Assembly: GCA_961205875.1 (NCBI GenBank)
Contig: OY540820.1
Coordinates: 5,828,001 to 5,892,000, forward strand
DNA from: Sialis fuliginosa
Taxonomy: Eukaryota > Arthropoda > Insecta > Megaloptera > Sialidae
Direction of reading: 5' to 3'
DNA: 64,000 bases
The translations under genes and the position numbers were made by a program. Positions 1 through 64,000 of this stretch are shown one piece after another (within the stretch, counting starts at the first letter, position 1; every line of letters starts with the position of its first letter). The notes beneath the pieces were generated by a model that searched no databases, was not told where the DNA came from, and saw only the letters and a list, made by a program, of their open reading frames with translations.

Positions 1-489
1 TTAATTAATGGCAGAATTTTCGCTAAGAACTAGGTTTCTTGTTAGCTAAAGTTAGTTAACTAACTTACAGTTGTGGTTTACACAGTACATAGATAGTATC
101 AAATTTAAATGGCAATTAAAAAATATTAATTTATGATTCAGTTGAGTAGAAATCTGCGGTCTAAAACCAGTGGTGATCGGTATACACCATAAAGATAATA
201 GCAGGTGTAAATCAGGCCAATAATCTTTTTTTTTGTTTTCTTACACCTGAGGGTTGAAAGTATTCGTAAATGTAAATAAAATAACCGCATATCTTCTTCT
301 ATATGATCAATTTGTTTATTCATCCCACCCCCCTTTAAATTTTTAGGAAAACCGATGTTGATCCGATTTATTAAAAAAATCATTTATGTATTATTTTTAG
401 CAAGCATAAAAAATTAAAATTTTGAACATAATGTAATAATATGAAGTAAGTATTAGAAATCGATTCGGGCTGTCAGAATTCTTACTATG
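1..489. other. AT-rich non-coding, nothing recognised
   Basis: No convincing coding frame, RNA gene or repeat structure was seen. The only longer open frame here (about 81 codons, minus strand) shows no family resemblance. Confidence 0.5.
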
Positions 490-1043
490 AGTACGTTTAC
501 ACAGCGCTTTTATTCCGGTTTAACTATAACCGATGTAATAAAATCGTTTCAAGTGCGGTGGTGTTTACACATACGAGAATAAGTGACGTCAGCTGGAATT
601 ATAATTCCGATTTGAAATACGTTATAAGTTCGATGGTGTACCAACCAGAAATCTCAAAAATATTTCGTCTCTTTTATGTCCCATGAATCACGTTTCTTTT
701 GTTTTCCATTTCTTCGTCTCAGGCGTTTTAACCATATTTTAACTGACGACGATTTTTCAAATGTTAATGCGAAGTGCATTACGATGAAATCCCCACACTC
801 CGTAGATACTTATATTTTTTGAAGTTGGCTAAATAGGTATAACTATGTCCATGCAGTTTACACGCATTTTTATTCCTGCTCTATTCCGGTTTACTTATGC
901 TATTCCCGTAGACCAAGAGGAATAGCATAACTAAACCCGATTAGTTATGTCGGGTATAAAGTGCCGTTTACACGGACTTTTACACCCGGTTTTATTACAT
1001 CGGTTATAGTTAAACCGGAATAAAAGCGCTGTGTAAACGTACT
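490..1043. mobile_element. 554-bp MITE-like element with about 54-bp terminal inverted repeats
   Basis: The left end begins AGTACGTTTACACAGCGC and the right end is its reverse complement. The two ends stay nearly identical for about 54 bp, apart from one difference just outside. Further inside, a nested pair of inverted segments carries 'GTTTACAC' motifs near 840-960. There is no coding capacity. No clean target-site duplication was found, so the superfamily is unassigned. Confidence 0.7.
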
Positions 1044-2361
1044 CTGAGTATTTCTAGTCTACCCCTCTCTACTCCGTGGAGAAAATGATTAATTAGTTAG
1101 TCACTGTCGTTTTATTTAGGGCAAATATGGGTTATCAAAGATAAAAATTCAAGTTGTGAAATTTTGCTTGTAATTTTTACAAATGACAATGTAGGTACTA
1201 TTGGTACATCATTATACAAAGGTCATTGTTTATTTAATCGTTATTGAACTGTGTTTATTTTTAATTAATTAACATTCAAAAGACATTTTTGACCATTGAC
1301 ATTTTGTTTGGTGATATTTGGTTCTATTGATGTTAAATTTAATTTTACTTTCCTGTATTTACTTTGAGCTTACATTATTACTTATTTGCGAAGCTCTTAA
1401 AGTCAAAATTACTTAACACTTTTTTATTTATGAATATGTCATGGAATTAAATTGTATTTGATTATGTAAACATTTTTTGTTGTTGAGAATATTAGAAATT
1501 TTGGAAACCAACAACTTAAGTAAAAAAGTGCTAAGAACAAAAAATGTTTCTTTGATCTAATAAACTATTTTGAGCAAATTAAAAACGAAAAAAACATTTT
1601 TTTTTCAAAAATCTCTAAAATTATTTTGTTAAATGTCATACAAAAAATTATCAAATACAAAATTTGCTTGTTTTTTGTTATAAAAAAAGAAAGAAAAAAA
1701 GTTCAAGAAACTTCCGACAAATCAAAAACTAATAACGCCATCAAAACGAATTTTTTTTTAAATGCTTTTTTTTCAAAATATTGCAGTGTGAAAATTAAAA
1801 TCAGGAAATTGTATGTAGTTCCTACGAGCCTATTTTGAAGGTGGTATGTTTTGATTCCAATGAATTATCTAAAATCTCATGAATTCATTACTACATTTTT
1901 TTCACTATCTTGAACTAGTTTTGAATAAAATAAAATAAGATAATTATTTAGATAAAACTTTTCACACCATTAAAAATTAAAATTATTAATATTTGTAAAA
2001 ACTAAAATTACCTAACCTTGTATTTGTATAGCTCACAATAACAAATTATTATTATACTGTACTTTTTAATTCTGCACGCTTATATAATACATGTGCAAAA
2101 ATTTAGTTTAAAAAAATTTTACCATGACATTGATAAAAATTATGTTTAATCTTGAAGTTGAATATATCAGTAATTAATACGAATATTTATATTTATTGTA
2201 GGTATTTATCTAGTTTTACCCCCCCCCCCCCCCATTTTCATTTAATTCTAACAGTCTTTTACCGAAACCAAAATATCGATCTAACAATAAAATTTATACA
2301 AAACATCTTTTGTCAAAATTTCATATGATTTCATCGCGTCCAAATTTAAAGCATTTTCATC
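1044..2361. other. AT-rich non-coding with a C15 run
   Basis: No gene is supported. A 15-base C homopolymer lies at 2219-2233. The 70-codon frame around 1626-1838 is low-complexity lysine/asparagine/phenylalanine and looks spurious. Confidence 0.5.
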
Positions 2362-2751
2362 CAGGGCTTCGAACCGGAATTGAACCGAAAGCCGGAAAAA
2401 CCGTTATTTTTTGCCGGAACGAAAACCGGAACAGAACCGAAATAAAAATATCGGTTTTTACGGTTCACTACATGTTAAAATACGCGCATTAACATGATCT
2501 TATTTCCCACTTCAATTGTCGTTCGGATTATCATACAAGTACCATAAAATATTCTAAATTATGGTGGACAATTTTTTTTTAATACAAATAATTTTTTTTT
2601 AAATTAATCACTCGGAGCTGAACCGAAAACTGAAAAAACCGGAAAAACTGTTATTTTTTTCGGAACGAAAACCGGAACCGAACCGAAATATATTTTTTTA
2701 CTCGAACCGGAACGAAAACCGAAACGAAAAAAATAACGGTTCGAAGCCCAG
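2362..2751. mobile_element. hAT-like MITE with CCGAACCG-type subterminal repeats
   Basis: The ends are inverted copies of CAGGGCTTCGAACCG. The interior is dominated by repeated 'accgaaccg/aaccggaac' words near both ends, typical of hAT subterminal transposase-binding arrays. The flanks share 'tttcatc', but the right copy sits three bases beyond the predicted end, so the target duplication is only approximate. Non-coding. Confidence 0.65.
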
Positions 2752-2862
2752 CAGTTTCATCTCAATCTCGATGTCGTTTTGAAATCGAAATAAGTCGGCT
2801 CGGCGTGTAACCCTAATAAGGAATATGAGGTGGAATTTAATTTAAACATCTGTACAAACTAT

Positions 2863-3241
2863 TAGAGATGTATCGGAATTCCGGCCGGAATTCACTTCTA
2901 ACATCACTACTATTACATTTTAAATATAAATACATATATAGATTATTATCTTAAATTAATATAACATTATTTTATATGGTATTTCTTTAAGAAAATACAT
3001 TCAATTATAAAAATTGTGTTTTCGACATATTCTGTAATTTTTACAGCTTCGTAAAACTATTTGTATAGCTACAATTTCGTTAAATTATTTGTATAGTATA
3101 CGTTCTTTTCGATCGAATGTAATTACATTTATAGTGTCAATAATAATATAATATAAAAATAATAATAATATAATAGTAGTGACGTTAAAATATTCACTTT
3201 AAATCTACATCGTGAGTTCCGGTACACCTCTACGGCCTCTA
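2863..3241. mobile_element. 379-bp hAT-like MITE, TAGAGATG/TAGAGGCC ends
   Basis: The left end begins TAGAGATGTATCGG and the right side carries the inverse of TAGAGGTGTACCGG, followed by a final CTCTA. The flanks are caaactat and ccaactat, a 7-of-8 match consistent with the 8-bp duplication of hAT elements. There is no open frame; this looks non-autonomous. Confidence 0.6.
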
Positions 3242-3647
3242 CCAACTATTAATAATTAAGTATACTTATATTTTTCCTCACAACAATTTCTACGCACGCC
3301 ACTGTCTCGGCGACAGCTACATGCTGTATAGTTTTGAATCACATGTGTTGAAATGTGATTCATATATACAGAGTTTCAAGGTTTATTTTAATATTTTATA
3401 TGGTTAAAAGCGAAATATTCAAACCTAAAATGTTAATTTTGATCTTAATTGTCGTGTTTTTTATATATCCAGTTTAAAGCAACCAGTTTTTATTAAAATG
3501 ACATAGTATCATTTGGTTCTTTCAAATATTATATTAAATTGACTAGAATCAACAAACATCCGTTTCCGGTTCTCAGATTTATCTCAATTTCACTATTTTA
3601 TATTAATTAAATATCTTTTTTGTTATTATTATATTATATTATAGTAT

Positions 3648-4356
3648 ACTAGCTGCTACCCGCGGCTTCGCTCGCGTGGATTTCGAAATTCCCATCCCCA
3701 TGATATTTTTTCCGCAGGATCGAATAAAACTAATTACAACCCTTCATATGTGACAGGGGGTGAAATATTTATTACTAAAAAAATTCCCCATATACATTTT
3801 TCAACCCTTTGCAATCCCGTAAGGGTTCAATTTTCGGGATACGAAGTAGCCTATGCTTTTCTTCGGAATGCAAGCTATCTGCCAAATTTCATCATGATAG
3901 ATAAAACGGGTAACAAATAGACAGACTGAGAGATACACTTTCGCATTTATAATATAAGTCTCGACTCCTATGTAAGATAAGGGGTTGTTTTGTCCCCCTA
4001 ATAACCCCTCTTCCGTAGTATTTTTCCCACCAGATCGAATGTAACTAATTACAACCCTTCATATGTGACAGGAGGTGAAATATTAAATTTTTCTTATTTT
4101 TAGTTTTAATAAAACCACTTACAACCCTTCACATGTAAAATATTAATTAATAAAAAAAAATTAAAACATTTCCACCCCCTTGCAATTCGTTAGGGGTTGC
4201 ATTTTCGAGATATAAAGTAGTCTATGTCCGTCATCGGGATGCAAGCTATCTCACTGCCAAATTTCATTAAGATCGGTTCAGCGGTTTAGCCGTGAAAAGG
4301 TAACAACCAGACAGAGAGATAGACAGACACACTTTCGCATTTATAATATTAGTATG
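3648..4356 (+). repeat. Retroposon-derived repeat, two partial copies in tandem
   Basis: It starts with 'tagctgctacccgcggc', the head of a common insect retroposon. A diverged body of about 300 bp appears twice ('acaacccttcatatgtgac' at about 3735 and again at about 4050). Both copies end in 'cagac/gagat..actttcgcatttataat' tails. Reverse-oriented fragments of the same family occur near 5640-6005 and 52520-52650, possibly also 37130-37260. Confidence 0.6.
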
Positions 4357-4818
4357 GATTACCAGTAATATAAAAATAAGTTGGTGCTTTTTAAAGGAAA
4401 GTTCGGTATCAAATAAAAGCTGATAATTCGAGGAATTTAAATACGTAAATATTTTGTTATTTTAAAAATCTTCGTTTTGCAAATTTTCAAATAAATCGTA
4501 AAAATATTTTTGTGTGAAAATAAAAAAATAAATTGAATATGTATGATGCCGAGATTAAAAGAAAACTATCAAAATTAACCGTACTTTTTTTTCAAAAATA
4601 ATTCAAAATTGTAATAAAAATATACGATACATTTTAATTTGAAACCATGTTTTCGAATAGACGATTGAAGCCATTAATCGAATAAATTGAAAAACGTACG
4701 ATACGGGACAATAGTGCGCGAGGTTCAACTTGCACTTGACAATTTTTTGGGTTGATTCAAGTTAAAGCGATTACAGACAGACGGACATATTGAAAATTTA
4801 GGGATACATTCTTTAATT

Positions 4819-4924
4819 AATACAAGTATTGAGGCTTGATATAGATCTTGGCTTCTGGGTGCAAGCCGCGTCGATTTAGTCGTGTTATCGGCTAACGTTT
4901 CGTCACACATTGCAGTGGACATCT
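4819..4924. repeat. Hairpin-type repeat, copy of the 11,477-11,614 insertion
   Basis: About 85 bases from 'gatcttggcttctgggtg' to 'cagtggacatctt' match the element at 11,477 in the same orientation with few differences. The preceding 25 bases ('aatacaagtattg..cttgata') match the distal end of that element in inverse orientation. Read on the minus strand it carries a GACGAAACG box. Coding frames across it are spurious. Confidence 0.6.
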
Positions 4925-7900
4925 TCATTAATTTTCTTAAACTGCATAAAACTAAAGCAATGAGTTAAAATAAACCACAAATTGCATAAGAAATTCAAGA
5001 AAATAGAGTGCCTAAAGCAAAAAAATGGTTTGAAAAGGAAGAAATTGATAGAAATAATAACATACTTACCGTTGTTTTTAAAATTTAGATATTTAATTTT
5101 ATTGAAAAGTAGGATAGAGCCATTTTAAATATCTATTGAAAATTAATTGTATCGTTGTTTTATCAATGAACTAAATTACGTATTGTCATAATTTAATAAA
5201 TTATTAATATAATTATATCACTAATTAGTGACTAAACTGTGTTAGTATATTAGTTCATTATAACAATAGATGTTTTTAATTAAGAATATAGTAAACATAA
5301 TTTAGCATAATAATAAGTATATTCATTTTGTTTTAAAAATAAAATGAATAAAATCGATGATGATTTCATAATTCCAATAAATAATAAACAAAATATAAGG
5401 TTTCTGTGATATGTGATGATTTAAAAAATGATTCGTTCAGAAGTATCATATATATACGCCTAAGATTACAAAACAAATATTTTTTGCAAATAAAAATATT
5501 TAATTTCAATTAATAACTGAAATATGAAGCATTTTATTATTTCAAAAAATAAAAATTTCAGTTACTGAAATTCTGGGTATTAACCGTGTCTTTATCGATT
5601 ACAATATTTTAACGCACACTTTCAAAACATTTTAGCTTATATAGCCCATTATATAAAAAAATAACGAATTTTAACTCTTCATCCCTCAACCTTTAAATAC
5701 CATTAGCATATAAATACTAAGCTAATTTTCATAGGATTTATATTTTTTTATGTAGCCGATCTTCAATATATATTTCGTCCCTTGTCACTGATGAAGGGTT
5801 ATAATTGGTCTCATTCGTTCCTACGGGAGTGTAGGAGTTTTTAGAGTAAAAATCTACCCCCTATTTCACATATGAGGCGAGATATTTACGATTTTTCAAA
5901 ATGAAAAAATAACAAAAAAACGTCAATAGATAGCTTATATAGTCCCTTCTATAATAAAGTGAGTTTTAACCCTCAATCCCTCAACCCTTAAACACGATAG
6001 CATTAAAAATTGATAATAAACGTTGTAAGTTGCGGCACAGTTTTCATAAATTCTAAATGCATTTTATTTTTCTATACAACAATGTAGTAAACAATTCTAT
6101 TTGTTTTATCAGTATGGAATTAAATCTTAAATGCAAATATATTATTATTTTATTGTTTAAATTTACCGGCTTGTCGTCAAGCAGAGCCATCTGTTATCAT
6201 TCTGACTAACAATCTGTTGATTGCAGTGCCATCTTGGGTCACCTTTACCAGAGAATACTTAATAATAAAATTGCGTCAGTGCATTGTTAATAAATTAATT
6301 TTGAAACAAATAATATTTTATTTATTTATTTATTTTTTTGATAATGAACTGATAATTGAGTGCAAGTAATATTATCTGATTTGAATAGAGATAATTATTA
6401 ATTAATTTTGTATCAATTTTCCTGTAGAAAAAAAAACCAATTAAGTTAATCGCAATTGCCAAGCCCCTTAGAGCTTAAAAAAAGATGAAATTACATTTAT
6501 TTTAAGCTAGAATTTCGCCGTGGATTCACCCGCGTGTATAGTTTATTTATTTACATCAACTACTTTTGATTTTAATTTTAATAATTTTAATCAATAAAAT
6601 TAATTAATTTCTTTAAGGGGGAACACCTCTGTGGTGATTGGAAAAATTAGTTATTAATTTTAGGATTGAGGGAAGGATATGTTATTAATAGTGGTTAGGG
6701 TGGCTGGACTGGCAAAAAGTCAGGGACCCCGCGACAGGTATTTAGTATAATTTTTTGGGTCACCTTATTCCCTGGGTTGCTAATAGTTTCAGCGTTTTTT
6801 TGCCGCTCGTGCGCGCACCAAAAATGTTCACAAACAGCGTCAAAAAATCTGAAAAAAAATTTGGTAACGAGGTTTTGGTTGGACAACCAACGACAAATAC
6901 TAAAGTCAACAATAAATTTTTAAATTTTGGAATAATAGGGAGGGGCGTCATAGAATTTTTTATTTTTATATCTAGGCAAGTGGGGTGTCGAAATGTAGAT
7001 CTCAATTAGTAGAACTTGACACTTTTTTATTTTTTTTTCTAACTCAAAAATGCACCTGTAAGTGGCTTCAAACATACTTTAGAACCCTTATGGCATACAC
7101 TCATGTATGTCTTGCCCGAATTATTTAATATTTTGACTTAAATCAATTATCATATAGCCTAAAATAGGATCTTAGGTTTTCTATTAGTTGAATAGTTTTT
7201 ATGAAGTCGGAGTAAATTAACAAACTGATCGACAGATAAACAACAAATTCTAAAAACTATCAAAATTAATTTTGTTTTAAGTTTATGTAAAAAACGAATT
7301 TAAATATTGAGGATTTACTAATTATTAATTAAGAACGACCTATTTATTATTTATATTAGCTCATTCTGCGATAGTAACATCATTAATGGCACTTCCTAAT
7401 GGATTATTTAGAAATGATTCAACTTATTTAATATAATTTTAATTAATTTAAAATATGGTTCAACTAAACAAACCAATTAAATTATCAAAGCCATTTAGAA
7501 TTTCTATATAAAATTGATATAATTTCTGCGAAAATTATAATTACTTTATTTTGTTGCAAAATAAATTGAATCGGCAATGAAAAGAGACATAGTTGGTATA
7601 ACGCCCTCTCTGTTCTTTGATTCTGTTTAATTGATTTGTTTGTGAGATTGCTCTAGTTTTAACTCGGCCTCAACGTCTGCTTCAAACTGGCACTAATCAA
7701 CGTATATTTTGTACCATTATATAATATCATGTATTAAATCGTTTACTACATACTTACATTCATTAACAATGTTAGGCAGACATCATGTTGTATCTAATTA
7801 TTTAATACATGTTATGAGTAATCAAATTTAATTTTGAAATTTGTATGTAACCAGATAGTTCTGGGGTGATTCGAATGTTCTTTGTTGTGAAATATTTAAT

Positions 7901-8214
7901 TGAGCTGCATAGACTAACTAACTACTAATTCTAAGTCACATCAAAATCGGTTCAGTAGTTTTCGAGTCAAGATTTTTTAATAATTGGGTTGACCATAGAA
8001 TGCATATCCTTTAAACTAAATTATTAACCCATTTGCACACGCGTCTGACACATATATGACGTCAGAAACATGCTACACGCGTCGAAATACTCACATTGGT
8101 TCGTTTCAGTTTGTTTACTGATTTCTGACGTCACGAGCATACCACGTGAATTTGATTGCACGTTATGGCGAGACATTTTTTGAATTTTAATACAAAAATA
8201 TGATTTTCGGCATT
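4925..8214. other. AT-rich non-coding with retroposon fragments
   Basis: No gene is supported. Fragments related to the 3,648 retroposon are recognisable in reverse at about 5640-6005. A 'catcaaaatcggttcagtag' retroposon tail lies near 7,940. The overlapping open frames at 6695-7009 on both strands match no family I know and show no splice or start context. Confidence 0.45.
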
Positions 8215-8316
8215 CTTATGGCCGCTATAAGAGCAAGTTTTCGTTTTTTTTGGATTAATGGGCTTGTTTTTTGTAATTCTCGTGAACTCATGTTACTAAT
8301 AAAACAAGTAACTCTT

Positions 8317-8431
8317 CGCGTGTTTCGACTTCACAAGAAGTCCTCATCAGGAACCTAACAGTTCCAGGCTCCTGATGAGAACTTCTTGTGAAGTCGAAAC
8401 ACGTGTCGAGTGACATTGTTTTATTGTGGTT
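8317..8431. mobile_element. 115-bp foldback insertion flanked by 11-bp direct repeats
   Basis: The insertion is bounded by aagtaactctt at 8306-8316 and again at 8432-8442. The related repeat copy near 39,249-39,259 (reverse) contains this target once and uninterrupted, which proves insertion. The body is almost a perfect inverted repeat of a 40-bp segment and encodes a hammerhead core on each strand. An 11-bp duplication is longer than that of most DNA transposons and is closer to target-primed retrotransposition. Relatives could be Penelope-like or other hammerhead-carrying retroelements; that assignment is inference. Confidence 0.8.
8359..8418 (+). ncRNA. Candidate type I hammerhead ribozyme
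   Basis: All conserved core elements are visible. CTGATGA is at 8372-8378. Stem II is 8379-8395, with ACTTC paired to GAAGT around loop TTGT, closed by G-C with one bulged A. GAAA is at 8396-8399. Stem III is very short (AC/GT around ACGT), followed by the cleavage triplet GTC at 8405-8407. Stem I forms from CTC 8369-8371 with GAG 8408-8410 and, beyond an internal loop, CAGT 8359-8362 with ATTG 8415-8418. Minimal stem III hammerheads of this shape are known from animal retroelements. Predicted cleavage follows C8407. Activity is untested. Confidence 0.72.
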
Positions 8432-9541
8432 AAGTAACTCTTTATTAAATCAATTTAATTACCAAAGCCCGCAAATATAGTGTGTTTTGTAAATTATAAC
8501 CTTTTATTTCGTTTATGTTTTTTCTCCAGTAATGGATAAAGTAAAACCAGTAATGAGCAGGCAGTGATGGACACTTGCTAATGATTACAAAATGATAAGT
8601 ACTACGACACAAAAGATATAAAAGAAAAAATCGTCAAATTTGAAACAATGTAAAGCAGTTGCTATGATAATATAATAATTAATAAATAAATTATACTAAT
8701 AATTAGTTTAAATGTCCACCATTTTGACACCTATTGTTCAATTGTCATCAAATCACGCTGTAAGATAGTTAAATGTATATAGATTAATATTCAGAAATGG
8801 TAGTAATCAAATATCAACACATATTTATTATTCAGTACATTTAATTTAAAAACAGCCATTACTGGGGTCATATCCAAGACTGGTGCCAATATCTTATACC
8901 CTGTGTGTTACTTATACATTCAGATATGGACAGTTAATGTTTTAAGAGAAAATGCGTTTACATAACAAATATAAGAGATAGTTGTGACGTCACACAACTG
9001 TTATTTAGTTGACATTGAATTGATTGGCAAAGCTTAAACATTGCGAATTTCCTTCATGGGGGTCAACTAACTCATGCCACCGTTTTGATTTTGGAGAATT
9101 CGTTGTTGCGGACCCGGTTATTGCGACATATTGGCTATAGCGTCATGAATTAACAATTTGATTGACTAAATTTCTAATAATTGTACATACGTATGTTGGG
9201 ATTGGAAAGGTTTTACTAATATGTGTGTAATATATGAGGCAGCCTTATACTGATAATTTTCATTTTATTACTTTCAGAAGAGTTCTTTCCAATATTTTTT
9301 TTATTACTGTACAAATAGTATTATTTATCATAACTTATTTTCCGGTCACGATTTATTTACTATCTCAATCTTACTGAAAGATCATAGTGTATGTTAAACT
9401 TTCGGAGTGGGAAAGGGTATCTTTATTAACAATTATGCTTTTCTACTCAAAGCCTTGTCTTTATCGTCTTTATTAATATTTCATTGATAATTTCTATTAC
9501 AAAAATTTTCTTTTCGGATAGTCATTACAGCACCATCTGCC

Positions 9542-9922
9542 CAATGGTGTATTTACGTTGAGTGCCGCCCTGGGCAAAAAAAAAATTGCCGCCCCTCTAC
9601 CAAGGGAAAATATAATTTATTTTTGATAGAAGTCAGAATTACTATATGAACTGAAAAGTGATAACTGTTTTATACAAGTAATGTAAAACAAAATATAATA
9701 TAAATTAAAAACTTTTTTTTTTTTTTTGTCACGTCAATTGAATTTTTAGTTTAGAAGATAGGTAAATAAAAACTTGAAGACTTTTTTTTTAGTCGCATTA
9801 CTAATTTTTTGTCTCCCTATTTTTTTTTTAATATTCTATATTAAACTAATATAATCTACCGCCCCTCTCAACTTGCCGCCCTAGGCCATGGCCCCCATGG
9901 CCCCATGGTAAATACGCCACTG
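9542..9922. mobile_element. 381-bp hAT-like MITE, CARTGGYGTATTTAC ends
   Basis: The left end is CAATGGTGTATTTACG and the right end is the inverse of CAGTGGCGTATTTACC. Subterminal 'gccgccc' words face each other, and the interior is AT-rich and non-coding. The flanks share only 'ctgcc', so the target duplication has decayed or the end is off by a few bases. The ends resemble the CAGTGGCGTA family seen elsewhere in the window. Confidence 0.65.
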
Positions 9923-9939
9923 CTGCCCCGAATACAAAA

Positions 9940-10880
9940 TATCTGCCATGGGAACCACGGGACTTTCTTATACGTAATCCTAACAGTGAATAGTGTACGT
10001 GATTCTTATTTTATTAAGACATTTTTGACAAACTAATAAAATAGAATAAAATGATAATATTATTCTCTATATTATATATTAAATTAATTTTTCTGAACGT
10101 AATAAATGGAAACGGATGTTTACTCTTGTCAATTTTTGAAATAGGAAAAAATGTTTTAGATAAAAAATGTCGAGTATGTTACTATCTATAATTTATTCCC
10201 CATACATTTTTTTCCAACATTTATATTTTAGCCAGAATGAATTTTTTTATGTAATTATTTAGACTCACCCACATTGTTCACTCTCATTGTCAGTATTACG
10301 TATAAGAAAGTCCCATGGTACCTATGGCAAACACGCACACTGTTCAATCTTTGTAATACATATAAGAAAGTCCCATGACACTCATGGCAGATATTTCTTC
10401 TCTGTTATGAACCATTTGAATTATAATAAAAAAAAAAAAATTCAAAAAATTTTTTTTTCTTTTTTTTTATATTATGAATACATAATTTATAAATATTGAT
10501 ATTACCTACAATTTTTAACTTGACTATTGTTCTCTATCTCGCACTGTTTCAGAGTAATTCGAAAAATTCAAAAATCGACGTAGGTAAACATCCGTATCCG
10601 GTTGAAAGATCGTTTTCAAAAATAGGACGTTTTCTTCCTAGGAAAAATTAATCATAAATATAAAATTTCATCCTTCTACGATTTGTCGTATTTGACTTAC
10701 AGCGCTTACAGACAGACAGACAGAGGGACACACAGACATCATAGCGAAAATAATCAGAATGGATTAAGGGAAGGTATAAATGGATAATTCCATCAAAATC
10801 TGGATTTCGAAAGAAATCGGCTTCACTATATTTATCTACTTATACTATATGTTTATTTCATATAAGTAATAAGAAAGTAA
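9940..10880 (+). repeat. Dispersed repeat R2, near-full copy
   Basis: An approximately 0.95-kb non-coding repeat, present nearly whole in inverse orientation at 27,200-28,195 and as 3' fragments at 18,690-18,905 and 24,650-24,880. It contains three internal copies of 'acgtataagaaagtccc' (one inverted), a region ending 'ggttgaaagatcgttttc', and a (CAGA)n tract. Retroposon-like, but with no coding frame. The 70-codon frame inside it is spurious. Confidence 0.7.
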
Positions 10881-11476
10881 AAAATGTTTCAGACAAAAGT
10901 TACGTACCTATTCCGAATCTGCAATAAAAACAGGGGGTGGGGATGGAGGGTCGAGTTTGTTGTTGTTGAATAGCTTTTTTTTTGTTTTTAGATGCATTAT
11001 AAATTATAATACCATTCGTAATATAACATTTTTGACACCCTGTATATATGTATTATAAATAAATAGACTGTAATATATTTTTATTTGTATTGGTGTATAT
11101 TTTACATCAAAAAAATTTATCCACGAGCGTCCTAACGTTTCTTTCGTGCTATTTTATTAAATTATGGTGACACATTTGTACAAATATCAAGGATTTTTTA
11201 TTTGTTGGAAATCGCTGATTTTATTGAACTTGGACTAAATAAATATCGTGGTAATGACTTTTTTTTAACAATTTAAAAATGACATTCATTGTTTTTTAAC
11301 GTGGGTATTATCTGCATATAAAAATCTACTATTGCTTCGCGCAATGAGACGAGATACTTGAAACTACCTCGTGTGAAATCGAAAATATTGTTTTCTGACA
11401 TTTATTTACAAAATGACCATTATTTTTATTTATAAAAAAAGATGTTTAAAAATATATATAATAAAATCCCTGTATT

Positions 11477-11614
11477 GGATCTTGGTTTCTGGGTGTAAGC
11501 CGCGTCGATTTGGTCGTGTTATCGGCCAACGTTTCGTCACACATTGCAGTGGACATCTTACACCCAGAAGCCAAGATCCATATCAAGATCACCGCAGAAC
11601 CGTCAATACTTGTA
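11477..11614. mobile_element. Hairpin insertion with 12-13-bp direct repeats
   Basis: aatccctgtatt occurs immediately before the insertion (11465-11476) and immediately after it (11615-11626). Inside, GGATCTTGGTTTCTGGGTGT at the start is the near-exact inverse of the segment ending at 11,579, giving a foldback of about 103 bp, followed by about 34 further bases. Its size, hairpin and long target duplication parallel the element at 8,317, suggesting the same mobilisation type. A second copy is at 4,819-4,924. Confidence 0.7.
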
Positions 11615-11639
11615 AATCCCTGTATTATCAAGAAAATTA

Positions 11640-12505
11640 TAAATAAACATATTACTAAGAAAGAAAAAAAATACCATAAACCTTTTTGAACTGTTTTTTA
11701 TACCATTTTCATTGTTGCTAAGCAAATTTCTTAAATCTTGACATACTTCTTCTACTGGATTTTTGACCTTTCTAACGTCAAGGTTAACATTTAATGTAAC
11801 ATATTATTTTTGCAGTATTTTTTGCCACTTCCGAAGAAATATGTACACCATATGTTATAATTTTTAATAATCATTTTTAAATGATATTAATTTATATTTC
11901 CTTGCACTAGGTGATTGGAAAATCACGTAATTTTCTGAACTAAAAGAAAGGGAACCCCGAAAAGACACAAATTCAAATTTGTTTACTTTGAGGTAGGGGG
12001 TCATGGCAATATAGGCGTCACAACATTTTCTTTATTCTCTTAATTGTATGGATTGTTGTTACTTTTGTATTTTTATTTATTATAATTAATAGGGGGCGGG
12101 GTGCAACCTTCAATTGCCCTCGGCATACTAATGTGTGCATAGCAAGATGCAAATTCTACAGTTCAGCGAAGAGACTTGATATGATAGTACGTCAGATTAA
12201 ATGTGTTACAGACTATCTGAAATATTGATAAATAATTTATATATCTAAATAAAATATTGATAAAAACGGCATGAATTTTAATTTTGACATTTGACTTTAG
12301 TGGTTCTTGATTTTGGCTAGTTTTTGTGGATAAAAGTGAGAGGTTTTGAGTTATTTGAAAGTTAGTGTGTGTTTTTTACAACTTGGATTTTTTATTACAA
12401 AAAGGTGATTGATTGTATCTATTTTTACCTTTTTCTTATAAGGCGTAAAATCTTACGAATCCTTAAGTGGTAGAAAGGAGGGATAGGGGTGTGTTAGGTA
12501 AAACA
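11640..12505. other. AT-rich non-coding, nothing recognised
   Basis: No coding frame of interest, no RNA gene and no clear element boundary was seen. Confidence 0.45.
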
Positions 12506-12616
12506 CATTGGCGTAAGCAGCGAGGGGGCAGTTGATTATTTTTATTTATTTATGAAATGTATTTATAATATATATATTTTGCCCCCTCCCCTAAAAAAAT
12601 TCTGGTTACGCTTCTA
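12506..12616. mobile_element. Short MITE with CATTGGCGTAAGCAG ends
   Basis: Both ends are imperfect inverted copies (CATTGGCGTAAGCAG versus the inverse of TAGAAGCGTAACCAG) of the CAGTGGCGTAACCAG termini found at 20,581 and 23,311. Subterminal G-rich and C-rich tracts oppose each other. The interior is AT-rich and non-coding. Confidence 0.5.
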
Positions 12617-13764
12617 TTATACTGTACCTACAATTTACATATCTTTTAGAAGCTTGGCTGACTGCACATTCTAATTATTGTTTGTTTTTTTATATACCTT
12701 TTTTATAACATTAGTCATAATTCATAATTATCATTTTGGTAAATCTTAATATTATCAGGTAAAATTCTTTTATAACAAAATAAAAATACGCCTATATTGC
12801 AATATTTCAAAGTTCAATTATAAAATTGATTAAAAAATATTCCAGGTTAACAGTAACTATAAGATTTTATAAATTATATAAATGAAAATAACGTTGGCGA
12901 AGCCGCCGTAGTTGCTTGTATAATTATACCGTTTTCTCCATTTTTTTTTCAGTGGTATTATATAAAATACAGAACAGGTACATTTGTAATATTCATTACA
13001 GTAGAATCACGTTTTCAATTTTCTTTTGTCTTGAAAGAAATTGTTATTTATTGTAACAATTCATGATTGAAATTCGAGTCTCGACTTAATAAAGATTATT
13101 TATAAAAATAACCTTTTTCAAATATTGCAAAGTGATAATAAGTACATATATTTTATTTATAAAAAAAGTTCTTATCAAGAATTTTTGTATAAATATTGGA
13201 GTTTTTTCATTGAAATTATACTTATTTCAGTAATATTACGAAAGATAAGAAAATTACGTACGTTGGTACATAGTACAGAATTTATTTATATATGTAGTAA
13301 TATGCAGGTTGCAGAGAGGGGCAAATTGGACCCCCTCCACTTGAAAATTATTAAATCGATGCAATATTGTAATTAATAAAAAATTAAAGTTTTTCCTCCC
13401 CAACTTCCCTGGAAAATTAGATAACTGAAAAAGGTTAAAACTGTAACTACTTTAATGCATGAAATTTATTCAGTTTAAAATTCATTGTAGATGGGTAGAG
13501 TGGGGAAAAATCGTATATTTCAGGAATTACAATTTTATTTATTTTTTATACTCGCTCATAAGGGAAACTAATGAATTAGTCATTTCAGTTTTTAAATATT
13601 TGAGATATAAGTGATTTTTTTTTGTCTTTTAATTACGTAAAGCTAAGAGGGGGCAAGGCGGGGTACGTCAATCCTTACGAATAAGGAACGGGGTCCCCCA
13701 ACTATATTTTACATAGTTTCTTGAATATTTCTTTATTATCGATAATATAGGTAGTTATTAGATA
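12617..13764. other. AT-rich non-coding
   Basis: No gene is supported. The 83-codon frame at 13,125-13,376 is AT-rich with no motif. Confidence 0.4.
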
Positions 13765-14605
13765 ACTAGCTGGGCCCGCGCGGCTTCGCTCGCTTGGACT
13801 ACGGAATTATTGAAAAATATAGTTGAATTAAGGTACAAACACGATTAATTATTATCGTAATAATAACTAATCAAAACCTAACGTACCTAAAAAAAAACAA
13901 ATCAGAACAAAAATTACAAATAATTTTTGTTCTGTTTAAATTTAAAAGTTAATAATTGAAAACAAAATAAACAACTGCCGGCCGAGCGAAGAATCTTCCC
14001 TCTCCCCACGACTACGACACTTTATCATAGTTTGCGCGAATTGCCGCGAATAATATGTTATTGTATGTATATTTCACGTTATTTCCTAAACCAAAAGACC
14101 AAATTGGATTCTGTAAAGGGCAAATTATATCTACATTAAGTACTTATAACGATGAAATAATTTATTTCGATAAGGATTAATGTTTTGCAGGTCATAAGTC
14201 CACGTAAACAAAACCCAAATATTTTAAATTTTCTTTGTAAAATAAAAGCAGTCATTGTGGCTTAAATATAAAAGTTAGACATATAGTGTCGCTGACTTTA
14301 TTGTAGATCTTTTGATTCTACACAATTCTTTAATACATTATTTTGTTCAATATTGAACGGTTTAGTATTGCAAAATAGCACACCGACGGTAAATTTTTTT
14401 CCGACTTGATTTACTATTATCGTCACTGCTTAGTTGTTATGTTACCTAATGTAACAAAATATAGCCTATAACCTGGCCAGAGAATGTACCTATGAATTAA
14501 AAAAGAAACCACGTAAATCGGATAAGTGGTTCTCGAGTGAGAAGCGCACTAACGGACAGACAGACACAGAGAGACGTTGAGCTTTATATATATTAAGAAT
14601 GGACA
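13765..14605 (+). repeat. Retroposon-derived repeat with 'cgcggcttcgctcgc' head
   Basis: It begins 'ctagctgggcccgcgcgg' and finishes in a 'cggataagtggttctcgag..gacagacagacacagagag..atatattaagaat' tail. This is the head and tail arrangement of the family also seen at 3,648. A diverged non-coding body lies between. A third head is at about 60,860. Confidence 0.5.
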
Positions 14606-15479
14606 TATTTTTAAAAATATTTTATTTGCTCTTAAAATTACAAAGAAAAGATAGTTTCAGGTTTAATTGTGTTCATAGACGATCCCTTTTTTATTTAAAA
14701 ATTTTAATTTATACATAGTATTTAAATCTAAGCCCTAACGCATGGTTGTAGTTATATATTTCTTTGTGTGGACTGTGGTTCTTTCGCCGGACAGGTTCAT
14801 GTAATTAGAACGCGAAAGTCTGACACGCTAGCCTTGGCTTTTGGCCAGCGCACAGCTGATACTCACGTTGTTATGCTGAGCTGACGCTCTTAACTCGTTA
14901 CAAGTAATAAATGTATTCTATCTACCGTGTGGATTAGTACAACAGCAGCATGCGTTCGTTTGTAGGGGAAATGCACGAAAATTTTCTTAAAGTAACCCCT
15001 AATACCTTTTATAGTATGATTTCACATTTATTTAAAAACTTTTTCTATTTATTTTATTTTAGCAAAAACAAAAAAAAGTACGAAATGTTAAAAAAAAATC
15101 TAAAATAATTCTCCAAGTTTCATTAGACCAAAAAAAACATTTTTTGTATCTTATACTTTTTTTCTAAAGTTTATGGTTTCTGAGTGAAAAATTCTTGAAA
15201 ATTCAAAATCTCGAATTATTTTGTTAGATACCTTGAAAAGCTTAGATTGTTCAAAAAAAAATTTTCAATGAAAGATTCGTCTTTTTTCACGTAAAATAAG
15301 ATTACTGAATAAAAACTATAGGTTCCTATTTAAAAAAATGATGTTGACCTTCAAATATTCTTGAAGGCCACGTTAAAATAACAAATAAATATTACTATTC
15401 GATTACCCTCTTACAACTAAACATTTTTTGGTTGAAATATTTTTTTCAAATATGCGATGGTTCTGAGATAATCAACTGT
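14606..15479. other. AT-rich non-coding with a less AT-rich patch
   Basis: A patch of about 200 bases near 14,740-14,930 is richer in GC but has no open frame or RNA fold I recognise. The rest is low-complexity AT. Confidence 0.35.
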
Positions 15480-16075
15480 AACACTTTAAATGCCCCACCC
15501 TGTATAGGAAAATTAATTTTTCAAGTTTGAAATTAATATCAGATAGATAGGTCTCCCAAAATGCAACAAAAAATGTCTTAGAACCTTTCGATTTTAACTC
15601 TTCAGTCACGATACATTTTCATTTAAATATCGTTATCAGAGCGCCCCTCCTCTATTTTCTAAACTATCGATATAAAACATCTGAAAAAAATCAAGGATGT
15701 AGCTTTTTTAAAGAAAATTATAACGAACACTGTTTATATTTTTTTGGACCCCTCCCATAGACTGAAAAGTTTACTCACATTTTTTGTCACTTACCCTATT
15801 GAGTGGAGTGTTTTTAGATAGCTTTCCTAAAATGCAACAAAAAATGTTATATAACCTTTTGATTTTAACCCTTTTGCTTTTAAATATCGTTATCAGACCT
15901 CCCCCTCTTTTAATTTCTAAACTAGTTATCAATTCAAAAATCTGAAAAAATTCTAGAATGTAGCTTTTAATTAGTACTTTCAATGGAACTTAAAAAAAAT
16001 AACTCTTTTTTATAAATCGTAGTGAGAATGACTGAACCCTATCATGTGCGTGCCCAACAAACAGTTGGCTATTTT
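15480..16075 (-). repeat. Dispersed retroposon-like repeat, two overlapping partial copies
   Basis: Two diverged copies of a segment ('aaaatgcaacaaaaaatgt..atatcgttatcaga') lie head to tail at about 15,550 and 15,830. They match, in reverse, the repeat at 63,210-63,620. The far end ('catgtgcgtgcccaacaaac') is the inverse of the 'gttgggcacgcacatg' head there. Confidence 0.6.
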
Positions 16076-16609
16076 ATTTTAAAATAAAAAGTACTTTTAT
16101 AATAAAAAAAAACTATCGAATGGATTACTTAAAATAAATATATAGTTCAAAGATTAATAAGAAAATGATTATCTTGTACTTAAAAACTTAAATGTACTTA
16201 TTAATATAATAAAATATAATCTTTTTATGTTTTATTAACCTATGAAGATAAGTAATATCTGATTTAAAATAATTAGTATGAACTATATAGTAAAATATAT
16301 CAGTACAATGAATTTATCTATTTTATCATTTTTAATATGTTTTGTATCAAATATCAAAGCTCTTGCCTTGATAATGATAGGTAAATGTACTTATTATTGA
16401 TATTAAATAGAGGTCATATAGTAGTCTATAGGTATTTAATATAGTATAAATATTTGTTATCATATAATATATAAACTAAAATATGTCTATTACATCCAAA
16501 TAATGATATTAAATTAATATTAAGTAAATCATTAGTATTTAATATATAGGTGTCCCGTAAGTCAGAATCTATAAGGAAAAATAATAGTATTTAAAGATTA
16601 AATAAATGA
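16076..16609. other. AT-rich non-coding
   Basis: Very AT-rich; nothing recognised. Confidence 0.4.
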
Positions 16610-16617
16610 CCTTAAAT

Positions 16618-17556
16618 CATTGGTTCCCAAACTGCGGTCCTCGGCTCCCTTGGTGGTATTGGGGAAATCAAAGGAAGCCCTGGTGGCTCTGGGTGTAGTT
16701 GGGTAGTCCCGGAAGGACAATAGGGGGCCTTTTTAATATTATAAAATGTTATAAATCCTTTTATTCCACAATGTACGTTTCTGATTTGTTTCATTGTTTG
16801 ATTCATGAAAGTGACACTTCGTACTTCATAAAGTACCACAAGTACCAAAACATAACCAAAAAAATTATACCGGGTGAAACTTTATCTGAATATCAAAACT
16901 ACCTGTTATTTGTAGTTTTTGGTGTTTTTTTGCCGTTTTTAATTATCGTTTTAAAAATAAATATTAGGTGTACCACAAAATCAGTTTCGCTTTGTCTGGC
17001 AAACTTGAATAACATGTATTGAATTATCTCATAAATCCGGCATTTCAACAGTAGATTTCCATTCTTCATTTATTACGATCAGCCTATCCAAAATGTTAGT
17101 TTTTTAACAACAATTCATTAAAAAACGCGATTTCTTATTGGTACCCCTAATTATAATTTTATGATTTTATATATTACTAGTATCGCCTATGGTCGAAATT
17201 CAACCAAAATTTTTTAACGGCAACATAAACACATGAGAGAAGAAATCATGTGTGTATGTTAACTTGATTTTATCTGTCTTAACAGCAACATATAAACATG
17301 ATTTTTTTTGCACATCTATGGCACAGTACCTTTTGAATGACATAAGTCTCATTTGCCTACTTTTATAATAAATACTAAAAAAACGTACGACAATTGTATA
17401 TTATTATTATATAACACTATATATATAGATATATACAATGTACAAAATGAACATATATGAAAAAATGTTCACTAAAAATGTAAATTATCAGGGGAGCCTT
17501 GTGATTTTTTATAGCTGAAAAGGGGGTAGTAGGTCAAATAAGTTTGGGAACCTATG
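16618..17556. mobile_element. 939-bp non-autonomous hAT element with intact 8-bp target duplication
   Basis: Terminal inverted repeats are CATTGGTTCCCAAACT at the left and the inverse of CATAGGTTCCCAAACTT at the right. The exact 8-bp duplication ccttaaat flanks both ends (16610-16617 and 17557-17564), diagnostic of the hAT superfamily. The interior contains a 107-codon frame (16,699-17,022, +) with no transposase motif I can recognise. The element is probably a deletion derivative or MITE. Confidence 0.85.
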
Positions 17557-17564
17557 CCTTAAAT

Positions 17565-18689
17565 AGAAATCAGCAGTGGTGACTTGTGTACACCATACAA
17601 AAGCATAGCATTTACATTATTAACTATCATAACGATTTGACAGCTTGCAGATAGCGTTAGCTTATATATATAGCATTTGCTTCAGAGAAAAGTACATATT
17701 TATTATACAGCACATTAATCACTTAAATCAACTTTGGCAATCTGTATGTGCTTGTTTTAAAGGTGTTTCGGTGTAGCTATAGTTCTATGAAAGTTTCATG
17801 TGCTTATTAATATTCTAGGAATTGTCTAGTTTAGAGCAGTAACTGAAACATATATTTTTGCTAAGACAATTTGTAAAAAGTGTGAATTGATTATCAATGG
17901 ACATGAATATATTATATTTAATCTGTATTCTTTAAGGTGTTTTATTTAAATCGTTATCGTAATGTTGAACGTGATTAGATTTTAAAAGAATATACTTTTA
18001 ATAAACGTATCAGAATTTCATAGAACATTGAAAGATTAAATTTAAATGGCAATATAGTATAAAGTAAAAATACTCACATAGAAAAGTATATCTATAAATA
18101 TATGTCACAAAATAACGCAACTAAATAACTTGGGGGGGGGGTGAAAGGAGCTACATGTATTATATTATATAACAAACGATTACAAATAAATTGACTGCAA
18201 AAGTATGGTAAAACAAGTAAATAATAACCATGTTTATTATTGTATATCCCCCCCCCCCCTCATTTTGTTTTTCTTACGTAATTGTGAGTGCTGAAAATTA
18301 ATTTGATAATAAAAAAGCACGTTGGCCCCCAAAATTGTTTGCTATTGTCAAAAAATTTACAAACAAAAAGAGAGACATAATGAATTTTTTAAATCTATGA
18401 CTTTGTAGAGCAGACATTTCTCTTCAAATTTGTATTTTTAATACCGCTGTATGAACATTTTTGACCAAGTTATTTGCGATCAAAGAAAAAACTACACTTC
18501 TATCTTTGAACGTCTGTAACTAGGAAATAAATGATCATAAAAAATTCCAAGGGCAGATTTGGAAAGTTGAAAGTGTTTTCTTCATAACTCGGTAAAAAAC
18601 GGTCGTACAGCGATAAAAAAATAGGAGAAAAGTTTGATCTATAAAAGACATTCATTATGCTGTGTTTAGACTGAAAAAAACAAGACGTA
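17565..18689. other. AT-rich non-coding with G10 and C12 runs
   Basis: No gene. Homopolymers are at 18,132-18,141 (G) and 18,248-18,259 (C). Confidence 0.4.
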
Positions 18690-18905
18690 TCCGGTTGAAA
18701 GAATGTTTTCAAAAATAGGACGTTTTCTTCCCAGCCAAAAATTAATCTTAAATATAAAATATCACCCTTCTATGATTTGTCGTATTTGAGTTACAGCGCT
18801 TACAGACAGACAGACAGACCGACAGACGGACACACAGACATCATGGCGAAAATAGTCAGAATGGATTCAGGGAAGGTCAAAATAGATAATTCCGTCAAAA
18901 TCCGT
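18690..18905 (+). repeat. Repeat R2, 3' fragment
   Basis: Matches the 'ccggttgaaagaatgttttc..cgcttacagacagacagac' end of the 9,940 copy in the same orientation, with a short (CAGA)n tract. Confidence 0.65.
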
Positions 18906-20580
18906 GTCTTTTTGACAAAAGTGCATTTTTAAATACGATGTGTTTTCAAACACCGTTTTGTTTTCTTTGGTCTAAACACGGCATTAGATTTGGTCAAAAA
19001 AATTATCACGACTCGTGTATTTTTTGCAATTTTGTGACTTTACGACAACTTAACAAAAATATTCCGGTTGTAAGGTTTTTTTGGGGGCCTGTGTAATTGG
19101 TAATGCGAGATTTTATAAATGAAATTGATATCGTCTCGTTTTATTATTAACTCTAATTCTCCCTTTTGAATTACGTTATTTTCTTTGTAGATATACTGAC
19201 AATATATAAATAAAAATACTCCGCCGGGTAAATGAACATTTTGTTCTGATTTTCTGATCTAATAAAACAAACAAACATGATTTTATTTATAAAAATGAAT
19301 ATCGGTCAACTTTGTTTATTTTCCCATGAATATATGCATATTTGTTTTTCTAATTCTGACATATGTGTTAAATGTGAATATACTCCATTGTGTGTGGACA
19401 TTTTCTGCACAATGGATTTATTTATTTATTTATTTATTTTAAATATATTTTATAAACAAAAAAAATAATTAACGGCCCCTTGCTGCTTACACTACTGCAG
19501 GGGGGAGCAGGCCAACCTTCCCTCCCCCTACCCCGCTATTGTTTCTGTAATGGTACAGATGGCAAGGACAATTACTCATCTTTTTTCACTAGGCATTAGA
19601 ATTGTTTAATAATTTATAAATACGGTAGTAATTTTTCAAGGATAATAAAACCATTATTTTAAATTAATTAAATGTCAATTAGAAAGGAATGTAATATACA
19701 GGAGAGGTGGGGGGGGGGGGTATGAGTGACATGTTGGATCTCGCAATTAATAATTTTAAGCGTGTACTATAAAAAAGTTGTAGAAAGATTTTTTTAAGAT
19801 AAAAAAATGTTTTGTTTAAAAAGTAAAGTTCGTAAAAGGACACTCCGTAAAAAATAATTAAATTCTACATTAATTGTAGGAGTAGAATATTGTTAAAGGT
19901 ACTACCTTATCAGTATGCAAAAATTAATTTAAATGATTTAAAAAAAAAAAAAAAATTTTAAAACTTATTTTTTTTTTAAATTATTTTTATCATTAATCCT
20001 TTATTATTTATTCAAAAATATTATATCACTTTATAGATCTTCTGAAGATGAATTAAATAATAATTTATGTTACATATTTTATCGGAATTACCTTTTATAT
20101 TTTTCAAAAAACATTTTTTAATCTAATCAACCTTCAATGTTTTTTTTTTCAAAAAATTACAACACTGTATATACCTGTGTGGTAACATTCCGACATCTAT
20201 CTGGGGTTGCCCGGATAGTAAAAAAATATAAAGAAAATGTTAAACAGGAATTATATCGGTATAAATAAAAATATACTTAAATAGATAAATATATTCAAAC
20301 TATCACCACAAAAAAATTATTACGAGGAAAGTTGGTAGAAAATTGAAAGTAGGAAACAATGTATAGGAAGTTTGTTTTATAAATTGATATTAACTATCAT
20401 TATTTTATTTATATATACATACATACATACGTGAAATAAATTACAGGAAAAATAAAAATAAATCGGAGTCAAATTAAAGTAACATGGAAATAGCGTGATT
20501 TTATTACAATTTTCACAATGAGTTCATGATTCATGATAAGATACCTATTGTTCTTTTATTTGAATTAAAAAATATATACA
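18906..20580. other. AT-rich non-coding
   Basis: No gene is supported. A G12 run lies at 19,709-19,720. The small frame at 19,277-19,468 has no family resemblance. Confidence 0.4.
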
Positions 20581-20732
20581 CAGTGGCGTAACCAGTGGAG
20601 GTGATGAGGAATGGGGGCCTGCCTCAACACACAGTTGTAACTAACCAGGACCAGATAATATATATTATATGTCAATAGCTCTCTTCAATTATAAATCCCC
20701 CCCCCCACAAAAAAATCATGGTTACGTCACTG
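20581..20732. mobile_element. 152-bp hAT-like MITE, CAGTGGCGTAACCAG ends
   Basis: It starts CAGTGGCGTAACCAG and ends with the inverse CATGGTTACGTCACTG. The flanks tatataca and aatataca match at 7 of 8 positions. A C10 run sits near the right end. Non-coding. Confidence 0.7.
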
Positions 20733-21802
20733 AATATACATCATTATTTCATATTTTAAACATTTTACTTATATTTATACAAGAATTCAGTAGATTTGAT
20801 CATCGAGACTTACGGGACACCTATATTTATATATCATACATTATATGTTAATTTGTTTAATGAAAAATCAATTGTATGTTGAATATATTGTAACTTGAAA
20901 CCTATAATAAATCGTTGCCAGATGATCAGTATCGGTTTTTAAAATTTAAAATAATGATAGTTTGAGAATTATTTCAGTAAGTATTAAATGCGTAGTATTT
21001 TTGGTATAAAAATACTTAGCCTGTCAATGAACTTTTATCTGATGAAAAATAAAGGTAACTTGACAAAATATCGTAATTTGGTGTCAAATACATACTTTTT
21101 ATCAACAAGATAACAAAAAATTACTTAAAAATTATAAACAATACATATGTATAATATTTAAGATACTATCCATATATGTGCGTATATCGAGGTGTTGGAA
21201 AGAAGTGGGGGGGGGGGGGTAATATTTGGATCTTAAATTACTATTTTTGATAATTATGAATTATAGAATTTATTTTTCTGATAACTTATAAAATTATTTA
21301 ATTACATACACAATATAAAAAAAACAACAAAATAAATATGTTGTTATAAGGGTTCTGTTTTATTTTTTATTTTGAGGTACAGAATCCTTAAAAACACCCT
21401 AAGATGATTATATAAATATATTATAATATATGAATAATGACTATATTATATGTATGTATTGACAGAAATACTTATATTATTGTATATGTATTGGTATAAT
21501 TGTCAGTGAAAACGTACATATTTAACAATTTTTTTCATCGGCACGTGTAAGAACAATGTTAATATGAAGAGGTTGATTACAAAATCTTTGTACATTAAGG
21601 CACGTAGCGGGCTTTGTTGTTATTATTTAAATAGAATAATGTTATATTTATATATATACAATTATATTGTTGTGGTTACGAATTTTTTTTAGTACTTACT
21701 TTTTCTTTTAAAAGAATAATAGTGGATTTTTACATTTTATGAAAAAAGATAATTTTTACTTGCGTAAATGTAATATGATATACAGAATGTTTCAGAATAA
21801 AC
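20733..21802. other. AT-rich non-coding
   Basis: Nothing recognised apart from a G13 run at 21,207-21,219. Confidence 0.4.
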
Positions 21803-21982
21803 TCTTGGCACTTTACAGAAACGGTCTACGTCACTGCTTCGACCTTGCAAATCTATTACATGTTAGCTGCGACAAAACGCTGCGCCGTTTCGACGCAGCT
21901 AACATGCCACTTGTATTGAATCACATATAATAGATTTTCAAGGTCGAAGTGGTGACGGAGACCGTTTCTGTAAAGTGCCAAG
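21803..21982. mobile_element. 180-bp foldback element
   Basis: CTTGGCACTTTACAGAAACG at the left is exactly inverted at the right end. The inverse pairing continues through 'acttcgacctt' and 'aatctatta', and an inner hairpin 'ttagctgcg..cgcagctaa' closes the fold. The flanks share only a few bases. The frame across it (21,739-21,930) is an accident of the repeat. Confidence 0.65.
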
Positions 21983-22796
21983 GCTTAAACGGCATGTTTT
22001 TCTGGGTATATTTAGAGCCATCTGTTTTCTAATAGATGAACTACTTAATATATCTAGTGGTTCTTAACTACGCTAAGATTAAAATAAATTGAAAGCCTAT
22101 ACGGTACGGGACACCAATACTTGAGTCGCGACTCGCAATTGACAATTTTTTGGATTTTAATAAAAAATTCAAGTTTTGAAGACAAATTTAATAATCAACT
22201 TTATGTAATAATAGTTTAAAAAAATAGTAAATCATCCACTGACTGCATGACTACAGATAAAGTACATACATATGTACATATACAGACATACATAGATACA
22301 TATGGACTTTTTTCGTTTCATTTATATTATACAAAAATATAATATTAATACGTAAAAAACGTCAATAATAATAAAAAATAAGAATTATCTAGAATAAAAA
22401 AAATGATGTTTGGATATTCCGACTAAATATTTTGATCGTAAATTATCAAAAAAAATATGTTTTATTGTATTTTTTACATTATAAATACAATTACTAAAAA
22501 TGCTAAGATAAGTGATATTTGTTTATTATAGTTTTGTGAGTTGAATTGAGAGGTTCTATTTAAATAAATAAATGTAAGTCATTTTGCATTTTTTTTAAAA
22601 TTTAATATAATGTATGTATGTAACCTTCGATATACGTCCTATAGTTGGGTTCTGAAAAATTTATCGTGTTAATAGAGTCACGTATATAAATATTTAAAAA
22701 AATTTAATGGGCCTAAAAATAACTAACTTTAATTTTTGTATTTTTCAATCGTTATGGCTTCTATAATGTATTAATTTTTCTTATCTATTTTGTATG
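21983..22796. other. AT-rich non-coding with a retroposon head fragment
   Basis: A 'tacgggacacc..gactcgcaattgac' fragment at about 22,100-22,150 matches pieces at about 4,700 and 27,160. Otherwise nothing was recognised. Confidence 0.4.
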
Positions 22797-22856
22797 TTAT
22801 TTAATTTAAAAATAGTCATTACTGGAGTCATATCCAAGACTGGTGTCAGTACCTTA
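22797..22856 (+). repeat. Repeat R1, 3' end only
   Basis: 'cattactggagtcatatcc' followed by 'aagactggtg' matches the distal end of the 8,215 copy. Confidence 0.65.
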
Positions 22857-23310
22857 GATATTTTTTTAAGAAAAACAACGTCATACCCCTTGGTTTTAAA
22901 TCTTTTATTTATTAATTTCTATACCATGTGAGTAAACACACGTACACACTCAGTATTACGTATAAGAAAGTTCCATACATGGCATATACACATTTTTATA
23001 TAAGTATTTAGAATTTTTGTATTTAATATTGTAGATAATTTATTTTAATCTAATGAAAAAATGTTGTTTGTAAGGTATACATTATGTACATATAAATACA
23101 AGTTTAATATGCGTGTAGATGTATATTACATACACATATATTTATAAATAATATATATTATACATATATATACAATGCGCAGAGAAAACGACGCATATTT
23201 TATTGAATGAAAATAAATAAATCAACAAGAATCTCATCTAGTTGTAGAAATCAACAAAACATTTTTTTATATTTAATTTAGAATACAAAAATATAATCTA
23301 CGGACTTTGG

Positions 23311-23440
23311 CAGTGGCGTAACCAGAATCATTTTAGGGGGCGGGGTAAAATAGATATTTCATGTAAAATAAAATAAACCAACTGGTTTTTCGCTGCGGGA
23401 GGGGTGATCCCCTGTCCCTCCGACGCTGGTTACGCTACTG
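23311..23440. mobile_element. 130-bp hAT-like MITE, CAGTGGCGTAACCAG ends
   Basis: The ends are CAGTGGCGTAACCAG and the inverse CTGGTTACGCTACTG. The flanks gactttgg and aactttaa are partly alike. G-rich and C-rich subterminal tracts are present. Non-coding; same family as 20,581. Confidence 0.7.
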
Positions 23441-24649
23441 AACTTTAACTGCTGGTTAAAAGGAAAATAGCAACAATATTATTTTTAAAACAAGTTCTTG
23501 TCTGTTTGGTGCGAGATTAAGTTAATAAAAAAAAAGAAATTCCAGGAAATAATATTTCAGAGGATTTTTTTAATTAAAAAAATGGGTTTTTATAATTTGT
23601 ATATAAGTAAAAATAATTTGTATTACTCAGAACGACCTGGTGTTTTTTAGCCGCACAAATACCTACCTCCCCCGTCCCTCCCACCACTATAATCATAATA
23701 CAAATATTTTTTTTCTTTCTGAGTACCTGTCAACTCAGGTAATAATATATCATATTTAAAATTTACTATAATGTATTGTATATTACTTATAGAAATTAAA
23801 ACCAAGGATCAAATCTATAGGAAAATAATTGAAACCTTAGAAATATTTATATAAATATATAGACTTTAGCTGTACAATTTTTTTTATTCTATGTCGTTTT
23901 TTGTCAGTATTTGTTTCGACTTTACACAAAAACTGTTCTAAAGCCTAAGATCCTAGAATTCGTTTAGGCTGTATAATAATTGATTTAGAACTAGCTCGTA
24001 TTAAGAAAAATTACTTTTATATTTATGTCTAAGCATTGTTACTACGTCATCTTTCATGTTACAAACTATAATTATAATTTCATATTAACATATAATTTTC
24101 AATAACAAATTAATATTTCATTGTAAACATATTTACTCTGATATTATCGTAAACAAATCTATTGAACATTTAAACAAGTATTATTTTCCATTTCAGAAAA
24201 AAAGCCATTCATATGTTTTGAGATAACATTTATAAATTTTTCCATAATTTGTTTAATTCGCAGTATATCACTGTAAATTATTATTGTTGATAGTGATTAT
24301 ATTTTATCAGTAATAGTTTTTAAACCAAATCTGCAAATTTGAAGTGGAAAATTTTATTAATGATTTTATAAGAAATAATTTGTTGACATATATTTATTTT
24401 TAAATTAATTAACTCACGTTCTGGTTTAATTAATACACATAATGACCCAATAAAAAATATTGTAAATGAGTATTTGATAATTAAGAGTACTTATTATGTA
24501 CAAAAATATTCAAAATAATATACGTATTAACCTTGAAATAATCGAGAATAACTAAATAAACTTCTATGATTTTGAATTACAATTACACAACATTTTACTA
24601 ATTATGAATTTAAACTAAATATTTTATATGTATACAAAATAATGAATCA
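23441..24649. other. AT-rich non-coding
   Basis: Nothing recognised. Confidence 0.4.
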
Positions 24650-24880
24650 ATTTTTAACTTGACCATTTTTCTCTAATTCGCACTGTTTCAAAAGTAATTC
24701 GAAAAATTCAAAAATCGAGCCTACAATAAGTAAATATGCGGTTGAAAGATCGTTTTCAAAAATAGGTTTCCTTCCCAGACAAAAATTAATCTTAAATATA
24801 AAATTTCGTCCTTCTACAATTTGTCGTATTTGAGTTACAGTGCTTAGAGACCGACAGACAGATACACAGACAATTAAACA
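24650..24880 (+). repeat. Repeat R2, 3' fragment
   Basis: Matches from 'taacttgaccatttttctct' to the 'gaccgacagacag' tail of the 9,940 copy, same orientation, with a small internal deletion. Confidence 0.65.
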
Positions 24881-25927
24881 AAGCTCGTTCGTAATGCCTA
24901 TTTCTCCTTCTTAGGAATGACTATGGATACATAACAACCAATGCTAGTCCGTATATGAAAGTGTTACCAAAATTTGTCGGTGGCCATCTTTTTTTAATTG
25001 TCAAAATCTCATATTATCCCAGAGGCGTCAGTTGAAAATATATAATATACAAATATGCTTTAAATTACAATTGAATTTAGTATGTTTAAGAGATGATAGT
25101 TCCAAATAGACATTTCTCTGTTAATCAATTATCACTGAAATACTCTTAAAGACAAAATATAAAACATTTATTATTAATTAATTTTATAACTGAAAACAAT
25201 TGGTATTTATTTTAAAATCTTAATGATACGCCAATGACTCGTGGAGCGATTTTTCGTGGTGCGATATGGTAACAACGCTAGGTAATGTGTTATTTATCTT
25301 TTATCTTTCATTGTCCAAGGGTAATATCATCGTTGTACAGAATATGCCGCCGTTCCCCTACATAATATATTAGACAAAATGAAGTGTATAGATATTACTT
25401 ACTATATCAATATTTTTGTTGTATGAAAATACAATTTATATTATTAATATTTCTTTCTTGTTACGTAGAATCAATCGGAATCTCCTTTTCATTTTGCAAA
25501 AATCCCCACGTGCTATAGAACAAATAGAGTATATTTTTAGATACATGTCTGTAGTAATGTTGCTTGGGAAAATTCCCATTTGGAAAGTATCCATTTTTGT
25601 TTAAACATACATATGTTCATTTCATATGAATTCAGCATTAACAGCGTCATTATTATAAAATTAATTTACTTTAAAGTATATAACATCTGCGAACTGAAAG
25701 ATAATTGTTTTTTCAATTCTTAGTAAAATTGTTTATGGATTTTTGTATTTTTTTTTGTAGTATATATCTAAACACGCTAAAAACGAGGAGATAATAATTA
25801 ACTGCAGATTTCATTAACTAGTTTTTTTTTAGTACTTCATAAATGTTCGTACTTAAACTAAAAAATAATCTTCTGCCAAAACGATGAGATGTGCACTTTT
25901 TATTTTTGAAGATCATCACTAAATCTT

Positions 25928-26825
25928 TGTCACAAGCATAACTCATGAACCAATGAACGCATTTTAATGAAATTTGGTATATTAGTTAGGTTTGGATAGT
26001 AGATGATCCCATATAAAAATCAACAAAGTTTTATAGAGGGGGGGGGGGGAGTTTTATCCAAAATACACATAATAGTTTTTGTTTTTCAAATGTCACGTGA
26101 AAATTGTATAATTTTTTTTTTAATTCTCTGTAAAAAAAACATCTGCCAAGTAAATGCACAGTGCTTCCTCGTGCTAAATTCACTAAAACCGATAGTGTTC
26201 AGATAAATTGCCTGGCATTGGTTAACCATTTAATTTTTATACAAATTTTACTAAAAAATCTTAGTTCGAATTTTTTCTTAAAACGCACCTGAATATTTTT
26301 TCATATATTTTTAATTTTTTGACAATTTCAATCTAAATCTAAATTTATGCAAATGTCAAAATGACATTTAAAACGTCAAAGTGACATTTAAAACGCCAAA
26401 GTGACATTTAAAACGTCAAAATGACACTTAATATATCCAATCAAATATCAATTTAGAAAAACAAAACACGAATTTTTAAAATTAATTTAGATAAATCTTT
26501 GTAAGGGAATATTTTACAACAAACATAGTAGACTCATATTATAGGAAATTTAATTCTCTACAAAAAATATTCTATAAAATTTTCTCGTAACATGTGTCGT
26601 TCTTGAGATATCTTGAAAAAAGAAATATTTTAGGGTGTCACCCCTCCCCCTTACACACGATTTTGATGATTTTGAAATGGTACCGTCCTCAAACCAAACC
26701 CAACCATCCGACCAAGTTTCAATAATATCGGTTTAGTGGTTCATGAGTTATGCGTGTGACAAGGATTCAGGGGACAGACGGACACACGGATACACGGACA
26801 CACGGACGGACAGACAGACAGACAC
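25928..26825. repeat. Retroposon-like block with inverted ends
   Basis: 'tcacaagcataactcatgaa' at the left is the inverse of 'ttcatgagttatgcgtgtga' at the right (about 26,740-26,760), which is followed by a (GACA)n-type tail. It could be one foldback element or two retroposon tails facing each other. A G12 run lies at 26,038-26,049. The 67-codon frame through that run is spurious. Confidence 0.5.
26355..26430. repeat. 20-bp tandem repeat, about 3.8 units
   Basis: Unit gtcaaaatgacatttaaaac is repeated with single-base variants (a/g, t/c). Confidence 0.85.
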
Positions 26826-27199
26826 GGAACGAAAAGTGTTTGTCTTGACGTGAAACGGATAAATAAATTTAAAATTTTGAAATTGGAGAACTTTTTTTTT
26901 GTCTCAATCTGAAACGATCACATAGCTTCTCGTATCTTCGATATTGCGAGGAAGCAAAATGTCATAACCATTTTTGTAGTAAAACGTTCGCTGAGATAGA
27001 TAGGAAAAATAAACATTAACCGTTTGATTTAGATTTGACATAATTATTATAGTTAATGGTAGACCAATAATAAAACTGAATTTTATGTTTATTAAAAAAA
27101 TAAAGTTTGTGTTATTAATTCAAAATAAAATAATCGAATAAATTGAATAATTATACGTTACGGGACACTTATACGTGTAGTTTGACTCGCACTTGACAT

Positions 27200-27354
27200 T
27201 TTTTACTTTCTTATACCATGTATATGAAATATACATTAGTATAAGTAAGTATAGTGAAGCCGATTTTTTTCGAACTCCGGATTTTGACGGAATTATCTAT
27301 TTTGACCTTCCCTGAATCCATTCTGACTATTTTCGCCATGATGTCTGTGTGTCC

Positions 27355-27400
<46 letters not shown>

Positions 27401-28195
27401 AAGCGCTATAACTCAAATACGACAAATTGTAGAAGGCTGATATTTTATATTTAAGATTAATTTTTGGCTGGGAAGAAAACGTCCTATTTTTGAAAACGAT
27501 CTTTCAACCGGATACGGATGTTTACCTACGTCGATTTTTTAATTTTTCGAATTACTCTGAAACAGTGCATAATAGAGAAAAATGGTCAAGTTAAAAAATG
27601 TAGGTAATATCTATATCTATAATTTATGTTCTATTCATTTTTTTGTAAAAACGAATTTAAAAAAAAAAATTATTATAATTCAAATGGTTCATAACAGAGG
27701 AGAAATATCTGCAATGAGTGTCATGGGACTTTCTTATACGTATTACAGAGATTGAACAGTGTGTGTATTTACCGTAGGTAACATGGGACTTTCTTATACG
27801 TAATACTGAGAGTGAACTGTGTAGGTGAATCTAAATAATTACATAAAAAAATTATTTCTGGCTAAATCATAAATGTTGGAAAAAAATGTATGGGGAATAA
27901 ATTATAGATAATAACATACTCGACATTTTTTATCTAAAACATTTTTTTCTTATTTCAAAAATAATTCAAAAATCCAAAAATTTACAAGAGTAAACATCCG
28001 TTTTCAGTTATAACGTTAAAAAAAATCACTTGTTATACTATAATGGAGAGAATAATATTATTACCTATATTATTCATTTTATTCTATCTTGTTAGTTTGT
28101 CTGAAATGTTTTAATAAAATAAGAATCACGTATACTATTCACTGTTAGGATTACGTATAAGAAAGTCCCGTGGTTCCCAAGGCAGATATTTTAAT
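27200..28195 (-). repeat. Repeat R2, near-full inverted copy with (CTGT)n tract
   Basis: Matches the 9,940-10,880 copy in inverse orientation over nearly its whole length. A (CTGT)n microsatellite of about 46 bases occupies 27,355-27,400. The repeat ends about 75 bases before the first coding exon of the MATH-BTB gene. Confidence 0.75.
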
Positions 28196-28271
28196 AATTT
28201 ATTTGACTTGTTATGTAATAATAATTATTTCTATTGTTCCAATAGTATTTAAACAACAAAAACAACAAATA

Positions 28272-28512
28272 ATGTCTCCCAGACGCGGAAATCGAGAGGT
28301 TGAGGTAGCTAGCACCGGCGTGGACAGCGAGAGCAGCATGTCTTGCGAGCTCCAGGTCCCTACAGTCTCGGACGTTGTGTGGAGATACACGTGGAGAGTG
28401 CGTAGGTGGAACAAAGCGATCGCCAAACGCGACGTTTTGGACAGCCCCGTGTTCGCGTGCTCTGTTAACGGCGTCACGACGAACTGGCAACTGGGTATTA
28501 GATTCTGGAGAG
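28272..28512 (+). CDS. MATH-BTB protein (speckle-type POZ-like), exon 1 of 4
   Basis: Exon 1 of a 382-residue protein; the joined exons 28272-28512, 35559-35798, 39787-40320 and 40903-41036 total 1,149 nt including stop. It encodes a short polar N-terminus (MSPRRGN...) and the start of a MATH fold from about residue 35 ('VVWRYTWRV'). Proteins of this layout (SPOP, Drosophila roadkill) use MATH to bind substrates and BTB to bind cullin-3, so a ubiquitin-ligase adaptor role is inferred. The MATH is divergent from SPOP and orthology is not claimed. An in-frame ATG 102 nt upstream would add a hydrophobic leader. I prefer the later ATG because a good splice acceptor (ttctattgttccaatag, ending 28245) lies between the two, pointing to a 5' UTR exon junction. 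The donor is G|gtgagt. Confidence 0.85.
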
Positions 28513-28559
28513 GTGAGTGAATATTCAGTTCTTAAATTTAATTTATTTTGTAACTATAA

Positions 28560-29033
28560 GGCGGCTATTACACTATCAAATAAATATGTAAAAGATCTTT
28601 GACAAAGATTTGATCATATTTCTTTGATAAAATATGAGATTTTGTTCTATTACACTACATAAAATATTTGATAATATTTTCTCAATATTATCTAGGGATA
28701 TTTTCTTCTTTTTTGGTGCATTTTCATTATCAGTGCGTGGATGTTCGTCAGTTGACGCGATCGAGGTTTGAATTTACAACCGTGTATTGTGGTTTTTATA
28801 ATCAATAAGAAGATTATCATATAATACTGGATTTTGTTGATATTCATATATTAATAATTATATAACTGTAACTGTCAGTGATAACTTGGTAGTCGCCATT
28901 TTGTTTTTGACGTCAAAAAACTTTGATCAAATATAAGAGACTGTCATTAACTATGATCATATAAATATTATGAAGGTAAATATTATAAAAGTTTGCTTAT
29001 TATTTATATTTCTTTGATAGTGTAATAGCCGCC
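28560..29033. mobile_element. 474-bp Harbinger-like MITE in intron 1
   Basis: Terminal inverted repeats of 21 bp begin GGCGGCTATTACACTATCAA and are flanked by TAA on both sides (28557-28559 and 29034-29036). A 3-bp TAA/TTA duplication is typical of PIF/Harbinger. Inner 'tttgat' words repeat on both arms. Non-coding. It sits 47 bases after the exon 1 donor. Confidence 0.75.
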
Positions 29034-29139
29034 TAAGACAAGATCTTGGAATTTAAAAATATAAATTATAAAAAACATAAAGTAATATATTTCTGTAATT
29101 TTTTTTAAGTTGAATTATAACCCGGTATTAACTGGGCAT

Positions 29140-29495
29140 TTAAAATATAATTTTTATTTTGTTCATGTTTTTTCTCCAATAATGGCAAAGGTTAAACCAG
29201 TAATGAGCACACAGTGATGGACACTTGCTAATGATAAGTACTACGACACAAGAGTTATAAAAGAAAGATAATATAATAATTAATTAATAAATTATACTAA
29301 TAATTAGTTTAAATTTCCATCATTTTGACACCTACTAGCCGATTGTCATCAAATCACGCTGTAAGATAGTTAAATGTATATAGATTAATATTCAGAAATG
29401 GTAGTGATCAAATATCAACACATTTCTAATTCAGTACATTTAATTAAAAATTTGCCATTACTGGGGTCCTTGCCAAGACTGGTGCCACTACGTTA
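29140..29495 (+). repeat. Repeat R1, copy in intron 1
   Basis: Aligns with the 3' half of the 8,215 copy, from 'gttttttctccaataatgg' to 'aagactggtgcc', with small internal deletions. Confidence 0.7.
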
Positions 29496-30326
29496 CCTTT
29501 GTTACCATAAACTTAATAATTATATAAAATACACACATTAAGTTTATAAGTTATTATGTAGGTACAATATAAATATTATTAATTACTTTTATACTTTTGG
29601 AACATTTGTGGTTCATATTTAAAATCTCATTTACCATAAAACTAGTTTTGGAGACTTGTAACAAACAAATAAATATTTACGTGACGATGTCTCAAAAATC
29701 ATACAAAATACGCCCAAATATTTAAGAGGCGTGACTTAAATATATATATATATAAAGATATTTAAACCTTACATTAAACATTTCTTTATTCAATTATTCA
29801 AATCTAGAAATAGCCCCTGAATAACATATTACTGGTTTGTTTAAGGATGTATGGCAGGTATCTAATTTCAATGAGAAATAGTTGAAATTTGGAGAAGTTA
29901 CTTCTTTATAAATCTTAACATGAGTACCCACACAAAATTTCAAAAGGTTTTACAACATAGTTTCAAAGATATTATTTTTATAAATTAACATGGGCTCTTA
30001 TGGCAGAATGGTGTATTTACGGTTAAAGTCCAATAAAACACATGGTTCAAGCATCGAGAAAAATCTGAAATTTTCACAACATGTCACTTACATATTTAGC
30101 AACAAGTTTCATAAAAAAAATTATACACATACAGAACTAAATTGTGAGGAAAAAAATAATTATTGGTGAAAAATATTAAAAAAAAAAAAATGGCATACTG
30201 AAATGTAATGATTTGTTTTTATTACATATTTTTTCATATATCTAAGCATATGAAGTACTGATATTGTTATTTTCATTACATTTGTATGTTCCACATATTA
30301 TTATTAGTATAGTCAAATTAGATTTT

Positions 30327-33300
30327 GAGCGGAATTCTCTGGGAACAGCAAAATTTTTATGCCATAATGTAGGGGGGACATTGTAGTTTCACCACCCAAA
30401 AGTCCCACGAGCTAAACCTTGTGCTAACTCGGGGAGCCCCATTCAAAGTTGGATTTTGTGCAAATATTTGTTCATTTTTCTAGCTCATAAAAATACAGAT
30501 ATCTCGAGAACAAAAGTAGATATCGAAAAAAATTTTGCTGTTTTAGAATTGCTATAAAATACCCAACAATATGACTAAATAATATTAGAACCTATTCTCT
30601 AACATTTAGGTGTCACGTTCATTTGTTTATCAAAAATCGCTGTAATTTTATTGTTTTTTCAATTCCATACTTTTTCATTACATTATTAAGTATGAAAAAA
30701 AAATTGTTTTTTACTTTTTGTAATTTTTATCTTATTCTACGTTTAATTTCCTTTAAAAATCTGTCATGGATTTTGATCTAAAAAAATTGTGTGAACACGT
30801 AAATAAAATTTCAAAAAAGTATTATTTAGTTTGCAAATTAAATGAATGTTAAATTAACTGTATACGGTTTTTCAAAAACATTAAATATTTCATTAACCCG
30901 TCATACTATCTGCAAAACTTTAGGCATTTTGGAATCGCTATGAAATTTGAATAATATTATAGGTGCACAGAAAAAAATATTTGAACACTGTGAACATATA
31001 TGGGGCGGTTTTTTTAGGAAACTGCATAAAAATTACAGTCTATGAATTCATACATGGCTGTGCTCCTTTAAATAATTCCTAGTACTATGATGTCTGTTAC
31101 ATATATAGTGCCCATGCATGTACGTTTATATAAAAAAAATGTCCGCGATTAAACCATTCAAAAAAAAATTACAGTCATTTTAACTTGTGAACTGAATTTT
31201 ATTTTTTCGTAATTTGTTATAATCGAGATATCTCCTAAACAAATGAAGATACATGCAAATACCATTACATCAAAATACGTAAAATTTTATGTGCTACAAC
31301 TTTTATGAAAAGTATTTTTTGTTATCTTTATTCTAAATGGTTAATAAATCTACGCGAAAATTAATTTTTAGAGGGGCCGACGAAAAATAAGCTAGTTTTG
31401 ATTTTTTTCTGGCCCTAATGTGAAGAATTGATAAAAAATAAGTAACACTAATTTTAGAGGATAATAATTTGCAAACTCTCTGAAAATTAAATTTTAATAA
31501 GATTATATATAACAGAAATATTTAATTTTGAAGTGCTCAAAAAAATGACATTTTACATCAAGATTGTTGTACAGAGTAAGCTATGGAAATTAACACTGTG
31601 CAGAGAAAAACATTGACGAAGTTAAAAATTGGGAAAGATGTTACCAAATATCTATAGTTTGATATAATAAACAATTATCAGTAATAAAATTTTTAATTCA
31701 ACCCCTATATTGAAAAAACTACCCTTAATGTATAACTCTCAACTTATGTTCTCGATTTTCATGAAAACGGTATATCGCACGAAAAAAATGTATGGAACTA
31801 ATTGTGTAGAGAGTAAAATTTACAATTGATAACAAATAGCATATTAATTAAGTTATTTAAAATTACGGCGTTATTCAAAGGTTTATAAACGAGGCCAAAA
31901 AACATATTAAATGTTGGTTATTTCTGAAAGGCACAGACATTTTTTTGCCAAACTTTGTAAATATAAACTACTTACACTATTATATAGTCACACCAAATTC
32001 CCAATCGATCAATGCCACAGAAAAAAAGTTATAGCCAGTTTAATTTTTTTTTAAATTATCAAAAGTGTGAATTTTGTAATATTGATATGCTGTTATAATC
32101 AAAATTTACGAAAATTTTTCATAACATTATAAGTCTCTTAAACATTCTGATATTTATTTGAAATTTCACAATAATGATGGCTGTAGTTTAGTTTCAATAC
32201 CTAGTAATTAACAATTGTGTATGTCAAATTATAGGGTTTTTACAGCTCTATAAGTGCGCAGAAATGAAAAGTGTTAATTTTAAATTCCAAAACAAAAATA
32301 TTCAAAAATTGTTTACACCAAAATGAAGATAAAACTAGAACTTTTACATATTTCATAAAATTATTAGATCCCTTTAGTTTTTAAATGATAACATAATATC
32401 AATGTGCTATTTAATCTACCCTATGACACCAACCCCTAAATTAAGGTTATGAGGAATATATGAAGTTGGTCCAGAAAGTTTCAAAAATCTTTTTAAGGTC
32501 TTACGAACAAATATAGAGATTGTCAATTCATCAATTAAATTTAAAAAAAATTGAGTATAGATACCCCAAATCGTCAAAATTAAAAATTAAATATTTTTGA
32601 ATTCTAAACATTGATTTTATCTATAATTATTACATTCGCTTTGTTTTAACTTGTAGTGAACCTACTTTCAAGGGTTAACATCTCCCATAAAATTTAAAAA
32701 AAAATTTATAGATCAGGAATAGTTTAACATATTTTGCATTCAATATTTTGTTATTTTAACGAATAAATCCATTTTTTATGTCATCTCATTTAATTAATTA
32801 ATTTAATTTCAATAAAAACGGTGTAGTGAATTGAAATGTTAAAAAATAGGTAGTTGTTAATATTATATTTTGCTTTTATTGATAAATATACAATCTCTAT
32901 ATTTGTTCGTAAGACCTTATAAAGATTTTTTAAACTTTCTGAACCAACTTCATATATTCCTCATAACCTTAATTTAGGGGTTGGTGTCATAGGGTAAATT
33001 AAATAGCACATTGATATTATGTTATCATTTCAAAACTAAAGGGATCTAATAATTTTATGAAATATGTAAAAGTTCTAGTTTTATCTTCATTTTGGTGTAA
33101 ACAATTTTTGAATATTTTTGTTTTGGAATTTAAAATTAACACTTTTCATTTCTGCGCACTTATAGAGCTGTAAAAACCCTATAATTTGACATACACAATT
33201 GTTAATTACTAGGTATTGAAACTAAACTACAGCCATCATTATTGTGAAATTTCAAATAAATATCAGAATGTTTAAGAGACTTATAATGTTATGAAAAATT

Positions 33301-35086
33301 TTCGTAAATTTTGATTATAACAGCATATCAATATTACAAAATTCACACTTTTGATAATTTAAAAAAAAATTAAACTGGCTATAACTTTTTTTCTGTGGCA
33401 TTGATCGATTGGGAATTTGGTGTGACTATATAATAGTGTAAGTAGTTTATATTTACAAAGTTTGGCAAAAAAATGTCTGTGCCTTTCAGAAATAACCAAC
33501 ATTTAATATGTTTTTTGGCCTCGTTTATAAACCTTTGAATAACGCCGTAATTTTAAATAACTTAATTAATATGCTATTTGTTATCAATTGTAAATTTTAC
33601 TCTCTACACAATTAGTTCCATACATTTTTTTCGTGCGATATACCGTTTTCATGAAAATCGAGAACATAAGTTGAGAGTTATACATTAAGGGTAGTTTTTT
33701 CAATATAGGGGTTGAATTAAAAATTTTATTACTGATAATTGTTTATTATATCAAACTATAGATATTTGGTAACATCTTTCCCAATTTTTAACTTCGTCAA
33801 TGTTTTTCTCTGCACAGTGTTAATTTCCATAGCTTACTCTGTACAACAATCTTGATGTAAAATGTCATTTTTTTGAGCACTTCAAAATTAAATATTTCTG
33901 TTATATATAATCTTATTAAAATTTAATTTTCAGAGAGTTTGCAAATTATTATCCTCTAAAATTAGTGTTACTTATTTTTTATCAATTCTTCACATTAGGG
34001 CCAGAAAAAAATCAAAACTAGCTTATTTTTCGTCGGCCCCTCTAAAAATTAATTTTCGCGTAGATTTATTAACCATTTAGAATAAAGATAACAAAAAATA
34101 CTTTTCATAAAAGTTGTAGCACATAAAATTTTACGTATTTTGATGTAATGGTATTTGCATGTATCTTCATTTGTTTAGGAGATATCTCGATTATAACAAA
34201 TTACGAAAAAATAAAATTCAGTTCACAAGTTAAAATGACTGTAATTTTTTTTTGAATGGTTTAATCGCGGACATTTTTTTTATATAAACGTACATGCATG
34301 GGCACTATATATGTAACAGACATCATAGTACTAGGAATTATTTAAAGGAGCACAGCCATGTATGAATTCATAGACTGTAATTTTTATGCAGTTTCCTAAA
34401 AAAACCGCCCCATATATGTTCACAGTGTTCAAATATTTTTTTCTGTGCACCTATAATATTATTCAAATTTCATAGCGATTCCAAAATGCCTAAAGTTTTG
34501 CAGATAGTATGACGGGTTAATGAAATATTTAATGTTTTTGAAAAACCGTATACAGTTAATTTAACATTCATTTAATTTGCAAACTAAATAATACTTTTTT
34601 GAAATTTTATTTACGTGTTCACACAATTTTTTTAGATCAAAATCCATGACAGATTTTTAAAGGAAATTAAACGTAGAATAAGATAAAAATTACAAAAAGT
34701 AAAAAACAATTTTTTTTTCATACTTAATAATGTAATGAAAAAGTATGGAATTGAAAAAACAATAAAATTACAGCGATTTTTGATAAACAAATGAACGTGA
34801 CACCTAAATGTTAGAGAATAGGTTCTAATATTATTTAGTCATATTGTTGGGTATTTTATAGCAATTCTAAAACAGCAAAATTTTTTTCGATATCTACTTT
34901 TGTTCTCGAGATATCTGTATTTTTATGAGCTAGAAAAATGAACAAATATTTGCACAAAATCCAACTTTGAATGGGGCTCCCCGAGTTAGCACAAGGTTTA
35001 GCTCGTGGGACTTTTGGGTGGTGAAACTACAATGTCCCCCCTACATTATGGCATAAAAATTTTGCTGTTCCCAGAGAATTCCGCTC
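30327..35086. repeat. 4.76-kb palindrome: two 2,196-bp arms, 368-bp spacer
   Basis: The left arm (30,327-32,522) is the reverse complement of the right arm (32,891-35,086). Paired positions sum to 65,413 from end to end, so there is no net insertion or deletion. Comparing line by line, I found no mismatch from 30,327 to about 32,390. Five substitutions lie between about 32,391 and 32,495, next to the spacer. No long open frame exists anywhere in it. It occupies two thirds of intron 1 of the MATH-BTB gene and would fold into a long double-stranded RNA if transcribed. Outside the arms, 'tagtatagt' occurs 20-30 bases beyond each end in inverse orientation. This could mark the true termini of a foldback transposon with a TA target. 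An assembly or read-chimera artefact is the main alternative. Confidence 0.95.
32523..32890. other. Palindrome spacer
   Basis: 368 bases of unique AT-rich sequence between the palindrome arms. It has no open frame or recognisable element and would be the loop of the hairpin. Confidence 0.9.
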
Positions 35087-35558
35087 GACGTGTTTTTTGA
35101 GTTATTTTTACTATACTATATGTGTTATTTAAAAATATTTTAATTTATGTCATTTATAACAATAAAATACTTCTTTTGTTTTTATATCTGACTGATGAAT
35201 TCAGAATAAAATTTTTTCGTATTATCAACACAAATATTAATTTTTTAGCTAAAATTCTAAAATAACAGTCAATAATAAGAAATAAGGTTTTAAACAAAAG
35301 TATTTTTATAGTTTATGTAGTATTTAAACCAATTTGACTTTCTTATAAACATTTAAAGTGAATAATTCATAATTTGATTTTGATCGTTCATTGCATCTAG
35401 ATTTACATTATTTTTGACTCAGACTGTACATACATCCTTAATCGTATGTTTTTATAAAATATTAATACTCTGTAATCTGATCTGAAAAATTGATGAAAAC
35501 CGCATTAAAATCGGTTCAGTATGTAATTAGAGATTATAAAGGGATACTTTATTTGTAG

Positions 35559-35798
35559 GCCCTAACGGTAAGCGGGTCTCTAACCCATTGGCTGTTTGCG
35601 TATCGCTGGTTTCATGCGAGGGCCCAAGCTGTGGCGAGCAGGCCCGCGTCCGGTTCCAGGTCGGAGTCCGGGATGCTACCATCAGCCATTGGGACCAGTG
35701 CCCGATGGGACGCGTTGCTGTGCATCTCACTAACACAGCTTCCATGCTCAGTGTGGGTTACAATGATGTCAGGCTGGAGGACAGACACATTGATAAAG
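35559..35798 (+). CDS. MATH-BTB protein, exon 2 of 4
   Basis: Encodes residues 81-160, the second part of the MATH domain (starting GPNGKRVSNPLAV, ending DVRLEDRHIDK). The acceptor 'tttatttgtag' and donor G|gttggt keep phase 1 on both sides, so the exon is 240 nt with no frame change. Base composition is much richer in GC than the flanking intron. A retroposon tail ('ttaaaatcggttcagtatg') abuts the acceptor region at about 35,505. Several overlapping frames on both strands are shadows of this exon. Confidence 0.85.
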
Positions 35799-36026
35799 GT
35801 TGGTTGATATATTGTAATTGCTAAAATTAACTGTTCATTATTTTTTTGTATCTTAAAAATACAGAAAAGGCTAAAATTCATAGTTTCCACATCCTACCAT
35901 GAGCCCCACATCAGATTTCCGGTCCCTTCCCGCTTAGAGATCAAAGATTTTTTAAAGTTAATTAATTTAGCGACTGAAAAAAAAAGCTTGATAATTTGCC
36001 TTCACACCAAGTTTAAGCCCTGTCAG

Positions 36027-36281
36027 CAGTGGCGTAGCGAGGGGGGGGGGCAAGGGGGTCTATCATGCCCCGGGCGCCACTTGTAGAAGGGCGCCAAATG
36101 GTCCCTAATAACTTTTTGAAACATAAACCCAATTCAGGAAGAGCCATAGGTTTTTTTTTGGTCGTGTAAATTTTGAATTTCTAATTCTAATTTTATTTAA
36201 TAAATAAGATTAGGTAAAATAAAAACTGAAGCCCAAAAAGGTATCGTGCCCCGGGCGCTAATTATGCTTGCTACGCCACTG
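36027..36281. mobile_element. 255-bp hAT MITE with exact 8-bp target duplication, intron 2
   Basis: The ends are CAGTGGCGTAGCGAG and the inverse GCTTGCTACGCCACTG. The duplication cctgtcag is exact on both sides (36019-36026, 36282-36289). Inner 'ccccgggcgc' words are repeated near both ends. Non-coding. Confidence 0.88.
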
Positions 36282-36289
36282 CCTGTCAG

Positions 36290-38944
36290 CCCTCTTCATT
36301 TTCGGGGACCATGCCTTAATAATATTCTCTACAAATTCTCGTAAATATAAAAATTCATCCTTATATTACAATTATGTACAGACAGACGTTGGTAAAAATA
36401 TATTCTTGTAAAGTCAATATTTCAATTTTTTTACGAAATATAAAAAATATAAAATATACGTACAAATTATTACAAAAACATTGACAAAATCAAGTAGATT
36501 TTGCACAATTGTAAAATGCAATTTGTTAATATCCTATGGGTTACACACAGACACACGGACATACTTACATACGTAAAGTATAAGTAGGTACTTTCCCTCT
36601 CGATTTGCTAAATACAAAACAAATAAACTAATTTTCACGTTACTTAACACGAATTGACCCTGGCCCAGCTTTCTTCATTAATGTTTAGTAAAATTATAAA
36701 TTATGATTGCTTTAATTGCAATTGTAAATAAAATAAATAAATTAACTTGGGGGGTAAATCACAATAACTTCAATGAAGACTGCAAAAATGAAATCAGATT
36801 GATTTTTTCGTTTATATATTTGGCTTCACATAATTAAAACTGAAAATAATTCGTTTGCAAAAAATTAGATATAAATAACAATTTCTGGTGTAATTACACT
36901 CGAAGTTACAGCAGATGGAAGAATTTGATCTATGACCCCCTGTAAATGGTTGATGCGTTGACGGGAGGGGGGGGGGGTCAATTTAAACGGACCACAAATC
37001 ACGGCCAACTCTCTGTTGTTCCAGTGTCTGTCAATTTGTGGTCGTCTATCGCTCGCTAAGAAGTCGTCCTGGCTAACATATTGACGTACGAATGCAACGA
37101 AATACATGTATCTATGTAATAGCTTTTATTCCTAGAACTTTAATAATCTCAGAGCAATAAATATAATCCCACAGGAAACCTTATAAAGTTCCATTTATAA
37201 TAAAATCAGCTTAAACCCCCCATCTCTAAAACCTTAAATATAATAGCACACAAAAGTTTACTATAGGCTTTTAGACGTTCTATGTTATTATATATAGTTG
37301 GGGTACATTTACAACTTTGCCCTTTTAATTACTTTTTTTTGTAATTTTCGTTTTTGATTTGTGGAAAAATTATCGGAATGTGTAATATTTAATAAAAATC
37401 AGTTAATTTTGGAAAAAAATCATAGGTTTTTTAATGTCATCATGACACCTTTACAGAGATTTAAAAAAATCCCATGACTGTGCGAAAAATGAATAAATTT
37501 TCAATCTGCAAAAAGTATTCAAATCTTCAAAATACTTTTTTATTTATCTATATATATAACCTTTCTTACCATTACGACAGAGATTTAAATTTTACCCTTC
37601 GTAAAAAAAATTATCACCCACAAAAATGGGTTTATTTATTATTTGTTTGCTTTTTATACCTACACCACTGTAAAATAACCATTAACGTGTTGATTTCAAT
37701 TTATAATTAGTGAAGGTACAAATTCCACACATTTATACGAAATAGTAAATAAATTTAATTAAATGAAAAAATAACGTGTGGATTTAAATATTTGGTACTT
37801 GCAATATAAATATTTATTTTGAACCGGTTTAGAACGGAACGTAGTTTTTTTTTTTAATGACGGTCCATATTTTGAAAATCACTGTTACTTTATGACTCAT
37901 CTTGTACAGATTTCTTAGTAACTGATTTGTTTATTTTTATTGTCCATTTAATTAAGTTAGCTTGTATTGAGTCCAATTTAATATATTGGGAATGTATTTG
38001 ACTTTGTGAGTTTAAAATAAATTAAAAATAGATATTTGAATTTAAAATTTTATAGGTGGTCTTACTAACAATAAACTAAAGAATCGATGTTCTTAGGTCA
38101 TAACAGGATAACTTCCAATATATCTGTTCTTTCATTTGGTATGTTCATGATTCGAAAAATACGTTAAAAATAAATATTAGATTATAAATATCTGAACAAA
38201 ATAAGTACACTTTTAACTTTCCTATCGCTTTACTTAGAAATTCAGTTTTTTTCAATTATCATATATCAGTAATTTAGAGTTACCTATTTTTTTAATATCA
38301 ATCGTAATTTTTAAATTTTTCTTAATACAGGCCTACCCTAATATTATGAAAAACATGTGCGGGTCTTTTTTGTTTCTTAATCTGCCCCTGTATTAAATCA
38401 CACGAGGATAAAGAGTATTGTTCTAAAGAAGGCCATCCATGTTTAAATGCTAAATTCAATTATAATAACATATTTGAAGTGAACTTGAAAGGTTAAAAAC
38501 TTGTTTAAGAACAAATAGAACAATATTTACTTATGAAAAAAAAAGTTAAAATTTTCCGCGTTTTAAATTTAATAAAATACACTGGAAAAAAACATTCTAG
38601 ATATTTGTATTTTGTATTATTTTTTTATTTGACCCTATGACTTTTAACCCTATTAACTCAACGGTCTTGTTACAAAATAATTTAATAACAGAGACGCAAA
38701 TATCCATTAAGAAGTGTTGCTAACTCTTTACACTTGTACAGTTGTGAGAGAATTGATTTAGAATCAATTGTTTAATTAACTCATAGTAGGTCAAATTGAT
38801 GTTTTTTTTTTAGTAAAGACGGTAAAAATTCTTAACCCTGTGCTATATAGTGACGCAATTTTTGATTCTATAATGAAATATATTAAATTGTGACGTACTT
38901 TCGGAAAACATATTTCATTGTGTACATTTCATACAATAATTTGT
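36290..38944. other. Intron 2, AT-rich, nothing firm
   Basis: Retroposon fragments lie near 37,130-37,260. A less AT-rich stretch at 36,900-37,100 holds an 80-codon minus-strand frame without recognisable motifs. A G11 run lies at 36,967-36,977. Confidence 0.4.
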
Positions 38945-39350
38945 AAGGTAGTGGCACCAGTCTTGACAAGGACCCCAGTAATGGCAAATTTTTAATTAAA
39001 TGTACTGAATTAGAAATATTTATATTTGATTACTATCATTTCTGAATATTAGGTAATCTATATACATTTTACTGTCTTATAGCTTAAAATTTGACTATTC
39101 TTTCTTTTATATCTTTTGTGTCGTAGTACTTATCATTTTGCAATCATTAGCAAGTGTCCATCACTGCGTGCTCATTATTGGTTTAAAAAGGCTATTATTT
39201 AAAAAACAAACTATATTTGTTGACTTTGGTAATTAAATTGATTAAATAAAGAGTTGCTTGTTTTATTAGTAACATGAGTTCATGAGAATTATAAAAACAA
39301 GCCCATTAATCCAAGAAAAACCGAAAACTTGCTCCTATAGCGGCCATAAC
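38945..39350 (-). repeat. Repeat R1, inverted copy carrying the empty insertion site
   Basis: Inverse of the 8,215 copy, from 'ggcaccagtcttg' to 'gctcctatagcggcc'. At 39,249-39,259 it reads straight through the site that carries the 115-bp hammerhead insertion at 8,317. Confidence 0.75.
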
Positions 39351-39786
39351 TGGTCCCTTTACCTTATGTATGTAACTTGAAAATTTTAAAACCACTGTTT
39401 CGATTTAAAAAATTATTTCGTTGATGAAAAGGCTAGATCTTTTTAGGAGTAATATAGGATACATTATGACGCTATCAGAAAAGGTGGCTGAGCAGTGAAC
39501 AAATTTGTTGGGAAAAAGATGGTAAAAGTCAAACACTTAGCCAAAATATATCAAAACTTAATTGCAACAGGGGGGGGGGGCTATTTTTAGTGTCTACGTC
39601 ACTGTTTCTGAATAGTTTTTTTCTCGTATGATGCACACAAAAATTGTGTGTGCTATGCGACCCAGAAAGTTCGAAAGTTTGGACACCTATGATCTATAAT
39701 ATAATTTATGTCCTATCAATTTTTCCAGTATAACGAACCATTTTGAAGATATTTATTAAAATCTGATCAAACAAAATTATTTCCAG

Positions 39787-40320
39787 ATGGCGATGTATAC
39801 ATAATGGTGAAATTACAAATGGTCCCTACGGAAGTAGAGCGTCATACGCTATCTCAGGATTTGGCCCGCCTGATGGAAGCTCCTGAGGATGACTTCCAGA
39901 GCACTGACACTGAAATACGTAGTTCCTCAGGGCGTTTATTCAACGCGCACAGCCATATTATCATCGCTAGATCATCGATGCTCGCTACAATGATGCGCAA
40001 AGAACAGGGCGATGCTAAATTCAAGATAGACCTAACGGAACTCCCTGATGAAATCGTGCAAGAACTTTTGAGGTATGTCTACACCGATAAGGTGGAGAAC
40101 TTGGAAAGTCTTGCACCTAGACTTCTGACGCTAGCCCATAGATACTATCTTGATGGATTGACGGAACTATGTGAAAGAGCTATTGTAGAGACTCTTACGC
40201 CAAGTACTGTAGGTAATGTTCTGATGTTAGCAGACCAGTGTCAGTGTGAGCCGTTAAAGAAAGCAGCTCTTGCGTACTGCGAGGAAACTATGACCCATCA
40301 GCACCAGAATAAGCCGTTGA
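39787..40320 (+). CDS. MATH-BTB protein, exon 3 of 4 (BTB/POZ domain)
   Basis: Encodes residues 161-338. The exon finishes the MATH fold (DGDVYIMVKLQMVP). The BTB domain follows at about 197-295, with the classic 'LFNAHSHIIIARSSMLATMM' segment (F-x-A-H-x(3)-ixARS core). After it come helices like the 3-box/BACK region that contacts cullin-3 ('VGNVLMLADQCQCEPLKKAA'). The acceptor is 'ttatttccag' and the donor A|gtaagt. The open frame runs four bases past the donor before a stop, so retention of intron 3 would truncate the protein. Confidence 0.92.
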
Positions 40321-40353
40321 GTAAGTAAGATAATTTGTATCTTTAAGAATTAC

Positions 40354-40857
40354 TAGCCCAATCATTTTAGATTTTTTCACGAGAAAAACTGTTGAGTTAA
40401 AACTTTTGACGCAGATGAGTGTCCCTCACGGAGTAGATGAAGAAATCACATTCTTGCCCATTAATTAATTACCGGAAGTGTCAATTTTTGGAGCATTTAT
40501 TTTAAAAATAAGTGACATATTTAAATGACAAAGTTGTAGAGGACTCAATTCCCAACAGCTTTCGTACAAACAAGTTTTTCGTACAACGTGTAAATGTCGG
40601 CCGGGAACGCGCTCAATACAGCGGTAGTTTTTATGGTTGAGCCTGCATATTTTTCGAAAAAAATAATTATAATTTGGCAACACTGTCACTAAATCAAAAA
40701 ATGAACAGATGTTAATGTAGAGGTTAAATGCAAATCGACAAAAATACAAAATCCAAGATGATGGATACTTCCGGTAATTAATTAATGTGTCAAAAGTTTT
40801 AACTCGACAGTTTTCTTGCATCTTAGATTGAATTTTTGATCTAAAATGATTGGACTA
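40354..40857. mobile_element. 504-bp MITE filling most of intron 3
   Basis: The terminal inverted repeats TAGYCCAATCATTTTAGA match at 17 of 18 positions. Two further inverted segments lie inside ('gagttaaaacttttgac' and 'ttaattaattaccggaagt'), so the element folds into a long interrupted hairpin. It occupies 504 of the 582 intron bases. The 118-codon minus frame inside it is spurious. A TA target is possible. Confidence 0.8.
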
Positions 40858-40902
40858 TACGTGATTTTTGGTCAGTTTTTTCACGGTATTTCTGAATTAC
40901 AG

Positions 40903-41036
40903 GCAAATCTTTAGCTTGGAGAGTGATGGAGTTGGTGAACCCTGATCTATACTACGAAGTTTGCGAAGGTGGTATGAGCAGCTCCACGTCGAGTAATCTC
41001 GATAGCCAGGGATCTCGCAGTGATGATAATATCTGA
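40903..41036 (+). CDS. MATH-BTB protein, exon 4 of 4
   Basis: Encodes the last 44 residues: SKSLAWRVMELVNPDLYYEV, then a serine-rich acidic tail ending SDDNI and TGA. The acceptor is 'ttctgaattacag'. Frame continuity with exon 3 and the family-like C-terminal helix support it. No poly(A) site could be chosen with confidence in the long AT-rich sequence that follows. Confidence 0.85.
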
Positions 41037-44000
41037 AGATGAATTAACTTGAGTACGGTGAAGAATGATTTAAGTAGGTCTGAATTTACTTAATGAATGA
41101 TGATGTTTATATTTATTTAATGTGCTTAGGAATATGACAATTTAGGTCTCCTAATTTCTGCGTGTGTAACTTTTATAAATTGATATAAATAGGTAGTTAT
41201 ATGACGTATGCAGTTTTTGTTTAATGTTAATGGTTGTTTGGTTAAAGTCAGTATGAAATGTATTTATTGTTTTTTGAAATCATTATGCGCTTATGTATCT
41301 TATTCCATGTGTCCGATTTTCAATTTTATATGGAGTTAATTGTAATGACTTCTGAATGGAAATTGAGATAGCAAAGAATTTATGATGGTATCAGGAATAT
41401 ATCTTTATGATATATCATTTTGATTGATTTTTTTTTAATACTAGTCCAGTCGATAGTTTTTTTTTTGCAACAAAAAATCGATATTTTTTAGTAATTTTTG
41501 AAAAATATCTCGGTAATTTTTGATTGGATCTAATAATATGTAGTTACAAATTTGTACAGCATTGAATTTTCTATAATATTTGGTATAGGCTTTATTCTAT
41601 ACGACCAACCGTTTACGAGTTACAGTAACGCAAAGTTTATAAAAAGTAGTTTTTTTTTCAATATATGTATCTCGATAATTATTATAGATCGGATTTAATA
41701 ACATGTAACTACATTAGCAACTGCTAACTTGTAGAGAATTAAATTCTGTACATTTTTTGTCATTATGTTTGTTGTAGTATCAACGGTTTGCGAGATATAT
41801 ACGTATAAAGTTTTCTCAAAAATGAAAAACATATTATTTTTGCATTACAAACACGATCTTTTTCACCATATTGACTGGACAAGATATTTTTTTTTGTATT
41901 TGTAATTCTGTTTTTATATTTATTGTAGTTTCTTAATTATTTTTATCCTGCAAAATTTCAATTGTTTGTTATTTTTAATTTTATCGAACTACAAAAAATA
42001 ATATAAAAATATTGAAGTACTTAAACAAAAACAAAAAAAATTAACATGTTACTCACCTAAGAATAACAGATGACTGACATAATATGTTAATAATACATAA
42101 TTTAAAATTTAATAATAACTAATGTCCAGTATTATAAAGTTTGCTCGTCAGCTAAAGCTATTTGCGAGGTATCAAATCCTTATTTTGCACGGAATTATAG
42201 TGCAGTGGTAATAAGTGTATAGTAATTATGAGGTATACTTGTCACCACTTATTTTAATTCATATAAAATATAAACCATACAATTAATTCCAACTATAAAT
42301 GGGTTGTCATTTATTTTTTATACCCTGCAGATAGCATAAACTGCCAACCAAATTTTTTTATAATACTAGGCATAAGATATTTCGTAAAATATAATAAGTT
42401 AGAATTATATATTTTAAAAAATTAAAAAACAAAAACAAAATAAATACCTCAAATTTTAAAGTAGCTCATATTATATTAATTAATCAATTAATAGGAAAAT
42501 ATAATCAATTATATAATGTTCTACTCGAATACTCGTTCTTGTAGAACTAATTAAAAGCAGCGATGAGTAGTGGATAGTGTCCTAACTGCAGAGGAGTCGG
42601 CTTTTTATTATAATGTCCGATGTACCTCTTATAGAGTTAGTAAACCTGCCTATTGCTGATTATTTGTTATTTATAAGTAATTAAATGTGATAAATACAAA
42701 AATACATATATTTTTATTACATTTAAGAGAAGATTTTTATAAATTAATATGTCTTTATTATTACGTGTAAAATTTAGGTATAGATAAATATATGTATATT
42801 AAAATGATATTGGTTGAAAACGAATATATGAATTATATTTTAAGTTTATTATAGTTTAAAGAAATTGTTTTATATTTAATTATATTTTGTATACATTCTA
42901 TGAATGAAAATAAAAGGAGTTTCAAATTTAATTGTTTTTTTATTTTTTATTCAAGCAGTGACACATCAAAAAAATATTTGTTTGGGGTGAGGGGGAGAAT
43001 TTTTTGTATGGAAAAAAAAAAAACGCATTTACATACCTAGCTATCGATTTTTTGGGTTTCATTCATTCTAATTTTTTTCTATTTTAGATAAAAAAATCGA
43101 TCTAATTTGACTGGTCTATAAGATAAAATAAATAAAAATAACAAATGTACATCGTTCTGTCTAGAAATATTCCTGTTTAGCCAATATACTGATTTACTTG
43201 TTACTTTTTGAGCACAAGCTAGGAGAGGGGGGGCAAGTGCCCCCCCTCCGCCCTGGTACGCTCATGCTTACTTACTTGTTCTTTGGAAAAAGTTTAGTAT
43301 TTTGTTAGCTGATGACATAATTTTTTGTCCCAACTGAGCACTTACGAAAAACGTTTATTCATGTGTCTTTAACCCCAACCCTCACATCCAGAGATAAAGA
43401 GATTTAATTCCTTAATGAACATGTAAAGAAAAAGTGTATTTTTGCCCGATGTGAGCACTTATAAAATCATCTCAGAGAGTTAGTTTATGAAATGAAAAAT
43501 AGTGAAAGTGCAATGGGCAAAATATTAGATTTTATTCATCTCTTTATCTAAACTAGAGGGAGATGAATCTATCGGTTAATTTCTAAATATATGTATATAT
43601 GTAATAAATGTTTGATAAATGCTATTTTCTATAGAATAATATTTCTCACTTTTGTACTGGAAACAGGTAAATAAATAAATGAATAGTATATATTTTACAT
43701 TATTTATTATGCATTTCTGAAAATAAATAGTGCTTTACATTTCTTTTGAAATATTAAAAACGGAAAGGCGAGTCACGAATTAAACATATAGAGATCGACA
43801 TTTCATTATCAACACACATTTAAACAGTGTTTTCCTTAAATATAAAATATATCAGTGCATGAGAAAACAAACAGTCAAATCATACACAAAAAGTGTATAA
43901 ATACAAACATGGTGAATATTTGTTATAATAAATATACTTTAACATAATAATAAATTACTAAATTCTCATTGACATTTATTTCTCGTACAAATTCATTTTA

Positions 44001-44943
44001 ATTTGTGTTAAATATTAACGAAATAAAAATATACTAGCAAGCTTTTATTAATTAAATTAAAATATTATAATAAATATAGAATGATAAAGTATTAAGTGCT
44101 GTTTTTAGAGTCTCAATCAAAATTAACGAAAATTTACACTAGTCAATTGTTTTGTACGATCAATAGTTTACAATTTCTTTTCCGGGCATATTTTCGTAGA
44201 ATAAAGCAAACCGTTTTTTTTAATTTCCCAACAGGAAGTTATTGTAATCGGTCCGAAAATCAAAATTAAAAATGTCAATATATTTTTATGTGTATTTTTA
44301 AATGTAAAATTCAATTAGATTAGTTATTCTAAAAATGTGTATTATGTTATTAACATTAGGAATTATAGAAAACTAATATTCATAATACAAAGGTGAGTTT
44401 TATTTCTAACAAATTCCATTAAAAAATTTTATATACATATTATAAAAAATTATTCACATAAAGTTCATTGAAACAATAAATAATCAGTACTCAAGTATTT
44501 ATAAATAGTTATATCTTATTGGAAAGTTGGTTGTGTGGACCTCAAGGGTCGGACCCTCGGTTTGTTTCAAAATATTTTTGATACATTATTTATTGTTGAA
44601 ATTTTAGATTACTTAGTGCTCTACAAGTTTGAAATTACATATCATTAAATCAGGAGATCAATAATTAACAAGATATTTTGAAAAATACTATTTCTTTCGA
44701 TCTACAAATCGCTATAATCCATGAACGTTTTATTTTATGAAAATATGCCCGAAAAAAAATTGTAGACAATTTAGTGTTTTACAAGTTTGCGACAACGCGT
44801 ATTACTAGATCAATAATAATAAGATATTAAAAAAAAAACTAAACACAAAAATTGCAGACTCTGCTAACCAACACATTTTCAAATCTTATGAAAAACTAAT
44901 AATTAGTACATATACTGGACTTCACACTAAAGAAACAAGACGC
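41037..44943. other. 3' flank of the MATH-BTB gene and intergenic DNA
   Basis: AT-rich. A partial end of the CCGGTATTATAAAG-type MITE family begins at about 42,121. A short G-rich/C-rich foldback lies near 43,205-43,265. No further gene was seen. Confidence 0.4.
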
Positions 44944-45370
44944 AGGCTACAAAAGTCTCTTGCAACAAATATTAACGTTAAAAATGCATAATGTGCGTAC
45001 TGAGTTTCATGCTACGAAAATCCTATGAAAATAGTTTCTTGAGACAATTTTCAAGCTACAAAAGTCTCATAACAAATATCAATGTTACAATATGCAAAAT
45101 ATACATACTGACATTCATTCAATTATAATCCCATGAAACTAGTTGCTTGAGTCAATTCAAGCTACAAAAGTCTCATAACAAATATCAATGTTATATATAT
45201 GCAAAATATACATACTGACATTCATTCAATTAAAATCCCATGAAACTAGTTGCTTGAGACAAGTTTCAAGCGACAAAAATCTCACAACAAATATTAATGT
45301 TACAATATGAAAATATTGACATTCATTCAATTAAAATCCCATGAAACTAGTTGCTTGAGACAAGTTTCTT
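44944..45370. repeat. Minisatellite, about four units of 105-110 bp
   Basis: 'caagctacaaaagtctcat' recurs at about 44,944 (variant), 45,051, 45,158 and 45,267 (variant). Each is followed by 'aacaaatatyaatgtta' and 'atgaaactagttgcttgag'. The first unit is the most diverged. Confidence 0.8.
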
Positions 45371-47839
45371 TGATGTGCATCCGACTTAAAACATTTTAAA
45401 TCATATACAAAATAACAAATATAAATATAGAAAAATATGCAATTCATATAAAAATATAAACTATTTATTAGATATAAAACTATATCAATGGAAATTTAGA
45501 AAATATATTAACAAAAAACAGCCCCCCTTCCTCCTTGAATAAACCTTGTTTCACCATCATTAATGGCACCACGTTTAAGGTAAATTCTACCCTTAAGATA
45601 TATACTCAACGCCAATATATAAAAAATTTCTTGATATGGGAAAAACAGTTACATAAATAAATATTTTTTTAATTCCTATATTTTATATCGTATATATATT
45701 TTTATTTAAATTGACAATCAATGTTCTTTCAGAAGCAAAACCGACTATTTTTTTTAGTTCATTTTGTCTTCTGACAGACCTATTTTTAAAATTATTTATT
45801 AAATAAATCTGTAGATATTCAACTCAATTTTTCTTCAAACAGCATTGCAAACATAAATTAACACGTCCGCTGCCAAATCAGTCGTATTGATATCATCAAA
45901 ATAATAATCTTTCTGCGCCAAAACTGTTTAACACATATACTTAAGTGTCTGTTATATGGCACTTATATTAAGACACACACTGTGGTTTTTCAAGTTTTTC
46001 TTGGCACCGAACGTGTTAAAGAAATTAATTTATATTTTTGCAAATATTTAATATACATATATGTAAATTAAATAAGGACTTCAAAAGTCAAAATTATATT
46101 TTAAAATAGTACAGACCCTTTTTATTGAAAAGTTCATATTTTCAGAACTTTATTTGGTTATCACAATTTACCTTAAAAAATAACATTTTAAAGCTGTTAT
46201 CAATTATGTACTGCAGAAAAAAAGTCATTATTGCAATTCATTTATTTAAAAATTTATATTTAACCTACATCCACATATTTAACTTCAATTAACTGCGAAT
46301 TAAATTCTCAATTTAAAACTCTCGCTAACCATGAAAAGTTATCGATTGTTTAAATTTTGATTTAATTGAAATAAAAAAATTACAAATGTAAGTAGTAAGT
46401 AAAGGAATTATATTATCAGTTTTATTACTTTAAAAGGTTAAATATATCAATCAAGAAATGACTTAAGTCAGTACATTATTGGTATATTTTACTTAAAATT
46501 AGTATTCTTACTTTTATAAAATAATGTGTATGTGTTAAGTTTAGTGCAAAGATAAATGTTAGAGCATGTTTATTGATAATAATTTATAATGATTTGATGA
46601 AAAATTTATTTTTTATTGACTAAAAAATATCTAGGGCATCTATTTTTCGGGTTTAGTACATTATTTTTCTGATTTTGATCTACAGAATTCCAGTTTAAGT
46701 TAATAAAAAAATTACCTACGTACGTGAGAGTTAAAAATTAAAATGTTATAATTATAATGCTATATACTCGACAAATATTTTAGTAATTTTTAAAGGGGGG
46801 TTCATAAACTATATCACGCTGTACTACGTTAGTTGATATTTTTGATTTCAAAATGAAATATAATGAGACGTTACATATATTTTGACCTCTTTTTTATCAT
46901 ATCTATGCCCCTTTCCCCAGTTTCCCTGAAAAATATATGCCCGCAAAAATTGTTGTGCGTTAGTCTATTTAATACTGCTTTTTCTTGAGGAGTGTTTTTG
47001 AAATAAATATTTTTTATAACACAACCTGAGTTCTTGCATATAAATTAATTAAATTTAACTGTAAGCAGACCTTTTAACCCTTCAAGACGTCGCTTGCTCC
47101 TGAATTAACCCTTTAGCGACGAGACATTACAACACATAATAATTTTGATATATTAAGGCATGACAAATATCAAAGCAGACACATTTAGAAAAGCAATTTT
47201 ATACAACATATATTATTACTAATTATTAAAAATGTTATTGTTTTTTTCTTATATGGCAGTATTTAACATTAAAATACATCTACCGTCCTGAAAGGGTTAA
47301 CACATTTTGTGATAATAAAACAAAAATATTATTACAATTCTTCTTGGCTTCTGAATCTAAACAGTTATACAAATTATAACTGTAAAATAAAGACCATGGG
47401 GCATTTAATTTGCCATGGCAAATAAGACAGCGCTGTAACGTCACCGCGACGACCTTGAGAATTCAATTAATGAGGTGGGAATTTCAGAAACGACGCTGGC
47501 TAAAGTGCCAGGCTCATTCATTTACACGGTTTGAAGCTCTGTTTTATTTGTAAAGGTTTTAATAGTATAAAGTTTAGTTTAACCTGTCTTTTTCATCATT
47601 TCTGATAGAAACGCTCGAAGGGTTAAATATTGTAAATAAAATACATTTATATAACTTCCAATAATACAAATATTTACAATTTAAAAAATCATGAGAAATT
47701 TATTTTGAGACAAAATGTCGGTGTAATTAAATAAATGATTATAAAGTACCTTTACAAAATAATTAAAAACATAGTATCAGGTAAAATTAAATATAAAAAT
47801 AAACACTTAATAGATTAACTTCAGATTATATATTATATA
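45371..47839. other. Intergenic AT-rich DNA
   Basis: Nothing recognised. Confidence 0.4.
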
Positions 47840-48128
47840 ATGCCCGGTATTATAAAGGAACTCGCAAAATTTGCTAGCTTGCAAGCACTCTCAAATGGGG
47901 TATTAATTCTGTACTAGTATCTATGGAATTTAGAGCAGTGATACTTCAACTAATTGTAATACAGTTGGTATCTTTTTCCGTACACTGTTTTAATACCGTT
48001 GGTGTTTACCTATAATGCGATAAAAGTCTTCAACAAACTCCAAAAGAACTGTCATACAAAGTTTGATATTTCATTTGAGAGTGCTTGCAAGCTAGCAAAT
48101 TTGCGAGCTCTTTTATAATACTGGACAT
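47840..48128. mobile_element. 289-bp MITE, CCGGTATTATAAAG family
   Basis: 'tgcccggtattataaaggaa' and the following 40 bases ('gctagcttgcaagcactctc') are inverted at the right end ('gagagtgcttgcaagctagc..ataatactggaca'). A close relative is at 59,093-59,426 and diverged relatives are at about 42,121 and 61,091. Non-coding. The target duplication is unclear. Confidence 0.75.
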
Positions 48129-49152
48129 GATACGGGTGGTCTAATTCAGCCTATATAATAAATATATCTAATAAAATAATGACAAGACATGTTGGCAAAA
48201 ACAATTAAAGAGTTCTATACGAAATGTTAATAAATCTATAAGTTACATAAGGATTCTCCAAAAAGTTTTACAGTATGTTATATAGTATAAGATGTATAAT
48301 AATCTTTGAGAAAAAACATTTCTTTATTTTACAATATTTCCGATTCATTTTTTATTACATAGAAAATAATAATAAACATGGTATATATTTTATATACGAT
48401 AAGGAGAGGGTAAAGACTAATTATGGATAATATGATTTCCTCTTATTATCTTATACAAATGTTTATAAAAATAATAAAATAAAAATAAAAACCTGGCAGT
48501 TGGAAGAAGAGACAAAAATAACTTTCCCCCCTTCTTCGTCTTTTAATTCAAACAAAAGAAGAAAATTAAAACTAATTTATAAAAATGGTGTGGCAGAAAA
48601 CAATCGTTCGGAAAAATTATAAATTATTTGAAAATTGGAAAGAGGAGGGAGGGAACTATCACGTCAGGTAATTGCTTTTGACGTGTGTCAAAAAAGCAAT
48701 TAACTGACAAGATAGTGCCCTTGAATTTTTTTACATATTATTTATATCAACCAAATAAAGGGGGGTACGAATTTTCAGGTCACACCGAGTTGTTTTTGTT
48801 AAAAGTGGGGTAAATTTGGAAAATACCGATGCACTCATACATTCACGTTTATCATTTTTCTATTCGTTTCTGTCCTACGCCTACATGACTAACAACAATA
48901 ATAATATTAATAATTTATTGTTTACTGAAGCTCATTCAATTTTATACATTTTAAAAGATTGAATTTTAAAAACTAAGTCACTTTTGGTATTACTATAGAA
49001 AAAACATTATATACCGAAAAATACATGAAAAAGCAATTGTTTATGATTTAGAAAAAAACCAGATTACAATTAATTTAATTTGGGTCGAACATGCACTAAC
49101 ATCAGGGAACTATATTGTGCAGTAAGTGCGCTGCAGAAGCTCTGGGCCTGTC
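48129..49152. other. Intergenic, 3' flank of unc119
   Basis: AT-rich. On the minus strand an AATAAA lies at about 48,914-48,919, some 235 bases beyond the unc119 stop, a plausible poly(A) signal. Nothing else was recognised. Confidence 0.4.
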
Positions 49153-49268
49153 TCAGGCCGGGCCACCATTGTAGGCGTAATCAGCCTTGTTGTGCATCAC
49201 CAGACGCTCATCCACGAAGTAGAACGAGTCTGAGCGCGTCTCAAACGGGTTCATTATCATCTCATCAA
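49153..49268 (-). CDS. unc119: UNC119, exon 3 of 3
   Basis: Encodes the C-terminal 38 residues (from [19 protein letters not shown] to the end YAYNGGPA) and TGA. This is the strongly conserved last strand region of the PDE6-delta/UNC119 fold. The acceptor is 'aacgttatag'. Overlapping plus-strand frames are shadows. Confidence 0.92.
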
Positions 49269-49936
49269 CTATAACGTTTCAATATTGTACATTTACAAAT
49301 GTAATATCGCAACGATTGGTCAAATCTAAGCTTACTCAATAGTTTGAAGTAAACTATAGATACCTATCATAATGTTTTGTGACATAGAACTATGGAATTA
49401 TAAATCACACAAACTGTCAAGTGGTCTTGGTCTTTACATATAAAAATTTTAAATCTTTCTGATGATTCGTTTATTAGTTACATCTATTTAATTAAGAAAG
49501 GTATGTAAAAAAACATCATTATAATGTATGATTTAAAAATCCTTTTATTTGGTAACTTTGGAACTATAAGTCACACAGACTTCAGATATATAATTCAGTT
49601 TCGAGGTTTATAACTTTGTAAATTTGTTATATTTTTCAATAAAAATTGGTATTGAATAAGTTGAATATATACTAAATAAAATGTCCTTTACCGGATCCTA
49701 AAATAATTAGTTATATCTGTGAAAAAAATTCCCAAACATTGACAAATTTTTGACATGTCACAGTGGTTTTCCCCCTTAATTTTTGTTTAAATCGGTGAGT
49801 AATTCATCCCTTCATTTCCCAGAGTTTTACTTTATTTTATGACAGAAATCTTTAGAACTGGAACGTCGTTAACGAGAAAAAATTGTAAAAGAACCTAAAA
49901 TATAAAATACAAACAAATAAAAATGTTTCGGCTTAC

Positions 49937-50109
49937 CTAAATCAGGCGGTAGTAAAGGAAATTCATATATGTGTTCACACGTGTTTCTCGAATGTGGAAT
50001 GCAGAAGCCGAATTCAAAATCAAACGTTTTAAGCAGCTTGTCTCTGAAGAAATGTTTCTCTATCATTCGAAACCGGTTGACTGGGCGCGAGCCAACGGTA
50101 AATTCAACA
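49937..50109 (-). CDS. unc119: UNC119, exon 2 of 3
   Basis: Encodes the central beta-sandwich strands: [20 protein letters not shown], then a segment including [20 protein letters not shown]. These are hallmark stretches of UNC119, whose hydrophobic pocket holds the myristoyl group of cargo. The acceptor 'catctttag' and donor G|gtaagc give a 173-nt exon in frame with both neighbours. Confidence 0.95.
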
Positions 50110-50170
50110 CTAAAGATGTGAAACATCAGTGTGACAACAAATTAGTTTAAATAAATATAAAAATACTTAC

Positions 50171-50535
50171 GTTGCACCTACGGTTTTCAATTTTAAAAAC
50201 TGTGGGGTGAATTGGTACCGTACGAAACGTCCAGAGTTAATATCTACCGGTTCATCCGAAGACTCAGAATCTTTACTCTCTGTTGTTCCTTCCAATGGTA
50301 CATCTGCAGTAGGTTTTGCTATTTCAAACAACACAGCCCCACTTTCAAGATCGCGTATTTTGAATTTGGTAAAGTCTATATCGTATATGTTCGCATCCGG
50401 TGAACACAAATAAGAATCCGAGATTTTCGTAAGTCTCAAGACATCGTCAGGCGTTACGTCGTTTTTTAACTCTACAGAACTATCCAATGTGTTCGGTGTC
50501 ATAGAACCACGATTATTACTCACACAACTCATCAT
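50171..50535 (-). CDS. unc119: UNC119 lipid-binding chaperone, exon 1 of 3
   Basis: Start exon of a 217-residue protein (654 nt over three exons). UNC119 binds N-myristoylated clients such as G-protein alpha subunits and carries them to membranes and cilia; release by ARL3-type GTPases is family knowledge. Seen here: a variable N-terminus, '[10 protein letters not shown]'-type helix (here [13 protein letters not shown]), '[20 protein letters not shown]', an acidic serine-rich insert, then [20 protein letters not shown] leading into the donor C|gtaagt. Two ATGs open the frame; the first is used, and a third in-frame ATG lies 11 codons on. The gene is divergent from the p24 gene, with 933 bp between start codons. 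Confidence 0.93.
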
Positions 50536-51048
50536 AAAATCAAATTATAGATTAAAGTAGTCTTTTTAAAATATCACATTAATAGATTTTTTATTATATC
50601 CAATTTTGTTTTTATTGGAATGTCAAATGACGTTTGTGCACGATAAAGAACCGACGTACGTTGCCCCCAATTTTATTTGTATATTGATTTTAAAATTAAA
50701 AAAAACATATGTCACAACTCAAACCAATTACCATTACATTTTAACTAATTGCTTTGGAATTACTGAAGTATAATTGAATATTCATGCATTCTACAGGAAT
50801 TTTAAATTAATGAGAATATATATTTACCATTGATCTAGTACTTATAATTGGATTGATGATACTATTAAAGTGATGACTTCATATGGAACTAGGTACGTAA
50901 AGTACACGGTAGAGTCACTCCAGTGAGTGCCATAACTTGATATGGAGGAGATTCGAAATTCAAATTCATCATCTTTTTATTTATAGATAATACAATATAA
51001 GCAGTGAATTGTTTTTAAAATGTTATTATTATACGTTTTAGAATCAAT

Positions 51049-51269
51049 CTTCGAGCATATACCTACTAGAGGCAGCCTTTCCGTCCGCCGTGCGAACAAG
51101 CGTGCGAGAGAGAAAGCGCGAATAAGTTTACAACCTTTCTCTTTCGCTCGCCGAATTCAGCACGAGGAGCGAGAGAGAAAGGATGTAAACTTATTCGCGC
51201 TTTCTCTCTCGCACGCTTGTTTTGCACGGCCGAGCGGCAAGGTTGCCTCTAGTAGGTATATGCTCGAAG
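51049..51269. mobile_element. 221-bp foldback MITE in the unc119/p24 intergenic region
   Basis: CTTCGAGCATATACCTACTA and the rest of a terminal inverted repeat of about 26 bp are exact at both ends. The next 70 bases also pair ('gcgtgcgagagagaaagcgcgaataagttt'-type sequence). The exact 8-bp duplication gaatcaat flanks it (51041-51048, 51270-51277), fitting an hAT-type insertion. Much richer in GC and GAGA-like motifs than its surroundings. The 94-codon frame through it is an artefact. Confidence 0.88.
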
Positions 51270-51468
51270 GAATCAATTATCAAAACTTAAAGAAAAACAA
51301 GTAGTCGGCTTATGCAATTCTATAAACATCCTCGATCTACTTATATTTATTAGATCAGTGATACTTTACTCTCGCTGAAACTAATCTACTTGCGCTTAGA
51401 TTTTTGAAAGTGCATATTCCATGTCACTGACGTAGGTTACGTGGCCGACAGACTAACACATTAGTAAA

Positions 51469-51607
51469 ATGAAGAATTCAACGTCAATCTATTTTGTGTT
51501 ATTAATAATATTTAATTTATTACACCACTCTTTGTCATATTTTATGACCGTCGATGCACACGCGGAAGAATGTTTCTTCGACAGAGTTGAAAGTGGCACA
51601 AAAATGG
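51469..51607 (+). CDS. TMED2: p24-beta cargo receptor (TMED2 type), exon 1 of 2
   Basis: Start exon of a 205-residue type I membrane protein (618 nt in two exons). p24 proteins form hetero-oligomers that load cargo, including GPI-anchored proteins, into COPII and COPI vesicles between ER and Golgi. This exon encodes a signal peptide of about 23 residues ([18 protein letters not shown]...) and the start of the GOLD domain, '[19 protein letters not shown]', with the first disulphide cysteine. The donor is G|gtaagt. The Drosophila counterpart is CHOp24. Confidence 0.95.
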
Positions 51608-51665
51608 GTAAGTAACATAACCAAATGTTTTAATTAAAAAATCTTATTAAAATATCGAATTTCAG

Positions 51666-52144
51666 GTCTAACGTTCGAGATATCCGAAGGAGGCTTTCTG
51701 GATATCGACGTACGAATCGTCGGCCCCGACGGTAAAATAATATACCAAGGCGAGCGGGAATCGTCTGGAAAATACACCTTTTCAGCCCACACTCCTGGCG
51801 TTTACACTTACTGCTTCTCAAACCAGATGTCTTCGATGACCCCGAAGGTCGTGATGTTCAACATGGAGATCGGAGAGGCCCCAAAAGAGGCCTCAGCTGT
51901 AGAAGGCGGAGAGAACCACACGAAACTAGAGGATATGATCAGAGAGCTGTCGAGCTCATTGACCGGTGTTAAGCACGAGCAAGAGTACATGCAAGTGAGG
52001 GATCGCATACATAGATCTATCAACGAGAACACAAACTCGAGGGTTGTGATGTGGTCGTTCTTCGAGGCCCTCGTTTTGGTTGCGATGACAATTGGCCAAG
52101 TCTACTACCTGAAACGATTTTTCGAAGTGAGACGTGTGGTTTAG
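51666..52144 (+). CDS. TMED2: p24-beta cargo receptor (TMED2 type), exon 2 of 2
   Basis: Completes the GOLD domain ('[15 protein letters not shown]', '[13 protein letters not shown]' with the second cysteine), the coiled-coil linker ('[20 protein letters not shown]'), one transmembrane helix ('[20 protein letters not shown]') and the cytosolic tail [10 protein letters not shown]. The tail is identical to that recalled for vertebrate TMED2 and carries the FF motif for coat binding. An N-H-T sequon lies in the linker near the coil. The acceptor is 'atcgaatttcag'. The gene is convergent with Kdm2, with 1.47 kb between stop codons. Other frames across it are shadows. Confidence 0.96.
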
Positions 52145-52218
52145 TGATTGTGTTCCTGAATAATGTGAGAAACAGACTTGTATATCGTACTTGTGTTATA
52201 TTTTGTAAGTTATCCAAT

Positions 52219-52224
52219 AATAAA
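52219..52224 (+). terminator. Poly(A) signal of the p24 gene
   Basis: AATAAA 75 bases after the stop codon. Confidence 0.6.
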
Positions 52225-52269
52225 ATTCTTGATAAAAATTTCGGTTTTTGATTTATGAAAATCAACGTG

Positions 52270-53610
52270 CTTACAAAATTATTTTTTTATTAATGTATGA
52301 AATATCTGTTGTAAATTAATAAAAATGTATAAAACAATAGATTTCTGATGATCCGATGAAATGTTTTTATCATTGTTGTGAATTATAGGGTGGTTGGACT
52401 GAGTTATAAAACTTTTTAAGGGATTCTAAATTTGTAGTTGTTGTTAGTACAAATTTGATCACAATTCAGGGAAAAGTAATTGAAATATTTTCATTATAGA
52501 AAATCATAAATATCTTGGCTTCTATGTAAGATAGGTGTTAGATTTTTCCCTAAAACCTTTGTAAGATTTTTCCTGCTGGATCCAACAAGACCAATTACAA
52601 TGCTTCATCTGGTTTTATAATAAAATTGACTACATAAGTTTTATTGCTCTACATATTATTAGTTCCGGATATATAAGCTTTTAAAGTGTGGCATAAGGAA
52701 AACATCAAAAAGGGTAAAAAAATAAATACATGTTATATGCAAATTATTAATATAATTTATAAACACTAAATACATAACGCATTACGTATCTTTAAAACAC
52801 CAGAATTATTGTAGTCGTAAATTATAAAATATCTTTGGTTAATTTTGATAAATTATTAAATAAAATCTGACAAAAATAAACATTTTTTTTATTAAAGTAC
52901 ACTCGATTAAACGGGCAATATTCAACGCTCTCTGTAATTTCACTAAAAACAGTTGGAATCACGTTGAAAAAGTAAATAGTAGCTCGAGATCTTTATTTTT
53001 CAAATCCTCTAAAAGATTTAAGTTAATCTTTTGCACTTCATACCTAAGAAAGGTACATTAAAAAATAAAGAACTATTTATGTTGCCACTATGGTGACAGT
53101 GAAGTTGTGGTTATTGTATGGCATGACGCTATAGCAGCACCAGTGAAGTGCAAAGGGTTTGTTTGTTTAAAAGAAAAAAAATACAACAAATGTAAATTTT
53201 TTTAAATAAACTACAAATTTTCCTAGTTATCTGATTTGACTAAAATTATATAGTTATCTATTCTGATAATGAAGTTAACTCAAAAAGATTTCTGTTGATA
53301 TATCATCTTTTGTAGAGATCAAAATTAAAACAGTAAATATCGAGACTATTGTGTGCTTTTTCAGAAAATGGAATTGATTTTTTTCGACCTCATTCTCAAC
53401 TTTGAATATTATTTAATTCCCGTCGAGCGTATCATCGGTTTTTTAATTAACACTTAGACCACCACAAAAGAAAATTGGATCAGGCCGAAATTTAGTATTT
53501 CAAATATCGGTCGTTATATTTGTTTTGGTCCAAGTTTACTTACATCGCACGTACACAAAAACACTCTCACGTTTAAATTATTTTACATATATACACATCG
53601 ACTAATCCAT
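52270..53610. other. Convergent intergenic DNA between p24 and Kdm2
   Basis: AT-rich. A retroposon fragment at about 52,520-52,650 ('tctatgtaagatagg..ccaattacaatgcttcat') is related to 3,960-4,075. No gene was seen. The Kdm2 3' UTR probably occupies the right part, but no poly(A) signal could be chosen. Confidence 0.45.
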
Positions 53611-54747
53611 TCACTTCTTCTGTCTCTTATCGACTAACTTGACGTCATGAACCGTAAGATCGTGCGGTGACTTTGCCGCAAACTTAATCACCGCCTGCGT
53701 CGTCACTTGTGGCACGTGTCTTAAATCCAGCCTCATCAGATTGGGACTCCTTGCCAGATGATCCAGACTCACTTCCGTGATCAACTTGCATTGGCTCAAA
53801 TCCAAATTGACCAGTGCGTTTATTGAGCACAGCTGCGCGACCCCCGCATCTGATATCCGGGCACACGATGACAGGATCAGGTGCTTTATCTGGGGCAGGT
53901 ACTGGGCAACATATCGTAAAGCAACATCAGAGATATCCGTCCCCGATAAGTTCACGACTTTGAGATTCTTCAGCCTCGATGAGCTGTCGGTCAATCCTGG
54001 CCTTGAGTCTGTCGGAGGGCTGAGGATGTCTCTCAAGGCTCCATCGTTCAAGCCTGTAACGTGACTCAGATTCAGCTTTTGTAATGGGGGGCACATACAC
54101 GTCCGCAATGCTAGAACCGTCTGCACTTGAATTCCTTGCAAGCTGAGCTCTTTTAACGCGGGGAGGTGGCTTAAGAGCCAAGCTAGCTGTCTTCGTACAG
54201 TTCCTGTCCAATCGAGAATGAGCTTCTCTGGTTGTCGTCTCACAATTCCGCGTAGCATCGCGGCTGAAGGTTTGATGGGGCCGCTGAGATCCATCGTTTT
54301 CCACAGTTCCGGTTCTATCGTTAACCGAGCCCACGTTTTACAAACCAAAGAACACACGAACAACTGACCTGGGTTGAGGTATTTAAATACAGGGATTAAT
54401 ATCCGTTTGTCAAGAGTTAGACTGCCGGGTGGTGCTGAGGGAGGGGGGGATAAGGGAGCAGGCCGCACAACACATATCGGTTTACGAAGCGTCTTTGTAG
54501 AGTTGCTCTCGAGCTGGTGCGCAAGTTGAGCACGTTGAGCGTATCTTGCAGGAGCTTCGGTCGTCTCCTCGCTGCACCGCCTCTTGCTGGGGGGAGACTG
54601 GAGCCCCTCTTTCGTCTTGTCCTCAGGCACGGCCACAGCGCTGGGACCTGTCGTGCCTTCATTTTCTGAATCGACGTCAACGGCGTCAGAGCTGATGGAC
54701 ATCCGACGAATGTCGGAAGATTTCTGACGTGCTCGGAAATGTCTCGG
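53611..54747 (-). CDS. Kdm2: Lysine demethylase KDM2, last exon (F-box and leucine-rich repeats)
   Basis: Encodes visible residues 623-1000 and the stop. In order: a basic then acidic low-complexity linker; the F-box at about 732-777 ('LILIPVFKYLNPGQLF'-like, here RILIPVFKYLNPGQLFVCSL, and W-A-R...LW); then six or so AMN1-type leucine-rich repeats ('LKVVNLSGTDISDVAL', 'LVNLDLSQCKLITEVSLDHL', 'LMRLDLRHV'). The F-box links the protein to SKP1-cullin complexes in the family. The acceptor is 'atatttacag'. The whole C-terminal third is one exon. Several frames on both strands over it are shadows. Confidence 0.95.
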   Translation of the reverse strand, partial: PRHFRARQKSSDIRRMSISSDAVDVDSENEGTTGPSAVAVPEDKTKEGLQSPPSKRRCSEETTEAPARYAQRAQLAHQLESNSTKTLRKPICVVRPAPLSPPPSAPPGSLTLDKRILIPVFKYLNPGQLFVCSLVCKTWARLTIEPELWKTMDLSGPIKPSAAMLRGIVRRQPEKLILDWTGTVRRQLAWLLSHLPALKELSLQGIQVQTVLALRTCMCPPLQKLNLSHVTGLNDGALRDILSPPTDSRPGLTDSSSRLKNLKVVNLSGTDISDVALRYVAQYLPQIKHLILSSCARISDAGVAQLCSINALVNLDLSQCKLITEVSLDHLARSPNLMRLDLRHVPQVTTQAVIKFAAKSPHDLTVHDVKLVDKRQKK

Positions 54748-54806
54748 CTGTAAATATTTTATAAAAATAATTCTTATTTTCCCTTGACTACATACACAAT
54801 ATTTAC

Positions 54807-55044
54807 CTTATAGTCTGTATTTTTACCGGCCTTACAGCAAGGTGGACATTCCCAGCTATTGGGCATGTCTTCGTTAACTACTCCCGTCACTCCGGAGCAT
54901 ATTTTCTGCACACATGCCGGATGCGCTATTTCATAACACACTGAACATTCCATCAGACTACTCGGGCCTTCGTTCCGCGCCGCTGCAGCCCCTTTTTGCA
55001 ATGGGACAACCGGAGTTTGTCCCCATCCATCCAATCCGCAATGC
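54807..55044 (-). CDS. Kdm2: KDM2, PHD-finger exon
   Basis: Encodes visible residues 543-622: a C4HC3 zinc finger (HCGLDGWGQ..., 'SLMECSVCYEIAHPACV', 'SWECPPCCKAGK'), the PHD finger that follows CXXC in KDM2A/B. The acceptor is 'taaattaaag' and the donor AAG|gtaaat. The R codon is split across the junction with the CXXC exon. Confidence 0.94.
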
Positions 55045-55110
55045 CTTTAATAAATTAAATTAATTAAATAAAAAAGATGATTTTTCCCACACTATTTCCG
55101 AGTGAATTAC

Positions 55111-55776
55111 CTGCAAGCAGCTGTTACTGGCAGCATCGGTTGCAAACACTGCCTCATGTTACATGTCTGTTTAGCCCTACCAGGGCCACCAAACTTTACC
55201 ATGTCCAGACAGAAGCTGCATTCGCCACAGTCATTTCGCTGGCACGCCTCGCACTTCTTACAGCGCGTCCGCCTGCGCCTTGGCCCACCGCTGCTTCCCC
55301 CCTTGTCGGATCCACCACCACCACCAGTACTCGGACGTCCGGAATTTGAACCACCACTAGTCCGATTGACATAGTTGCGTTGTAGAGGCACACGAGGGAT
55401 GCTGTTCTTCTCATCAGGAGCTGTAACAACGTTAACATCTTCTATTAACGGTATTTTAAGTCCTACCGACATTGCTGACTTACGTTTAAGTATAGGCAAC
55501 CCAGTAATTGCCAGTTCCCTATTATCGTTTCTGTGGAGTCCCACCAGTGTCCTGACATCAGTGATAAGCGCGATTGGGTCTTTGATCAGTTCAGGTACGT
55601 TTTTCTTGTTTGCCGGTAGGCCGTGAAGATACATTACTATCTCCTTGAGTCCGTGGAGCTCTTGCTTCGTTAGGTGAATATGAAGCCCATCTATGTTAGG
55701 CTTTGTATCGCAGTCGGGGTTACTTGATAAGTGAGATCTGTTTATAAGGCAGTGAACGTAACGTTCGAGAACGTAC
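55111..55776 (-). CDS. Kdm2: KDM2, exon with JmjC C-terminal helices, linker and CXXC zinc finger
   Basis: Encodes visible residues 322-543. '[16 protein letters not shown]' and '[20 protein letters not shown]' are helices that follow the JmjC barrel. A glycine/serine-rich linker comes next. The CXXC finger at about 493-540 carries '[20 protein letters not shown]' and the KFGG signature. In KDM2 proteins this finger binds unmethylated CpG DNA and recruits the enzyme. The acceptor is 'tttatttcag' and the donor G|gtaatt. Confidence 0.95.
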
Positions 55777-55854
55777 CTGAAATAAACTCAATGAATTAAA
55801 AATGTGTTTTTTTCTCATTAAAAAGATCAGAAGAAAACCTGAGAGGCTAGATAA

Positions 55855-56576
55855 TAGAGATCAGATCGGACCTTAAAATCGTGGCCCGATCCGATCCGAA
55901 ACTTTTTTTTTTCGGCCCGGTCCGATCCGGTCCGATTTATAAGATTTTATATTAAGGTCCGATCCGACCCGGTCCGAACATTACAAACAAAAATTAAGCC
56001 CGGTCCGATCCGATCCGAATTTCGGACCGGGTATTTCGGGCCGGCCCGAATCGAACTGATCTAAGAAAACTGTATTGTATTAATAATATAATTAATCGAT
56101 GTTTAGTAAACAATTAAATCACTGATTATATACGTTCAATTAGAGTATTTAATTTCTTTTATAAAGAAAATAAGTAAAACTAATGAAAAATATTAAAAAT
56201 ACCTCGGTGCAGGGTTTTCATAAAAAATACTAGAGATAAAATGTACTATTGCGTATAGGTTAGGTTATTTCTTTTTTTATGAAATTATAAGCCAAATTAG
56301 TAAAATTATAATTTTGTTAATAATATATAAAATAATAATAAAAGTAATTGTAAGTAAAAGTTTTGTTTTGAAAAAATAATATATTTAGTTATTCTTTAAG
56401 TCCCCGGCCCAAGGTTCGGACAGGTCCGATCCGACCCGGTCTGATTTATACTAAGGTCCGATCCGATCCGGCCCGAACATTACAAACAAAAATTAAGCCC
56501 GGTCCGATCCGATCCGAAGTTCGGACCGGGATAAATTCGGATTAGTTAGGGCCGGCCCGGCCCGAACTGATCTCTA
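55855..56576. mobile_element. 722-bp hAT MITE with exact 8-bp target duplication in a Kdm2 intron
   Basis: The ends are TAGAGATCAGATCGG and the inverse of TAGAGATCAGTTCGG. The exact duplication ctagataa lies on both sides (55847-55854, 56577-56584). About 200 bp at each end is packed with repeats of 'ggtccgatccga' and 'ggcccg', resembling hAT subterminal binding arrays. The centre is AT-rich. Non-coding. Confidence 0.88.
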
Positions 56577-56691
56577 CTAGATAATAAGAGAATGTTCATA
56601 AACCATAACGTTTTTATGGGAAAGAGAAGTACAGCTACTTAAAGGTTACTAAAGTTGGTGGAAAAGAAAAAGGAAAATTATTTAAACTTAC

Positions 56692-57030
56692 CAGAGCATC
56701 TCTGTAAAGAAGGGGTACCTAAATTTCTGTGGAACCTTAGTCCCGTCTTCCACCTGCGCTATTTGGAGCTGCTTTTCTATCCCGTAACTATGAAGGAAGT
56801 TACCTCCAAACACCAGAGAGTCCATGGGAGTGTAGACTGCATGTATCCAGCCAGTAGGAATGAAGAAAGTGTTACCCGATTTAAGTAAAACGCGGCTACA
56901 TTTCTCGACAGTATCACCGAAGAAAACGTCTGTCTGTTTACCCGATAAAACCCACTGTTCGTACAGTTTCAGGTTCAGACTTGTAGGGGGTATCAGCCAG
57001 AATACTTTAATGCCCTTCAGTATGTGGTAC
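56692..57030 (-). CDS. Kdm2: KDM2, JmjC exon 2
   Basis: Encodes visible residues 208-321, the second half of the JmjC catalytic domain. K216 ('[14 protein letters not shown]') matches the 2-oxoglutarate-binding lysine and H271 ('[20 protein letters not shown]') is the third iron ligand. Both are intact, so an active Fe(II)/2-oxoglutarate demethylase (H3K36 in the family) is expected. The acceptor is 'ccgcaacag' and the donor G|gtaagt. The plus-strand frames here are shadows. Confidence 0.95.
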
Positions 57031-57582
57031 CTGTTGCGGAAAAATTTAGGGATAAAATATTTCTTAAGTTTTCAATTTTTTTAGTAAATTGAAATTTATA
57101 TTTATTATCTGCAGCAAGCAAAAATTGCAATAAAAAAAACAAAAAAAACAATGCAATTTTATTTCGTTTTTAATACTGCGAAAAATTAAAATCAAAGTAC
57201 AATCTGTAAAAAAAAGCAGAGATTTCAATCAATAAAAACTTTTTTTTAAATTTATATCCGTAGCTAAATTACACAGATTTTGAACTTCACCCATTTTTTA
57301 AATCTAGAATACTACTACAAATTATAGGGCACTTAATGACGCGTTAGGAACTTTAAGCATACAAAATTTGGAGTCCTCTTATATTAAAAATTAAAAAAAA
57401 ATCTCTGAAAATTTCATAATTAATAAAAAGAAAAATAGCCCCCTCCTGCTTGAGCTCCCCTCCTTCTCTTGAGGTGGGGCTTAACGCAGTCTCGTAATTT
57501 TCGTATCTTAGAGCATCAATAAATCTAAAAACGAAGCTGGAATACAAGCTATAGTAAAAAAATATAAAAATACAAGACTCAC

Positions 57583-57828
57583 CAGACAGACGTCCCCCCA
57601 AAATCAACATGAAAGTCCGTGTAACACCCTTTGACAGACATGAGGCAGTATTTTTGTACTTTGGGATACATCATATCATCTAACCGATTCGTTGCTTCTG
57701 TTTGGGCTTCTTTTAAATGTTTCGGCCAGACCACATCAACCCAGTCCACCTGTCTAACGATAGTTGGAGTCTGAACGTAATTCTCTAACTTCGTGTGTGA
57801 AAATTCTAACGATATTACATTTAATAAC
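57583..57828 (-). CDS. Kdm2: KDM2, JmjC exon 1
   Basis: Encodes visible residues 126-208, beginning [18 protein letters not shown]. The segment '[20 protein letters not shown]' supplies T196, H199 and D201, the 2-oxoglutarate contact and the H-x-D iron ligands. Each sits 13 lower than the KDM2A residue I recall, so about 13 N-terminal residues are missing from the visible model. The acceptor is 'attttttgcag' and the donor G|gtgagt. Confidence 0.95.
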
Positions 57829-58320
57829 CTGCAAAAAATATTTTTAAATTTGAAAGTAAGATACTTTTCAAACGCTCCCAATTGCACGCCATGTTGCGTG
57901 ACGTCATAATTCAGTATTGAAATGTCAGTCAATGCTTAAATATACAAGTGTTAACGATAAACATGGAGAACGCATGAAAAATAATAAGTTGTAAATACTG
58001 TTTCGTGCCTTGTGGTAATAATTCAACTTGCAAAACTCCTAGAAAAAAATTTATAACTGTGCCAGAAGGAAACCAAAGAAAAAGTTAAAAGTAAGGTTAT
58101 TCTATATAGTTGCAGAATACAATTTGTGACGTCACAAACCCTTAAATCAATCACGTCGCGTTTTAAATGCGAGCTGATTTTTAGGAATTTTAATATTAAA
58201 TAATTTAAAATTGAGCAATAAAAAAACAATTTGTTCAATACTATTATTATTTTTTAGCATAATCTTTGCAATTAAGTAACAAAAAAGGTATGTATGTCAA
58301 AAATTTCCGGATTACTCTAT

Positions 58321-58792
58321 TATAGTTATAATAATTAATACTGTATATACAGGCTGGTCCGGTTTGGGATACATATATTTTAAGAGCTGATTCTTTGGCT
58401 CATTGTGAGTAAAAAATTGTGCAAGAAGGTAGGTTCTATCTTCAACACCCTCTGAGCTACAGTATGTTTAAAAACTTCCTTAGAGTAGTAATTACAAACA
58501 AAGATCATCTCATAACTTCCAAAGTAACGTAACTAGAGCATCCACAATGAGCCAGTTATAATTATAATAATTAATACTGTACATACAGGGTGGTCCGGTT
58601 TGGGATACATATATTTTAGGAGCTGATTCTTTGGCTCATTGTGAGTAAAATATTGTACGAGAAGGTGGGGTCTATCTTCAACACCCTCTGAGCTACAGTA
58701 TGTTTAAAAACTTCCTTAGAGTAATAATTACAAACAAAGATCATCTCATAACTTCCAAAGTAACGTAACTAGAGCAACCACAATGAGCCAGT
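58321..58792. repeat. Tandem duplication, two 236-bp units, Kdm2 intron
   Basis: Units 58,321-58,556 and 58,557-58,792 are nearly identical ('ggtccggtttgggatacata' in each). Each unit contains 'tggctcattgtg' and, about 150 bases on, its inverse 'cacaatgagcca', so each can fold into a hairpin. Confidence 0.88.
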
Positions 58793-59092
58793 TTCATAGG
58801 TAATTAACTAACGTATTTTTCAATATTAGCGTTATTACTAGCCGTGTCCCCCGTTTAGAGTTATCGCTCATCAAAGTAAAAAAATATATTTATTTTTTGA
58901 AATTTTTTATGAAAATGATTTTTCCCCCAAAAGTATCTATAATATGTGGTATTTTTATCATTATTTTGGTGTATCATAATGTTATCTACAAATTCACTTT
59001 ATAAAGTTTGGACCAGGGTCTTACAGTTTTCCAGTTATAAATTTGTCCCCGAAGTGACTTTTTTGCTACCTACCCTATTAAATGAAAGTCAT

Positions 59093-59426
59093 ATGTCCGG
59101 TATTATAAAGGACCTAACAAAATTTGCTAGCCAGCAATTACATTCAAATGGGGTATTAATTCTGTACTAGTATCAATGAATTAGTTATGGAATTTAGAGC
59201 AGTGACACTTCAACTAATTGTAACACAGTTGGCATCTTTGACCGTACAAAATAATTTTCATAACATCACCACTGTTTTAATACCGTTTGTATTTACCTAC
59301 AACGCGTGCGCGAAACTTGTCAAAGTCATCAACAAACTCCAAAAGAACTGTTATATAAGTTTGATATCTCAGTTGAAAGTGCTTGCTAGCTAACAAATTT
59401 GTTAGGTCCTTTATGATACCGGACAA
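59093..59426. mobile_element. 334-bp MITE, CCGGTATTATAAAG family, next to a Kdm2 splice donor
   Basis: 'atgtccggtattataaagga' is inverted at the right end ('tcctttatgataccggacat'-like). The interior aligns with the 47,840 copy ('ggggtattaattctgtacta', 'caacaaactccaaaagaact'). Its right end is about 25 bases from the Kdm2 donor at 59,450. Confidence 0.78.
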
Positions 59427-59450
59427 TAATATTTTTTTTGTCCCACCCAC

Positions 59451-59827
59451 CTATCTTTATGTGGATTCTCGTAATAACTCTGCCACTCCTTCATCGTCAT
59501 CTCGAAGTTCTTCTGCGTGTTAACATCCATCACATCCAAGATCCTCCTGGACCCCACACACATCCTGACGTCGTTTATGCTGAAATCGATGCTCGGAACT
59601 CTAAGTCCAAGGCCCGTCTTCTCTCTGAAGAGTAAGGGGGTGTTGAAACCGTAGCGCTGTATGTAGGCCAGTGTTAGCTCGGTACCGTGCATTTCCTTGA
59701 CCAACTGGCTGTTGGCGAACCTGGGGCTCTCGAGCTTGTCCTGGAGAGAGAACGCGCGGCTTCCTTCGATCTCTTCATCGTTCAGCGCCCAATCGTCGGA
59801 GTAGAGCTTGCGTTGTTTTCTCTCCCT
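59451..59827 (-). CDS. Kdm2: KDM2, first visible exon (N-terminal region)
   Basis: Encodes visible residues 1-125 plus two bases of the next codon, from RERKQRKLYSDDWALNDEEI to 'YYENPHKD'. 'MCVGSRRILDVMDVNTQKNF' is a family hallmark just before JmjC. The exon begins with a complete codon after the acceptor 'ctaatttttag' and has no suitable ATG at its start. The initiator therefore lies in an unseen upstream exon, either in the repeat-rich 59.8-64 kb region or beyond the window. The whole gene model gives 3,003 nt, 1,000 residues plus stop, in six exons. Confidence 0.94.
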
Positions 59828-59877
59828 CTAAAAATTAGAAAATAAAGATATGGGGCTAAAAAACATCGCACAGTATT

Positions 59878-60160
59878 CAGGGTGTCCACTGGTTTTTGGA
59901 AATAAAACTCCCTGACCATAGATTCAAAATTCCCTGACTCGGGGGGTCCCGGAGCAAGAATGTGCAGAATAAATATTTGAAGAAGACTTGAAAATTTTAC
60001 ACTTGTTACTTACTTTCAATTCAATGACCTTTTTCTTTTTTCCCTGACTTTCTAAAAAAAAAATTAATAAATTCCCTGACTTTTCAGAATTTTAAATAAA
60101 TTCCCTGACTTTCCCTGACCACTTTAGGCTTCCCTGACTTTCCAGAAAGTGGACACTCTG
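59878..60160. mobile_element. 283-bp MITE with CAGGGTGTCCACT ends and TTCCCTGACT repeats
   Basis: The left end is CAGGGTGTCCACT and the right end the inverse of CAGAGTGTCCACT. At least five copies of 'ttccctgac' lie inside, clustered toward both ends. The termini fit an hAT-like element, but the flanks give no clean duplication. Confidence 0.68.
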
Positions 60161-60207
60161 ATATTGTACAAATTAATGGAATCATTCTGATGTTTTTCAT
60201 TTTTGCA

Positions 60208-60655
60208 TATAGTGTTTTGGGGGTGTTTTTCATACGGGGGGTTGGATCTTTGGTGCTAATTAAAGGCATGATGAACAACCAAAAATATAAATCGATGTTG
60301 AAACATCATTTGAACAAAGAACTTGAAAAGTGCTAACTCCAAGGAGGAGCAATTCTTCAACAAGAATCTGCTTCCTGCCACAAGTCGAAGTAAATGATGA
60401 AATATTTCCAGGATAAGGAGATAACTGTTCTAGATTGGACCGTGAATTCACCCGATCTGTGAATTTTGTAAGCCATTTGCAAAGTTAGACTGTGCAAAAT
60501 CGACTGCACTACAAAAACAAAGATGATAAAAGCGGTCATTCAGATTTGGTATTGGGATGAGAGGATCTCTGAAAACTGTCAAAAACTAGTGGAGTCCATG
60601 TCAAAATGAGTAAAAGCAGTTATTGAAGCCAAAGGGGGACATATTTCCTATTAAT
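60208..60655 (+). pseudogene. Decayed Tc1-like transposase, C-terminal half
   Basis: Read over shifting frames on the plus strand, it shows the order of a Tc1-like DDE transposase: a 'GVGSLVLIKGMMNNQKYKSM' segment, 'QQESASCHKSK', 'ITVLDWTVNSPDL', and near the end 'ISENCQKLVESMSK' and 'VIEAKGGHISY' with stop. Several in-frame stops and at least one frameshift break it. The second catalytic Asp of the usual QQD motif reads Glu, and the third acidic residue is lost. The N-terminal half is absent. Confidence 0.85.
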
Positions 60656-60699
60656 TAGCGTAATGGTAGTTGTATAATTTTGTAAAAATATTTTTACAA

Positions 60700-60749
60700 G
60701 CAATAAACGGTTTTACCATAATAATTATTATGGTAAAACCGTTTATTGC
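60700..60749. repeat. Perfect 50-bp palindrome with no spacer
   Basis: GCAATAAACGGTTTTACC followed by ATAATAA is mirrored exactly about 60,724/60,725. An 18-bp palindrome (TGTAAAAATATTTTTACA) adjoins it at 60,681-60,698. It sits in the 3' non-coding tail of the dead Tc1-like element, which appears to end near 60,779. Confidence 0.95.
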
Positions 60750-61090
60750 CGACAATTCCATTAATTTGCACAATAATTGAGGGGGTCTTTTTCAGGGTTC
60801 CGTAGAAAACTAGAAACTGTATGTCACAGCTCTCCCATTCTCTCATTTATATACCTACTAACGGACCTGTCCGCGGCTTCGCCCGCGTTATATAATTTTT
60901 TTATGTGGACAGCACAAATAATAGAAAATTATTTTGCCCGAATTCACCTTTATAATTTAAGCAGCTATGCAGATAAATACATCAAAAACTAACCCCCTGT
61001 CTACTCCGTCATTAGGGGTTGAATGTAGAATTTTTAAAATTTTTATTGAATATTATTTATTTAGATAAACAATTGTTTATGCTATTAACC

Positions 61091-61335
61091 TCTAGTATTA
61101 TAAAGTTTAACTAAATGTCCCTTTAACTGTCATATTATTAACAGAACCAAGCATAATACATTTAATTTAATGGATTTTTAATTTTCTACGCTATGTTTTT
61201 AGAACACATATTATGTACATTTTTCATTTATAGAGCCTAAAATATTGATTTACAGCAAGTTTGTATTATACAAAATTTAGGTTAAAAGAGCATTTAGCGC
61301 TAAAGGCGCTTTAAATTAGTTGATAATACCGGGCA
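61091..61335. mobile_element. Diverged MITE of the CCGGTATTATAAAG family
   Basis: 'tctagtattataaagttt' at the left and 'gataataccgggca' at the right are imperfect inverse copies of the family ends seen at 47,840 and 59,093. The interior has diverged. Confidence 0.5.
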
Positions 61336-61999
61336 TAAGTACTTATTTTTCAAGATATTTTGCAGTTTTATTTTGAAAAAGTTACTCATCTGATTAACAA
61401 AAACAACTCCAGCGATTTTAATAGAACTTTCACTGTACAAAGTCCTCAGACCCTAGAATCATTTTATGCAACATATCAACACACTACTCAATCAAGGAGC
61501 TGAGCAGTAGTAACATTAAAAACGCTTAGCAAAATTGGCATCTGAATTTTTTCGGAACCGATTTGGATGGGATTTTCACTGTGTTATGCCTAAAACCCTG
61601 GAATAAATGTATGCAACATAACAGCATGCTTCTCGATCAAGGTGTTGAGCAGTAGCAGCATTAAAAACGTTTCGGAAAATAAACTTTTACCGAACCGATT
61701 TTAATGAGATTTTCATTGTCACAAAGCAACAAAATATAAACATCGCGGTAGAAAGATCTGCTTGAAGTTTAGAACAGTCGGTCGCGCGAGAATTCAATCA
61801 TTCAATACATTCTTAATAATCGACAACGAAAAAAAAGTTTCGAAAATGACATAGGAAATAAATAATCATTTGTGTAATAGCATCCGGTTATACAAATCGA
61901 CGAAAATCAATTAACTATTTCAAATTGAGTGAATTTATACTAAAACAAAACCCCCCCACCCAACCGTACTATGCGCGTGCGTGCGTGTGTGTGTGTGAG
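61336..61999. other. Repeat-like non-coding DNA
   Basis: Two diverged copies of a segment of about 140 bases ('atcaacacactactcaatcaaggagctgagcag' and 'ataacagcatgcttctcgatcaaggtgttgagcag') suggest a partial tandem duplication. A (GT)n tract ends the region. No gene. Confidence 0.4.
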
Positions 62000-62714
62000 C
62001 AGAGCCGGCCTTTGCGATTCTGGCGCCCCAGGCGAGATTTTTTTTGACCCCCCCCCCCCTCCGCCACAGTGACGATCATTAAAAATTATCCGCACAAAAA
62101 ATAAAAAAAAAACGTGAGAAAATTATCGAAATGAATAAAATGTATAGAAAAATGAAAAATACCATTAAATACACTTGTTATTAATTCATTAGTGTAATAT
62201 AATAATATAATATAACATATAATTGATAAATAATATACAATATAACTAAAATTATATAAAAGATTTCTTCCTGGCTTTCATGTCTGCAAAATTATCGATT
62301 GCTGTCTCAAAATTGAGGTTTGCTACAACTTTATTTTCAATTAAAAGAATAGCCAAATTATTCAACCTATCTTCTATCATAGCCGATCGCAAATAAGTTT
62401 TTATCAATTTTAATTTACTAAAACTTCTTTCACCACTATGTACACTAACCGGAATTGTTACAAGAATCCGCAAAGCCACCCACAGATTTGGCACTGTGCT
62501 TTTCAAGTTTTGTAAAAAAAAATTTAATAAATAATTTATTTTTGATATTAATTAAGCATTTTATTAAGTAAAATGAATTATTTTGCAGAAAAAATCAAAA
62601 CTATTATTCAAAAAATATATACAGCTTAAATTTGGCGCCCTAGAACAGAACATAGAAAAAAAGTTTAAAACAATTGGCGCCCCAGGCTGTCGCCTGGCCG
62701 TTCGGCCGGCCCTG
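62000..62714. mobile_element. 715-bp hAT element carrying a transposase remnant
   Basis: The terminal inverted repeats are CAGAGCCGGCC and CAGGGCCGGCC (inverse at the right), each followed internally by 'ggcgcc' words. The 8-bp flanks are tgtgtgag and tgtgtgtg, a 7-of-8 duplication within a (GT)n target. It carries a C12 run near the left end and the hAT dimerisation frame on the minus strand. Confidence 0.85.
62252..62506 (-). pseudogene. hAT transposase C-terminal dimerisation fragment (ZMYM/TTF type)
   Basis: An 84-codon frame reads 'ILVTIPVSVHSGERSFSKLK', then 'LIKTYLRSAMIEDRLNNLAI' and a final 'KARKK'. This matches the conserved dimerisation region at the end of hAT transposases (usual motif P-V-S-x-A-E-R-S-F-S-K-L-K, here S-G-E-R). 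The catalytic and DNA-binding parts are missing, so it is a deletion derivative. Composition is like its AT-rich surroundings. Confidence 0.88.
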
Positions 62715-62729
62715 TGTGTGTGTGTGTAC

Positions 62730-63209
62730 GCGACACTATTTCGCTCTAAATGTCTGAATATAAATTGCGTTATGAATCTAATTATGCAAACATGTTCCTT
62801 AATTAGAATAAACTTAATTTCCGTATGGAGCATGATTGCTTATAATTATTTATTGCATACGATAATTTATTGCTTTAAAAGTTATCGGGCTTCGCGCGTT
62901 AATGTAATGGGTTCATACGCGAACGCAAGATGTGCACTGTAATCAGGCTTCCGCGGTCGCTTTTATATTATTAACTCATATAGATAGATAGATAGATTTT
63001 TTATTTCGTATAGTGTAAAATATGTCATATAAAAAAATATGCCTACGGTCCTATAGGACAGTTTGAAAACTTGATAGTTTTTTTGTTAATATTGCAAGAT
63101 GCTACCATCTATTGAAATTAATAACAAACATGTTATTTCAAAAGAATATAGTTTGATTGTTGAAATTAGAGCTGTTAAAACGTAATATTATTACCAAATT
63201 AAAATAAAT
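62730..63209. other. AT-rich non-coding
   Basis: Nothing recognised apart from a short (TAGA)n tract near 62,980. Confidence 0.4.
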
Positions 63210-63620
63210 AAAACGGTCAAGTGCGTGTTGGGCACGCACATGATAGGTTTCCGTAGTCATTACGATTTATAAACAAGAGTTATTTCAACGGACGCTCTGA
63301 TAACGACATTTAAATGCAAATATATCGTGACTGAAGGGTTAAAATCAAAAGGTCATGTAACATTTTTTGTTGCATTTTAGACCTATCTAAAGATACCCCA
63401 CTCAATGGAGTAAGTGAATTTTTTTTTTAAAATACTTTTCAGTCTATGGAAAGGGGGTCTAAAAAATTTATTTTTTTTCAAAAATATTATCATTTCTGTT
63501 TTTGGGTTATCATTCTTCGTCCGTATACCAAATTTCATCTTGATCGGCTTAAAATTTTTGAGGACGGATGGACGGACATGGCGAAACTATAAGGTTTCCT
63601 AGTTTTCTACGGAAACTTAA
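63210..63620 (+). repeat. Dispersed retroposon-like repeat
   Basis: It begins 'acggtcaagtgcgtgttgg', followed by 'gcacgcacatgataggtttc', and ends 'tggacggacatggcgaaact' with 'ctacggaaac'. It matches the 15,480-16,075 block in inverse orientation. Ends of this kind are common in lepidopteran repeats (from memory). Confidence 0.65.
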
Positions 63621-64000
63621 AAATGAGTGAGTGCAATATTCATTTAGAAAGATAAATTTAAATGTTGGGCATGTGAGTTAAAGAGAGTGACTACTGTTTC
63701 TTTTAAACAAATTTTCCTGACTTTTCCTGGTTTTCCAGGTGAATTTTTATCTTTTTCTTTGTTTTTAAGCATAGTTTATAAGTTATCGAAGAAAAACGAA
63801 AACATTTAGGGTGATCTAGTTAGTTTAGGCTAGTCATTGAAGAATAATTCGGTCAAAATCATAGACTTATAGAATAGACTGAGCAATAACCTCACAAAAT
63901 TTGACCACTCTTTTGAAAGAGACAAAACGACTATTCGGCCAATACCTGTCTCTTTTCTGTAGGTCTATTAGAATTCTAGAAAGAGACAGTTATTGACCGA
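63621..64000. other. AT-rich non-coding to window end
   Basis: A fragment near 63,710-63,740 ('ttcctgacttttcctgg') resembles the 59,878 MITE repeats. An inverted pair 'cggtcaaa..atagac' and 'ctctttctag' style segments at about 63,850-64,000 hints at another element continuing past the window. Confidence 0.35.

What the first reader, a model, noticed from the sequence alone, without database searches (positions are those of the whole stretch)
30327..35086. Near-perfect 4.76-kb palindrome inside an intron: candidate long hairpin RNA locus
Two 2,196-bp arms around a 368-bp spacer lie in intron 1 of a MATH-BTB gene, with no long open frame. Transcription of the host gene would yield a double-stranded RNA of about 2.2 kb, the type of precursor known to feed endogenous siRNA production in insects (hairpin RNA loci). 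I recognise no transposon family in the arms. If real, this is either a young giant foldback element or a new hairpin-RNA locus.
Basis: partly seen in the sequence, partly recalled or inferred. Interest (0 to 1): 0.88.

Follow-up and report, generated by a model that had tools for sequence, protein, structure and literature searches.

The report
Young multi-copy foldback transposon, 4.8 kb
The giant palindrome is real, but it is one of dozens of copies of a recently active jumping DNA element with no coding sequence found in it; its two arms stay nearly identical and its middle segment sits in either orientation in different copies.

Summary
The palindrome is confirmed: arms 30327-32539 and 32874-35086, 2,213 bp, 9 mismatches, all in the inner 158 bp. 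It lies in the first coding intron of a BTB gene. It is not a single locus. In the window's own genome (392 Mb) the arm matches 23 loci, with 40 of 188 candidates scored, and 40 pairs of element ends lie within 12 kb of each other. Comparing 21 copies gives the true ends, TAGTATAGT..., just outside the palindrome: the element is 30305-35118 (4,814 bp). A 3-bp target duplication flanks 17 of 21 copies and a 4-bp one 3 more. Three copies on three contigs differ by 0-1 base. So this is a young foldback DNA transposon, apparently non-autonomous, nested in an abundant repeat. Two features go beyond an ordinary foldback: arms mostly change together except at their inner edges, and the middle is inverted relative to the ends in 5 of 18 scorable copies. 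The transposase source was not found. The hairpin-RNA reading could not be tested; a dedicated hpRNA locus is unlikely, TE-derived siRNA stays open.

The parts
30302..30304 (.). left target-site duplication, TAT
   Evidence: 3-bp repeats outside TAGTATAGT ends in 17 of 21 copies
30305..30326 (+). A end of the element (22 bp, TAGTATAGTCAAATTAGATTTT)
   Evidence: shared by copies with differing flanks; 57 genome matches of this end plus GAGCGG with up to 3 mismatches, 0 for the reversed control pattern
30327..32539 (+). left arm (outer 2,055 bp identical to the right arm)
32540..32873 (.). spacer; its orientation relative to the A/B ends differs between copies
32874..35086 (-). right arm
35087..35118 (-). 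B end of the element (32 bp, reads TAGTATAGTAAAAATAACTCAAAAAACACGTC inwards)
   Evidence: 57 genome matches of its first 30 bases with up to 3 mismatches, 0 for the reversed control pattern
35119..35121 (.). right target-site duplication, TAT
29841..30304 (+). left part of a high-copy TTAA-ended repeat into which the element inserted
   Evidence: TTAAGGATGTATG inverted at 35429-35441; 40 near-full-length matches incl. the window's own, 40 of 1,021 candidates scored
35122..35441 (+). presumed right part of the same TTAA-ended repeat
   Evidence: ends in the inverted TTAAGGATGTATG; continuity across the insertion not tested (queries unanswered)
28272..28512 (+). host gene, first coding exon
   Evidence: open joined frame, GT donor
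35559..35798 (+). host gene, second coding exon
   Evidence: open joined frame, AG/GT borders
39787..40318 (+). host gene, third coding exon with BTB domain

Best explanation
A foldback DNA transposon without coding capacity, 4,814 bp, about 92% inverted repeat. Shown: dispersed copies with fixed ends (TAGTATAGT), 3-bp (sometimes 4-bp) target duplications, and virtually identical copies on different contigs, hence recent mobility. Shown in this assembly: the two arms of a copy share most lineage changes, while the inner edges keep separate left and right histories; the middle occurs in both orientations. Inferred: a transposase encoded elsewhere acts on the 9-bp ends; fold-back pairing or recombination between arms copies one arm onto the other (conversion) and at times crosses over, flipping the middle. 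Inferred: when the host gene is transcribed the intron can fold into a ~2.2-kb dsRNA, which may be diced as TE siRNA by-product.
For: Copies: 45 arm matches at 23 loci, 40 of 188 candidates scored; 40 pairs of ends within 12 kb from 114 end matches, 29 of them 4.70-4.85 kb. Ends and target duplication: 21 copies; 3-bp repeat in 17, 4-bp in 3, none in L023; mismatched left/right controls 56 of 420 for 3 bp; binomial p 5e-12. Youth: window vs L009 vs L010 differ by 0-1 of 4,814 bases. Homogenisation: 18 copies, 61 of 99 changes private to one copy are in both arms, and 86 of 114 shared by two or more copies are always in both; median arm-arm divergence 0.41% vs 3.0% between copies (21 copies); in 19 copies arm-arm distance is no larger than to the nearest other copy in 13 for the outer arm (4 of them ties at zero) but in 3 for the inner edge. 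Flips: 5 of 18 scorable A/B copies; L014 vs L015 194 differences directly, 14 with the core inverted; L026 vs L027 204 vs 15. L023 has two B ends and 335 bp of flank also inverted.
Against: No transposase tied to these ends was found: of 150 DDE_3 matches (150 of 454 candidates scored) the nearest to any of the 114 ends is 40 kb away, and 0 of 6 fetched Tc1-like loci hold the TAGTATAG motif; other transposase families did not complete. Arms are not always homogenised: 38 of 99 private changes and 44 of 213 polymorphic columns are one-arm only; L018 has 1.9% and L020 4.0% arm divergence; only 8 of 19 copies have their two outer arms as strict sisters. Shared lineage changes could have arisen in a source copy, so the time of homogenisation is open. 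Flips rest on one assembly, and L016 is called on a shortened spacer.
Confidence: 0.9

Rival explanations
1. A dedicated hairpin-RNA locus: the host-gene intron is kept because its ~2.2-kb dsRNA yields siRNAs against a target.
For: A 2,055-bp perfect stem inside an intron of an apparent gene. Known D. simulans hpRNAs include one with arms homologous to a TE (hp-ODox2; PMC10317233 passages).
Against: The same sequence sits at 23 or more loci; the window copy differs from two others by 1 base, so nothing marks this locus as special. No Pfam match at E 0.01 in 41 stop-free pieces of left flank, left arm and spacer edge; no match of the palindrome to the rest of the window beyond one 29-bp hit from the spacer. 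Small RNAs not examined.
Confidence: 0.05
2. No homogenisation: copies descend from several source elements that each happened to have identical arms, and arms simply have not had time to diverge.
For: The youngest copies are near-identical anyway; shared lineage changes can come from source elements.
Against: Lineages differ by about 2-4%, with both arms changed alike and no discordant copy at 146 of 213 outer polymorphic columns, which needs repeated arm copying in the source lineages; inner edges do not follow this.
Confidence: 0.1
3. The inverted middles are assembly errors caused by the 2.2-kb repeats, not real isomers.
For: Arms are long and nearly identical, a classic cause of orientation errors; the read type of this assembly is unknown to me.
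Against: Five of 18 copies, in different branches of the arm tree; the arms of L020 and L028 differ (4.0%, 0.8%), which can guide an assembler.
Confidence: 0.2
4. The palindrome itself is an inverted-read or assembly artefact.
For: One assembly only; no reads available.
Against: Recurs at 23 loci; 21 compared copies share the same ends, mostly with differing flanks and with target duplications; inner-edge mismatches recur at the same columns across copies.
Confidence: 0.01

Closest known systems
Galileo (P superfamily, foldback-like, Drosophila)
   Same: Very long inverted repeats, copies with arms only and no transposase; longest D. willistoni copy 9,021 bp with 4,246/4,680-bp arms; arms can recruit internal sequence (PMC4168063, passages).
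   Different: Galileo target duplications are 7-8 bp (same passages); here 3-4 bp, ends TAGTATAGT, and only trivial low-score tandem repeats.
Tetris / classic foldback elements (Drosophila)
   Same: Non-autonomous, arms up to 1,735 bp, middle without coding capacity; foldback structure suggested to arise repeatedly from different transposons (PMC4079207, passages).
   Different: Tetris arms carry ~220-bp tandem repeats and 8-10-bp target duplications (same passages); here neither.
Academ (AcademX) and Zator DNA transposons
   Same: AcademX makes 3- or 4-bp and Zator 3-bp target duplications (PMC10045372, passages), like the 3 bp in 17 and 4 bp in 3 of 21 copies here.
   Different: No transposase of either kind tied to these ends; the family searches for candidates did not complete. 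Only the duplication length was compared.
Drosophila hpRNA loci
   Same: Long inverted repeat able to give a dsRNA precursor (PMC10317233, passages).
   Different: Those are called from ~21-nt Dcr-2-dependent siRNAs of structured loci; here a dispersed repeat, no RNA data.

Membership tests
Foldback (long-TIR) DNA transposon | element made mostly of long terminal inverted repeats around a short non-coding middle | tested here: met
   2,213-bp arms, 334-bp spacer, 4,814 bp in all
Foldback (long-TIR) DNA transposon | dispersed copies with target-site duplications | tested here: met
   23 loci; 3-bp in 17, 4-bp in 3, none in 1 of 21 copies
Foldback (long-TIR) DNA transposon | internal tandem repeats in the arms (as in Tetris; in Drosophila FB by recall) | tested here: not met
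   only four low-score arrays of 20-22 bp in 29800-35500; not required of every foldback: in D. willistoni one Galileo copy alone has them
Tc1/mariner | 2-bp TA target duplication | tested here: not met
   TA is part of the end; a further 3 bp outside is duplicated in 17 of 21 against 56 of 420 in controls
Tc1/mariner | transposase (DDE_3) in or beside the element with the same ends | tested here: not met
   150 of 454 candidates scored; nearest is 40 kb from any of 114 ends; 0 of 6 fetched loci hold the TAGTATAG motif. PF03184 did not complete.
PIF/Harbinger | 3-bp TWA target duplication (recalled) | tested here: not met
   duplications include AGT, AAG, ATT, AAT, ATA, TAT
Galileo / P superfamily | 7-8-bp target duplication | tested here: not met
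   k=7 and k=8 identical in 0 of 21
AcademX / Zator | 3-4-bp (AcademX) or 3-bp (Zator) target duplication | tested here: met
   lengths from PMC10045372
AcademX / Zator | superfamily transposase in an autonomous partner | not tested
   searches for PF07592 and PF20231 (113, 116, 117, 122, 131) did not complete; that these Pfam families bear on Zator and Academ is recalled, the second uncertain
hpRNA (endo-siRNA) locus | highly structured locus | tested here: met
   2,055-bp uninterrupted stem
hpRNA (endo-siRNA) locus | ~21-nt Dcr-2-dependent siRNAs and primary transcript | not testable with these tools
   no RNA data held
hpRNA (endo-siRNA) locus | arms related to a target gene | tested here: inconclusive
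   no Pfam match in 41 stop-free pieces; no wider gene search made with the arms

The most novel reading that the evidence does not exclude
A mobile palindrome that maintains itself: arm-to-arm copying keeps about 2 kb of each arm nearly identical while crossovers flip its middle, giving inversion isomers like those of plastid inverted repeats (comparison recalled), in a nuclear transposon family of 40 or so copies and unassigned superfamily; transcribed copies could also serve as dsRNA sources.
Probability: 0.4. Interest if true: 0.6.

Novelty: new variant of a known kind. Interest (0 to 1): 0.45.

Why it matters
It gives a natural experiment on how long nuclear palindromes persist: dozens of copies with known ends, arms that are corrected over 2 kb but not at the inner edge, and both orientations of the middle. 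It could be used to measure arm-to-arm conversion and crossover rates in an animal genome, and to ask whether foldback transposons feed the siRNA pathway when they land in introns.

Tried and rejected
Ruled out or dropped: (1) 7-bp TTTTGAG as a target duplication around the palindrome edge: dropped once copies showed the real ends. (2) TA as target duplication with Tc1/mariner filing, my reading after (and in notes 49 and 83's predecessors): rejected. (3) The TTAA/GGATGTATG inverted pair as the element's own ends: it belongs to a separate high-copy repeat. (4) Global similarity of the two outer flanks: 47 of 300 shuffles reach it, 218 of 300 without the 15-bp pair. A 60-bp edge signal (10 of 1,000 shuffles) turned out to be the A and B ends. 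(5) Collections: arm in phages by distant BLAST, exact 38-base pattern in viral contigs, exact 22-base pattern in prokaryote contigs: no match; Rfam at gathering scores and ARAGORN: none. (6) The 7,025-bp C11 copy as an autonomous partner: the 1 kb probed does not match the element and shows a decayed cysteine-rich frame, best Pfam match below cut-off; nested insertion or relic, undecided. (7) Papers: nine searches seen as listings; passages of four papers were seen. None of these listings names this element, but Repbase and iMITEdb could not be searched, so novelty of the sequence family is not established.
Full report
OBSERVATION. The inverted repeat is present as described. BLAST within the window gives two 2,213-bp arms at 99.59% without gaps, 30327-32539 and 32874-35086. 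All 9 mismatches lie in the inner 158 bp; the outer 2,055 bp are identical. A single RNA strand folds with 2,201 nested palindrome pairs, 2,055 of them uninterrupted. I found no coding content: longest stop-free run 68 codons against about 78 in simulated sequence, and no Pfam match at E 0.01 for 41 stop-free pieces of 29841-32861.

CONTEXT. The element lies in the first coding intron (28513-35558) of a three-exon open frame of 337 aa on the + strand with a BTB domain. Upstream non-coding exons are unknown. Neighbouring genes are animal-type: CXXC and F-box/LRR exons on the minus strand and a p24-family exon. Of the 120 relatives listed for the F-box part, the one whose name carries an organism is a mosquito jmjC-domain histone demethylation protein 1-like. 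'Insect' is likely, not shown.

COPIES. When the whole-genome search answered, the arm matched 45 places at 23 loci in the 392-Mb genome, with 40 of 188 candidates scored. I fetched 20 of the other 22 loci in full and compared them with the window copy. All 21 have both arms; in L023 and L024 one arm carries an internal deletion.

ENDS AND TARGET SITE. Outside the GAGCGG edge of the palindrome the 21 copies have one of two short ends: A (22 bp) or B (32 bp), both starting TAGTATAGT. Nineteen copies have one of each; L012 and L023 have two B ends. Outside these, 17 of 21 copies have an exact 3-bp duplication and 3 of the other 4 a 4-bp one (L014, L017, L022; L023 has none), against 56 of 420 mismatched pairs for 3 bp (p 5e-12). 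So the element is 30305-35118 with TAT at 30302-30304 and 35119-35121. I first read TA as the duplication; one search corrected this.

NUMBER AND SIZE. Pattern searches with up to 3 mismatches found 57 B ends and 57 A ends, none for the reversed controls. Pairing neighbours within 12 kb gives 40 elements: 29 of 4.70-4.85 kb, 3 of 171-578 bp, 7 of 3.4-4.6 kb and one of 7,025 bp; 34 of 114 ends stay unpaired. All 30 B-end loci fetched, of 57 found, continue into the arm for about 1.5 kb, the extent of the fetched DNA. Of 10 B ends with a C variant, 4 were fetched (L059-L062); they match the arm over 88 to 510 bp at 79-92% best match and look like older, shortened relatives.

AGE. The window copy differs from L009 and L010, on other contigs, by 1 base in 4,814; L009 and L010 are identical; L011 differs by 6-7. 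Mobility is recent.

ARM HOMOGENISATION. Over 21 copies the median divergence between the two arms of one copy is 0.41%, between copies 3.0%. In the outer 2,070 alignment columns of 18 copies (L020, L023, L024 left out), 213 columns are polymorphic: 146 with both arms alike in every copy, 23 with some discordant copy, 44 with one-arm changes only. Of changes private to one copy, 61 are in both arms and 38 in one; of those shared by two or more copies, 86 are always in both arms and 28 not. In trees of 19 copies (L023, L024 left out) the arm-arm distance is no larger than that to the nearest other copy in 13 of 19 for the outer arm, 4 of these being ties at zero, and in 3 of 19 for the inner edge, where left and right ends mostly keep separate histories. 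Strict sister arms: 8 of 19 (outer). In 17 copies the inner 179 columns hold 101 arm differences and the outer 2,070 hold 52 (L018 and L020 also left out). Against this: L018 (1.9%) and L020 (4.0%) are not homogenised, and L014/L015 share several arm-specific differences. I infer arm-to-arm conversion in source copies and possibly in place; the data do not time it.

INVERSION ISOMERS. Relative to the A and B ends, the spacer of 5 of 18 scorable copies is inverted compared with the window copy (L014, L016, L020, L026, L028); 13 agree; L012 (two B ends) cannot be oriented and L023/L024 were not callable. L016 rests on a 143-bp spacer (84% vs 70%). Close relatives L014/L015 differ at 194 positions directly but 14 with the core inverted; L026/L027 204 versus 15. 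This is what crossing over between inverted arms gives. Assembly error is the main rival. L023 has, besides two B ends, 335 bp of flanking DNA in perfect inverted copy, as expected if copying ran past the element end, or from a fold-back assembly error.

NESTING. The left flank from 29841 is itself a high-copy repeat: 40 near-full-length matches including its own (40 of 1,021 candidates scored), 36 of them starting at its first base, 93-95% identical apart from itself. Its TTAAGGATGTATG end recurs inverted at 35429-35441 (0.5% of 2,000 shuffles give a TTAA-headed 13-bp pair, 5.5% any 13-bp pair). So the foldback sits inside what looks like a TTAA-ended repeat that ends 117 bp before exon 2; the foldback itself ends 440 bp before it. 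The empty-site query did not complete.

TRANSPOSASE. None found. DDE_3 matches are common (150 of 454 candidates scored), but the nearest to any of the 114 ends is 40 kb away. None of six fetched Tc1-like loci holds the TAGTATAG motif; the four with readable ends (L063, L064, L066, L067) begin TACAGT or TACACT. Searches for PF03184, PF07592 and PF20231 did not complete. Target duplications of 3-4 bp agree with AcademX (3-4 bp) and Zator (3 bp) as given in PMC10045372 (passages); membership is not claimed.

KNOWN KINDS. Foldback elements with long arms are known: a Galileo copy with 4.2- and 4.7-kb arms (PMC4168063 passages) and Tetris with arms up to 1.7 kb (PMC4079207 passages). The present family fits the kind, not those families (target duplication length, no tandem repeats of note). 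hpRNA loci are called from ~21-nt Dcr-2-dependent RNAs (PMC10317233 passages), which I could not test.

VERDICT. A real, young, mobile foldback transposon family; known in kind, unusual in the clarity of its arm correction and inversion isomers. The hairpin-RNA idea remains a testable by-product, not the explanation.

Noticed in passing
L023 (G000:C3:26899300-26905700): Copy with two B ends whose innermost 335 bp of flank on both sides are a perfect inverted copy: copying past the element end, or an assembly fold-back.
   Followed up: partly
L013 (C4) and L018 (C7): Two copies sit at the same point of homologous flanks (92% left, 83% right) while the elements differ by only 2.7%: either one insertion later duplicated with the element kept more alike, or two insertions at one site.
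   Followed up: partly
L069 (G000:C11:12986300-12987300): Inside a 7,025-bp pair of A and B ends: DNA unrelated to the element with a decayed cysteine-rich frame, best Pfam match below cut-off. Could be a nested insertion or a relic of a partner gene.
   Followed up: partly
G000, e.g. L063 (C1:42449000-42452000): A Tc1-like family with an intact 344-aa frame and the same DDE_3 score at nine places suggests another recently active transposon.
   Followed up: no
window 53614-57071, minus strand: Exons of a CXXC/F-box-LRR protein with a cupin match below cut-off; relatives named histone demethylase-like and F-box/LRR protein 10/11.
   Followed up: no
window 62255-62551, minus strand: hAT transposase C-terminal dimerisation fragment.
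   Followed up: no
window 58320-58791: Two tandem 236-bp copies, 95% identical.
   Followed up: no
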